From the NCBI RefSeq assembly GCF_019059575.1, contig NW_024881537.1, positions 866,501 to 930,500 of the forward strand: a stretch of 64,000 nucleotides of DNA, read 5' to 3'. Every line of letters starts with the position of its first letter. Position 1 is the stretch's first letter. The stretch comes from Amphibalanus amphitrite. Taxonomy: Eukaryota > Arthropoda > Thecostraca > Balanomorpha > Balanidae. The position numbers and the translations under genes were made by a program. The notes under the pieces are model-generated. The model ran no database searches, had not been told where the DNA came from, and saw only the letters and a list, made by a program, of their open reading frames with translations. Below, piece by piece: positions 1 through 64,000 of the stretch.

Positions 1-119
1 TCCGAAGCCGTCATAAAAAACAGCAACAAAAAATAATCCACAAAAAAACTAAGCCTACTGATTCAAGAAATAATATAGGTATATAGAGAAGTCTGTGACT
101 GAGTTAAAAGCTAAGCATT
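1..119. other. AT-rich leading sequence, nothing recognised
   Basis: No ORF, RNA gene or repeat boundary is visible before the inverted-repeat element that starts near 120. Confidence 0.5.
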
Positions 120-388
120 AGCCGTTTTCACGACGGCCATCTGGTACACATTTGCTGGGGAATAGGTGCAGATTTGGTCAAATTAGTTCAGTATGTTTCT
201 TAGAAGTTATCAGTTTGGGCTGCACAGATGCTCATATACCTCATTTTTTCAAGTTCGGTATAAGACATTATTTTCGTTTAAAACGCTGAAATAATCTCAT
301 GAGACGAATATATTTATTGTAAAAGAAATTGGGTGCAGATGTGGTCAAATTAGGTCCATTCGCCAGATAGCCCGTCATGAAAGCGGCT
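120..388. mobile_element. Short MITE with about 26-bp imperfect terminal inverted repeats
   Basis: The left end (from 120) starts AGCCGTTTTCACGACGG, and the reverse complement of the right end (to 388) starts AGCCGCTTTCATGACGG. A motif GTGCAGATNTGGTCAAATTA occurs near both ends in direct orientation. Flanks contain CTAAGC on both sides a few bases out, a possible short target duplication. There is no coding capacity. Superfamily is not assigned. Confidence 0.6.
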
Positions 389-436
389 TTTCTAAGCTGG
401 CATAATACTAATGCTAGCATTAAAAGTACTACTATT

Positions 437-462
437 CTAGTATAATACTTGTATTATACTAG
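437..462. repeat. Perfect AT-rich hairpin (12-bp arms, 2-bp loop)
   Basis: CTAGTATAATAC is followed by TT and then its exact reverse complement GTATTATACTAG. The surrounding 415-500 is also rich in TAGTA/TACTA words. It may be slippage-generated DNA; there is no U-run or gene context to support a terminator. Confidence 0.7.
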
Positions 463-808
463 TACTATACTTTGTGCTAGTAATACTCGTATAAAATAAA
501 TTGTATAAAAACTTGGTATAGTTGGGCTACTAGTTCTCCCGGGCACATCATTAAAAGTGTTTTGAGACAGCCTTATGCATTCGCGAGTTGTCTACTTATT
601 TGTAAAAAATTGGAGCTCGAAAAAACTTTGATGACATTCTTTCCCTCTGCAGTTTTTTCTTTAGTGGAAAATGATACGAATGACTTTCAGTGCTAGGCAT
701 TCATTGCCCCAGTGCACATTTCTGTTCGTTTCTCTTTTATAAAGATATCTTATATGTTGACGTGAATGTTCTTCTTCTCACTACCTTCATCAGGAATTTG
801 AACGGGAC
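463..808. other. No gene seen
   Basis: AT-rich sequence with no sustained ORF, splice-bounded exon or repeat structure that I can support. Confidence 0.4.
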
Positions 809-1065
809 TGGAGATGTCTATCGGATATCAACTTCTTGGTATACCGATACCAATTCCGATACCCACTAAGCATTTTATATTTCAATCCTAATGCATTTGG
901 TTTTTGGTTAGTATTTTGAGGCATTACAAATATATAAGATGCTCTGAATTCGATAAAAACTTGGTATTTCTATCAATTTTAAATGTTTTTTTTTGTATTT
1001 TCCCATTATTTTGGTTGCTATTGGGCTTGGTATCGGTTTCAAAATTATCTGTACTTGACATCACT
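809..1065. mobile_element. hAT-like MITE rich in GATACC/GGTATC words
   Basis: The ends resemble the better-preserved element at 48884-49152: left TGGAGATGTC, right GACATCACT. Flanking 8-mers AACGGGAC (801-808) and AACTGGAC (1066-1073) differ at one base, consistent with a decayed 8-bp target duplication. The interior consists of degenerate GGTATCGG/CCGATACC repeats. The short ORF over 904-1158 is a repeat translation and is not called. Confidence 0.6.
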
Positions 1066-1344
1066 AACTGGACCCCTACGACCTTCCGGAACGTGATGCA
1101 AATTTTCTGCAGACTGCAGCTGACATTTTCACATACGAGTATACCTACTGAGCATTGATGTATTTTTCAATAAAAAGCGCGAAAATTTTAATAATTGGTA
1201 AAACACCTTAATCTCACCGCGGAACAGGTTCAAGCGTTTTCTCTTCTGGAAATACACAAAATAATTCAACACACAACGTATACGCCAACAAGCACTCAAA
1301 CTCAGGACGTGAAAGCCCAGGAAGTCAAGCGGGACATGGGTTAA

Positions 1345-2381
1345 CCCTCGCCCTGGCAGGGGGGGGGTCGATGCGACCCCCCCCCCCTAAGGTTTTTCGA
1401 AGATAGCGTAAAAACGGCGGCGCGCAGCGCCGCCAAATTTGCCACAGCCTATGGGGCAACCTTTTTACATATGACCTGAAAATTTCAGGTCCGTGTGACC
1501 TTGGGTCAGGTCACCAGGTCAGAAAAACCGGTACAAGGTCATGGTCAAATTTCAATTTTCTTTTTGCACCTGTCCAACTCACAGTTTTGCACTGATTTCC
1601 TTCAAACTTTCAGGATGTGCTAAGTTCACCGAGTTGTATAACATATAGTTCGGGTTTTTTGAGGTCACTGACCTGAGGTCAGTAAGAGGTCATTACGTCG
1701 TAATGTTAAGCCTATGAGAAAATAATAAATTCGGAAAATACTGGAGATATCCGCTTCGTTCTATCACTTTTGTGCTTTGAAACCACAGTACTTAACAGCA
1801 GGTCACTTGGTGCTTCTTTGTTTGGTGTACTTATCCATGGGTCAGGTCAAATGAGGTCAACTGAGGTCAAATGACGTTTTTGCCAATAACTTGGCACATA
1901 ATGACGCTAGAGCTTTAAAAATGGTATCATTGTGTTCCTGGTGATCAGCCGAATCGAATGATATACGATATGATGCAATTTGGTTAACTTTAACTTAATT
2001 TATTAACTTAAGTGTACTTAAGATTTAAGAACAACTTTAAGTACACTTAAGCAAGCTAAAAAGTATATCATTCGACGCGCCTTGACGTGCTGAGTTCACT
2101 GGTGCTTTTCTTTTTGCTCTATCTTAATTAGATCAAAAGTTATAAGCGAAAAACTTTTGACCTGTTTTTAGCGAAATTTTTACATTTATACCCCCCAAAA
2201 CCCCCCTAAATATTGACCTAGAGCAACCAAATTTGCACAGGGGCGAGAACTCCAGGGGGCCCACCTACCTACCAAATTTGGTGTTTCTAGGTGCCATAGG
2301 AGCCAATCGCGAGGGGGGGGGTCGCATCGACCCCCCCCCCTGCCAGGCCGTGTTATGAAAAATGCCCTGCCAGGGCGAGGG
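1345..2381 (-). mobile_element. TTAA superfamily, family A copy A1 (complete, 1037 bp)
   Basis: Exact TTAA lies on both sides (1341-1344, 2382-2385). The short end reads CCCTCGCCCTGGCAGGG followed by a G-run, TCGATGCGA and a C-run, then the hairpin GGCGGCGCGCAGCGCCGCC. The long end (right) carries CCTGCCAGG twice, about 30 bp apart, and finishes CCAGGGCGAGGG. The interior holds many TGACCT/AGGTCA words, a TCGAATGATAT...ATATCATTCGA inverted pair and a TTAAGTGTACTTAA palindrome. No ORF. TTAA plus CCC ends suggest a piggyBac-type non-autonomous element. Confidence 0.85.
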
Positions 2382-2385
2382 TTAA

Positions 2386-2670
2386 GCTGATGGTGTTGTG
2401 CCGTGTTTGCATCGGAGAAATCCGTTCACCTACCAAATATGGCAGCGTCTGAGGCAGCTACAGCGCATACCTGGGAATTGGGATGCCAGTGCCCCCCAGC
2501 CCGCTAACCGCACGGCTATCTGCTACAATGGCTTCCCGTCTCGGCAGACTCATGCATACAGTGCTCCCAGTGCCTGTGCATAGCCGGCGTGGCAGTTTGT
2601 CGATGGTCTCCGCACGTGAGCTCCACCGCCGTCTGTCCATTGGCATTCAGGAGGACCCCACGGTGGGGTT
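2386..2670. other. GC-richer segment, possibly an old exon or retroelement scrap
   Basis: Short ORFs lie on both strands (e.g. 2483-2743 plus, 2458-2646 minus), but there is no recognisable domain, start context or splice pair. It ends at GGAGGACCCCACGGTGGGG, a motif that recurs at 3445 on the far side of the next block. Confidence 0.3.
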
Positions 2671-3444
2671 ATTGCATTATATCGCATATCATTCGATTCG
2701 GCTGACCACCAGAAACACAATGATACCAGTTTTTAAGCTCTAGCGTCATTATGTGCCAAGTTATTGGCAAAAACGTCATTTGACCTCAGTTGACCTCATT
2801 TGACCTGGCCCATGGATAAGTACACCAAACAAAGAAGCAACAAGTGACCTGCTGTTAAGTACTGTGGTTTCAAAGCACAAAAATGATAGAACGAAGCGGA
2901 TATCTCCAGTATTTTCCGAATTTAGTATTTTCACATAGGCTTAACATTACGACGTAATGACCTCTAACTGACCTAAGGTCAGTGACCTAAAAAACCCGAA
3001 CTATATGTTATACAAATCGGTGAACTTAGCACATCCTGAAAGTTTGAATGAAATCAGTCCAAAACTGTGAGTTGGACAGGTGCAAAAAGAAAATTGAAAT
3101 TTGACCATGACCTTGTGCCGGTTTTTCTGACCTGGTGACCTGAACCAAAGTCACCCGGACCTGAAACTTTTAGGTCATATGTAAAAAGGTTGCCCCATAG
3201 GCTGTGCTAAATTTGGCGGCGCGTTTTTACGCTATCTTCGAAAAAACCTTAGGGGGGGGGCGCATCGACCCCCTGCCAGGGCGAGGGTTAAGATCGTAAG
3301 CGAAGGATCGTAAAGCAAAGGATCGTATGAAAAAACTCGTAGGAAATGATGGAAGAAAAGTGAAAACCTCGGTCTTAAAAAAAAAGATATATCCGGCGCT
3401 CGGCTTCTTTCCCAGAGCCGTTCAATAATAAACATTCCCATGCG
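2671..3444 (+). repeat. 774-bp block duplicated from 19833-20606 (right half of a family A element plus flank)
   Basis: The block matches 19833-20606 at essentially every position I compared (constant offset 17162). It contains the short-end half of family A (2671-3287, ending CCAGGGCGAGGG then TTAA), a GATCGTA-repeat stretch (about 3290-3345) and further sequence to ATGCG. It begins abruptly in the middle of the element. Flanking motifs GGAGGACCCCACGG and GGAGGACCCCAGTGG lie on either side. Confidence 0.8.
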
Positions 3445-3570
3445 GAGGACCCCAGTGGTGGGGTCCCCACCACTGCTTAAAGACTGCCGTTTGGTGCTGT
3501 AAAACTAGGATATTTTTGGCGTCAGAACTCGAGTTCATGTGTTGTGACTACATTTACTGAAGGCTGAGAC

Positions 3571-3655
3571 AATCGGAGAAGGAGAGAAAGAGAGAGGGAG
3601 AGAGAGAGAGAGAGAGGGGGGAAAGAGGAAAAAAGAGGGAGGGGAAAGAGAGAAC
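3571..3655 (+). repeat. GA-rich purine microsatellite
   Basis: A nearly uninterrupted run of GAGA/GGGAGA words on the plus strand, about 1.1 kb upstream of the TATA promoter at 4680. GAGA tracts can bind GAGA-factor-type proteins in insects; a regulatory role here is only a possibility. Confidence 0.7.
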
Positions 3656-4679
3656 CTATGTGCCATTTGACGTTGAAAATATGCTTGCTGACTTTTCTTC
3701 GGTGCCTCGAATCAGAAGTCGCTGGCTGCTTGGTGTGCAGTGTGGCCAGGTTATTTTAGACGCTGCTATTGCCGCCTGGTAGTTTTCCTACTCGCAGTTT
3801 TACGTCGATGTTTCGATAATAAATTATGGTGAGTATGTAAGGACAGAAGAATGAATAACGATGTTATTATTTGAAACAAAACATTATCATTTTAAGCTTA
3901 TTATGCATGATTTTGAATTACGACCATCTGCCAATTGGTAATTTTATTTCAACTTTGAAATAGTTTCAGGACTAATTCAGTTTATTTTTGCACAAAACTA
4001 ATGCATTTTTCGCAAATGCAACCCTAAACATGCAATGTGAGTACATATACATACATGTGCAAGCTAATTGACGTAGAAACTTCGAGTACATACCTGCAAC
4101 TACATGGCATATGGGGATTGCTCACTACCGGTAGTCTTCCTCCGTTCGGTGACCATTTCCCTGAATTTAGACATTTTCACACGTCAGGGCAGGAAGACAT
4201 TGTGCAGAAAGAAGTCGGTGTGCACGGTGACAGTGTCAGGTGACTATGTACTATGTAGTGCCCTTTGTCAGACGATGTACCAAGAGCCTCTCCAGGGTCA
4301 GATGACCAGTACAGCGCGCGCACAGGTGTCAATGAGGTATGCGTGCAGGAGTGCCGTAAACCCTTGCAGCATACTGACAAAATGGACAGATGGGCCCGAG
4401 CTTTTTCACGGTTCTGTTTTATTATGATGCCATTTAGTGAGCACAGAGCTGTGCCGCTTCAGTCGTAACTAAACTATGAAGCGTGCAGATCAGTTTGCTG
4501 GTGGCGTACAGATTTGTGTTGATACGCCCAGGATGCCATTGACATTGACCGTTGCCATTGAGGACTTTGCGATGCAAATTCATTCAAAGGCGCGGCTGGG
4601 GCTCGCCTGCCTGGGGGCTGCTCATTATGCCAGATTTGCAGACAGTCCTCTGACGGCAGCTTAGCGGGGTAGTTGGGGG
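3656..4679. other. Upstream region of the secreted-protein gene
   Basis: Overlapping short ORFs between 4037 and 4470 do not agree with one another in frame and show no domain. The sequence is apparently single-copy. It likely contains the distal promoter of the gene starting at 4757. Confidence 0.4.
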
Positions 4680-4687
4680 TATAAAAG
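4680..4687 (+). promoter_or_regulatory. TATA box of the secreted-protein gene
   Basis: TATAAAAG lies 77 bp upstream of the ATG at 4757, in a GGGGGTATAAAAGTGG context. Transcription would be expected to start near 4710, giving a 5'UTR of about 45-50 nt. TATA boxes with short first exons are typical of highly expressed secreted or cuticular protein genes in arthropods. Confidence 0.7.
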
Positions 4688-4756
4688 TGGACCGGGTGTA
4701 CCCTTGGAGCACAGACACCCGACCGCAGTCTGCCACAAAACAGCACAACAAGCGCC

Positions 4757-7700
4757 ATGAAGCGGGTAAGTGATTCAGCAATTTTGTTAGTAGATATTTT
4801 TTCAACCTTCCGTGCCTTCAACCTTCAGAAGACTCGGCGTTCCGCCCTCTAGCATTGCGTGACGTCTGTGCCTCTTACTTCCCCAGTCTCTGTTCCTGTC
4901 CTCTGTTCTCGCCGCGCCCTCGCCTCTATCTGCCGCAATCTCTTCTCGATCTGCTCCCACGTTTTCCTCACGTCCGCTGCAGTCTTTTTTCTCGCTAGCT
5001 GTGCTCTGATCGGTTTTCCTCACGTCTGCCGCAGTCTCTGTTTCTGCTCCCTCTGTTCTGACTCTGTCGTCTGCCGCAGTCTCTGTTTCTGCTCCCTCTA
5101 TTCTGACGCTCACGTCTGCCGCAGTCTCTGTTTCTGCTCCCTCTGTTCTGACTCACGTCTGTCGCAGTCTCTGTTTCTGCTCCCTCTGTTCTGACTCTCA
5201 CGTTTGCCGCAGTCTCTGTTTCTGCTCCCTCTAATCTGACTCTCACGTCTGCCGCAGTCTCTGTTTCTGCTCCCTCTGTTCTGACTCTCACGTCTGCCGC
5301 AGTCTCTGTTTCTGCTCCCTCTGTTCTGACTCTCACGTCAGCCGCAGTCTCTGTTTCTGCTCCCTCTGTTCTGACTCTCTCGTCTGCCGCAGTCTGTGTT
5401 TCTGCTCCCTCTGTTCTGACTCTCTCGTCTGCCGCAGTCTCTGTTTCTGCTCCCTCTGTTCTGACTCTCACGTCTGCCGCAGTCTCTGTTTCTGCTCCCT
5501 CTAATCTGACTCTCACGTCTACCGCAGTCTCTATTTCTGTTCCCTCTGTTCTGACTCTCACGTCTGCCGCAGTCGTTTCTGCTCAGGGGCGGATCCAGGA
5601 ATTTTCGGGAGGGGGGGGGCGGCAAGTTGAAATAGGGGCGACATGGCAATCCGGGGGCGCCAAACCGTCGTCAAAATCGAGAGTTTAAAACCCACGCCGT
5701 GCGTTGTCACGTCCCCCTAGGTTTTTCGCAAATATCTTTAAGACGGCTGCGCGCAGCGCCGCCGTTTTAAAGATAGGTATTTGCGCCCAACCTCTGCTTG
5801 GATCGCCCAATCCGTCATGGGGAGGCTCACTTTGCTGAAGTCGCCTCATTTCTTCTAAGAACGACCAATTTGCTGTAGGCGGCCCACTTATCTGGGACGC
5901 CCATTTTTTTTTTTTTTTTGCTAGAAGTGCCCTTTTTCTTCTTGATGCGTCCCGCTTCTACTGAGAGTGCACCTTTTCTGTTAGGGCACGCCTTTGCTGC
6001 TGGGGAGTCCCTTTTTCTGTACTGTGAATGGGGCGGCCCTTTCCTGTTCGGCGATCCCAAATTCTGCTGGGGGCGCCCCATTTCTGCCCAACTTTTGCTG
6101 GGGTGCCCCTCTCATGCAGGGGCACTTATCTTTTGCTAGAGACGCCTCTTCTGGGGGCGCCCTTCCACTGCGGGGGACGTCTCTCACCTGCCAGAGGCAT
6201 CCCTTTTCTTCTTATGGGGCTCCTCTTTTTGCTTGGGCGCCCCTCTTCTGCTCGGAGCGGGGGCACCACTCTCCTTTTACTGGGGCACAGCCCCTCTCCT
6301 GGGGTTGCCCTTCTGCTGCCTCAGGGGCGCTCCTCTTGTGCATAATATACTCCTTTTCTTCTTGTAATGAGGCGCCCCTCTTCTACCGGGGGCGCCCATC
6401 TGCTGCTGGGGCGTCTGTCTTCTGCCGGATATTGTCAATGGGGCGCCCCTATCCTGCTTGGCGAGCCCAACCCCTGCTGAAGGCTCCCCATCTCTGATCA
6501 ACTTTTGCTGTGGCGCCTCTCTTCTGCTGGGGCGCCCCTCTTCTGCTGAGGGCGCCCCTCTCCTGCAGGGGGCTCCTCTCTTCTGCTGGGGCGCCCCCTT
6601 CGCTGGGGCGCCCGTCTCCTGCTGGAGGCTCCTTTCTCCTGCTGGACCCCCTCCGCTGCCGGGGGCGCCCCTTTTCTGCCAGTGGCACCCATTTTTTATT
6701 ATGGGGCTTCTCTTTTTCTTTGTTGGGGCGCCTATCTGCGGTTAGGGCGCCCCTCTTCTTCTTGGAATGGGGGCGCCTCTCTACTTTTGCTGGGGCGTCG
6801 CTCCTCTTCAGGGGGGCACCTCTCCTGCCAGGAGTGCCCCTCTTGAACAGAAGGCATCTTTTTATTCTTGTAATAAGACGCCCCTCTTCTGCTGGGGGCG
6901 CCCATCTGCTTCTGGGGCGACTCTGATCTGCTGGGAATGGGCAATTGGGCGTCGCTCTCCTGCTTGGTGAGCCCAACTTCTGCTGGAGGCGCCCTATTTC
7001 TGCTCAACCTTTGCTGTGTCGCCTCTGTTTTGCTCGGGGCGCCCTCTCTGCCGCGGGCTATGGGCGCCTTTTTCGGATGTCGGGGGGGGGGGGGGGCGGC
7101 CGCCCCCGTCGCCCCCCTGGATCCGCGCCTGTTTCTGCTCCCTCTGTTCTGACTCTGTCGTCTGCCGCAGTCTCTGTTTCTGCTCCCTCTGTTCTGACTC
7201 TGACGTCTGCCGCAGTCCCTGTTTCTGCTCCCTCTGTTCTGACTCTCAAGTGACGTCTGCCGCAGTCTCTGTTTCTGCTCCCTCTGTTCTGACTCTCACG
7301 TCTGCCGCAGTCTCTGTTTCTGCTCCCTCTGTTCTGACTCTGACGTCTGCCGCAGTCTCTGTTTCTGCTCCCTCTGTTCTGACTCTTCACGTCTGCGGTC
7401 TGCCGCAGTCTCTGTTTCTGCTCCCTCTGTTCTGACGCTCACGTCTGCCGCAGTCTCTGTTTCTGCTCCCCCTGTTCTGACTCTCAAGTGACGTCTGCCG
7501 TAGTCCCTGTTTATGCTCCCTCTGTTCTGACTCTCACGTCTGCCGCAGTCTCTGTTTCTGCTCCCTCTGTTCTGGCTCTGACGTCTGCCGCAGTCCCTGT
7601 TTCTGCTCCCTCTGTGCTGACGCTGACGTCTGCCGCAGTCTCTGTTTCTGCTCTCGCTGCTGGCGTGTGTGGCTCTCTCGCTGGCCCTGCCGGCGCCGGC

Positions 7701-8213
7701 AGCCGAGCACAGCGACGGTGACATCTATTATTCGTCGTACTCGGCACCGGAGGACGACCTGCATGGGGCCGAGTCAGTGGGACTGCTTCAGCTACTCATC
7801 AACAGCAAAATCAACAAGTAAGCATCGTTTACAGACATAATGGGATGAAGTTACACGTTTGCCATGGCTACGATCAAACAATCACTATATGAAATGATCA
7901 TTAACGTAAGCAGATCTCCTTAAATGATCCTCTTTAAAATATTACTCATTTAAACATCATTAGCTTCTTTAGGAACAATATGAATTTAACGTTTAATGCA
8001 TCTTAATTAATTATAAATGAATGAGACATGAGGTTTTAGCACCCATATTTGCTCAATAGCCGACGCAGGCCACACAACTCTACCAAGCGCTGTGAAATGT
8101 GACGGAACCAACACGCCATCTTTTCCAGAGTGCGGTCGCTGCTGTCGTTCCTGCTGCCACGGCCGGCGCCTCACCCACCGCGGCACTACCAGTATCACCA
8201 CCAGCAGTGGTAG
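4757..8213 (+). CDS. Small secreted protein, three exons, about 90 aa, family unknown
   Basis: Exon 1 (4757-4765) encodes only MKR and is followed by GTAAGT. Exon 2 (7639-7817) follows TGCCGCAG, stays in frame, and completes a signal peptide (SLFLLSLLACVALSLALPAPA). An acidic, Tyr/Ser-rich segment (EHSDGDIYYSSYSAPEDD) and an amphipathic stretch (GLLQLLINSKIN) follow, then a GTAAGC donor. Exon 3 starts at 8129 after TTTTCCAG and encodes a basic, Pro/His-rich tail ending HYQYHHQQW with TAG at 8211-8213. GC-rich third positions continue across exons 2 and 3, supporting this frame. Signal cleavage is likely near residue 24-25. I do not recognise the family; a secreted peptide, matrix or cement-type product is possible. 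A shift of 2 nt at the exon 3 acceptor (8130/8131) would instead give a 19-residue repeat protein ending at 8443, with poorer codon bias. Intron 1 carries the decoy acceptor array and a hAT insertion. Confidence 0.72.
4861..5575 (+). repeat. 45-bp minisatellite, upstream array (duplicated intron 1/exon 2 boundary)
   Basis: Each 45-bp unit contains a pyrimidine tract, GTCTGCCGCAG (a 3' splice site) and TCTCTGTTTCTGCTC, which equals the first 15 nt of exon 2 at 7639. Roughly a dozen well-conserved units start near 5019; degenerate ones precede them from about 4861. The period is a multiple of three, which explains the long shadow ORFs on the minus strand (15-residue repeats). Confidence 0.9.
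5584..7131. mobile_element. hAT-like element inserted in the minisatellite, loaded with a GC-rich satellite
   Basis: The terminal repeats are CAGGGGCGGATCCAGG on the left and, on the right, CCTGGATCCGCGCCTG. Perfect 8-bp duplications TTTCTGCT lie at 5576-5583 and 7132-7139, so insertion split one 45-bp unit. The interior (about 5800-7060) is a degenerate tandem array of a roughly 20-bp unit built on CTGCTGGGGCGCCCCTCTT, organised in a higher-order period of about 500 bp (compare 6365 with 6871). The many ORFs here on both strands are translations of the repeat. No transposase. Confidence 0.88.
7132..7638 (+). repeat. 45-bp minisatellite, downstream array ending at the true exon 2 acceptor
   Basis: About eleven further units of the 45-bp repeat; some carry a 4-5 bp insertion before GTCTGCCGCAG. 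The last unit runs straight into exon 2 at 7639, where the sequence after CTGCTC changes from CCTCTGTTCTGA to TCGCTGCTGGCG. The array therefore appears to have expanded from this splice junction. Confidence 0.9.
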
Positions 8214-9384
8214 ACACTAAACAGACAACATCCACCGCGGCACTACCAGTATCACCACCAGCAGTGGTAGACACTAAACAGACAACATCCACCGCGGCAC
8301 TACCAGTATCACCACCAGCAGTGGTAGACACTATAGAGGCAGCATCCACCGCGGCACTACCAGTATCACCAGCAGCAGTGGTAGACACGCCCATATGCGC
8401 TTCTCCACATCACATCACCAATCAACCGACTTTTCTGTGTTAAAGCGTCCATCTCTAGAAGAGATATGAATACGAAGCAATGCTTTTCACCGCTATATCA
8501 CTGCCATGTTACTGTGTTGTACTCAGAAATTGAATGATGATGTGTTCATAAATCGCAACTACATATTGTTGTTCGTCGCTATGCGTCTTGCACATGAAGT
8601 TTGGCGAGTTGGGTGTACCATTTGCTATGCTGTCATAAGTTGTCGTCTGTGGATACTTTTTTATGTCCCTCGTAATTGTGTAATACATGACGGGTAATTG
8701 AAAAGCCAGAATGCCATGTGTTTTGAGTTTGCTTACTATGTCGGGGCACGTTCTTCATTTACTCATATGATTGAATTTCATGGCTAACCACTCATAATTT
8801 TCTATTCGGTGCTAACGTTTGCCCGTAACATGAAGAGTTGTCGAGCTAGAAATTATTTCCGCAAGTCGTCCATGAAATTTGGAAAATATACATCTTTTTC
8901 GCTTGGCTGTTTTTTCGCCCTCTTTCAACATACACTGTCAATATAAAGTGTCTGTGTTCTTTAGTTTTAGAGTTATAATTTTGTTGTCAGGCCATTTTTT
9001 TTTTTTACCAAAATGGCAAAGTTTGTTTCATGCGTTTGTCCCCGGTCTTCGCTCGTCTTTTGCCTCCGGTTCGGTCGGTTATCTAGCCTTGGGTCTTGGT
9101 AACTATTGGCACCATTAGGATTTTTTAAGCTTCATATATGCCACACATCATTTGTGCAGATTGCCGATCTAATTCGTTAGCATTTTAATCTTGGTAGGTA
9201 CGTTTTATTAACTAAAAAAAAAAATGGATAAAAAACAATTCTATTTTAATGCCTTCACAAATGCGAACCACGGAATCATTTATTCAAGATAACATCCTTT
9301 ATTTATCTAGATTTGCGGATGAATTCAAAATGGCTGCCTACATGGCACTGTGACCTTGTGACCTTGGGCTTTGCATTACCTATG
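7725..9384 (+). repeat. Tandem duplication, copy 1 (1660 bp)
   Basis: Starts at CTATTATT (7725-7732) in exon 2 and runs through intron 2, exon 3 and 3' flank to the next CTATTATT at 9385. It is nearly identical to 9385-10986. Confidence 0.92.
8177..8388 (+). repeat. 57-bp minisatellite spanning the stop codon (4 units)
   Basis: The unit starts ACCGCGGCACTACCAG and includes the last codons, the TAG stop and about 16 nt of 3'UTR. There are three full units and one partial unit; the third and fourth carry substitutions. The next copy of the locus (9837 onward) has three units. In the alternative frame the units encode TAALPVSPPAVVDTKQTTS; all substitutions between units would be non-synonymous there, arguing against that frame. 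Confidence 0.9.
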
Positions 9385-9873
9385 CTATTATTCGTCGTAC
9401 TCGGCACCGGAGGACGACCTGCATGGGGCCGAGTCAGTGGGACTGCTTCAGCTGCTCATCAACAGCAAAATCAACAAGTAAGCATCGTTTACAGACATAA
9501 TGGGATGAAGTTACACGTTTGCCATGGCTACGATCAAACAATCACTATATGAAATGATCATTAACGTAAGCAGATCTCCTTAAATGATCCTCTTTAAAAT
9601 ATTACTCATTTAAACATCATTAGCTTCTTTAGGAACAATATGAATTTAACGTTTAATGCATCTTAATTAATTATAAATGAATGAGACATGAGGTTTTAGC
9701 ACCCATATTTGCTCAATAGCCGACGCAGGCCACACAACTCTACCAAGCGCTGTGAAATGTGACGGAACCAACACGCCATCTTTTCCAGAGTGCGGTCGCT
9801 GCTGTCGTTCCTGCTGCCACGGCCGGCGCCTCACCCACCGCGGCACTACCAGTATCACCACCAGCAGTGGTAG
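9385..9873 (+). pseudogene. Duplicated 3' half of the secreted-protein gene (partial exon 2 and exon 3)
   Basis: Partial exon 2 (9385-9477) lacks the signal-peptide start but keeps the reading frame and the GTAAGC donor. Exon 3 (9789-9873) keeps the TTTTCCAG acceptor, all 27 codons and TAG. No promoter, ATG or acceptor was identified for the truncated exon 2. It could serve as an alternative 3' exon for copy 1, since both exon 3 copies are intact, but most simply it is a non-functional by-product of the tandem duplication. Confidence 0.7.
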
Positions 9874-10986
9874 ACACTAAACAGACAACATCCACCGCGG
9901 CACTACCAGTATCACCACCAGCAGTGGTAGACACTAAAGAGACAACATCCACCGCGGCACTACCAGTATCACCACCAGCAGTGGTAGACACGCCCATATG
10001 CGCTTCTCCACATCACATCACCAATCAACCGACTTTTCTGTGTTAAAGCGTCCATCTCTAGAAGAGATATGAATATGAAGCAATGCTTTTCACCGCTATA
10101 TCACTGCCATGTTACTGTGTTGTACTCAGAAATTGAATGATGATGTGTTCATAAATCGCAACTACATATTGTTGTTCGTCGCTATGCGTCTTGCACATGA
10201 AGTTTGGCGAGTTGGGTGTACCATTTGCTATGCTGTCATAAGTTGTCGTCTGTGGATACTTTTTTATGTCCCTCGTAATTGTGTAATACATGACGGGTAA
10301 TTGAAAAGCCAGAATGCCATGTGTTTTGAGTTTGCTTACTATGTCGGGGCACGTTCTTCATTTACTCATATGATTGAATTTCATGGCTAACCACTCATAA
10401 TTTTCTATTCGGTGCTAACGTTTGCCCGTAACATGAAGAGTTGTCGAGCTAGAAATTATTTCCGCAAGTCGTCCATGAAATTTGGAAAATATACATCTTT
10501 TTCGCTTGGCTGTTTTTTCGCCCTCTTTCAACATACGCTGTCAATATAAAGTGTCTGTGTTCTTTAGTTTTAGAGTTATAATTTTGTTGTCAGGCCATTT
10601 TTTTTTTACCAAAATGGCAAAGTTTGTTTCATGCGTTTGTCCCCGGTCTTCGCTCGTCTTTTGCCTCCGGTTCGGTCGGTTATCTAGCCTTGGGTCTTGG
10701 TAACTATTGGCACCATTAGGATTTTTTAAGCTTCATATATGCCACACATCATTTGTGCAGATTGCCGATCTAATTCGTTAGCATTTTAATCTTGGTAGGT
10801 ACGTTTTATTAACTAAAAAAAAAAAATGGATAAAAAACAATTCTATTTTAATGCCTTCACAAATGCGAACCACGGAATCATTTATTCAAGATAACATCCT
10901 TTATTTATCTAGATTTGCGGATGAATTCAAAATGGCTGCCTACATGGCACTGTGACCTTGTGACCTTGGGCTTTGCATTACCTATG
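9385..10986 (+). repeat. Tandem duplication, copy 2 (1602 bp)
   Basis: The 58-bp length difference from copy 1 is exactly one 57-bp unit less, two fewer T in a T-run and one more A in an A-run. Very few substitutions are seen (e.g. near 9453, 10075 and 10537), so the duplication is recent. It ends at a third CTATTATT (10987-10994), which overlaps the target duplication of the following hAT element. Confidence 0.92.
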
Positions 10987-11165
10987 CTATTATTTGGGCA
11001 TTAGCGTCGCCACGGGGGGGGGGGGGGCAAGCGGGGCAGCTTGCCCCCCCAACCTCGGACCGGGCACCCCCTGAGATCGATACAGATCCGATGAGATTTG
11101 GGAGTCGGGAAAAAATGGGGGTACCTTTCTGAGAATGCCTGTGATGTGAGGTCAGACTCGGTTAA

Positions 11166-12164
11166 CCCTATTCCTGGCGGGCTCCGCCGGGACAAGAAAC
11201 TGGCGGGGGGGGGCCGATTCGGCCCCCCCCCCTGAGATCTCGAGAACGAAGCAAGATAGCGACAAGCGGTAAACGGCATCGGATACGCACGGCCAGGATC
11301 TACAATTTTTACAAAGGTCATTTTCAGGTCAGGTCAAAGATGACGTCACAGGGGTCGAAAAAGTCAAAATGGCGGCACTAGATATGGAGAGAGTTTTTCT
11401 CGAATAACTTTCGAATTAGTCAAGATAGGAACAAACTAAGGGCATCATCGTGATCCTCTCGTCAATCCGCATCGAATGATATATATTTTGACCTCGAAAG
11501 GTCAAGGTCAAAGGTTGACCTCAGGTCACGTGACCTCGAGGTCATCATGTATATCATTCGATGCGTCTTGACGAGCTGAACACAATGAGACCATCCACGC
11601 GTCTGTATCTTGTTCCTGTACGCAGTTATTGGCCAAAAACCTTTGGTGACCTTTGATGACGTCACATGACCTCACAGCTGCCCAACAGCAAAACAGACCT
11701 CAAGGTAGTGAAGGTTGATCGTATATGAAGTCATGTATGGTATATGGGGCCATTCCGACCCGTTTTAGTGGTAAAAACAGGGAGTTGATTTTTCCCCCAT
11801 TGACTTATAATGGGGAGGTCGCGAAATTGACCTGACCTTAGGTCACTGATATCAAAATTCCGAGATATACAAATTGCACATACTGGTACCCTAACTAAAC
11901 CCTGAAGAGAAGAAATTGATCGGTCAAAAACTCTAGCTCTGGCGTGATTGCAAACTTTTCTGAGGTAGCGTCACCAAACCGCCTCTGGTGACCTGACCTG
12001 AGGTCAGATCAACTCAAAAATTTCAGACATGTTGCGTAGAAGCCTTTTAGGAAAAGTCAGAAAATTTGAGCTTCCTAGCTCAACGCGTTTGGGAGATATA
12101 ACCAAAAAACCTCAGGGGGGGGGGCTCCTGAGGCCCCCCCCCCCCCCCCCCGCCAGGAATAGGG
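11166..12164 (+). mobile_element. TTAA superfamily, family E copy E1 (999 bp)
   Basis: TTAA lies at 11162-11165 and 12165-12168. Left long end CCCTATTCCTGGCGGG, with a second CTGGCGGGG about 30 bp in, then G-run, CCGATTCGG, C-run; right end CGCCAGGAATAGGG. The interior is about 95% like E2 and E3 for its first 700 bp, but the ends are different: this is the family E core with other terminal sequences. It contains the TCGAATGATAT/ATATCATTCGA pair, AGGTCA arrays and TGACGTCA. Confidence 0.85.
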
Positions 12165-12429
12165 TTAAAGGGTGCAGTTCAGGCCAGAGTCGGAGTCGCA
12201 GTCGCCAAAATCTTCACGACGCCGATTCCAGACTCGGAAATGTCAATACTGTGATTCATTCCATGTTCCCAGTTGGTTCTTTATTACATTTTATAGCCGA
12301 TTTTCATAAAAGTTTTGAAGTGCTGACACAAAATTTCCGTTCAAAGTGTGACACTAAATCTTCGGGCCTTCTTAACTCTCGTCAAATGTCTGCGACAGAC
12401 TCAAGTACCGTTCAAGTGCCACAGGGCTC

Positions 12430-12990
12430 ATGAGCTTGCTTTTCACACAGGCTCCGAAGGAGCTCCACTGAGCTCTAAGAAGCCTTCAGAGGGCCCAAAC
12501 CGGCCTCTGAGAGTCCCACTGGAGTGTCCATATTCTCTGAGGGCCCATACAGGGATCTTTGAGGACCTTACACATGCGTAGACCTCTGAAGGGCCACACG
12601 GATCTTTGAGAATACTTTCGAAAATTTCTGAGAACCTTAGGCCTCTGATAGGTCAGCCGAGCTTTTGAGGCGACAGATTTTGCACAACTCACGTGTGCCT
12701 CTGAGGGTCCCAGCACATGTTTCTTATGTCCCTATGTAGGGTCCTTAGGGATTCGACACCGACCTCCAGGGTTCACACTGCTATCTGAGGGCTCCCGGCT
12801 CACCCTGGGCCTGGTCTCTTAGCGCCCGCCGCCCACACTGGCTTCTGAGGTCCCCACCTTGGGCTCGGAAAGCCCTAAAGCACCACGTACACGTAACTAT
12901 TTGGGGTGACCAATGCCGATCTTCAGGATCCTAAGCAGGCTTCTGAGAGCCCACACTGACCCTGAGTGGCCTAAAATGGCCCGGAAGTCC
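12430..12990 (+). repeat. Degenerate GC-rich minisatellite (CTGAGGGCCCAC-type)
   Basis: Repeated words CTCTGAGGGCCCA/CTCTGAGAGTCCCA occur at roughly 30-60 bp intervals. It strongly resembles the array in the hAT element at 34376-36404 and the fragment at 23700-23890, though the elements' termini differ. Confidence 0.65.
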
Positions 12991-13636
12991 CAAGCCGCTA
13001 AAAGGGATCCCTTGCCGCTATGCCGTGCGAAATTTTGGTTCCGTTATCTTTTCTTCGCATTTGCAGCGCTTCCCTACATACGAAAAACGAGAAACTTTTT
13101 GTTCACACTCCCGTGTGAACAAAATACCTCCTCTCACTGAAGCAAAGATGAATTAGGTATTTCCGATGCACACTTCCGACATTCAATCTCCGCCGAAAGC
13201 CCAACTTAGCCATCGGCGGCTGGGATGAGCCCTATGCATTTCACGTAGAACCTCTGCGACTGCATGCATGCGTGAATGAAGGTTTCAGTAAGGTGATTCT
13301 ATTACTGAGCGTTTTTAACCTTTTTTGGGGTGATGATCATGAGCGACGAGCGTCTGATCGGGGGCTCTCTAGAGTGCGTCGGCAATCGCAGCCATTGTGA
13401 TTCTACCGGCCGTGTTTTTGTCCAAAAATGTCAAAATTTTGAATTTTCTGTAAAAAATGATCATGTCATAGCAAGAAGGAAAACCTTGTCACCATCGTAT
13501 TCCTCGCACCATTACGCGTCGAATGATATGTAAAATGAATGAGTAACGACTGGAGAAAGGCAAGATTTAACACAAAAGTTGATTTTGCCCCCCCCCCCCC
13601 CAACCGAAAATCTCTGGCGACGCCTATGTATTTGGG

Positions 13637-14560
13637 TATAGTTATTGGTACATGGGATAGTCTCTTCTCAGAGCATTCAAATTTTTATTAGGCTGCGAAT
13701 TAATAGCTTCGTAAGTATCGATTTTCTGCATTGATGCTGGTAAAAAAAGAATTAGTGCGCCGAAAATGTCTACTTATGCGCATAACTTGCTTTACTTTAC
13801 CACTGCTTCATATAACTTCTATCAATATTTTCTATGTTGCTGATAATTATTTCAGATTGGCTATCACAATTAGCTTGCAAGGTTTAGTTCTTTTCACTGA
13901 TGCTGATAATTTGTAGTAGGTATAGTGCTCAGCAGACTTGTGCCACGGTTCCGAAATAATCCAAGATTCACAAAGTCCAAGTTCTTGGATCTTGATGGAT
14001 CTTAGACCAAGATACCTATAAGAAACAGGTAGATCCGATGTTTGAAAGTAAACAAAAAGTAAAGCCCCAGTCACAAATTTGACGCACCTGTGACATTTCC
14101 TGACACCCACGTGACTATTGTATTAACTTTTGTGTTATGTGATGTTTTGACCTTATTTAAAGTACTGAAAGCTCAAAATGTATGATTAATGTTGTTTAAA
14201 GCAGCATATTAATAATTATGTTTGTAAATTATCGATAAGCTGCTTATAGCAGGTCACGTGATTGCTACCAGATTATGTGCTCAGAAAGCATCTTTTCAAC
14301 TTCGATTTTGAACAATTTTTACCTCCTTTGAGGCCAAATGATGGACGGTTTGAGGCACACGATGAAATGCTGAATCTATTGATGCCAAAATTTGTTCGTT
14401 TTTTGCATTTTTAGACTAGTATATCCTGGCTCAAACTTTGACCAGTTTGTGTGTAAACCCTATGGTGAAGGGAAAACTTCACGCCCAGCAGACGTCTTTA
14501 CAGTGCTACCAAATCGTGTTTGGTGGGGGTCGTCTTAGACCTTGTGCTGTAATTTTTGTC
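13637..14560. other. Single-copy AT-rich spacer
   Basis: No exon, RNA gene or repeat boundary that I can support. It follows directly from the gene's 3' flank once the hAT element is removed. Confidence 0.4.
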
Positions 14561-14765
14561 GCGAGGCTTTGGAAACCCAGGGTCCTAAAATTATCATAAG
14601 CCACAAGACCTTGGAAAATGGAAACTCAGGACCTCAAAATTTCCATAGGTAAGCTGGGAGACCTTGGAAACCCAGGACCTCAAAATATTCACGAGCCGGG
14701 AGACCTTTGGAACCCAGGAAATCAAAATTTTCATAAGCTGCGAGACCTTGGGGACCTTGGATATT
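14561..14765 (+). repeat. About 47-bp minisatellite, four units
   Basis: Units carry GGAAACCCAGGACCTCAAAA followed by TTCATAAGC and GAGACCTT. Degenerate continuation (GGACCTTGAGGATCCAGG) lies at about 16715, beyond the inserted element at 14766-16692, so the insertion split the array. Confidence 0.7.
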
Positions 14766-16692
14766 AGGGGAAGTTGGGGGAACGCCGAAGACTTTTTTTC
14801 TGACGCCCGTAGCACGCAAGGTAGACAACATACGCTATTCTTGTTGGCGTCATTCGAGAGGCCAGTCTTTTGCCTTTCAAACATACCAGGCGCATTTGAT
14901 GAATTCGCATACCGTTAAGCGCACAAACTAAAAATATCAAAGAAGTGACTTTTTCGGCGTTGCCCCGGACTGCGGGGAAAGCCGAAAATGGGAGAAATGA
15001 TCTACGGGGAATGCCGACATTGATGTTTTGCCATTTTATCTCAAACTTTATCCAGAATTCATCAAAGCTGACACACGTTTCAAGAGCTTGAGGACGCGGT
15101 GCACACTGGAAGTTTTAATTGTGTGATATAATAAGAAAATGCCTTATCCCTCGCCGGCCGAGGGGGGGGGGGCGGGTGCCGCCCCCCCCATAGGGTTTTT
15201 TCGCGATAGCTCCGAACACGCTGGCGATAGAGAGCTGAAACTTGGCATACCTGACCTTTGATCCAAGCCGGATCTTTTGACACCAACCGCATTTTTGGGT
15301 CAGGTCAGGTCACTGACCTATGACGTCATAAGTGAACCTCTGCACGGTCTTCAGATGTCGCAACTTCGCAACGCCCTCACTGCCAGAGGAGATGTCACAG
15401 GGAAATGAAACTTGCAGAATCTAGTATCCATTATGAGTCCCACAACTTGTATATCTCGGATTTTTCCTAAAGGTCATATGAAGTCAGGTCATTTTCGTGA
15501 CCTCACCATTATAAGTCAATGGGGAAAAATGAAAACTGCTATTCTGGCGCCGGGAACGATCTCCAACTATCTCAAGCACACAGAATCGTGATTTGATGCA
15601 CTCCTTGCAAGGTTAGATGCGTCACTTTTGCAATGTTGACCTTGCGTGACGTCATTTATGACGTCATCAAGGTCATATTAGTTTTTCGTCAATAACTCTT
15701 GATCAAATTGAGCTAGCGAGTCGGGAAAGCCACCAATGGACTCAGGAAGACCTGCCGAATCGAATGATATGCGACATGACCTCTTTCGACCAACTTCGTG
15801 ACCTGGGGGTGCTGACCTGACCTTGACCTGAGGTCAACACCCAAAGTTGACCTGACCCGGACAAAAAGTATATCATTCGACGCGCCTGAGCGAGACGAAC
15901 ACGATGCTGCCAAAATCGGCGCTCTGCGGCCGTTTTTTGCGAAGTTATTCACCAAAAACTGAACCGTACCTCGGGGCACTTGACCTGACCTCAGAGGTCA
16001 CCGGTTGACCTAGGACCTTAAAATCGGGTACCAATCTCTGCGTCTCGTAACGGCGCACACGCTCGTTTTTTCCGCGACGCGCTAGCTCCACCAGGGGCGA
16101 AACGGCGAGGGGGGGGTCGTACCCGCCCCCCCCCCCTCGGCCGGCGCGTATGTAGAAAACCAATAGGTCCGGCGAGGGATAAATCATTCCTTATAGGTAA
16201 CAGGCCGTTGTGTCGGTTGGAAGTGTAATTTGTGTGACTAAAAATACGCGTTGCTATTCTACAGCAGTAAAGTCCACGTAGCGTGCTTTTAACACGTGCG
16301 TAATCGCACGTTTTCGGCATTACCCCAGCCAGCCATACTTTCATTTGCAGGCCCATAACTTTTCAACGTGCTGTATAAATTTCAAATAGGCAGCACACTT
16401 ATGCAAAGACATGCTAAAGATTACTTGACCGAATTGGCCAGACAAACGGTAGCATAATGAGTAAAAAATGCAGCTTCAAAGGCGCATGCAGTACAAGGGA
16501 AACGTACCTTGAAAACGCTCTTGGCGCCCTCACAGTCGAAGTATTCCGAATGACGACTCGTAACAAACATGCGATAATTGTAGTCACTTAAGCTTCAGAG
16601 CATCACTGACAGGTGGCATCCATGTCTTACGGTTTTCTAAGTATCTCGAATTTCGGCTTTGCCCCAACTCCGGCATTGCCCCAACTTCCCCT
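14766..16692. mobile_element. Long-TIR element with GGGGAAGTTGGGG ends, containing a nested family N element
   Basis: The left end AGGGGAAGTTGGGGGAACGC and the reverse complement of the right end AGGGGAAGTTGGGGCAATGC match at 17 of 20 positions. TTGCCCC/GGGGCAA words and CGGCATTGCCCC recur subterminally. Target duplication is unclear (possibly TA). The interior is interrupted by 15148-16178. No ORF of note. Confidence 0.6.
15148..16178 (-). mobile_element. TTAA-superfamily-like family N copy (1031 bp) flanked by TTAT/ATAA
   Basis: Left short end CCCTCGCCGGCCGAGGG plus G-run; right long end carries CTCGGCCGGCG and then GGTCCGGCGAGGG. The flanks are TTAT (15144-15147) and ATAA (16179-16182), not TTAA, so the target duplication is either TA with one more base in the terminal repeat or a decayed TTAA. 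The interior has TCGAATGATAT, ATATCATTCGACGCG, TGACGTCA and TGACCT clusters, as in family A. Confidence 0.78.
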
Positions 16693-16862
16693 ATAAATTA
16701 GATTTGTCGTGCAGGACCTTGAGGATCCAGGTTCTTGATTTTTGGTCATGGCACGAGTCTGCTTGAGACACCATTGGCGCTTCCCTTCTTTTAAGCAGCA
16801 AAGGGGTCAAAGGGAAAGCAAAGTTATCATAGATGTCATATAAATTCCTCTCCCACTAATTG

Positions 16863-18260
16863 AGCTTCACGGGAGACTTTTCAAGCTATTCTGAACCACC
16901 GGCTGTAACCGTAGCTGCAGTTGACGCTAACTTCACGGACATGACTGGTTCGCCTCTTATCCCGCGCGGGGCTGGGGGGGGGGGTAAATTTTACCCCCCC
17001 CTCGCGAATTTTTGCGATATCTCAAAAACGGCGGCGCGCAGCGCCGCCAAACTTTCAGTACCTTTTCTTACATCAATTTCACACGTTCCCTGAAAATTTG
17101 AGCGAAATCCGTCGGAAAATTTTTGAGAAATTGACGTTTTAGTGACGTCATGTTCGCCATTTTCGCCTCAAAAACGGCAAAAGTTCAAACGCCGCTAACA
17201 TCTTCATTTTTAAAGGAATCAAGACGTAACAAAAAAGGTTATACGTAATTTTACTTTGTCTATCAAATGGCTATCTCGGTTTTTTGAAAATTTTGGATTT
17301 TGGCCTAAATTTTTTCAAAAAACTGACTTTTTTGGGAAAATCATTATAAAATCCAAAATTTTGAGTCTATCGAAAAAACCGGAATATATGTCAGAGAAGT
17401 GGTCTATGTGCACCTACATACCAAATTTTAGAAGAATCGGTTCAAAAATGTGGGAGTTATTCAAAATTTTATGACGTCACGACACACAAAATTTTTGAAA
17501 AATGACTTTTTTGGAAGTTCTAGACCTCGTACGGAAACAAAAATAGCACCATTCGATTCGCCGTGAAAAACTGCATCAGATAGACACCTTTTTAGGCCTT
17601 AACAACCAACTTCAAAATTTGACCTCACTTGACCTGACCTTGACCTGACCTCGACCTGAAATTCATCCAGAGGTGGTCCATATCACTTATTGAGTGTGCC
17701 TATTGAATTCTATGAGTAAAATGACCCATAAAACATGTGTCGCACATGCCCTTTTCTATATTTTGTTTTTTGGTGACCTGACCTGACCTGACCTGACCTT
17801 GACCTTGACCTCTGAATGATATTGTATGCAACGAATATTGTCTTGGTAGCCTAAGAACACGTTTTGGGCGATCAGTCTCAGTCCATGACTCCATTCTTCG
17901 GCAACTACGGTGCAAGGCCGATACTGTAGAAACTTGCAATTTGTACCCTTGACCTGACCTTGACCTTGACCTCAAACTTTAAATTAAGTACATGATTCTA
18001 GTAGTTCGTGATGAGAGCTTTCGATTGGCGTTTGAATTTTCCAAATCGGACCATTAGTTCGGGAGATAACAGGGGGGGGGGGTAAAATTTACCCCCCCCC
18101 CCCCAGCCCCGCGCGTTCGGCTGGAGACCCCAGCCCCGCGCGGGTTATCTCTCCGGTCACATCCAGTTCGTGTGCAACTCTGTGCGTATGTATCACATCC
18201 CTCTCCGGTGAAAGTGTTCGCTGTTCACTGCTCCCTTCTGCGTAGCGGTCAACCGACCAA
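16863..18260 (+). pseudogene. Possible coding exon split by a family C transposon
   Basis: From about 16863 (after a pyrimidine-rich ACTAATTGAG acceptor-like sequence) a frame reads FTGDFSSYSEPPAVTVAAVD and continues with an NFT sequon up to the TTAT target at 16957-16960. Resuming after the second TTAT (18149), the same frame stays open for about 35 more codons before TAG. No family is recognised and no upstream or downstream exon is identified, so this is tentative; the open frame could be chance. Confidence 0.28.
16961..18144 (-). mobile_element. Family C copy C1 (1184 bp), 4-bp duplication TTAT
   Basis: Ends CCCGCGCGGGGCTGGGG and CCCCAGCCCCGCGCGGG, with a repeated CAGCCCCGCGCG inside the right (long) end. 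G-run/TAAATTTTA/C-run hairpins lie at both ends. TTAT lies at 16957-16960 and 18145-18148. The interior has a (GACCT)n cluster at about 17776-17813, TGACGTCA, and ACATGTTTTATGG on the minus strand. It is near-identical to C2 (51315-52485) in opposite orientation. Confidence 0.85.
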
Positions 18261-18393
18261 GAACACCAGCGCCTCCGCGGGCAAAGAGAGAAGCAATACT
18301 TTGGAGCCTCGTCTATAGATGATGCCATTTTTGGGAGGCATGCTACGGCTCTCAGCAGCGATCGGCATGGGGCTGCAGGGATTACGTGACAAA

Positions 18394-18552
18394 AGATTGT
18401 AAGACAAAAGATCGTATGAAAATGATCGTAAGATAAAAATTGTACGACAATAGATCGTAAGCAAAAGAGCGTAAAGCAATAGATCGTATGACAAGATCGT
18501 AGGAAAATGATCGTAAGATGAAGATCGTGTGTCGCAAAAAAATTGTACGACA
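18394..18552 (+). repeat. GATCGTA degenerate tandem repeat block
   Basis: About ten GATCGTA(A/T)G words at 13-17 bp spacing. It is virtually identical to 44520-44668, and in both places it abuts the long end of a family A element. A related stretch lies on the other side of this same element (20452-20520). Confidence 0.8.
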
Positions 18553-18555
18553 TAA

Positions 18556-20449
18556 CCCTCACCCTGGCAGGGCATTTTTCATAACACGGCCTGGCAGGGG
18601 GGGGGGGTCGATGCGACCCCTCCCCCTCGCGATTGGCTCCTATGGCACCTAGAAACACCAAATTTGGAAGGCAAGTGGGCCCCCTAGAGTTCTCGCCCCC
18701 CTGCAAATTTGGTTGCTCTAGGTCAATATTTAGGGGGGTTTTGGGGGGGGTATTAATGTAAAAATTTCGCTAAAAACAGTTCAAAAGTTTTTCGCTTATG
18801 ACTTTTGATCTAATTAAGATAGAGTAAAAAAGCACCAGTGAACTCAGCACGGCAAGGCGCGTCGAATGATATACTTTAAGCTTGCTTAACACGCGCAGTG
18901 GAAGGGGGGGGGGCGGATTTCGCCCACCCCTCCTGTTTTTCGCCAATAACTCGCGCTGCAAACATAATATTACCTAATGTGAAATTTCGGCTACCTGTCC
19001 AGAATTGAATTGCGGATCTTCTCGTGCAAGAAATAAAAAATCGGTTAACAACTTTTCTAGTAATAGCGGTGTAAAGTCAAACATCCTGCCGCCGCGGCGG
19101 CGCGGCGGCGCGGCGGCCCCGGCGCTAGCCGTTACGCGCCGCCTGAATTGTAGACTGTGCCGGGGCGTGACGGCTCCGTCTTTACATCGCGCTCCTTACC
19201 GCTGATTACATAAGATTCGCGTCAAATTCGGTGAAAGGACTGAAAAATGTACAGGCAATCATATGGTCAAAGAATTTTGAAAATCGGCCGGTAACAACTT
19301 GAGTTATGAGTGTGTAAACACAAAATTGTGATTGCCGCGTTTCCCGCGTCGGCCGATCCCGCTTCAGCCGGCGACATCTTACCCTTAGCAGGCTTCTAAC
19401 TGCCGTATTCATTGTTGGATTATCTAGAAATTCACCATACATACTCACAAATGTTTGTTCTTTCGTATAGTGAAAAAAAAAAACAGAAAATCGGCCGGTA
19501 ACTTTTTGAGTTATCGGCGTGTAAACGCAAAAAAGTCGCTAATATGGCAGATTTGACCACATTTGACCTTATTTGACCTTGAAGATATTGACCTAGGGTC
19601 ATGAAATTCACACACAACAGAGTTCCCCATGGCCCCCACCTCCCCTCCAAATTTCGTTTTTCTAGCTCCAGTGGGAGCTGAGATCTTAGGGGGGGGGCGA
19701 CATCCGCCCCCCCCCCCCCCTGCCACTGGGCGTAGTACTCGCAACCCTTCCACTGCGCGTGTTAACTGTACTTAAAGTTTTTCTTAAATTTCAAGTAAAC
19801 TTTAATTAATTAATTAAATTCAAGTTAACCAAATTGCATTATATCGCATATCATTCGATTCGGCTGACCACCAGAAACACAATGATACCAGTTTTTAAGC
19901 TCTAGCGTCATTATGTGCCAAGTTATTGGCAAAAACGTCATTTGACCTCAGTTGACCTCATTTGACCTGGCCCATGGATAAGTACACCAAACAAAGAAGC
20001 AACAAGTGACCTGCTGTTAAGTACTGTGGTTTCAAAGCACAAAAATGATAGAACGAAGCGGATATCTCCAGTATTTTCCGAATTTAGTATTTTCACATAG
20101 GCTTAACATTACGACGTAATGACCTCTAACTGACCTAAGGTCAGTGACCTAAAAAACCCGAACTATATGTTATACAAATCGGTGAACTTAGCACATCCTG
20201 AAAGTTTGAATGAAATCAGTCCAAAACTGTGAGTTGGACAGGTGCAAAAAGAAAATTGAAATTTGACCATGACCTTGTGCCGGTTTTTCTGACCTGGTGA
20301 CCTGAACCAAAGTCACCCGGACCTGAAACTTTTAGGTCATATGTAAAAAGGTTGCCCCATAGGCTGTGCTAAATTTGGCGGCGCGTTTTTACGCTATCTT
20401 CGAAAAAACCTTAGGGGGGGGGCGCATCGACCCCCTGCCAGGGCGAGGG
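18556..20449 (+). mobile_element. Family A copy A3, interrupted by family M
   Basis: The long end starts CCCTCACCCTGGCAGGG (flank ATAA, a decayed TTAA). The short end finishes CCAGGGCGAGGG followed by TTAA (20450-20453). A family M element (18890-19761) sits in the central TTAA of the TTAAGTGTACTTAA region. GATCGTA repeats flank both sides, so A3 inserted within that block. Confidence 0.82.
18890..19761 (-). mobile_element. TTAA superfamily, family M (872 bp)
   Basis: TTAA lies at 18886-18889 and 19762-19765. Perfect 16-bp terminal repeats CACGCGCAGTGGAAGG / CCTTCCACTGCGCGTG; unusually they begin CAC, not CCC. The right end repeats CCACTG (CTGCCACTGGGCG). G-run and C-run hairpins lie inside both ends. 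A CGG-rich block sits at about 19084-19145. Parts resemble the interior of 22414-23342. Confidence 0.85.
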
Positions 20450-20606
20450 TTAAGATCGTAAGCGAAGGATCGTAAAGCAAAGGATCGTATGAAAAAACTC
20501 GTAGGAAATGATGGAAGAAAAGTGAAAACCTCGGTCTTAAAAAAAAAGATATATCCGGCGCTCGGCTTCTTTCCCAGAGCCGTTCAATAATAAACATTCC
20601 CATGCG
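19833..20606 (+). repeat. Source or sister of the 774-bp duplicated block
   Basis: Matches 2671-3444. Here it is embedded in a full context (family A short half, TTAA, GATCGTA stretch), so this is probably the donor locus. Confidence 0.75.
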
Positions 20607-21415
20607 TCGATTAACCGCTGTACTTCTTTGACATGCATTTTATTTATTTTTTTTTTTTAATCAGAACTGTGGGTTATCAACCCGTGCCGGAAAGCAGTGC
20701 AGAAAAGATCACGTGCAATGTTTCCTGCACGGCTAGGACAATGCTTAAGGGATATCTCGGCGTATGGAAATATTCCAGTTGAATTAATAATTGACACGGA
20801 TTAGATATTTTTTCAAAATCACGAAGATCACAAAACCCTCGCAAGTTCAGCTTTACTTACTTACATAATGAATCAATATGATCGCCTTTTTGGTCACATT
20901 TTCCCCACACTCAAAACCGACAGAAATGCCTGAAATTTGGTAACGTTAGAACTCAAAATAGCCATGTGTTTCAATTCACGACAAACATAGGCGGCGGAAG
21001 GCGGAACGGGGAGGGCACCGGGGCACCGTGATCCGTGACCCCTTTGATTTTTACATTCTAACATTAGCCCTATCTATGGGGGTTGCGTGGAAAGAATGGG
21101 ACCAAAAGTCGGCAGTGCCCCCCGCCCCTTAATTGAAAGTGTTCGACCGCCTCTGGGGACAAACGAGGGTGGGGCGGGTCCCAGAAATGTGTGGAAGTCC
21201 GTCAGCTAGTCTGGACAAACCGACGCCAAATGTCGACCGCTCATTGGTCAATACCGTAACCACGTGGCCGCAGTCGATGCGGCAGTCGGGAGGGGTCCGG
21301 TGGGCGGGGTCCGGCGGGGGAGGGGAGGAGAGGGGAGTCGCCACCACGGAGAGGTCATCACTCGGCCTGAGGCGGTCCGCAAGTGGTGTCGGCAGCGGAG
21401 CAGGAACACATCGTC
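20607..21415. other. Upstream and 5'UTR region of the beta-tubulin exon
   Basis: No TATA box is seen near the ATG. 21270-21415 is GC-rich with purine runs (GGGGGAGGGGAGGAGAGGGG) and would include the 5'UTR. The ORFs in 21129-21552 are shadows except the in-frame run into the tubulin ATG. Confidence 0.45.
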
Positions 21416-21472
21416 ATGAGGGAGATTGTCCACCTTCAGGCCGGGCAGTGCGGCAACCAGATAGGATCCAAG
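21416..21472 (+). CDS. Beta-tubulin, first coding exon (partial gene)
   Basis: ATG starts a 19-codon reading frame MREIVHLQAGQCGNQIGSK, the hallmark N-terminus of beta-tubulin (alpha-tubulin starts MREC). The exon ends exactly where animal beta-tubulin genes commonly have their first intron, at AAG followed by GTGAGA. QAGQCGNQIG forms part of the nucleotide-binding T1 region, and the MREI tetrapeptide is the known co-translational autoregulation signal of tubulin mRNAs. Position 18 is Ser where most have Ala. The next exon (normally starting FWEVI) was not recognised anywhere downstream, so the gene must continue beyond the window across a very long, transposon-filled intron, or this is an orphaned exon. 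Confidence 0.88.
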
Positions 21473-22413
21473 GTGAGAGACACACCGGCACCCGGCCACT
21501 CCATGGGTATACCTATCGGCTCGGGTGCTCGGCTGTTGAAACCAAGGTGTAAAAATGTGGAGGTATCGTTTCGACGTAAATAGTTACACATGCTAAGTGC
21601 GTCTATGCATCGATAATTGATATACAGCTGAATCACCCATGCCCTCCTTGTATCGATCGTGCTGGTTTCCCTATTTAAAAGGATAAACATATTCGTTGAG
21701 CCATTGTACAGCTTTATGCACCTCACGTAGGTACATATGTACGTGTGCGGGTCATTTAACCGGTTTGTGTACCTACATGTGTGTCGGATATTGGGGACGC
21801 CATGACACGGGTCGGAGGGGCGGTCAGACGGGACATTTGCAGAGGGGCACACACGCCAGTCACCCTGCCATTCGGCCCAGTCCGGTCAGCGTAACAGCGG
21901 CCCTGCACGGCTCCGCATGGTGCTTGATACTGCACACCATAGTGCACAGTGCAGAGCACACCCTGCACAGCACACAGTGCATAGCAGACGGTGAAGAAGT
22001 AGAGGCATCGTCGCGATGTTTTTTTTTTAATATTATTCAAGCTTAAACACTAAGGTAACATAGTCCAGACATGTTATCCAAATCGGCAAATCAGTAATTT
22101 AATCCGGTAGAGTCAATTTGTAGCTCACCAAAAATTGACGAAAAAACATCGACGACGGTGGCGCTAACCTATAAAGAAGCGTTTTGCTCTTCATACGGTT
22201 CAATGAGTATTCATCACTGCTGTGTCAAGTTCTTACATATGACGCATTATGTGACACTGGTAATCGCGTCATAAGCGCCATTCAGACGTGGAAACCTGTT
22301 GCCATTCGGCCCAATCGATCATGCTTGCATGGGTTCAGCAGACGACTAGAAAACTGACTACAATTAGTATCATCTCAAGACTAATTTCATGACCAACAAG
22401 TTTCATAATGCTC
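21473..22413 (+). other. Start of tubulin intron 1, single-copy
   Basis: Begins GTGAGAGACACACC. No coding exon or known RNA was found. A repeated GTGCACAGTGCAGAGCACACC-like palindromic stretch lies at about 21940-21985. Confidence 0.45.
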
Positions 22414-23342
22414 CATGGCGTGTCAAAAGTGGAAATAGCCGCCCGGCTTTAGTTCGCCAGCCTTGTCAATAGATGGCAGTACCACAATATGGGCAGCGGA
22501 TCGTGCAATTGACGTCAAATTTTCGTTATCTGCTAAGAATTGAATGGCGGATCTTTTCATGCAAGAATCATGTAAATCGGTCCACAACTTTTCTAGCAAC
22601 AGAGATATGAAGTCAAACACCCTGCCAGAGCGGCGGCGCGCGGCCGGCGGCGGCCGTTACGCGCCGCCTGGGAGACTGGCGGCGCTGAACGGTTCCGACT
22701 TGGCACTGCACTAAAACCTGTTAACTGCTTGGAATGGTTATTATAGCAAAATTTTCATTCAAGTGAGGGATAACCAAGGGCAGGAAGTATGTATGCTTGT
22801 GTGCGTACTGTGTAAGCCAAGAAACTGCATTAGCAGATACTCGCTAATATTAGATCCAGCCAAGTCCAAACGCATTCCAGGGGATGTGTTCCTGATGGGT
22901 CAACAATATTTATCGTTCGAGGGCGGATACAGTTTTAACAATACAAATAATATTTTTGCACAACTCTATTCCTTGAATAATTCTCTTCAACGCCTCATTC
23001 CTAGTTACGCGAATTAGCCCACCCTGGTTGAATTAATAAGGCGATTTCGCCACAAGGTCGCGGAAAACCGACCGAAAACGGCCGCGCTCAGCGTTAATTT
23101 GGGCATGCAGACTCTTAAATACTCGCATTGGGCGGGTAGGGTTTCCCAGGTATTGGCTCCAAAAATCCGTGTTCGGCTACCGAATACGTCCAAGTGACCC
23201 GCCTCGTTCCTAGTTAAGCTCTAATTAGATCAAGTGACTCATAAGGAGCGAAAAAGCGACAAAAAGCATGAATTTCCCTATGGCGGCGGGCTGCCGGGTT
23301 GCCAGACGGCGCACCGGCTATTTCCACTTTTGACACACCATG
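22414..23342. mobile_element. DNA element with 28-bp terminal inverted repeats
   Basis: Left CATGGCGTGTCAAAAGTGG and the reverse complement of the right CATGGTGTGTCAAAAGTGG differ at one base and continue as AAATAGCCG. No convincing target duplication. The interior shares sequence with family M (the GAATTGAATNGCGGATCTT region and the CGG-rich block), implying recombination between unrelated elements. Confidence 0.65.
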
Positions 23343-24588
23343 CGACCAAATGCTTACCAGATACTATGGGCGTGGTCGCTGACCAAAGCCAGCCACGAGG
23401 TATCGACGAGAGGGTCGTGACGTCATTGACCTCACGTGACTCACCACGATCGATCGGTGTGCTGGCCAGACGCCCCCCCCCATGGGCGGAAGCCCGGGAG
23501 GGGGTACATCGCCACTGGGCGTGGTCGGAAGTGTTTTTGCAGCCTGGGGAGGGGGAGGGGCTGAGGGGATGACCCGGTCACGGAACTGCGGGGGGGGGGG
23601 GCGGAGGGGGTGACCTGGTCACGAAATGTCGCTGCATGTCGTCCATATGCGCCCCCGGCGACCGGTCGCTGATGGTGAGAAATTGGGGAGGGGGGGGGGG
23701 GGGTCGGCCTTCTATAGCCCCTGGTGTTGGCCTCAGAGCGCCCCCTGCTAGCCAAAACAGCCTCTTTTTGCTTCAGAATGCCCTCTGCTGATCCCAGAGA
23801 ACACCCTGTTGACCTAAGAGGTCCCACTGTTGGCCTCTGAGCGCTATAGCTGCTGGTATCAAAGGGTCCTGTGGGGCCAACAGAGACCCGGCCGGCTCTT
23901 TGTACCGGGCTCGAAACACTCAATACAATTCCAAAGATTCATTACACCAAAAATTTGGAAAACGCAGTGACCAAATTGGTACCGGCTGTTGTGGAATAGA
24001 ACATTGAATTGCAACATTGAATTCAATAGAGCATTGAATAGAACAGAAAGTTGGCGTTTGATGGACACATTGCCAAGGAGTGAGGTTGTCTGTTATCGCG
24101 ACTGGCTCATGTTTTATACAGTATGCACGCTGCGGTCCTCCCGTTAGACAGTAGACATATGCACGTTCCCGGTGACCTCCCGGGCGCTCTGCCGAGGTGA
24201 GCAGGCGCTCACAGCACGCTCACCAGTCGGGCTGAGCACACGGCACGGACGGCACGGGCGGCACGGACGGCACGGACGGCTCAGCAGTGGTGCGGCTATA
24301 GGTGAGTGTACGAGTACTGTATAAGTGTATACTATAGGCAATGTAGGTACTATATAGGCACTGTATAGGCACTGTGTACCTACTGTATATTATAGAGTGA
24401 TGTCAATGTAGAACCACAACCCGTCTGATGTAAAAAAACACGGGCATGTGCCCAAGTAAAATAAATCAAATTGGATCAAGCAAAAGTTAATGGAAAAATA
24501 CGTATGTTTTTGTTCGAGAATATAAGACTGCCAGGCAAAAACAAATAATTAATGAATGTTGGGCTCACCGCTGTAGTCTTCAAGTTAA
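23343..24588. other. Mixed spacer with G-runs, a GC minisatellite fragment and a GGCACGGAC microsatellite
   Basis: 23590-23705 has two runs of 11 or more G. 23706-23890 holds CCTCTGAGCGCCCCCTGC-type degenerate repeats like those in the hAT elements at 10999 and 34376. 24238-24284 is a (GGCACGGAC)n-like microsatellite. 24310-24390 has repeats of GGCACTGTATA. No gene seen. Confidence 0.5.
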
Positions 24589-24779
24589 CCCTCGCCGACA
24601 CAGGCCATTTTGCGTCCTTCGACGGCACAAGAAGGTGTGTGTGTGTGTGGGGGGGGGGGGGGTATGACCCCTCCCCCTCGCGTTTGGTCCCTGATCGAGC
24701 TAAAGCTTCGCGAAAAAAAAACGAGCGCGTTGCCCGTGACAAGAGGAAGCCGATGATATCCGATTTTAACCTTCGCCCC

Positions 24780-25964
24780 AGTGGAAGGGGGGGGGGCATA
24801 TGTTACCACCCGTGACGTTTTTTGCGTGTAAATAAAAAACCGCGGCGCGTAGCGCCGAGCCGCATGGGGTAGCTTTTGGTACATCAATTTTGGACAATGT
24901 GTGAATTTTTTTACCCAGGTCATGTCAGGTCAGGTCACCAGGTCAAGTTAACTGACCAAGCCTAAAAAAGTTTGCAAACATGTCGAGCCTGCAGTGTTTG
25001 TCAGAAAGGTTTTAAACTTGGTGGATTGCATGATGTTATGGGCGCCTACAATTTGTATATCTCGGATTTTTTATATCCGTGACCTCAGGTCAGGTCAGTG
25101 GCGTGACCTTTCCATTACAAGTCAATAGAGAAAAATAAAAATGCCTCTAGATCCGTGTGTACGCATAGGAACAGTCCAAATATTTCAGAATTACAATGAT
25201 TTGGACCACCCGTGATGACTAAGGTGTCATTTTTGCTGATAGCCCCTAGAAAGGTCATCCGAGGTCATTTGAGGCTACAAACAGTGTTTTGCCAATAACT
25301 CGCGATTGGAAAGAGCTAGAACGCTGGGGATGGCCTCATTGTGTTCGTCTTGTTGAGACGCATCGACTGATATGCAACATGACCTTTTCCGGTCAGGTCA
25401 TGACCTTGACCTGAGGTCAACTTTTCAAGTTGACCTTTCAAAGTCAAATTATAGTTCATTGGACGCGTCTCGGCGAGAGGAACACGATTCTGGCAACAGA
25501 AATGTCGTGGCTTTAGTAGTCGAAAGTTATTGTCGAAAAACACTTTCCGTAAAAACAGCTATTTTTGGAGTTTTTGCTAAACCGTTGGCCTGAGGTCAAT
25601 TTTGATAATAACCTTATCAAAAGAAGAGTTCAAAAGCTATCGATTGCTTTTCCATGCGTTTTTCTAGCTACCATAGTTCCTGAGATAACGGCATGTTTTC
25701 TGAAAAATATAATGACAATTGGCAAATTTTGACCTTTGATGACCTCTGGTGACCCCAATATTGCTCTAAGATGAAGAATGTTTCAAACGTACTTTCAATA
25801 CTTTCAATACAATACAAATACTTTCAAACGTACGCATTGAGAGCTATCGACTGCTTTTTACCGCGCGTCTTTCTATCCCTCATAGTTTTTGAGTTAGAGG
25901 TGGGTGGTAACATATGCCCCCCACACTAGGGCGAAGTTAGCTGAGACCGCCACTGGGGCGCGGG
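24780..25964 (-). mobile_element. TTAA superfamily, family I copy I1 (1185 bp)
   Basis: TTAA lies at 24776-24779 and 25965-25968. Ends CCTTCGCCCCAGTGG and CCACTGGGGCGCGGG; the long right end repeats CACTAGGGCGAAG before the terminus. Family H relatives show the uninterrupted GATTTTAAGGTC target, confirming insertion. Core: CATCGACTGATATGC...AGGTCA cluster...TTCATTGGACGCG. Confidence 0.85.
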
Positions 25965-26627
25965 TTAAGGTTCTAGGTCATCGGTTGTCCTTCCAGGTCT
26001 GGTCAATGACCCTAAAGTCGGGAAAATCGGGACCTGCTAGAACGTCGTAAACTGTAGAGTGTAGCTGCTTAGGGCTTTTTCGGGGTAGGTACCTACTGAT
26101 CACGAATATCATCAGTTTTAATCACAGGTGATGTCTTTATGCATTAAGGCCAGGTCGGGTCAGGCCAGGTCAGGTCATATTGCCGGGTATTCGTGTCGGG
26201 TATTCGTAGTACGTGTCAACCGCTTCTGATAGGCGATAGCTTCGTAACATGTTTCGAAGGCACCAAAACCAGCCACTTCGTAAATTTTCAAATGGTTACT
26301 AAATTCGAATTCAGCTCCAAAAACTAGCCTAGAAACGTGTAAAACTCGAAAAAGTGGACCGAGGTCATCAAAGTTCAATAACCTGACCTGACCTTCAGGT
26401 GACCTTGAAATCCACCCTAAGGCATAGGAGCAGCATCAAATCACATTTTGAACGCTGGAAACCACGAAAGGACTGCAAACGCGCGGCTAATGCGGGCCGG
26501 CATACTCCGAATCGCCATTCCGGCCAAACATGGTCTCAGAAAATAGGTCAAAGGTCAAAGGTCATATGGGTCAGGGTCATGAGATTTTCAGGATAGGTGT
26601 ACAATTGATCAACGCGAGGGTGCTTAA

Positions 26628-27669
26628 CCCTCGCCCTGGCAGGGCCTTTTTCATAACACGGCCTGGCAGGGGGGGGGGTCGATGCGACCCCCCCCCCTCG
26701 CGATTGGCTCCTATGGCACCTAGAAACACCAAATTTGGTAGGTAGGTGGGCCCCCCGGAGTTCTCGCCCCTGTGCAAATTTGGTTGCTCTAGGTCAATAT
26801 TTAGGGGGGTTTTGGGGGGTATAAATGTAAAAATTTCGCGAAAAACAGGTCAAAAGTTTTTCGCTTATAACTTTTGATCTAATTTAGATAGAGCAAAAAG
26901 AAAAGCACCAGTGAACTCAGCACGTCAAGGCGCGTCGAATGATATACTTTTTAGCTTGCTTAAGTGTACTTAAAGTTTTTCTTAAATTTTAAGTAAACTT
27001 TAAGTAATGAATTAAGTTTAAGTTAACCAAATTGCATCATATCGCATATCATTCGATTCGGCTGATCACCAGGAACACAATGACACCATTTTTTAAGCTC
27101 TAGCGTCATTATGTGCCAAGTTATTGGCAAAAACGTCATTTGACCTCAGTTGACCTCATTTGACCTGACCCATGGATAAGTACGCCAAACAAAGAAGCAC
27201 CAAGTGACCTGCTGTTAAGAACTGTGGTTTCAAAGCACAAAAGTGATAGAACGAAGCGGATATCTCCAGTATTTTCCGAATTTAGTATTTTCCCATAGGC
27301 TTAACATTACGACGTAATGACCTCTAACTGACCTCAGGTCAGTGACCTCAAAAAACCCGAACTATATGTTATACAACTCGGTGAACTTAGCACATCCTGA
27401 AAGTTTGAAGGAAATCAGTCCAAAACTGTGAGTTGGACAGGTGCAAAAAGAAAATTGAAATTTGACCATGACCTTGTACCGGTTTTTCTGACCTGGTGAC
27501 CTGACCCAAGGTCACCCGGACCTGAAATTTTCAGGTCATATGTAAAAAGGTTGCCCCATAAGCTGTGCCAAATTTGGCGGCGCTGCGCGCCGCCGTTTTT
27601 ACGCTATCTTCGAAAAACCTTAGGGGGGGGGGGGTCGCATCGACCCCCCCCCCCCTGCCAGGGCGAGGG
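26628..27669 (+). mobile_element. TTAA superfamily, family A copy A4 (complete, 1042 bp)
   Basis: TTAA lies at 26624-26627 and 27670-27673. It is the clearest full copy: long left end with CCTGGCAGGG twice, hairpin G-run/TCGATGCGA/C-run, central TTAAGTGTACTTAA region, GGCGGCGCTGCGCGCCGCC hairpin near the short end, and terminal CCAGGGCGAGGG. Nested in family H. Confidence 0.9.
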
Positions 27670-27762
27670 TTAAAGTTTCGTTGCGCTCGGCCGCTTTTAA
27701 CACGAGTTATTTGCGAAAAACCTAAGGGGGTTGCATCAATCCGCTGTGTCGGCGAGGGTTAA

Positions 27763-28928
27763 CCCGCGCCCCGTAGGGCTATCGGCGGACCCTACCACCC
27801 GTAGGGGGGGGGGGGGCGTTTCGCCCCCCCCTAAGATCTCGGAAATTTACCGGCCGATTTTCAAAATTCAAACGGCGTTCGATATCCCCACCCGGGAACT
27901 ACCTTGTGACCAAATTTCATTGACCTAGGTCAAACCGATGACGTCACAGGTCAGGTCAAAGGTCGGATTTTCACCATTGACAGGCATTTCAAGAAATGTG
28001 TTGTGAAATCGAGTAAATTGGTAATTTATTGAAAACCATCGATGGTACATTGTTCGTCAAACACATACTTTGCTATCTGAGGTCACTGATACCAGGTCAG
28101 GTCACAGCGAGGTCAGGTCACCGGGGTCACAATATTGAAGTGTCGTGTGATACATGTTTTATGGTCCATTTTACATTACAAATGCGATTATGTGGGTTAG
28201 GCAGCCTTTGGGGCCAGCCCAGGTCACGTTTTGGTGAAGGTCAGGTCAAGGTCAGGTCAAACTAGGTCAAATTTCAAAGTTGATATTTTTGCATAAAATG
28301 GGTATCGATTCGATGCAGCTCGTCACGGGGAGTCTAATGGTGGTCTTTGTTTTGCTCTACGAGGTCTAGAACTGCCAAAAATTGAGTTTGAAAATTTGAC
28401 GTCATCATTTTTGAACAGTTTTTTCGCTATAACTTGGCCAAAAAACAAGGTATCGATCTGAAATTTGGTATGTAGATAGGAGACGGTGGGTACTATCACA
28501 TATATTCCGGTTTTTTTTCGAAATTCAAAAAACTTTTTGGATTTTTTGGGTAATATATCCAAAAAAATGCTTTTTTGATTTTTGGGGGTCAAAACTCAAA
28601 AATTTCAAAAATCCGAGATAGCAGTTTTGTAGCCCTGTTAATTCTACACCTTTTATGTTGTGATCATTTTTCTGTATCTTCAAAGCTGTAGGCCTGACAG
28701 GTCTTCTCGCGAAGGTCTTTTTTCGGTCAAAAATGACAGAACATGACGTCATTCTGACGTCATTTGTGGCCACCCTATCATAGCCTCTGGAAAAATTTTT
28801 GGTCACAATGTGTAAAATTGATGCCCGGAGGGGTCCTAAAAGTTTGGTGGCGATATCTCCAGCCGTTTAGGAGATATCGACGGAAAAGGACAGGGAGGGG
28901 CCGTTTCGGCCCCCCTACGGGGCGCGGG
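27763..28928 (+). mobile_element. TTAA superfamily, family G copy G3 (1166 bp)
   Basis: Shares its left TTAA (27759-27762) with family H; right TTAA is 28929-28932. Left CCCGCGCCCCGTAGGG with an internal CACCCGTAGGGG; right CTACGGGGCGCGGG. The interior has GATACATGTTTTATGGTCCA and AGGTCAAGGTCAGGTCA. The short end has lost most of the usual GC hairpin. Confidence 0.85.
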
Positions 28929-28932
28929 TTAA

Positions 28933-29164
28933 GAAAACCTAGACGCGCACGCCACGAGAGAAGCCGTATAATTTAATATACATCACTTTGGCTTCGTGTG
29001 TAAAAATTGATCACAGGTCACCTAAGGCCAGGTCATCATATCATGTCAAGTGCAGTATTTATGCCTCTAAAAAACTGCAGTCTTATTATTGTCATTCCCC
29101 CCTTACATTTTCTCCGATCAGTTTGAAATTTAGTGTATTGCTTGGGATTAGGTATAAGTGTTAA
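28933..29164. other. Short spacer between elements
   Basis: 232 bp with a few AGGTCA words; no gene or repeat boundary recognised. Confidence 0.4.
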
Positions 29165-30162
29165 CCCGCGCACCGACGGGGGTCTGCGCCAACTTCGCAC
29201 CGACGGGGGTGGGGGGCGGATGACCGCCCCCCTGAGATCTCGAGAACGGAGCAAGATAGCGACAAGCGGTAAACGGCATCGGATACGCACGGCCAAGATC
29301 TACAATTTTTACAAAGGTCATTTTCAGGTCAGGTCAAAGATGACGTCACAGGGGTCGAAAAAGTCAAAATGGCGGCGCTGGATATGGATAGAGTTTTTTC
29401 TCGAATAACTTTCGAATTAGTCAAGATAGGAACAAACTAAGGGCAGCATCGTGATCCTCTCGTCAATCCGCATCGAATGAAATATATGTTGACCTCGAAA
29501 GGTCAAGGTCAAAGGTTGACCTCAGGTCACGTGACCTCGAGGTCATCAGGTATATCATTCGATGCGTCTTGACGAGCTGAACACAATGAGACCATCCACG
29601 CGTCTGTATCTTGTTCCTGTACGGAGTTATTGGCCAAAAACCTTTGGTGACCTTTGATGACGTCACATGACCTCACAGCTGCCCAACAGCAAAACAGACC
29701 TCAAGGTAGTGAAGGTTGATCGTACATGAAGTCATGTATGGTATATGGGGCCATTCCGACCCGTTTTAGTGGTAAAAACAGGGAGTTGATTTTTCCCCCA
29801 TTGACTTATAATGGGGAGGTCGCGAAATTGACCTGACCTTAGGTCACCGATATCAAAATTCCGAGATAAACGAATTGTAGCTACTAATGACCTTATAATA
29901 TCCTACGACTTTCAAAGGCCTCCGACATCTACTGTAGCTCTGGCACGGTGACAAAGTTGCAAAAAAGTGACTTGAGGTTGGGTCATTCAAAGTGACCTGG
30001 TGACCTGACCTTAAAAGGTAGGAGGTTCAAACTTGCACACCATGTGTAAAATTGATGAGGTTATAGTCATACCAAATTTCGCGGCGCTACGCGCCGTGGT
30101 TTTCCCGCTATTCGCGAAAAACCTCAGGGGGGGTGGATATCCGCCCCCCGTCGGTGCGCGGG
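29165..30162 (+). mobile_element. TTAA superfamily, family E copy E2 (998 bp)
   Basis: TTAA lies at 29161-29164 and 30163-30166. Left CCCGCGCACCGACGGGGG with a second GCACCGACGGGGG about 28 bp in; right CGTCGGTGCGCGGG. Very close to E3 (52992-53995). Contains CATCGAATGAAATATAT, ATATCATTCGATGCG, TGACGTCA and many AGGTCA words. Confidence 0.88.
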
Positions 30163-30671
30163 TTAACCCTTGCCCGCATATGCAATTTTCCCATCATAGA
30201 AGACACATGGGAACTGCCACCCCCCCCCCCCCCGCCCCCTCCCGCGCCATTTCGTTCCTAATGGAGGTAGAGCTTCGTGGCAAAGACCAACAGATTTGTT
30301 GGGAAGAGACGAATCCAATGGTACCAAATTTTACCTCATCAGGTCAATCATTGAGCTTCCAAGTCAGGTGAAACTAAAAAATGCTGCTGTTTGGGGCCGC
30401 CGTTGGAATATTACGTACTGTGCCCATCATATACCGATGATGCTGCCGTTTGCGGTGCTAAGCCAGCTAGATCAGCTCTTTGTCACACTATCTGACTAGG
30501 TTTTTACTGGCTGTAGTCATTTCTGATCAAGTTATGTCAAGGTCAATGATATGTGTTTGTTGTATGTCTGTATGTGTCTGTGTGTACACTGATGTGTGCA
30601 CCGCGATTGATTTGTATGTCCCTACTCCCTATTCCATGGGATCATGTTCTGAGAAGCTTTTACCAGGGATG

Positions 30672-30703
<32 letters not shown>

Positions 30704-30825
30704 CCGGAGCCGGCATATTTTGCCCGGAGCCGGAGCCGGAGCCGGAGCCGTGAAACAATATAGCCCGGAGCCGGAGCCGGAGCCGGAGCCGCCAAAAAAA
30801 GGGCGACTCCGGCTCCTTTTCTTAA

Positions 30826-32001
30826 CCCGCGCCCCGTTGGGCTCTGCCGAGCAACGCGCCCGGTTGGGGGGGGGGGGCCATTTTGCCCCCCCCCTAAGAT
30901 CTCGAGAACCACGCAACATAGCGACAAGCGGTAAACGGCGTTGGATAGCCCCAACGGGGAACTACCTTGTGACCCAATTTTATTGACCTAGGTCAAACCG
31001 ATGACGTCACAGGTCAGGTCAAAGGTCCAATTTTCACCGTTTACAGGCACTTCAAGAAATGCGTTGTAAAATCGAGTAAAATGCATTTCATTGAAAATCA
31101 TCGATGGGGAAATGTTCTTCAAACACATATTTTGCTATTTGAGGTCACTGATACCAGGTCAGGTCACAGATGTCAGGTCACGGGGGGGTCACAATATGAA
31201 AGTGTCGTGTGATACATGTTTTATGGTCCATTTTACATGACAAATGCGATTATATGGGTCAGGCAGCCTTTGGGGCCATTTTAGATCACGTTTTGGTCAA
31301 GGTCAGGTTAAGGTCAGGTCAAGGTCAGGTCAAATTAGGTCAAATTTCAAAGTTAATATTTTTACATAAAATGGGTATCGAATCGATGCAGCTCGTCACG
31401 GGGAGTTCAATGGTGGTCTTTGTTTTGCCGTACGTGGTCTAGAATTGCTAAAAATTAAGTTCAAAAATTTGACGTCATCATTTTTGAACAGTTTTTTCGC
31501 TATAACTTGGCCAAAAAACGAGATATCGATCTGAAATTTGGTATGTATATAGAAGAGCGCTGGGACTATAACATATATTCCGGTTTTTTCGAAATTCGGA
31601 AAAATTTTTGGATTTTTTCAAAGTTTTTCTAAAAAAAAATCAATTTTTTGATTTTTTTTGGTCAAAAACCAAAAATTTTGAAAATCCGAGATAGCAGTTT
31701 TGTAGCGCCGCTTTTTGTCTACTAGACCATATAAAGAACTTTGAAATTGCTTGATAACTGTAGATTTGGTGAGCGTTTCAAGATTGCATGTTTTTTGCTC
31801 ATTTTTGCTCGAACATGACCTCAGTTTGACCTCAATAACTCCTGACCTAAGTTGACCTAAGACTTGAAATTTGGTGTGAAGGTGTCAAATTGATGCCCGG
31901 GAAGGTACTGAAAATTTGGCGGCGCTGCGCGCCGCCGTTTTCTTGCTATTCAGGAAAAACCACAGGGGGGCCAAAATGGCCCCCCCCCAACGGGGCGAGG
32001 G
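30826..32001 (+). mobile_element. TTAA superfamily, family G copy G1 (1176 bp)
   Basis: TTAA lies at 30822-30825 and 32002-32005. Left CCCGCGCCCCGTTGGG with a second CGCGCCCGGTTGGGG; right CCAACGGGGCGAGGG. GGCGGCGCTGCGCGCCGCC lies near the short end. The interior has ACATGTTTTATGGTCCA, AGGTCAAGGTCAGGTCA and TGACGTCA. Confidence 0.9.
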
Positions 32002-32005
32002 TTAA

Positions 32006-33179
32006 CCCGCGCCCCGTTGGGCTCTGCCGAGCAACGCGCCCGGTTGGGGGGGGGGGCCATTTTGGCTCCCCCTAAGATCTCGAGAACCACGCAACATAGC
32101 GACAAGCGGTAAACGGCGTTGGATAGCCCCAACGGGGAACTACCTTGTGACCCAATTTTATTGACCTAGGTCAAACCGATGACGTCACAGGTCAGGTCAA
32201 AGGTCCAATTTTCACCGTTTACAGGCACTTCAAGAAATGCGTTGTAAAATCGAGTAAAATGCATTTCATTGAAAATCATCGATGGGGAAATGTTCTTCAA
32301 ACACATATTTTGCTATTTGAGGTCACTGATACCAGGTCAGGTCACAGAGGTCAGGTCACGGGGGGGTCACAATATTAAAGTATCGTGTGATACATGTTTT
32401 ATGGTCCATTTTACATGACAAATGCGATTATATGGGTCAGGCAGCCTTTGGGGCCAGCTTAGATCACGTTTTGGTCAAGGTCAGGTCAAGGTCAGGTCAA
32501 GGTCAGGTTAAATTAGGTCAAATTTCAAAGTTAATATTTTTGCATAAAATGGGTATCGAATCGATGCAGCTCGTCACGGGGAGTTCAATGGTGGTCTTTG
32601 TTTTGCCGTACGTGGTCTAGAATTGCTAAAAATTGAGTTCAAAAATTTGACGTCATCATTTTTGAACAGTTTTTTCGCTATAACTTGGCCAAAAAACGAG
32701 ATATCGATCTAAAATTTGGTATGTATATAGAAGAGCGCTGGGACTATCACATATTTTCCGTTTTTTTCGAAATTCGGAAAAATTTTGGATTTTTTCAAAG
32801 TTTTTCTAAAAAAATCAATTTTTTGAATTTTTTTTGGTCAAAAACCAAAAATTTTGAAAATCCGAGATAGCAGTTTTGTAGCGCCGCTTTATGTCTACTA
32901 CACCATATAAAGAACTTTGAAATTGCTTGATAACTGTAGATTTGGTGAGCGTTTCAAGATTGCATGTTTTTTGCTCATTTTTGCTCGAACATGACCTCAG
33001 TTTGACCTCAATAACTCCTGACCTAAGGTGACCTAAGACTTGAAATTTGGTGTGAAGGTGTCAAATTGATGCCCAGGAAGGTACTGAAAATTTGGCGGCG
33101 CTGCGCGCCGCCGTTTTCTTGCTATTCAGGAAAAACCACAGGGGGGGGCCAAAATGCCCCCCCCCCAACGGGGCGAGGG
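32006..33179 (+). mobile_element. TTAA superfamily, family G copy G2 (1174 bp), head-to-tail with G1
   Basis: Immediately follows G1 in the same orientation with only one TTAA (32002-32005) between them; right TTAA is 33180-33183. It differs from G1 by scattered substitutions and small indels (roughly 97% alike by eye). Confidence 0.9.
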
Positions 33180-34013
33180 TTAAGAGGAAACAATTATTTA
33201 CCTAGTTCGGTTTGACAGCAGAAGGCGTAAAACAATGTGGTATTCAAAAATAGCCTTGTTATACAAATACAGAAGCAACGTGTACCAATCCCATCGCGTT
33301 TTTTCTTCCACCCGTATTTAATTCATCGCATAGGGGATGTACTGAGTAGAAGCCGGAGCCGGAGCCGCCGGAGCCGGAGCCGCCGGAGCCGGATCATTTT
33401 ACTCGGAGCCGGAGCCGGAGCCGGAACCGCCATGACATTTCACCCGGAGCCGGAGTCGGAGCCGATTTTTTTCTCCGGAGCCGGAGCCGGAGCCGGAGCC
33501 CATTTTTTTTTCTTCGGAGCCGGAGCCGGAGCCGGAGCCGTCTGAAATTTCCACGGCTCCGCATCCCTGGCTTTTACCAAAAATGCAGTAAAAAATCACG
33601 AAAAGTAAATTCAGCTAGTCTAGAATGCAATGTTTTTAGATGACCTAGGTTGACCTTGAACTTGACCCTGACATCTGTACATCGTCGAATAACATGTTCC
33701 ATGATAGGTGGGAGGTAAAACTAGAAAAAAAACGAAATCAAGGTGTCAAAAGCTCACAAATCCCATAGACAACGCAAGATATTGGATATTGGTCATTTGG
33801 GTCATGACATGACCTGAAAAACAAGGTCATATCGCCGAAACCAAAAACCACAGAAAGTTGAAATTTTCAGTGAACGCTTAGAAAGGATAGAGAAGCGAAA
33901 GGAAGGAATGCGAAAAATCAGGCTTCTAGCATTAAAAATGTTTAGTGCCGAGCAGAACTACCTGGGGGGAGCGTGGCAAGCACCGCCCCCCCCCATGTGC
34001 TGGCGAAGGTTAA

Positions 34014-34345
34014 TAGTTCATTAATCTGGCATTTTACATCTGAGAACTGGAGTAAGTCAAATATGTGACATCACCAATCACCATGAGAAGATAATCGGGA
34101 AGAGCACGAATGTCTTCCGCTTTGAACAAATACATAAAAAAACCTCCGATATTTTTGGAGCCATGACAGCTCAGCTCATTGTCAGGGACAGGGTGCAGCT
34201 AATATGCAACATGTTATTTTCCGGTCAAGAAACCAGTGCGAAGGGGGTGACCTGTAAACAGGGCTGATATAGGGGTGAACACCTGACCTGGTGACGTTAT
34301 GTATCCTCCACTGAACTGCCTGTCCTTGGATACCGTTACCGTCGG
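34014..34345. other. Spacer, nothing recognised
   Basis: Contains a TATGCAACATGTTATTTTCCGGTCA stretch distantly like the family I core, but no boundaries. Confidence 0.35.
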
Positions 34346-34375
34346 CATGGGTGGAGAACCTGCCCCGGCCACCCC

Positions 34376-36404
34376 CACTGGCGGATCCAGGGTTTCAGCG
34401 TGGGGGGGGCATACCAGGTCACGGAGCCAAACCTAGGGTACCCCCAAATCCTGTTTTCTCATCGGATTTAGACCACTTATTTTTCGTCATAGCCCTGACA
34501 CGAGTTTTTTTCTAAAAAACACACAGAGAAATGGTAGGACACCTGACCCCCATTGGCAGATCCAGGAGGAGGAGGCTTTTGGGACAAATACCCGGGCAGC
34601 GCCAGAAATCGACGAAAATTGGTGGGGCCGGTGGGCCCTCAGAATGACTGGTGTATAGAGCCGACCCAGGGCTGCCGGTGTGGAACCTTAAGAGGTACTG
34701 GCGTGGAACCATCAAAGGTATCGGTGTGGGTTCCCTCGAAGCAGTGGTGTGGGGCCCTCAGAGGCACTGGTGCAGGAACCACAAAGGAACCGGTGTGGGC
34801 CCTCTAAGGTGCTGGTGTGAGGCCCTCACATGGACGCCGTTGTGGTGCCTCAGACACTGGTGTGGCGCTAAGCCCACACCATTCACAGATGGCTGTGTTT
34901 GGGGCCCTTGGAGTTGTTGGTGCGAAATGCGAATGCTTAATAACCCAGTAGGACCTCTCAGAGACCGACAAAGGGCCCTCAGAGGCCGGTAACGGGCCGT
35001 ATGATGCCAACAATGGGCCTTCACAGGCCCGCGGCAAGTGAGGGCCGGCAGTATCTTCAGGAGCCCTGTGGAGTCCTTAGAGATCGGCATGGTACTCTCA
35101 GACGCCGGTGGGGCCCTCAGAGTCACCGGTGTAGGACCTACAGAGTTACCGGTGGCTGGCTGCCAGAGGCACTGGTGTGGGGCCCCAGAGGCGCCGGTGT
35201 GGGACCCTCAGAGTCGCCGATGTGGGGCCTCAGGAGACACTGGTGTCTCAGAGGTGGCGGTGTAGGGCCCTCAGACGTGTCTGTGTGGTGCCCTCACAGT
35301 CGCCGGTGAAGACTTTCAAAGGCATCGTTGTGGGAGTCCTCACTCCTCAGAGGCACATGCATGGGGGCAAGGGGAGACCAGCAAGGGCCAGCAGAGGCCT
35401 TCAGGAGCCCTGTTGGATCCTGGAGACCGGCGTGGTACTCTCAGGCGTCACTGGGAGCACTCAGAGTCACCAGTGTGGGGCCCACAGAGTTGCAGGTAGG
35501 TAGCCGTCAGATGCGCCTGTGTAAAACCTTCAGAGGCGCCAGTGTGGGGCCCTCAGAGCCGCCGCCGATGCAGGGCCTTAAGAAATATTGGTGTTAGTCC
35601 CTCAGATTGGCGGTGTTTGGCCCTCAAAGGCGCCGGTGTGAGACCCTCACAGGCGCCGTTATGGGCCCTCAGAGACACTGGTGTGGAGCCGTTCCATGCG
35701 GATATGGGCCTGGACCCTAATTAGAGCTGACGCTTAATAGGTCAGCAAGGTCACTCAGAGGCCAGCTCAGGGCCCTCAGAAGCCAGAGTGGGGCTCTTAT
35801 GGAGATGTGTGATGTGTGGCGACTCAGGAGCCCGTGACTACGTGAGGTGCTCTCACGAGTCCTGCGGGTCTTATCTCAGTCGAAATAAGGCACGCTTGGA
35901 CCCTGAGCGGCCAATTGGCACTGCAGGGCCTCTCGGGCCCATAGGGCACCATGCATCTAATGAGGCGGCACGCGCCCCTTGTGCCCCCCCCCCCCCCCGG
36001 TTACGCTGCAGTGGCTGCGGCCATACAGGTAAATCATATTCTAATCGTCCCTATTCCCAAGCATAGGCGGCGGCCGATTCCTGGTTTGCGCAATATGAGT
36101 GCCATCGTTAGACAATACGGTCAAAAGGGTGAAGCGGCATGACTCCCCTGTGGTAAGAACTAAGAAGCAACATATTCTTAAACAAAATAAAGCGATGACA
36201 ACTAAATAGAGGTTACTAAAACGACTCTAATCACAAAAGTAGTTACTAGGAAGGCTTTCTAATCCATTTTTATTTAGTTCCTCGTTACGTAAGAAGTGAA
36301 AGTCTGAACGGGGGGGGGCATACTTGTACTGAATGCCCTCCCCAGGCTCCTGTCGAGGGGGGCATATGCCCCTAATGCCCCCCCCCCCCCTGGATCCGCC
36401 AGTG
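34376..36404. mobile_element. hAT-like element carrying a GGCCCTCAGAGG minisatellite (2029 bp)
   Basis: Perfect terminal repeats CACTGGCGGATCCAGGG / CCCTGGATCCGCCAGTG and perfect 8-bp duplications GCCACCCC (34368-34375, 36405-36412). A second, weaker CATTGGCAGATCCAGG at about 34549 suggests a nested relative. Related in its GGCGGATCCAGG termini to the element at 5584. Confidence 0.9.
34640..35790 (+). repeat. GC-rich minisatellite, unit about 30 bp
   Basis: Dozens of degenerate units of the type GGCCCTCAGAGGCGCCGGTG with GTGTG between them. The ORFs across this interval on both strands are repeat translations with no domain. Confidence 0.85.
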
Positions 36405-37471
36405 GCCACCCCGGCCGTGGCCGGGGTAACTTTCAGCCGACCCCGGCGCGGCCGGGGTAACTTTTTCCACTTTTGTAAATCCTAAAAGCTGCCTCCATAC
36501 GAAAAAACTGCCACCTATAAAAGTCTCTCTCATTGTTCTAATCTACCTTGAAAAGTTTGTGAAAATTTACTTTATTTTCATTTTGGAGCTTCTATGTTTT
36601 AAAATCTTTTCATCGCGGAGCCCGACAAGTTTCATCAAACAGAATCAAATCATATTTAAGGGCAGTTATCGTAAGATGGCACTGCAATAACATCACAAGA
36701 CAGAACGAGGGTAAAATCAGTGAGATAGAAGGACGAGCTGCTGGGGCTCAAGGCTCCCCCAACTTAATCCGCGCCAGGGCTCTATCGTAACACGTTGAGT
36801 CGAGAGGAGGGCGTTTCACGCTCCTTCTAACTCGGCTACTGGGCTACGAAGTACGAGGCGAGAAGCGGAACGACGTTTGAAAGAGCGACAAACATGATCA
36901 GAGAGATCTGGTCATCTTTTAGGCAAGCACAATAATAAACCCACCATAGATCATCAAAAGCCAAATTTCTCTGATTTTAGCGTTCTCCGACAACTTTTCT
37001 CACAGTTCATGAACATAACGGAACTAAAACACTGTTAACAAAACATTCGATAACTCGTTTAACTCGGTCGCTAAATAATATTTCAGGTGCGAGCTCAAAT
37101 CAATAAGAGGGTTTAAACGGTCCAATTTGACATTTTTGTGTGGGAAGGTTGCAACTTCCACGGAATAAGCTTTGCAAAGGGCATGATGGCATTTTTAGCA
37201 CGATCATCCAGCAAATTTGACCTGATGACCTGACCTGACACTAGGTGACATGCGTCCGAAATTTCAAGGCGTGTTGCACAATTGTTGTTATAATTACATC
37301 AAAAGCCATTTTCCTTAAAAACGTACAAACGGCAAACATCCATTATTCCATCAGCCACAGAATAGGGGTTTGTTGATAACCGTTGACAAATATTTGAGCA
37401 TCATCGTCTCTCTGACTTTCGGTCGCCGGCCGGGGTAACTTTTTCAAACATTCTCCACCCATTACCGTCGG

Positions 37472-38224
37472 TGACACGGCACTGGCACGCTCCGAACCAT
37501 TGGTGCAGACCTCCTAGCCCGCTGCAGACCGGCGCTGACGTCACTGGTCAGTGCCCTCTGCGCGGCGAGCTGCATTCCGCCATTTTGCGGTCAGCGGCAG
37601 CCGGAGCTCGTGCGGATCAAAGAAACCCACTTACACCGGGAAATGTGGGTGTGAATCGCATTAAGGTCATTTGATTGGTTCAGCCTGTTCATCACTCATC
37701 AGATGCTCTGAGATTAGCGCTGCAAAATGCGCGATTGCGAACGGCCCGTCGAACTATTATAGGTATATACGGCATAGTGTAAGAGTGCGGCATTTGCGGC
37801 AAGCTCTAATTCCTCGAGACCTTACATCACTTCAGCGATCAAGCCGTATGGAGGTGCATTTGAGTTTAAACAATGGAACAGAGGAGTTACACGGACCTAA
37901 AACACCGAGGCTGACGAAAGCCCATTCCCCAGAATCTGACCTCAGTGACCTAGGTCGACTTCCGATGATACAAAATACACAGCTGATTTGATGACCAAAG
38001 CTGATCTGATGTAGCCGGGATTTTCTTCAGCCCTGCGTCTTCCCCAGCTCAGGGCAGCTGTCACGCTGTGAGACGAGCGAGACTTGTGCTGGGAGCAGTT
38101 GGGACAAATATGCATGGTAACGATCGGATATTCATTACCGACTGCAAGTGTCGAGCATCTCTCCGTGCAGGGAAGGAGGTCAAGCTTGCATTCGCGCCAT
38201 GCGCATGGCCCGGTCATGCCAATG
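37472..38224. other. Mostly single-copy spacer
   Basis: No supported exon. 37630-38000 has short ORFs without domain content. Confidence 0.35.
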
Positions 38225-38310
38225 GTCTGTGTCTCAGTCGATAGAGCACTGAAATATGTGTGGTGAGAGCGCGCGTCCCGGCTGCAACAGTCCCCGGTCC
38301 GAGTCGTGAC
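38225..38310 (+). repeat. Possible tRNA-derived SINE head
   Basis: TGTCTCAGTCGATAGAGCAC resembles an RNA polymerase III A box, and GGTCCGAGTCGTGAC, about 60 bp on, resembles a B box. It does not fold into a complete tRNA cloverleaf that I can defend, so a SINE or degenerate tRNA-like sequence is more likely than a tRNA gene. Confidence 0.35.
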
Positions 38311-38799
38311 GGACGCTCCGTGTTTAGGAGCCTCCTGAGGGGTATGGTAGCGCTTGGCGGCAGGCCGCCGCCAACCGAAGTCAGTGAGGGGGCCACCGGC
38401 CGATCGTGCACGGCTACAGCGTACTAACTCCGGACTCTAAATAATGCCGTAGTCCAGGAATTGCGCGATCAGAGATTAGAATGCGGAGCAAGGCTATATA
38501 AACCAGGTAGAACGCTCCGGGAAAAAAGTTGGAAACAATAAATTAGTTGCAGCATTCCCTGATGACGCGAATGTGGGTCAGCGGCCGGCGGCCGGCGGCC
38601 GCTAACACTGTATGAGGAGGGATGCGCGGAACTTTTGCTTGTTGGTGATTGCGCTAAGCAGTTAAATGGTAATATTAGGATATGTTTCGAAAGTAAATTG
38701 AACGACGCTTCGAACGCCGTCAATGAATTTGCGATACGACGACTATTTGTTTCGTTAGAACCGGCGAACTTTTACCTTCCGACCGCGCGCGGAGGCGAT

Positions 38800-39140
38800 A
38801 TGGTGCCACACTGGCGGTTTTTACGATAGCTCAAAATTCTTTTGAGATAAAGAGATGAAATTTGACATGTCCTATCTTTTGATCAAGCTGGATCTTATGG
38901 TACAAGTTGCATATTTAAGGTAGGTCAGGTTGTTGACCTATGTTGTCGCTCGTGAGCCTCTGCACAGTCCAAAAACAACGCAATTTCTGAACACTCAGTG
39001 CCAAGCAATCCTTCACAGAAAGATGACACTTGGCAGAAAGAAGAGTTGTCGGTTTCTTACCGTTCGTATGTGTCGTGTTTTCACAAGAGTTTAGTAAGAT
39101 CAGGTCCGTCACGTGACCTCCCCTCATAACTCAATGGGTT
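38800..39140 (+). repeat. Degenerate family N fragment
   Basis: Parallels 15185-15500: TTTTTACGATAGCTC, then GATCAAGCTGGATCTTNTGGTAC, then GGTCAGGTNNTTGACCTATG and GAGCCTCTGCACAGTC. The ends are missing. Confidence 0.6.
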
Positions 39141-41202
39141 TACTATCATAGAAGCGTTTATCAATCGCCGGAAATCTTAGCCAATCCCACTGGACACTGG
39201 ATCCATACCCACATGGGGCCCTCCTGACTGGCCACTCCCTCTGAAATCCACAATAACATTGGGCTGCGGCCACGGTTATGTATTAATGCTTTTCACTAAC
39301 AGAAATACAACTTCAACCAGCACAGTGCACGCCGCCACAACAGTCCGACCCACGTCCCTGATATCGACTAGCTCCCGGCCGGATGCACATACGAGGAGCC
39401 AATCAGTCCGAATGTGACCTGCAGCTTACAATTGCTGTGTCGCATGGCGCATAGCACAGGACGATTCCTAGCAGCTGTCGGCTGGAGTGGAGAAACAGCA
39501 CGTTGCGACACACCGCGCCGGCGACAGAGCTCAGCAGGGCTGGTTGGAGGCTGGAGCCGGAGGTAACGGCGGACACAGGCACAGACATTGCAGGACAAAT
39601 AACAGGATGTCAGTTAGGGATATAATTCAAGACGAATGATTCAAGACGGACTGAAATAATACACATTTTGCTCACTTGGATACCAACTTCAAACTTGACG
39701 TTTATGTATAGCACCATGGAAACAATGGGCACACAGGAAAGAAACAAAAGATGAGGGTTTTTTAACTCAAGGAAGTAAAACAGCCCGAAGTGCAGACAAG
39801 CACATACTTTTGGTAATAGGTATCAGCTGTCCTACTCCTCTTCTCCCTTCATCAACTACTGGACACATTTGAAGCATCATATATAGCACCAATGTCCATA
39901 ACCAAAGCTTGCAAGTAGTTTTAACTTCTATGAAGCCAAGGGACATGTGCCTACATCATGCATGTAAACTCAAAATTACACATGCATGACAAAGGAAGCT
40001 TATGTAAAGAAATAGTTGACAAAAGCATCTCATGGTTAAAATTATTCAAAACTGCACACAGGGCACACATAAAAAGCAGCAAGTGTACTGTTCTGTTATG
40101 CTAAGAAATAATCCAAAACAAAATACAATCTTTTCATGTTTGAACTGGTTGTTCTTCTATGCCCCTTCATCCATATCTTGATTACAGATGGGCTTTTACT
40201 GTAGGCTGATGAAGTGACACTTGATTGCCTTTGTGCGAGTTTCAGTTGCAGCCTCCTTGGTACTGCACTGGAAAGCAGATTGATTTGAATGCCTCTGAAA
40301 GCTAGGAATACAGGCAGGGTTAGCTGTAGTAGTGTCAATGATAATAGACATGACATTTTTGTCCAATTTGACATGCATTTGTTGAAGTACAAAAGGTACA
40401 AAATAAATTGGTTTGTTTCAAGACACGCACACTGCACAAAGCCGCACAGACATTACACAGGCATATGAAATTGGTACACATAAAATTTGATGATTAAAAA
40501 GGTCAAAACTTGCAATAATAATTGAAGTAAAAGTTACAATCACAATCATTTGATTTAAATTAAAATGACTTGACATAAGTCACAAGACGCAACGCTCCTA
40601 TTCTTTTATGCTTTCATTATCCTCCACATATCAACCAGCTTGATACCAGGCTGTGCAATAGTGTGTACATAACCCCATGTTGCCATTTTATTAGAGCAAG
40701 TGGGGTTACAACAACAATGCTAATGTCAAACCCACATCTCAATCTGCAACCCGTACTGCAGTTTCAATCACCTAACAAGAGTTACAAGCACACCTTCTGG
40801 CAGTTTGATAGGCAGAATGGTCATTACTACTTTCCCCTCATATTCAACACATATTCCCTTTATACAGATACAGTTTAGACCTGGTTATGGCAAGCACTTT
40901 CGAGAAAAGATATGATTAAAGTCCAAGACAAAGGTCGAGAGAAACAACACCAACATAAAACACCGACTATGTAGCACTAATACTGTCAAATTCATAAAAA
41001 TATATACATGAGTCGATCAGAAATTCACTGTAGATTTCGAAAATGGTGTCAAATGCCACTCAAATACCCCCATTCGCATGTACGAAGCAATAAAACACTG
41101 ACCTTCAATTCCGCGTGCCATTCTCCATAGGCCACTATGTATTAAATAACGCGTTCACTGATAGCAAAAAATGAGACCCACATATGACGCGTTTGCTACC
41201 AG
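39141..41202 (-). other. AT-rich single-copy region with weak minus-strand coding signals
   Basis: Unlike its surroundings, this stretch holds no recognised transposon. On the minus strand, ORF 39403-39588 (GC-rich, ending near a GTAAGC donor-like site) and ORF 40196-40378, which is open further upstream and reads MHVKLDKNVMSIIIDTTTAN at its ATG, have protein-like composition. I recognise neither family and see no supported splice pair. It could be a gene's 3' region or UTR. Confidence 0.25.
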
Positions 41203-41236
41203 CCAATCAGCGCTCGAGTTACCGAGCGCTGATTGG
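41203..41236. promoter_or_regulatory. Palindrome of two inverted CCAAT boxes
   Basis: CCAATCAGCGCTCG, a 6-bp loop AGTTAC, then the exact reverse complement CGAGCGCTGATTGG. CCAATCA is a good NF-Y site, and paired inverted CCAAT boxes occur in promoters. It could drive transcription leftward into the AT-rich region; no transcript is evident. Confidence 0.45.
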
Positions 41237-41731
41237 TGGAGAGGGCCGTCGTCAGCAGCTAATTACACGTTGTTTTCCTTGAACATGTGCGTGAGCGCTG
41301 ATGCTGCTCACGGGCTGTTGCCATTTTTCGTAATGCTGAAGGCACGGGAGCGAACCCCCCTGATGCGGAGCAAACACAGCAAGCCTTGTTTAGCGGGGTC
41401 TTTGTCCTTGTGAACCACTTCCATTCAGAAGATTCGGACTAAATTCACTTATGAAAAGCAGTTTCTAAGCCATTGTGTTAACCTTCGCCCCAGTGGGGGG
41501 GGGGGGGCATATGCTACCACCCTATCGCGTTTTTTTGCGTGTGAATAAAAAGTTTCGTTTCGTTTATTTAGGGCTTGTCCACAAAAGCTTGCTGTATAGT
41601 CGACTACAGAATGATGTTCCACTTTTCACAGGCAATTATTTGTCTGGAGTGGTAGGCTGTGGTGCATCACACGGGCTGAGTTCGCAAATTACATATAGCT
41701 TTGTCCCAATGCTCACAATCGACACGCTTAA

Positions 41732-42679
41732 CCCTCGCCCGTAAACGGCGATCTGCCACCTTCGCCCATGCAGGGGGGGGGGGTTGGTGCGACCCCCCCC
41801 CCCTGGCGTTTGAAAACGGAGCGTCGTAGAGCTTAGCGGAAAAGACCAACGGATTCCTCTCGCCGAGATCTCGCGATTGGTGGTATATTTTTTGGTCTTA
41901 GGTCAACATTTGACCTACTTTTGACCGGTCAAAGGTCAAATTTTCGGAAAAATAGACTTTTTCAAATTTTCCGCGGCGATTGCGGCAAAACGGTGGGAGA
42001 TATCGACTTGAAACCTTCACTATCGTGTTCCTTGATCAATTCTCTATCGTTTGGTATGTATTTCGTTTCCCTAGCTCTAAAAATGGCGCGTTGGAAGCGC
42101 CGGAAGTCGGCAAGGTCACAGTCGGCGGCAGAAATTCGAAAAATCAAAATTTAAATTTTTGAAATCTGATTGTATTTTTGGATTTGGGATGTCCATTTGC
42201 TCCCTATAGAAGCTAATATTGCTGCATATTCCCATTGAGGTGACAAGAATTAGCAAAATAGTGGTTCGGGCGCTTTTCAAAAATAGTACCGGACGCTGTT
42301 CCTCTTGTGACGTCATAGCTCCGTGACCTGACCTGACCCGGTCAAGTTTCTTATACCATATGATAGCCAATACTTGCCCCAACATGCATGGGAAGTTTCA
42401 TCACGATCCATCAACCGATGTCCGTACCACCGGCAGGAAACCTCGGGCGTTGGCACTCAGTTTGTGAAAATCCGGCCGGAGGCTGTTCCCTTTGTGACGT
42501 CATAACTCCGTGACCTGACATGACCCGGCCAAATTTTTTTCATCAAAAGATGCGCAAGGTTTGCCCCATAAGGTACCCAAAATTTGGCGGCGCTGCGCGC
42601 CGCCGTTTTTGCACTATTTCCGAAAAACCTCAGGGGGGGGGGGGGTTGCACCAACCCCCCCCCCCTACATGGGCGAGGG
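41732..42679 (+). mobile_element. TTAA superfamily, family J (948 bp)
   Basis: TTAA lies at 41728-41731 and 42680-42683. Left CCCTCGCCCGTAAACGG with a second TTCGCCCATGCAGGGG; right CCTACATGGGCGAGGG. Its short end has GGCGGCGCTGCGCGCCGCC followed by GGGGTTGCACCAACCCC. Confidence 0.85.
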
Positions 42680-42683
42680 TTAA

Positions 42684-43861
42684 CCCGGCCGGGCCCGGGG
42701 GGTAATCCCAACCACCGCAGCCCGGGGGGGGGCGTTTTTTCGCCCCCCCCTGTCTAACTCCGTAAATAAGGGAGCTACGGAAACAAAAGCGATACCAAGC
42801 GAAAGGTCCTTACGAGACGATTCTAAAACACCTAAAATTTTTGACCTCAGGTCAATTTTCAAGGTCAGAGGTCAAGGTCAAAGGCAAAACCGGCACATGT
42901 GTAGTGATCCCAAAGTAAGCCTTCTAGAGGACGGCAAATTGCATCAAACCGGCAAAATTGGGTGTCAAACGAAAGAAGGAATCTGAGGATTCCGAAAATG
43001 TGCTCAAAGTCAAAGGTCAAGGTCAAGGTCACGCTCAAAATTGACCTCAAACTTGGCAATTTTTCGCACATCTTGCGTGCTAACTTCCAAGATGTTTTGA
43101 AATGTTTTGAGGCTTATCAGTTCCCTATTTGTGGTTCATCTTACGATACAAGGCTGCTCAAAGGTCAAGGTCACAGAAGAGTATCCCTGCTAGAGGCTAT
43201 TTCACTGATTCAAGTTATAATAATAAATAGTACAATTTTGCCATCCGGAAGCTCTAAATGAAGGCTTAGAGGAAAATAGATGCCAGATTCGTGATCAGCG
43301 GGTACAAATCAATCATAAACAACCTTTCATGTGTCAAGGTCAACCAGAGGTCATTCGAGGTCACATGAGGTCAACATAAAACTTGGCATTTTCCAAACAA
43401 AATATATATCATTCGACGCGGCTTGACAAGGCGAATGCGATGGTACCACTGCCGTGGCTCTAAGACCATTTTTGTCGAAGTTATTTGCGAAAAACTAAAA
43501 CCACATTTCGGGGTCGTTGACCTGACCTCTGACCTCAGGCCACCAAAACTATTTTTGTATTTTTCTATAGGTCAAACGCTACACAACCGTGCTCGTAATT
43601 TGTCTTTATCTCTAAAACTCTATTTTTAGCAGCTATTTGAAGTTTGCGTCTATGACGCCGAAGCTTGCCGTGCAGGGTTCTAGAAAAATGGACCTTGTGA
43701 CGTCATCAAGGGGGCTAGGTCCAATTTTTTTGCTTCAGAAGATGTCAAATTGATAAGAGAAAAGGTACTGAAAGTTTCGCTTTCCTATCCCTAAGCGTTC
43801 GGGAGTTGTCGCAAATATTCGCCAGGGGGGGGGGCGAAAAAGGCCCCCGGGCCCGCGAGGG
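42684..43861 (+). mobile_element. TTAA superfamily, family K (1178 bp)
   Basis: Shares TTAA 42680-42683 with J; right TTAA is 43862-43865. Left CCCGGCCGGGCCCGGGG with a second CAGCCCGGGGGGG; right CCCCCGGGCCCGCGAGGG. Contains an AGGTCAAGGTCA-rich interior and ATATCATTCGACGCG at about 43410. Confidence 0.82.
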
Positions 43862-44519
43862 TTAATTGCGTGATAAACGGCACAACTAAGCGCTCCGGTC
43901 AACTGATAGCTTCTGAGGAGTGGAACATCATTGTGTAGTCGAATATACATCAAATTTGGACAATGTGTGAATTTTTTTACTCCGTCATGTCAGGTCAGGT
44001 TACCAGGTCAAGTTAACTAAGCCTTAAAAAGTTTGCAATCATGTCCAGCCTGCAGTGTTTGTCAGAGACGTTTTTAACTTGGTGGATTGCATGATGTTAT
44101 GGGCACCTATGATTTGTATATCTCGGATTTTTTATATCCGTGACCTAAGGTCAGGCCAGTAGCGTGACCTTTCCATGTCAATGGAGAAAAATGAAAGTGC
44201 CTCTAGATCCGTGTGTACGCATAGGAACAGTCCAAACATTTCAGAAACACAATGATTTGGACCACCCGTGACGACCAAGGTGTCTTTTTTGCTGATAGCC
44301 TCTAGAAAGGTCAATCGAGATCATTTGAGGCTACAAACAGCTTTTTGCCAATAACTCTCGATTGGAAAGAGATAGGACGCTCATGGGGATGGTCTCATTG
44401 TGTTTGTCTTGCCGAGACACATCGACTGATATGCAACATGACCTTTTCCGGTCAGGTCATGACCTTGACCTGAGGTCAAATTTTCAAGTTGACCTTTCAA
44501 GGTCAAATTATAGTTCATT

Positions 44520-44668
44520 CTGACAAAAGATCGTATGAAAATGATCGTAAGATAAAAATCGTACGACAATAGATCGTAAGCAAAAGATCGTAAAGCAATA
44601 GATCGTATGACAAGATCGTAGGAAAATGATCGTAAGATGAAGATCGTATGTCGCAAAAAATTGTACGA
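44520..44668 (+). repeat. GATCGTA block, second copy
   Basis: Near-identical to 18397-18552 and likewise directly left of a family A long end. The pair GATCGTA block plus family A therefore moved or was copied together. Confidence 0.8.
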
Positions 44669-44999
44669 CTTAACCCTCGCCCTGGCAAGGCATTTTTCAT
44701 AACACGGCCTGGCAGGGGGGTTGATGCGACCCCCCCGCGATTGGCTCCTATGGCACTTAGAAACACCAAATTTGGTAGGTAGGTGGGCTTCTTGGAGTTA
44801 TCGCCCCTGTGCAAATTTGGTTGCTCTAGGTCAATATTTAGGGGGTTTGGGGGGGTATTAATGTAAAAATTTTGCTAAAAACAGGTCAAAAGTTTTTTTG
44901 CTTATAACCTTTGATCTAATTAAGATAGTGAAAAAAGAAAAGCACCAGTGAACTCCGCACGTCAAGGCCCGTCGAATGATATACTTTTTTGCCTAAGTA

Positions 45000-47900
45000 G
45001 GGTGTATCGTCGAATTTTCATTTTTTTTAATCGTCTTCACTACTAAATTTTATTGGTCCCTGGCATGTTTGAAGCCGTAGGATACCAATTAAAAAAATCT
45101 GGGACGAAAACCTAGCCTGCTGCGAGCGGTTGAACGGAAGCCTGTCGGGACGGCGCCAGGCGTTGAAGTCTCCCCGTTAGTTACGCGCACACTAGCACCA
45201 CGCGGCGGCTGGCGCCGTGCCGCCGCGTTCCCGGTCAGCCGTGTTTTAGCGTTCACTGACGGGTCGAAGTGATTATTCTAAGCTTTCCTAAGAAGCTTTC
45301 TGCCCCGCAGCTCATTATTGAGCAAGAATATCGCACAAACTGCATAGAACATTGACATGCAGGTTGTCGGCACATATGGAGAAGGGGATGTTTTGGTTAA
45401 TGCCTCCTTTAATAGGAAGAGATTGTGGAAGAACAACACATTTCTTTTGGAAATTACTCATCCTCCGTCTTCCTACGTGCCTGCTTTAGTAATCGAAGTA
45501 CCCCTATTGACTCTAACTTCTGGATTCGGCTGTGGATTTTATGCATGGAATTCCGCTATATTATATTTTCTCGCTCAATGTCCCCTGAGCTATACTGAGG
45601 CGTCACGGGACAGCAATGCTCAGCACACAACCGCAGAGAAAAAGTCAATGTGGCCATGCGTTTTGTATGCCAAAATGTGTGAGCCTTGGTGTGTACCAGC
45701 AGCCGTTGTCACCATTGTAATTTTCACGACTTTATCTTTATAAGGATGCAATTTCCCACTTCCTAGTTCCCAGACTGGGTTTGGAGATATTATATTTTTA
45801 CAGAAACATTTGGGAATGTCTGTAATGTAAGTTAAAGCGAATACCGAAGGGAATCCACATATTTTCGATTTCCTGTTTGCTGTATTGCTTAGTAAATGCC
45901 AGACGTCATGATGGCATGGTTGCGATTGATGGTATGCCGGATGGCCAGGGTACGAACTCACGGTAAGTCAGCTTGGCCGGCAGGCATCAACAGGCACAAT
46001 AGTCTTACACTGATATCGTCACCCTCAGTTATTCGTCACCATTCAGCAACAAGCCCAGAGCTTCGGGCTTTGAACCGTAAGGTACAGGTGTAGGAGCAAG
46101 ACATTGCGCCGATTCGAAGGGCTGGAAGGGCAGCATCGCGGGGGCTGGAATGCGCCTGAGCGGCTGAGACCATCCCATTGGGACGGGGTGTTCTGGGTGC
46201 ACTCAGCCGCTCATGCTGGGAAATGCATCCAATGGAGCTCTCCATTCGAATGATTAGGGTGACCTTTAGTCTAGAACAAGGAAGGATGACTGTTGGCTGG
46301 TCCCGAGGATAGATACAAAGGACAGGTAATGACATCATATAATGAATCGAAGACGGCCCCGGTCCGATCCTCTGATAGAGGTTCATCAACACGTATCTCG
46401 TTGTGGACCATTTCGTTTTCCTCCACCGTAGTTTTTGCACCGACCTGAACGGGTTGGAAGGTAACGATGTTCAGAAACCATTAAGATCGTAATTGTATAT
46501 TCGTTCACTGAGCAGGTAGGACAGGTTCAACACAGTGAAAACCTCATCCTATCATCCAATAATTATAAAGTAGTCTTCATGGAATGGAAAGGCTAACCTA
46601 ACTCAACGAATATACAATTACGACCTTAATGGTTTCTGAACATCGTAATCTTCCAACCCGTTGAGGTCGGTGCATAAACCACGGTGGAGGAAAACGAAAT
46701 GGTCCACAACGAGATGTGTGTTGATGAGCCTCTATCAGAGGATCGGGCCGGGGCCGTCTTCGATTCATTATATGATGTCATTACCTGTCCTTTCTATCCT
46801 CGGGACCAGCCAACCATCATCCTTCTTTGTTCTAGACTAAAGGTCAGCCTAATCATTCGAAACGGGTGGGGATGGGGTAGAGCTCCATTGGATGCATTTC
46901 CCAGCATGAGCGGCTGAGTGTACCCAGAACACTCCCGTCCCAATGGGATGGTCTCAGCCGCTCAGGCGCATTCCAGCCCCCGCGATGCTGCCCTTCCAGC
47001 CCTTCGAATCGGCGCAATGTCTTGCTCCTACACCTGTGCCTTACGGTTCAAAGCCCGAAGCTCTGGGCCTGCTGCTGAATGGTGACGAATAACTGAGGGT
47101 GACGATATCAGTGTAAGGCTATTGTGCCTGTTGATGCCTGCCGGCCAAGCTGACTTACCGTGAGTTCGTACCCTGGCCATCCGGCATACCATCAATCGCA
47201 ACCATGCCATCATGACGTCTGGCATTTACTTAGCAATACAGCAAACAGGAAATTCGAAAATATGTGGATTCCTTTCGGTATTAGCTTTTAACTTACATTA
47301 CAGACATTCCTAAATGTTTCTGTAAAACTATATCTCCAAACCCAGTCTGGGAACTGGGAAGTGGGCAATTGCATCCTTATAAAGATAAAGTCGTGAAAAT
47401 TACAATGGTGACAACGGCTGCTGGTACACGCCAAGGCTCACACATTTTGGCATACAAAACGCATGACCACATTGACTTTTTCTCTGCAGTTGTGTGCTGA
47501 GCATTGCTGTCCCGTGACGCCTCAATATAGCTCAGGGGACATTGAGCGAGAAAATATAATATAGCGGGATTCCATGCATAAAATCGACAGCCGAATCAAG
47601 AACGTAGAGTCAATAGGGGTACTTCGATTACTAAAGCAGGCACGTAGGAAGAAGGATGATGAGTAATTTCCAAGAGAAATGTGTTGTTCTTCCACAATTC
47701 TCTTCCTATTAAAGGAGGCATTAACCAAAATATCCCCTTCTCCATATGTGCCGACAACCTGCATGTCAATGTTCTATGCAGTTTGTGCGATATTCTTGCT
47801 CAATAATGAGCTGCGGGGCAGAAAGCTTCTTAGGAAAGCTTAGAATAATCACTTCGACCCGTCAGTGAACGCTAAAACACGGCTGACCGGGAACGCGGCG

Positions 47901-48121
47901 GCACGGCGCCAGCCGCCGCGTGGTGCTAGTGTGCGCGTAACTAACGGGGAGACTTCAACGCCTGGCGCCGTCCCGACAGGCTTCCGTTCAACCGCTCGCA
48001 GCAGGCTAGGTTTTCGTCCCAGATTTTTTTTATTGGTATCCTACGGCTTCAAACATGCCAGGGACCAATACAATTTAGTAGTGAAGACGATTAAAAAAAA
48101 TCAAAATTCGACGATACACCC
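45000..48121. mobile_element. Fold-back element, 1.5-kb inverted arms around a 101-bp loop
   Basis: The left arm (45000-46505) and right arm (46607-48121) are reverse complements with few mismatches and one region of indels near 46240/46870. Ends GGGTGTATCGTCGAATTTT, flanked by TA on both sides (44998-44999, 48122-48123), compatible with a Tc1/mariner-type TA target. Mirror-image ORFs (45896-46093 plus, 47028-47225 minus; 45357-45743 plus) show no domain and are probably not genes. Confidence 0.85.
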
Positions 48122-48883
48122 TATTGATTAGCCCGCGCCCCACTGGGGTCTGCGTATAACACGCCCTAATGGGGGGGCTCTCCATAGTTCATAGCCCCCC
48201 CCCCCTCTTAACTCCGAAACTACTTGGCCGATCGTCAAAATTCAAACGGCGTCTGATAGCCCCGGAAAAACTGCCGAGCGAACCTTAATTTCATCGACCT
48301 CGTGGTCACCGATATGATGCGACAGGTCAGGTCAAAGTAAAAATTATTAGCATTTTGGCTTGTTCACATTTTGGGCTCTGGCCGCCGTCTTACCAGTCAG
48401 ATCAGGCACATTTTTTGTTTGCACACTCATGAACAGATGCTCTAGATACCCTGAGGGTACCAAACTTGTACTTTGATTTTGAGGTCAGGATCAGGTCATC
48501 ACAGGTCACGGAAATGTTATATCATGCGTCGGTCACGTGACATATGTTTTATGGTCCATTTAGGCCATATATTTCGAATTTGATGTCGTCTGTGTCATTC
48601 GAGGTCATTTTGAGTCGAATTTAGCTTAGGTCAGGTCACTTTCAGGTCAAAAAGGTCAAATTTCAAAGTTGAAATTTGTCAACAAAAAAGGTGTCTATTG
48701 GATGCAGTTTGAGATTAGGAACACGATGGTACCATTTATATTGTTGTACGATCTCAAATACGTACTGAAAAATTTATTTAAAAAATTAATAAATGTGAAT
48801 TTCTTTGCAATAATATGTATAACTTAGCCATTTTTGAGTATATTTAACTAAAACTTGCTAGAGTTAGTCATAAGCATGTGTTC

Positions 48884-49152
48884 TAGAGATGTCAATCGGA
48901 TACCAATGTTTTTGTATACCGATACAAAACCGATACCAACTTGGTATTTGGTATTTCAATCGTACTGTGTTTGGTATTTTGTTGGTATCATGATTCATGA
49001 ACCCTCAATAATGTATAAAAGGCTAAGAAATCGGTATGAAGTTGGTATTTCCCTCATTTTTTCAAGTTGGTTTGGTTTCGGTATTTCCCCATGGGTTTGG
49101 TTGGTATTTGGTTTGGTATCGGTATTCAGATTTACCGTAATTGACATCACTA
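48884..49152. mobile_element. hAT-like MITE with GATACC repeats (269 bp)
   Basis: Ends TAGAGATGTCAA and TTGACATCACTA (one mismatch). Flanking 8-mers ATGTGTTC (48876-48883) and ATGTGCTC (49153-49160). The interior is GGTATTTGGTATCGG-type words. Same family as 809-1065. Confidence 0.8.
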
Positions 49153-49349
49153 ATGTGCTCTATCACACATATTCCGTTTTTTTTTTCTCGAAAAGTCAAA
49201 AACTTTTTGAAAAAGATATAAAAATATAAATTTTAAACTATATTTTATGCAATTTTCGTAGTTTTCGAAATTTTGGAAATCCGGGATATCAGTTTGATAG
49301 CGCAGTCTATTTTGAGTCTTTTCATGCAAAGAAATTGGATCTAGCTTAA

Positions 49350-50263
49350 CCCTATTAGTGGCAGGGGGGGTTGTTTTTATCCACCCCTCAGGTTTTTCGG
49401 GAATATCTCCGAAACCGCTGAGGCTACGATGCTGAAATTTTCTGACTTTCCCTAAAACTAAATTGGGCACATTCCTTGAAAATTTCAAGTTCATTACTTT
49501 ACCAGGGGCGGTTCCAGAGCACTGGGAATTGGGGGGTCCTATTCGTGAAGCGAGTCATTTGGGCGAAGATCACGATGCTGCACCAGTTTTACGAACAGTG
49601 AATGAAAGATATCATGTGATAACATATACAAAGTTATTGTGCATCCTCTTTTGACACGTTTTTGCTATAATAGGCGGATCCAGGCGTCCAAAAAGGTTTT
49701 ACTAAATTAAAAAAGGTTTTAAAAACATAACCAAAAAGGTTATGTTTTACCTCCCAACATAGGTGCCCTGACACCGCCTATGCATGACCAATACAATTGT
49801 AGTCGTTCTCTCATAAGAAAATTGTAACACAACAAGACCATTACCACCCTTTTTAGAAACAGTACCAACAAAAACCTTATTTACTATACTTTTAGTGTAC
49901 CCCCAATCTCAATGATCTGTATCCGCCTATGATTTTTGAAAATGCATATTTTTAGGATCCATGTGAATTCCTGGTTCATTCTCTATCGATCGGCAAAAGT
50001 TGCGCAAAGATTGGTTCAGAAACCTGGCCGTAATAAACAGTCTAAAATGTATCTGCAATTTGCCCGTTTTTTGCCCCCCTCTACCCCCTATTGACATTTT
50101 TTAATTTTTTATTTTTTAGAAATGTAGATCACGTTGAGCGAAATCGAATGCCGTTTGAATTTTGAAAATCGGCCCGCTAGATCTCGAGATATCAAGGGGG
50201 GTCGTAAACAGCCCCCCCCCCCTGCCACTAATAGGGGTAGCCAGGAGCCTGCCACTAATAGGG
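49350..50263 (-). mobile_element. TTAA superfamily, family S (914 bp)
   Basis: TTAA lies at 49346-49349 and 50264-50267. Left CCCTATTAGTGGCAGGG; the right long end has CTGCCACTAATAGGGG and again CTGCCACTAATAGGG, an especially clear terminal duplication. The interior lacks the dense AGGTCA array of the other families. Confidence 0.85.
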
Positions 50264-51314
50264 TTAAAAACTGAGCTCTTGGGAGCGATAGCCGTGGTTC
50301 AATGTTTTGCGTCGAAATCAGCCGAGCATGACGTCACTCTGACGTTATTTCCGGCAGACCCATGGTAGCTACCAGGTGGTTGACGGCACGTGATCGCCTG
50401 AGGCGGTGGGGGGTAAAAATATTTTCGTCATTTAATGCTCAATGCAATCGCTGCGACTTTTTACAAGACCTTCTTCTCGTCGTTGTTCCTTGCTTTTAAC
50501 GACTGGTCCCCGAGTGATGACTGTCCTCACGCAAGAAAGGATGAATGGAGCTAGCAATTAAGCCCAAAAAACATCGAAAACGTTACAAAACACTTCTTTT
50601 GAAGTAGATGAATTGAATGGCTTTGGAGCCTCACGAAACATGTTTCAGATATGACGCGTAAAACAAACTGACGCATAAAGACTCTGTTCAAAAATGTGAA
50701 CGGCAGCTCCGCAAGCACTTTATGACAAATGAAAATCGTAGGTACTGCTCGGTCGCCATAGCAACAAGCGTCACAAATTTCGAACACTATCTGAGTGCGC
50801 CAAGTTCGACTACATCGAGGACGATGGGTGACGGTTGCCAGCTGATTAAATTTATGAAACGCGAATAAATTCAATTTTTGTTTGAGATTACGAGTAAAAT
50901 CTGTTTGTTAATTTCAAATATCATTAAATTAGTTTTTGTATATAAAATAACTACAAACGCCTCTGTGCAAGGAATAAATCAATGCTTATGAAAAGCGTGA
51001 GTAGGGTTGGGAAAAGCAGAAAAAGGATCACGTGACTGGTGTCCCAACCTTATCTGTAAGAATCTTGGTAGCTACGAAGTTCATAACTATTTTGACACAA
51101 GGTGTCAAATTGATGCAGCCGAAGGTACTGAAAGTGTGGCGTCGATACGTCAAGCGGTTCGGAAGTTATTGCAGAAAAAACGGGAAGGGGGGCTATGAAT
51201 AGCCCCCCCCCCAGTGGTGCGCGGGTTAAGTGTACTTAAAGTTTTCTTAATTTTTAAGTAAACTTTAATGAATTAATTAAGTTCAAGTTAACCAAATTGC
51301 ATCATATCGCATAT

Positions 51315-52485
51315 CCCGCGCGGGGCTGGGGTCTCCAGCCGAACGCGCGGGGCTGGGGGGGGGGGTAAATTTTACCCCCCTGTTATCTCCCGAACTAATG
51401 GTCCGATTTGGAAAATTCAAACGCCAATCGAAAGCTCTCATCACGAACTACTAAAAACATGTACTTAATTTAAAGTTTGAGGTCAAGGTCAAGGTCAGGT
51501 CAAGAGTACAAATTGCAAGTTTCTACAGTATCGGCCTTGCACCGTAGTTGCCGAAGAATGGAGTCATGGACTGAGACTGATCGCCCAAAACGTGTTCTTA
51601 GGCTACCAAGACAATATTCGTTGCATACAATATCATTCAGAGGTCAAGGTCAAGGTCAGGTCAGGTCAGGTCAGGTCACCAAAAAACAAAATATAGAAAA
51701 GGGCATGTGCGACACATGTTTTATGGGTCATTTTACTCATAGAATTCAATAGGCACACTCAATAAGTGATATGGACCACCTCTGGATGAATTTCAGGTCG
51801 AGGTCAGGTCAAGGTCAGGTCAAGTGAGGTCAAATTTTGAAGTTGGTTGTTAAGGCCTAAAAAGGTGTCTATCTGATGCAGTTTTTCACGGCGAATCGTA
51901 TGGTGCTATTTTTGTTTCCGTACGAGGTCTAGAACTTCCAAAAAAGTCATTTTTCAAAAATTTTGTGTGTCGTGACGTCATAAAATTTTGAATAACTCCC
52001 ACATTTTTGAACCGATTCTTCTAAAATTTGGTATGTAGGTGCACATAGACGACTTCTCTGACATATATTCCGGTTTTTTCGATAGACTCAAAATTTTGGA
52101 TTTTATAATGATTTTCCCAAAAAAGTCAGTTTTTTGAAAAAATTTAGGCCAAAATCCAAAATTTTCAAAAAACCGAGATAGCCATTTGATAGACAAAGTA
52201 AAATTACGTATAACCTTTTTTGTTACGTCTTGATTCCTTTAAAAATGAAGATGTTAGCGGCGTTTGAACTTTTGCCGTTTTTGAGGCGAAAATGGCGAAC
52301 ATGACGTCACTAAAACGTCAATTTCTCAAAAATTTCCGACGGATTTCGCTCAAATTTTCAGGGAACGTGTCAAATTGATGTAAGAAAAGGTACTGAAAGT
52401 TTGGCGGCGCTGCGCGCCGCCGTTTTTGAGATATCGCAAAAATTCGCGAGGGGGGGTAAAATTTACCCCCCCAGCCCCGCGCGGG
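51315..52485 (+). mobile_element. Family C copy C2 (1171 bp), 4-bp duplication ATAT
   Basis: ATAT lies at 51311-51314 and 52486-52489. Other family A copies show the empty target as GCATATCATTCG with a single ATAT, so the duplication is real and is not TTAA. Long end left with CGCGCGGGGCTGGGG repeated. Near-identical to C1. Confidence 0.88.
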
Positions 52486-52547
52486 ATATCTTTCGATTCG
52501 GCTGATCACCAGGAACATTTTTAAGCTCTAGCGTCATTATGTGCAAA

Positions 52548-52762
52548 TGATGATGTAAATAATAAACAAAATTATTACAAATGCATTCAAATATATTCAA
52601 AAAGACTCACAAAGCTTTCGGTTCATGGAACCTTGATCACTGTGCAAAATGCACTGTGCATTTTGCACAGTGATCAAGGTTCCATTAACCGAAAGCTTTG
52701 TGTGTCTTTTTGAATATATTTGAATGCATTTGTAATAATTTGGTTTATTATTTACATCATCA
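52548..52762. mobile_element. Hairpin MITE, two arms of about 107 bp
   Basis: From TGATGATGTAAATAATAAAC to the mirrored TTTATTATTTACATCATCA with a centre around 52655 (TGCACTGTGCA). The host family A sequence CATTATGTGCAAA is duplicated on both sides (left 52534-52546, right about 52788-52800), so the inserted unit extends slightly beyond the right arm. Confidence 0.85.
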
Positions 52763-52991
52763 TCCAACCTGTCATGGATACTCAACATTATGTGCAAAGT
52801 TATTGGCAAAAACGCCATTTGACCTCAGTTGACCTCAGTTGACCTGACCCATAGATGAGTACACCAAACAAAGAAGCACCAAGTGACCTGTTGTTAATTA
52901 CTATGGTTTCAAAGCACAAAAGTGATGGAACAAAGCGGATATCTCCAGTACCTACCTATTTTCCGAATTTAGTATTTTCCCATAGGCTTAA

Positions 52992-53995
52992 CCCGCGCAC
53001 CGACGGGGGTCTGCGCCAACTTAGTACCGACGGGGGGGGGCGGATGACCGCCCCCCCCCCCCTGAGATCTCGAGAACGAAGCAAGATAGCGACAAGCGGT
53101 AAACGGCATCGGATACGCACGGTCAAGATCTACAATTTTTACTAAGGTCATTTTCAGGTCAGGTCAAAGATGACGTCACAGGGGTCGAAAAAGTCAAAAT
53201 GGCGGCGCTGGATATGGATAGAGTTTTTTCTCGAATAACTTTCGAATTAGTCAAGATAGGAACAAACTAAGGGCAGCATCGTGATCCTCTCGTCAATCCG
53301 CATCGAATGATATATATGTTGACCTCGAAAGGTCAAGGTCAAAGGTTGACCTCAGGTCACGTGACCTCGAGGTCATCATATATATCATTCGATGCGTCTT
53401 GACGAGCTGAACACAATGAGACCATCCACGCGTCTGTATCTTGTTCCTGTACGGAGTTATTGGCCAAAAACCTTTGGTGACCTTTGATGACGTCACATGA
53501 CCTCACAGCTGCCCAACAGCAAAACAGACCTCAAGGTAGTGAAGGTTGATCGTATATGAAGTCATGTATGGTATATGGGGCCATTCCGACCCGTTTTAGT
53601 GGTAAAAACAGGGAGTTGATTTTTCCCCCATTGACTTATAATGGGGAGGTCGCGAAATTGACCTGACCTTAGGTCACCGATATCAAAATTCCGAGATATA
53701 CAAATTGTAGCTACTAATGACCTAATAACATCCTGCGACTTTCAAAGGCCTCCGACATCTACTGTAGCTCTGGCACGGTGACAAAGTTGCAAAAAAGTGA
53801 CTTGAGGTTGGGTCATTTAAAGTGACCTGGTGACCTGACCTTGAAAGGTAGGAGGTTCAAACTTGCACACCATGTGTAAAATTGATGAGGGAATAGTCAT
53901 ACCAAATTTCGCGGCGCTATACGCGCCGCGGTTTTCCCGCTATTCGCGAAAAACCTCAGGGGGGGCGGATATCCGCCCCCCCGTCTGTGCGCGGG
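52992..53995 (+). mobile_element. TTAA superfamily, family E copy E3 (1004 bp)
   Basis: TTAA lies at 52988-52991 and 53996-53999. The flanks rejoin as CATAGGCTTAACATTACGACG, the exact family A sequence seen in A2/A3/A4, giving a perfect empty-site control. Almost identical to E2. Confidence 0.92.
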
Positions 53996-54130
53996 TTAAC
54001 ATTACGACGTAATGACCTCTAACTGACCTCAGGTCAGTGACATCAAAAAACCCGAACTATATGTTATACAACTCGGTGCACTTAGCACATCCTGAAAGTT
54101 TGAAGGAAATTAGTTCAAAATCGTGAGTTG

Positions 54131-54667
54131 CAGGGTTGTGCTTGACTCATGAGTCGAGTCAGAGATTTAACTCAACTCTGACTCAGATGAGTCAGGTTTG
54201 AGTCGAGTCGGATAAAATGTTGAGCTGTTGAGTCGAGTCAGAGTTGAGTCAGACAAAAATATTAAGGTGTTGAGTTGAGTCAGTAAAATAACTTTTGACA
54301 TTGAGTTGAGTCAAAAACATTTAGGAACATGAGTCAGCTGACTCATTTTTCTAGAAACAATATATAAGCTTTTCATTCTCCCCCCGCTTAACAACTTCGG
54401 CCTGGCCCTGCTGCCGGATTTTTTTTTTCAACCCCACCCCCGCTCAACAATTTTTTATCTGAGTAATTTTGAGTCAACACACTTGACTCAACAAAAAAAA
54501 AATTGAGTCACGTTTGAGTCAACTAATGTTTTCATTGAGCTGTTTGAGTCATGAGTCGAGTCAAGGGAAAAAATCAGCTCCTTGTTTGAGTCAGAGGTGA
54601 GTCAGGGCTTTCTGAAGTTGAATGATGAGTGGAGTCGGCAAATTTTTTTGAGTCGAGCACAACCCTG
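54131..54667. mobile_element. hAT-like MITE rich in GAGTC/GACTC words (537 bp)
   Basis: Ends CAGGGTTGTGCTTGACTC and GAGTCGAGCACAACCCTG. Inserted in family A at GTGAGTTG (left 54123-54130; right side ACTGAGTTG, so the duplication is imperfect). The interior is built of GAGTCGAGTCA and TGAGTCA words, including many AP-1-like TGAGTCA sites. Confidence 0.78.
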
Positions 54668-55139
54668 GACTGAGTTGGACAGGTGCAAAAAAAAATTGAA
54701 ATTTGACCATGACCTTGTACCGGTTTTTTCTGACCTGGTGACCTGACCCAAGGTTACCCGGACTTGAAATTTTTAGGTCATATGTAAAGAGGTTGCTCCA
54801 TAGGCTGTGCCAAATTGGGCGGCGCTGCGCCGCTGTTTTTACGCTATCTTCGAAAAACCTTAGGGGGGTTGCATCAACCCCCCTGCCAGGGCGAGGGTTA
54901 AATATAAATTTGACCCGAACCTTTTGAATGAAAGGAATCACAAGGACAGAGTCCCCGCTAAGCTGAGCTTGTTGCGTTGACCCTGCCCTCTACCCTCCGA
55001 TCAAACAATTTCTGGTCTATGACAGAACTTCGAGTCCAAATTTTAACCCATTTATGCCCAAGAATATTGACCATCATGAAAATCGATGAAATCAAAATAT
55101 GCTATGCTCCTACCAGGGCCTTGCATGTAATCGAAAATA

Positions 55140-55334
55140 ATGTTTGCCTGCAGCAAAGTTTTTTGTTCGAGAAAAACGCGTGCGGGTGCGGATGAGGTGT
55201 CGCTGGCTGATCCTCTGCCGGTGGTAGCTCCGGCCGCGGCGGCGGCTCCGGTGGAGTCCGAGCGGCCAGCCGGCGGGCCGCGTCATTCTTACAACTTGAG
55301 GCCACGGCCTACTCAGGGACCGCAGCGGCTGTGA
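55140..55334 (+). pseudogene. C-terminal fragment of an LTR-retrotransposon polyprotein
   Basis: An open frame reaching TGA at 55332-55334 is Pro/Ala/Glu-rich and ends HSYNLRPRPTQGPQRL. The (R/S)YNLRPR motif followed by a basic tail is characteristic of the C-terminus of Ty3/gypsy-type Pol proteins. Upstream pol domains (integrase, RT) are absent, so it is a 5'-truncated remnant. The coding start here is not defined; the frame merely opens near 55140. Confidence 0.55.
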
Positions 55335-55429
55335 GAAGGATGTTTCAGTGCGCTCTGTTTTTGTTATGCAACTGCTTGTTTGGTTTGGTTCGTTCCAGAG
55401 GTACCCCTAGTCCGGAACGGAGGGGGAAG

Positions 55430-55567
55430 TGTTTTAGGGGAAGCTCCCTTCATATGGCAGCCGTTGTACCGCTGCCATATCTGTGCCAGCTCCGTTGGTC
55501 AAGGCCGCCAATAAACAGTTCGTGCCCAGAGCCCGTCTCTGATCTATCACAGCGGCCATAAAGTACA
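55430..55567 (+). mobile_element. Probable 3' LTR of the same retroelement (about 138 bp)
   Basis: A polypurine tract CGGAGGGGGAAG (55418-55429) directly precedes TGTTTTAGGGG. AATAAA lies at 55510-55515 and the unit can end TACA at 55567. An inverted repeat ATATGGCAGC...GCTGCCATAT sits in the proximal half. The right end is inferred, because no second LTR exists for comparison. Confidence 0.45.
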
Positions 55568-56402
55568 CTGAACTGCCGTATATGCTATGTTGTTTTGACA
55601 AAATAGCAATCAACTGTTGACAACTATTGCTTGAAAATGCGGAACCCACATCCCTCATGCTCTATAACCCGCCTAAGAGCCTCAGTGAGGGAGCATAACT
55701 TGAGGATTCGCGAAGGGGGAGATGGCAACAAACGGTAATTATCAACAACAGTTGTCCATTTTAGCAGCAGCGCCTAGGTAGAGGCGACTCTTGGCTTTTC
55801 GAAAATGACAAATTAGTGTGTGCTGCAACACTAGTGTACCGGACCTTGCTGCAACACTAGTGTTGCAAAAAATAAAACAAAAATATGCATGCAGCTGCAT
55901 GCATATTTTTTGAAAATGCAAGTGGCCCATGTTGTATGGTAGTATGGCAATTTTGGCCCCGCAAAACAACATTCATAAAAAGTTTATGGTTTCAAGCCTT
56001 TTCGCTCACTCTTGCCGAGCGTATGACAATGTATAAGCTACCTTAGCGAGTTAAAAAAAAAAAATAAATCACCCAAAAGACAGCGCGAATTGAAACCACA
56101 AGGCCAAGTTTCTAACACTACCTTGACCTGTACACAAAAGAGCATTCTGGCAGAATCCAAGCACAAAACCCTAAAAACGCACTGGCATCGGTACCTGCCA
56201 CTCGGTACTCTGTGCTGTCAGTACCTATGTCAGTACTGCTTCTCAAATCGGGGCCCGACAGACATAGACCTCGAGACGGGGCGTATTTCGTTTTTTTTCC
56301 AACCAAAGGAAGGCGCTATTCGCATAGGTAACTCTCCGGGCAGCGACTGCCTTTGGTTGCTAAAACGAAACACGCTCTCCAGTCTCCACCTATTTTATTA
56401 TT
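55568..56402. other. Spacer with two strong palindromes
   Basis: TGCAACACTAGTGTTGCA (55850-55867) and a perfect 32-bp palindrome (55879-55910) centred on CATGCAGCTGCATG. The rest, including ORF 56090-56560, shows no recognised protein. Confidence 0.5.
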
Positions 56403-56406
56403 TTAA

Positions 56407-57604
56407 CCCGCGACCTGGTGGGGGGGGGGCTATTTTTTGCCCCCCTCCAGACTTTTCGATATATCTCCAGAACCGCTGCGCCGATCGTCACGAAACTTCC
56501 AGTACCCTCCCGAACATCAATTTTACACATTGTGACCAAAAATTTTTCCAAAGGCTATGATAGGTTGGCCGGAAATGACGTCAGAGTGACGTCATGTTCT
56601 GCCGTTTTCGACCCAAAAAAGGGTTTCGCGGGAAGAGCTGTCAGGCCTATAGCTTTGCAAATACAGAAAAATGATAAAGACATAAAAGCTGTAGATTGGA
56701 CAGGGCTACAAAACTGCTATCTCGGATTTTTGAAACTTTTGGATTTTGACCCCCAAAAATAAAAAAAATAGATTTTTCGGATATAATAATCGAAAAATCC
56801 AAAAAGTTTTTTGAATTTCGCAAAAACCGGAATATATGTGATAGTCCTTACCGCCTTCCATCCACATACCAAATTTGAGATTGATACCTCTTTTTTTGGC
56901 GAAGTTATAGCGAAAAAAACTGTTCAAAATTGATGACGTCAAATTTTCAAACTCAATTTTTAGCAATTCTAGACCCCGTAGCGCAAAACAAAGACCACCA
57001 TTAGACTCCCCGTGACGAGCTGCATCGAATCAATACCCATTTTATGCAAAACTATTAACTTTAAAATTTGACCTTTTTTGGCCTGACCTTGACCTGACCT
57101 TGACCTGAACTTCACCAGAAAGTGACCTAAGCCGTACCTGATAGTCTTATAACCAACACCATTGAGTTGGAAATGAAAAATTGGCCATAAAACATGTATC
57201 ACACAACCTTAGTAAAGTTGGGCTCATGTGACCTGACCTGTGACCCTTGGTGACCTGACCTGTGACCTGACCTGGTATTGCCAGTGACGTCTAATAGCAA
57301 CATATCTACTAGGCAACTGACGCCCTACCGCTGATTCTCGACAAAATGCGTTTTCCTCGGTGTTATAGCGCATTCCCTAGAAGCCCCGTGAACGGTGAAA
57401 CATTTCATCTTTGACCTGACCTGTGACGTCATCGGTGACCCCGAGGTCAATGAAATTTGGTTTCCCTCGACAAATTTGACAGGCCTTTCGAACGCCGTTT
57501 GAATTTTGCGGATCCGTCCAGTAGTTTCGGAGATACGAGGGGGGCAAAAAATAGCCCCCCCCCCCACCAGGTCGCGTTATAAACAGACCCCACCAGGGCG
57601 CGGG
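56407..57604 (-). mobile_element. TTAA superfamily, family Q (1198 bp)
   Basis: TTAA lies at 56403-56406 and 57605-57608. Left CCCGCGACCTGGTGGGG; the right long end has CCACCAGGTCGCG and then CCACCAGGGCGCGGG. The interior is homologous to family G in reverse (CAAAACATGTATCACAC... TGACCTTGACCTGACC). Confidence 0.87.
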
Positions 57605-57608
57605 TTAA

Positions 57609-57960
57609 AGACAGGAGTTACCATTCTGAATTTTTGTGTACCTATTCCGAGCTTACCTTAACCACTACAAGTTGGAAACCACAAGTTCACTACTGGCGCA
57701 CCCGTCTACTGTCCTCACTGGATCCTAGCCTACCCTGATTTTCCGTTATCTTTTTCATGGGTTGTTTTAACCCGTCCTAGCCTTTCAACTTGGCCTTAGG
57801 ACGAACTCAGGATTGTTCCCGAAGGTAACCGATGAACAGTCTTACCGAACCATAACAACAATTTTCCTGCACTAGGTAAGTGTAAAAAGCTACAACAAAA
57901 CAAAGTATTTTTCCAGGCGTGGGCCAAAGTTGCCCTCGGGGCCAAAGTTGCACGAAACTA
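57609..57960. other. Spacer, nothing recognised
   Basis: No ORF above background and no repeat boundary; GGCCAAAGTTGC occurs twice near 57925-57955. Confidence 0.35.
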
Positions 57961-58091
57961 CGGTATGTAAAAAGGTTGCCCCATAGGCTGTGCTAAATTT
58001 GGCGACGCTGCGCGCTGATGTTTTTACGCTATCTTTGGAAAACATTAGGGAGGGGGTCGCATCGACCCCCTCCCCCTGCCAGGGCGAGGGC
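57961..58091 (+). repeat. Family A short-end fragment
   Basis: From TATGTAAAAAGGTTGCCCC to CTGCCAGGGCGAGGG, followed by CTAG in place of TTAA. 5'-truncated and decayed (the GC hairpin is mutated). Confidence 0.75.
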
Positions 58092-58471
58092 TAGAATGTA
58101 CGCTGGGTATCTGTAAGTGGGCTCCCTGGTGTGCCGGTCTGCATTCTGAAGCAGACACGCGAACAGCTCACCATCGAGGTTTATTACCCCTGGCGGCTAT
58201 TATACAGGGTGCCCTGTGCACTGTGCTGTCGCCGGCCGCCGCTGCCCCGGGATGCCTCGGCCGATCGACTGCCGTCCTCGCTCCACACCTCTCTCCTCGA
58301 CCCCGCACCTCTGCCCGCATCACCTCACAAGTTTGTCATGTCACACCATTCAGATCCATCCGGGTCACTGCACAGTGGACCAGTGCAACGCCTCATTGCG
58401 TCTGATCCATGCCATGAATATATATATTAATACCGACGACGTAGGTACCCCTGGGGATACTACTGGTAGGT
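58092..58471 (+). other. Possible exon-bearing segment
   Basis: A GC-balanced frame at about 58130-58205 reads CILKQTREQLTIEVYYPWRL and is followed by LLYRV, protein-like in composition, but no splice sites or family can be established. Confidence 0.25.
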
Positions 58472-60371
58472 GGGGCATTCCACGATAGATCGTACCACGC
58501 CCGTCACCCTCATCTCTCAGATTTTAATGAAAATGGGTCTTAGGGGTAATCATAGGCCCAAAAGACGCCTGGCAAAATATCAGACTTCTCAGATCAAAAC
58601 TTTTTGAGTTATATTGCATTACATTTTTAAACCTCGGTTTGTAACGGTGAGTTTGATGGCCTACAACTCAAGAACGGGTTAAGCAACCAACAAAAAGTAA
58701 ACAACATTAAGCTTGCGATGAATCAAAAATTAATATTACTATTTAAAAATGCCAAGGAAAAATTTTCATTGCTGAGAAAAACCCTTAATCTTTTTTCATT
58801 TGCCTCTAATGACTTTTGGGAACAAAATTTTTCACATTTTTATTTTTTCAAAATAAACTTCATGTTATTGCAAATCGACATGCAAAAAAATTAGAAAGGT
58901 TTTCTTTCTATAAGTTCCTCATTTTCCCGCAAACAAAATGGGTTTCGGAGGGGTTGATACGACCCCAGCACGCCGTTTCGCTTCTAATGGAGCTAGAGCC
59001 TCGCGGAAAAAACGTGCGTGTGTGCCGTTACAAGTCGCAGCGATTGGTACCCGATTTTAAGGTCTCAGGTTAACCGGTAACGTCTGAGGTCAGGTCAAGT
59101 GACTGAAGTTAAGGGTTCGGTTTTTAGTAAATAACTTCGCAAAAAAATAGCCGCAGAGCCACGATTTTGGCATCACTGTGTTCGCCTACCTCAGGTGCAT
59201 CGAATGGTATACTTTTTTCGGGGGTGAGGTCAACTTAAGTAGTTGACCTCGGGTCAAGGTCAGGTCAGAGCCCCTCAGGTCACGCAGCTGGGAAAAGGGT
59301 ATCATATGGCATATCATTCGATTCGGAAGGTCTTCCCGAGTCCATTAGTGGCTTTCCCGACTCTCTAGCTCCATTTGATCGGGAGTTATTGACGAAAAAC
59401 TCGTACGACCCTAGTGACGTCATAAATGACGTCACGCAAGGCTAACAATGCAAAAGTGAAGCATTGGATTTTGCAAGGAGTGCATGAAATCACGATACCA
59501 TGTACGTGAGGTAGTTTTAGATCATTCTCGGCGCCAAAATAACAGTTTTTATATTTCCCCATTGACTTATAATGTAGTGATGTCACGTGACCGACCTGAC
59601 CTCATGTTACCTTAAAAAATTCCCAGATATACAAGTTGTGAGACCTCTGGAGGACACCATGTATGCGTCCTGTAACTTTCATCTCGGACAGCTATGGTCA
59701 TTGGCGTCCAAAACAATGTCAGAACCAAACAGCCTTTTTCACCCTCGCGCTTATAGGAAAGAGGGTTGGATAATCCCTCTTTTCACTTTTTTCAGATGAC
59801 TCAGACTTCAATTGAAATTTCAGTAACCTGTGATGTCACTAGGCAGCTTTACCACGCCATTTGTAAGCTCCCCTCCCAAAATCACTATTCGAAACCGTTA
59901 TCGTGACGTAAAATAAATACATTTATAAAAAGAACACCTTCCTAATTTTTTGCATACTTCTTAACAATAAGCCGAATATTTTTTTAAAGAAATAAAAATT
60001 AAAAAAAAATTGGTCCCAAAGTCCAAAAAATACAAATGAAAGAAAACTCGATATGTCATATATAAAAAAGCGTATTTTTCGAAATTTCAAAAATACATAT
60101 TAATCTCTGTTTCATTGCAAGTTCAATGTTATATAACATTTGGCATTTTAATAATCCGTCTTAGAGTTACAGCCCGCCAAACTTAGCGCTGCAAAGCAAG
60201 ATCCAAAAAATCTTATACACCATAACTCAAAAAATACTTATCTGATAGGCCTGAAAATGTTACAGGTGGATTCAGAGCCCCTGATTACCCCTGAGACCAA
60301 TTCTCGTCAAATTCCGAGGGATGAGGGTGTCAAATTGGAAAAAAGTGGTACGATCTATCGTGGAATGCCCC
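58472..60371. mobile_element. DNA element with perfect 27-bp terminal inverted repeats
   Basis: The left end begins GGGGCATTCCACGATAGATC and the right end is its exact reverse complement over 27 bp; weaker similarity continues inward about 70 bp (GGGGTAATCA). AGGT flanks both sides (possible 4-bp duplication). A degenerate family N element (about 58925-59775, reverse orientation) is nested inside. No transposase. Confidence 0.8.
58925..59775 (+). mobile_element. Degenerate family N copy
   Basis: Mirrors 15148-16178: GGGGTTGATACGACCCC hairpin, AGAGCCTCGCGGAAAAAACG, CATCGAATGGTATAC...ATATCATTCGATTCG, TGACGTCATAAATGACGTCA. The ends are eroded. Confidence 0.7.
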
Positions 60372-60956
60372 AGGTATTTGACACGGAATCAGGACTCTAT
60401 AACCCGGTTACCCGCACCTGACTGAAGGGCCGCATGCATGGCTCTTTAGCTATGCGTGCCGCCGTTTCCCGCAACTCTATATTCAGCACCACATACTCGT
60501 AAACACATTGACCCAAACCTTTCAATACCGACTGCAATATCGACTGCATCAATTTGACACCTTGTAAACATTGCAGTGATCAAGGTATTGTTAAATAAAT
60601 GTTAATATTTTAAAAGAAAATTTTCGTAGCTTCCATTGATCGGTCGAAGATGACGTCAGAGTGACGTCATCTTCGACCCATTTTGATGCAAAATAGTATT
60701 AGGTAATGAGTGTAGGTAAGTGGCAAAAAGCCTGGTAGGATGGGCGCGAGAAATGATCCAAATCAGCATAAAAATTATAAATAAGCCACACAGAGCGACC
60801 TATATAAATAAGATTCCCCCAAAACGATCGTGCTAAAAAAAAAAACGAAAGCAAAAACCACGCTCATGACGCTCCTTAAAAACAACGCTAAACAGCTAGC
60901 ATCCAAAGTACGTCTTTAATGGCTGATAAAATATAGCTGAATGATTTTCAACGACT
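60372..60956. other. Spacer, nothing recognised
   Basis: Includes a palindromic GATGACGTCAGAGTGACGTCATC, as seen inside the families G and Q; possibly an eroded element. Confidence 0.35.
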
Positions 60957-60960
60957 TTAA

Positions 60961-61928
60961 CCCGGCAGGCGGTGGGCCTCCCGGCCACCATCCGCGCGGC
61001 TGGGGGGGGGGGCATTTTTTTGCCCCCCCCCCGTATCTCCGAAACTACTGGACGGATCCGGAAAATTCAAACGGTGTTCGATAGCCCTGTCAAATTTATC
61101 ATTTTTAGAGCTAGACGGCTGATGTTTCGTGCTGCTCCTTTATCCTTTCTTGATGTCCACTGCAAAAATTCAAGTTCCTGTGGTCTTTGGTTTCGGAGAT
61201 ATGACCTTGTTTTTCAGGTCATGTCATGACCCAAATGGCCAATTCTCAACATCTTGCGTTGGTTATGGGCCTTGTGAGCTTTTGACACCTTGATTTCGGC
61301 CTTTTTTGCCAGTCTTACCTCCCACCTATCATGGAACAAGTTGTTCGACGATGTACAGATGTAAAGGTCAGGGTCAAGGTCAACCTAGGTCATCTAAGAT
61401 AATTGCGTTTTAGGCAAGCTGAATTTACTTTTTGTGATTTTTTTTGTGACTGCATTTTTGGTAAAAGCTTCTCAGATCATGATTTCTGTAATATGGACAC
61501 ATAAACACTCGGTGCACACATCAGTATACACACTAACACACACAGACATACAAACACATATCATTGACCTTGACCTTACTTGACCTGAGATGACCTCAGT
61601 AGCAAAATCCTGGTCGGGTAGTGTGACAAAGAGGTTCTAGCTGGCTTGGCACCAGAAAACGGCGTCGTCATCGGTATATGCTAAGCAGCGCACTTGATAT
61701 CCAACGGTGACCCAAAACAGCGACATTTTTAGTTTGACCTGACCTGGAAGGTCAATTACTGACCTGAGAAGGTAAAACTGGGTATCATTGGATTCGTCTC
61801 TTCCCAAAGAATCTTTTTGGTTTTTACCGCTAAGCTCTATCTCCAACAGGAACGAAATGGCGCGGGGGTGGCACCCCCCCCCCCTCATGTGCGTTCCAGG
61901 ATGGGAAAATGGCATGTGCGGGCTAGGG
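60961..61928. mobile_element. Chimeric TTAA element: family T left end fused to family F
   Basis: TTAA lies at 60957-60960 and 61929-61932. The first about 135 bp are a family T long end (CCCGGCAGGCGGTGGGCC, second CGCGGCTGGGG, G-run, C-run, then ATTCAAACGGTGTTCGATAGCC as in families G/R). From about 61097 the sequence is family F in reverse, ending in F's own long end (TGTGCGGGCTAGGG). The element thus has two long ends and no short end. Confidence 0.72.
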
Positions 61929-61932
61929 TTAA

Positions 61933-62045
61933 AATAGACGAATGATTCAACATTTTCTTTGAAAATTTATTTTCTTTGAAAATATAAATACAAATATACT
62001 AGGGCATGCCTAATTGGCGCTGAGTCGTTTGGACGTTGTGTTTCA
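61933..62045 (+). other. Distal part of the 5' intron of the sulfotransferase gene
   Basis: AT-rich sequence ends in a TTGTGTTTCAG acceptor immediately before the GC-rich exon; the donor and first non-coding exon are not identified. Confidence 0.5.
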
Positions 62046-62095
62046 GGGCCGGTGACACTGTTCGGCCGCCGGGCCACTCGGAGGAGCAGTGCACC

Positions 62096-63205
62096 ATGCG
62101 GCCGTGGCCGGGGTCGCCGCGCGCTCCGGCGGCCGTCGCTGCCGGTCTGTGCGGCTGCTGCCTGCTGCTGCTGGCCGGCACCCGCCTGCCGCTGCGGCCG
62201 GTCCCGGTCGGAGCACCGCCGCCCCTGGAGGACTCTGGACGCGTGCTCGGCCGGCCGGTGACGGAGCTGTGGTCCGCCAGCCGGCCCGAGCAGGCCTGGT
62301 TCACCGACGACCAGTGCCGGCCGCTGGTCAGCCGGTTCACCCGCGACCAGTGTCTGCCGCTCGTCTACCTGGCGTCGTTCCCCAGGTCGGGCAACACGTG
62401 GACACGGTACCTGCTGGAGGCCTCCACTGGGCTCATCACAGGCGGTAGCTCAATGCCTAACTACCGCCAGTACAAAGCACACGCGTTCACGGAGCGGCTC
62501 TCAGACGAGAACCTCTGGAAGTATGTAAACCGTCAGGGCCAGATGGTCCGTCTGGGATATTTGGGTGGGTCCATACCCTGGTCGGTAGGAGCCACAATCG
62601 TCACCAAGACCCACGCCTGGCCAGAACCATTTACCGAAGAAGAGACAGCAATCGTAAACAAAACAAGCCACAAGTTCTCACCGTTCCCTAAAAATGTTAC
62701 GCGGCGTGCTATTCTGATTATCCGTGATCCTTTCAAGTCATTCATCTCTTTGAAAAAGTACGGCAAGACCAAATCGGTGTTGAACGAGGACGACATGAGC
62801 GAGCTGTTCACGGGCGCCGCCTGGGAGAAGTTCGCCGTGGCCTACGGACGCGTATGGCTCGAGATGAACGCCCGATGGATCGCCAACACGGAGCAGCTGC
62901 ACGTGGTGACCTACGAGCGTCTGACGCAGGACACGATGGCCGAGCTGCGCTCGATGCTGCAGTTCCTGGACGTGCAGCCGGACCGGCGCCGGCTGCAGTG
63001 TGTCGCCGGCGCGCTGGAGGGTCGCGCGCACAACCACCGACACGGCGTGGTGCCGAACGAGCAGACGTACCCGCTGCCGTTGCGCTCCAAGGTGTGGCTC
63101 AACATCCACCAGCTCGACTGGCTGCTACGGCAGCGCGGCTTCCCCGGCCTCCCGCTGGAGCGGTACTCCTTCGCCGACGAATTCGGAGACCTGATGGAGG
63201 CGTGA
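62096..63205 (+). CDS. WSCD-family sulfotransferase, type II membrane protein, 369 aa
   Basis: Golgi sulfotransferases of this family use PAPS to sulfate glycans; vertebrate WSCD proteins act on sialic acid, but the substrate here is unknown. Translation starts at ATG 62096 (context GTGCACCATGC); the frame is open upstream only into the TTTCAG acceptor at 62045. Residues 1-13 are short and cytosolic; about 12-30 form a signal anchor (AAVAAGLCGCCLLLLAG). The 5'-phosphosulfate loop is LASFPRSGNTWTRYLLE (92-108); the 3'-phosphate motif is AILIIRDPFKSFISL (205-219). N-glycosylation sequons lie at 188 (NKT) and 200 (NVT). The WSC domains of vertebrate relatives are absent, as in short insect members. 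An internal 12-residue repeat (FTDDQCRPLVSR/FTRDQCLPLVYL) precedes the loop. The coding region is a single exon, GC-rich, intact to TGA. Confidence 0.88.
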   Translation: MRPWPGSPRAPAAVAAGLCGCCLLLLAGTRLPLRPVPVGAPPPLEDSGRVLGRPVTELWSASRPEQAWFTDDQCRPLVSRFTRDQCLPLVYLASFPRSGNTWTRYLLEASTGLITGGSSMPNYRQYKAHAFTERLSDENLWKYVNRQGQMVRLGYLGGSIPWSVGATIVTKTHAWPEPFTEEETAIVNKTSHKFSPFPKNVTRRAILIIRDPFKSFISLKKYGKTKSVLNEDDMSELFTGAAWEKFAVAYGRVWLEMNARWIANTEQLHVVTYERLTQDTMAELRSMLQFLDVQPDRRRLQCVAGALEGRAHNHRHGVVPNEQTYPLPLRSKVWLNIHQLDWLLRQRGFPGLPLERYSFADEFGDLMEA

Positions 63206-63412
63206 TGGAGGCCTGATGGAGGCGTGATTGAGGCATGATTGAGGCGTGATTGAGGCCTGATGGAGGCTTGTAGGAGGCGTGAGCCGGAGGTGTGATTGAG
63301 GCGTGATTGAGGCGTGATTGAGGCCTGATGGAAGCCTGATAAAGGCGTGAGGGAGGTGTGTTCGGAGGCTCGATGGAGGCTTGCTAGAAGCGCGAGGGGA
63401 GGCGTGATGGGG
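63196..63412 (+). repeat. 12-bp minisatellite starting in the last codons of the sulfotransferase
   Basis: About 17 degenerate units of GAGGCGTGATTG/GAGGCCTGATGG follow without break from the terminal CTGATGGAGGCGTGA. The stop codon lies in the first unit, so the repeat is 3'UTR. Confidence 0.88.
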
Positions 63413-64000
63413 ACGTCTTCACCGACATATGACGCCTACGACGTCAAATTGGTGGCGAGTGTCAGCCAGCAAAGCGCCAAATTGGTGCCATATGATTTCA
63501 AATGATGTTAAAACTGAGTATCTACATTCTACAGCTATGTGACTGCCACTGAAATGAGTGAGGTATGTAGGTGCACATCAGTCTGCGATCCTGCACGTAA
63601 GCGCATATGAATGACTGATGAATGTGCTATGTATGTGATGTGGCTAACGGTACAAAGAAGTTCCTTATACCTCTAACTGAATTGGAATTAATATTGCAAT
63701 GCCTGGACAACAGACACGGCACCAGTGCCAGGTGGCGAGAGAAGAAATGACCATTTTTAAAGCGTGTTTCTTGCGAAAGCAGCGACGGTGATAGCAATTT
63801 GAATCGCGTTAGAACGGATCGAAGGCTGTTAGCCTACTGCACAGACTTGTCTATGTAGAAGGATGTATGTGTCCACTGCCGTTGACTTCTGCATGTATTT
63901 GTGTTTGCAATTAAATGAAAAATGAAAACTTGTCTGGGAGAAAAGTCATTGATAAGTGACAACAAACGGAAATTGTCTTCTGCGCTTCGTCTTCCAGGGA
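63413..64000 (+). other. 3'UTR and downstream flank of the sulfotransferase gene
   Basis: No ORF. A variant poly(A) signal ATTAAA occurs at 63910-63915, followed by an A/T-rich and then GT-containing stretch (AACTTGTCTGGG), which would place the mRNA end near 63935. Confidence 0.45.

Follow-up and report, generated by a model that had tools for sequence, protein, structure and literature searches.

The window, by which we mean the whole 64,000-nucleotide stretch of DNA analyzed, harbors a pancrustacean arthropod gene predicted to encode a small secreted protein, and the first intron of this gene holds a 45-bp tandem array interrupted by a mobile element (Table 1). Joining 4765, at the end of exon 1, to 7639, and continuing in exon 3 from 8129 after a second intron of 311 nt, gives a predicted product of 90 amino acids with a signal-peptide-like start (MKRSLFLLSLLACVALSLALPAPAAEHSDGDIYYSSYSAPEDDLHGAESVGLLQLLINSKINKVRSLLSFLLPRPAPHPPRHYQYHHQQW). 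Past the signal region its charge runs from acidic (-6, residues 25 to 47) to basic (+4, residues 48 to 90), a course seen in many small secreted precursors. Counted over both strands, the window has 7,067 AGs. Of these, 630 are followed by 59 open codons, and at two of the 630, one being the acceptor at 7638, the open codons also begin with 16 strongly hydrophobic residues.

Table 1. Features of the predicted gene, its intronic array and its 3′ flank (positions in the window)
Feature	Coordinates	Strand	Remarks
TATA box, TATAAAAG	4680..4687	+	77 bases 5′ of the start codon; read from sequence
Exon 1, coding part, ATGAAGCGG (MKR)	4757..4765	+	Followed by donor GTAAGT at 4766
Predicted intron 1	4766..7638	+	2,873 nt
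Degenerate 5′ edge of array	4861..5018	+	In-register sites 4886 (AG), 4938 (AG lost), 4982 (AG)
Left half of array	5019..5583	+	13 core decoys, from Tandem Repeats Finder and site register; decoys end at 5034, 5079, 5124, 5167, 5212, 5257, 5302, 5347, 5392, 5437, 5482, 5527, 5572
Target duplication, left copy, TTTCTGCT	5576..5583	+	8 bp; 8/8 match with right copy
Inserted mobile element	5584..7131	+	1,548 bp; terminal inverted repeats CAGGGGCGGATCCAGG / CCTGGATCCGCGCCTG
Target duplication, right copy	7132..7139	+	8 bp
Right half of array	7132..7593	+	10 core decoys; spacings 45, 50, 53 nt; decoys end at 7170, 7215, 7265, 7310, 7355, 7408, 7453, 7503, 7548, 7593
Last 45-bp unit with predicted real acceptor	7594..7638	+	Ends CTGACGCTGACGTCTGCCGCAG; CTGACGTCTGCCGCAG directly 5′ of 7639
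Exon 2	7639..7817	+	179 nt; predicted to encode the remainder of the signal peptide and the first part of the mature protein; GTAAGC donor at 7818
Exon 3, coding part to TAG stop (8211-8213)	8129..8213	+	Acceptor TTTTCCAG ending at 8128
57-bp minisatellite across the stop codon of the gene	8175..8388	+	3.8 copies; 2.8 in the downstream duplicate
Tandem duplicate of 7725-9392	9385..10994	+	3′ half of exon 2, intron 2, exon 3 and flank; ~99% identical

Support for the gene model

We consider it unlikely that the exon 1-exon 2 model is wrong or the gene dead, in which case the array would be an ordinary minisatellite with an open frame beyond its end by coincidence. Such a reading would fit a protein that falls into no recognizable family: Pfam gave no match above the cut-off for the 90 amino acids (four weak ones, best E value 0.046), and six PDB sequences at E values of 0.049 to 0.055, all named Orf20, were taken as chance. 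It would also fit the poly(A) motifs found between 8213 and 11000, where a search returned AATATA only, with neither AATAAA nor ATTAAA, and the position of the 3′ half of the gene inside a recent tandem duplication. These points are opposed by the TATA box, the short leader, a first donor that matches the consensus, and an MKR that reads in frame into a hydrophobic core, as well as by the plausible donor and acceptor of intron 2 and the 90-residue frame.

The duplication bears on the same question. The two copies, joined at CTATTATT, are identical at 605/607 and 1155/1165 positions. Within the exon 2 coding sequence that they share, the single difference is a synonymous one, CTA to CTG, and their exon 3 coding parts do not differ; this speaks against a dead gene, with almost no power. 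Neither Rfam (at gathering scores) nor ARAGORN (with the bacterial code) returned anything in the window.

Architecture of the array

The 45-bp unit joins the end of intron 1, which has a branch-point-like CTGAC and a TGCCGCAG acceptor, to the 15 nt with which exon 2 opens. In the consensus, CTGACTCTCACGTCTGCCGCAG is followed by TCTCTGTTTCTGCTC, which corresponds to these 15 nt, and then by CCTCTGTTCTGA, which stops the frame. The locus thus carries a boundary-spanning tandem repeat, intron end and exon start together, beside the predicted real boundary. Tandem Repeats Finder reported it at period 45 from 5019 to 5574 (12.4 copies, 93% matches) and from 7129 to 7653 (11.3 copies, 87% matches). 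Counting the predicted real acceptor at 7638, there are 27 in-register sites, and the AG is kept in 26 of them, having been lost at 4938. Upstream of the real acceptor lie 23 core decoys (5034-7593, all with AG), two intact degenerate sites and the lost one, so that 25 of the 26 upstream sites keep the AG. The sites of the 5′ edge have 7 to 9 mismatches in 26 nt and the core units are alike: over 26 nt (-11 to +15), 14 of the 23 core decoys match the real site at every position, and in 17 the 15 nt at the start of exon 2 are reproduced exactly. Each core decoy has its own branch-point-like motif. A yTnAy motif occurs within 45 nt upstream of every intact site, at 4886 only 10 nt away, which is easily satisfied in such sequence.

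A sequence-only reading of this DNA had described 4861 to 7638 as one minisatellite whose unit repeats the pyrimidine tract, the acceptor and 15 nt from the start of exon 2, placing more than 20 decoy acceptors in front of that exon. Unit and number hold. The extent has to be corrected, since 5584-7131, 56% of the interval, is a mobile element that splits the array, leaving 13 core decoys upstream and 10 downstream. The same reading had predicted that splicing exon 1 to a decoy would yield MKRSLFLLPLF and then a stop, and that the last acceptor alone would give the full secreted protein. That exact product is encoded at 15 of the 23 core decoys and close variants of 11 to 13 amino acids at seven; decoy 5572 gives 23 amino acids because its frame enters the inserted element. 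The full 90-residue secreted protein is predicted only from the acceptor before 7639.

We searched the 807.55-Mb genome for a 35-base core of the unit, allowing up to 3 mismatches, with counts that are lower bounds. At least 18 matches were found, all inside the array; there were none on the other strand in this genome at this threshold, and none for a reversed control. Gene body and unit matched only this locus in the genome, which thus gave no second allele for a comparison of lengths.

Two known arrangements of serial acceptors were considered and rejected. Recursive (ratcheting) splicing needs AG|GT, and all 23 core decoys read AG|TC. NAGNAG tandem acceptors are 3 nt apart and share one branch point, and the core spacing here is 43 to 53 nt within halves.

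It is very improbable that either strand of the array encodes a protein of 15-residue repeats. Forty-five is divisible by three, two of the three frames of the consensus unit are free of stops on each strand, and a minus-strand ORF of 188 amino acids covers the left half (4995-5561). This ORF, however, shifts repeat register partway, spacings of 43, 50, 50 and 53 nt break the frame repeatedly, which argues that the array is not coding, and nothing favors in-frame indels.

The array probably arose by tandem duplication of a segment that comprised the end of intron 1 and the start of exon 2. Exchange between units may then have kept them alike, a step not demonstrated by the unit identities, which average 0.896 in the left half, 0.886 in the right half and 0.882 between halves. 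Because units are as alike between halves as within them, the mobile element was probably inserted recently relative to array turnover. Without this element and one target duplication, intron 1 would measure 1,317 nt; with one unit and no element it would measure 306 nt, and removal of the 158-nt degenerate edge as well leaves, by arithmetic, ~148 nt.

The ends of the inserted element are inverted (16 nt at 94%), and its 8-bp duplication suggests the hAT superfamily, to which we presume that it belongs. No transposase was seen. Full-length matches elsewhere in the genome number at least 32, at 94-97% (40 of 1,348 candidates scored). A relative, a second hAT-like element, lies at 34376-36404 in the window; its ends are CACTGGCGGATCCAGG, its 8-bp duplication, GCCACCCC, is perfect, and it contains 23-bp GC-rich tandem repeats. 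Minisatellites of 20 bp, of the GGGGCACCACCGGCCTGGCA type, adjoin ends like those of the inserted element or lie between them at L051 (6002-6740) and L059 (6683-7417), so this transposon family may carry tandem repeats of its own.

Local signals do not single out the last acceptor

Local signals do not favor the real acceptor. Among the 17 positions from -20 to -4 it has 9 pyrimidines; of the 25 intact upstream sites, 23 have more and two have the same number.

RNA structure that would hide the decoys was also considered and is rejected. In predicted folds the AG was unpaired at values of 0.002-0.19 for the 23 core decoys versus 0.008 for the real site, with no separation between them. The AGs of the array are paired as a class: their mean unpaired value was 0.009 and 0.016 in the two halves versus 0.076 and 0.072 in dinucleotide shuffles, and none of 100 shuffles per half was as low, a statistic in which sites are not independent because the units repeat. 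The pairing partners are diffuse, and decoy and real AGs are occluded alike.

The real acceptor does differ on its exon side, which counts for its use. Purines make up 39% of the 100 nt that follow it, whereas the figure is 22-31% for all but two of the 25 intact upstream sites, the exceptions being 5527 (44%) and 5572 (60%), which run into the element. The exon 2 donor, moreover, is only 179 nt away. Passages of a study of human ESTs (Carranza et al. 2022, PMC9225289) state that 3′ splice sites at least 20 nt apart are discriminated at first recognition and that upstream ones are generally preferred. For sites of like strength, this upstream preference was significantly reduced where both flanking introns exceeded 250 nt, and the authors conclude that long flanking introns favor the sites closest across the exon (PMC9225289). 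With introns of 2,873 and 311 nt, exon 2 falls in the long/long class of that study, in which the preference, in human data, is reduced and not plainly reversed (PMC9225289). The last acceptor is thus likely used. This use would not be exclusive, since the preference is reduced rather than reversed and 25 intact competitors are present, and for the former reason decoy use could be substantial. Splicing to the nearest decoy, at 7593, would extend exon 2 by only 45 nt, which exon definition should tolerate.

A tolerated array is the favored explanation

With moderate confidence, we favor the explanation that the array is a "mirage"-type, boundary-spanning minisatellite in intron 1 that is tolerated, the last acceptor being chosen mainly by exon definition and any leakage to the decoys giving stop-bearing mRNAs. 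Intron 1 being now 2.9 kb long, exon 2 would be recognized across the exon, from the donor at 7818 to the nearest acceptor, and for this reason the spliceosome would mostly take the last one. Use of 22 of the 23 core decoys would produce an mRNA that stops after 11 to 13 codons. These stops lie upstream of the predicted exon 2-exon 3 junction, which, on the predicted gene model, is the sequence arrangement of a nonsense-mediated decay switch, an early stop before a later junction. The decoy products are likely targets of nonsense-mediated decay, which would argue that the array is tolerated rather than selected for, possibly at a cost to output that depends on its length.

A rather unlikely alternative is that the array works as a rheostat: the decoys would attract a considerable part of splicing, the mRNAs that carry their stops would be destroyed and array length would set protein output. 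It draws on the same local signals, equal or stronger at the decoys than at the real acceptor, and on the order of transcription, as decoys are made first and human data generally prefer the upstream 3′ site (according to passages of PMC9225289). Against it stands a permutation test over 22 units and 45 columns, with 5572 and the terminal unit excluded. The AG columns showed 0 mismatches versus 2.04 expected (P 0.17) and are not significantly conserved, so that selection on the decoy acceptors finds no support. A low count was seen only in the 15 exonic nt of the unit, with 7 mismatches versus 15.3 expected (P 0.03, one of four tests, uncorrected). That the genome yielded no second allele also counts against the rheostat.

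The background of minisatellites points toward tolerance as well. Tandem Repeats Finder, run on 20 stretches of 10 kb chosen by position, found 9 distinct arrays (11 rows) with periods of 20-120 and at least 5 copies, or about one per 22 kb, four of the nine being in a single stretch. In a genome so rich in minisatellites, some should overlap splice sites by chance. This rate, together with two more arrays at reading-frame ends, favors mutation and tolerance over design. The sequence-only reading had proposed that array length could tune output or that the gene may depend on strict use of the terminal acceptor; the latter appears to be the likelier half on this analysis, and length-dependent tuning of output by the array is plausible.

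The array could also have silenced its own decoys by growing, if added units, and then the transposon, lengthened intron 1 past the switch from intron to exon definition, which a passage of PMC9225289 puts at roughly 250 nt. We regard this as quite improbable. Were it true, a short array would favor the first decoy and kill output, a long one would restore the last acceptor, and the relation of copy number to expression would be non-monotonic.

Known boundary-spanning minisatellites

Tolerance and tuning both have precedents, the former in lancelet genes and the latter in human ABCA7. Passages of two papers describe "mirage" minisatellites in the lancelet genes Adh3, the globins BflGb6 and BflGb9, TnC and PGBD5 (PMC3087553, PMC3902484): the first reports minisatellite-like duplications in the globin genes under a name taken from Adh3, and the second adds TnC and PGBD5. 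The BflGb6 repeat joins the 3′ end of an intron to the 5′ portion of exon 2 and was present as 6 units in one haplotype and 3 in another. Going by Adh3 and by RT-PCR of their own, the authors suggest that such repeats leave regular splicing undisturbed (PMC3087553), which argues against the rheostat. Our locus resembles BflGb6 in its tandem exon-intron boundary with splice signals in many units, and differs in having a unit of 45 bp instead of 150-160 bp and 23 core decoys instead of 6 and 3 units (PMC3087553). It further differs in host (a pancrustacean rather than a lancelet), in having a stop in the frame of nearly every unit and in the transposon inside the array. In the lancelet, RT-PCR was used to examine splicing (PMC3087553), whereas the choice of acceptor here is predicted from DNA.

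The rheostat has its precedent in ABCA7 intron 18, where, according to a passage of PMC5954066, a VNTR with a 25-bp unit opens with the exon 18 donor and counts 23.7 units in the reference. The longer this VNTR, the lower the expression, and an isoform that retains a single unit runs into a premature stop (PMC5954066). In both genes a minisatellite includes the splice site of the exon that it adjoins, and splicing at a different copy leads (ABCA7) or would lead (here) to a premature stop; in ABCA7 the exon-adjacent copy of the repeated donor is canonical, as the exon-adjacent acceptor is predicted to be real here (PMC5954066). ABCA7 repeats a donor in a 25-bp unit and our locus an acceptor in a 45-bp unit, and the length polymorphism and correlation with expression belong to ABCA7 (PMC5954066), whereas we have the sequence of one allele.

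Among the open-licence papers listed, in a survey that took in crustaceans, no further acceptor array was found, by which we do not claim that none is in print. In the human interferon-induced gene 6-16 (IFI6), minisatellite units beside a coding exon are each said to resemble a splice donor; these units are reportedly short and on the donor side, unlike the acceptor array described here.

The locus belongs to an already named kind, the mirage minisatellite; it adds a good example to that kind and does not represent a phenomenon of its own. Its presence in a pancrustacean suggests that mirage-type arrays are not a lancelet peculiarity. It amounts to a natural competition experiment, in which about two dozen acceptors stand in series and the last, the only useful one, is matched exactly over 26 nt by 14 of the 23 core decoys. 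It could reveal whether position relative to the exon, and not local strength, decides the acceptor in an arthropod, and whether the copy number of a boundary-spanning minisatellite sets expression.

Other observations in the window and genome

A sulfotransferase ORF at 62036-63410 (PF00685, E value 1.2e-11) has its stop codon inside an 11-bp array of 19.5 copies. A search for a second haplotype through this ORF returned the ORF itself at 100% and then paralogs at up to 84% across the genome. The placement of the host among pancrustaceans draws on contig C2644 (15,683 bp), which, with its genes named by visual inspection, looks like a mitochondrial genome carrying cox1, tRNA-Leu(TAA) and cox2 in this order, an arrangement that marks Pancrustacea. 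It also draws on the cuticle domain PF00379, which had at least 150 genome matches over the cut-off (150 of 705 candidates scored) and none in 14 control genomes. Clusters of this domain occur in pairs with equal scores on contigs C8/C391, C160/C461, C180/C431 and C35/C315, as if the assembly had kept both haplotypes in places; none was found at the array locus.

At 21383-21583 lies what we take to be the start of a beta-tubulin-like frame (MREIVHLQAGQCGNQIGSK); 14 other tubulin words were sought across the window, and none turned up. Half sites of the GGTCA type (AGGTCA, TTGACC) occur in many short tandem repeats, for example, at 1844, 2776, 31295, 32473 and 51641.
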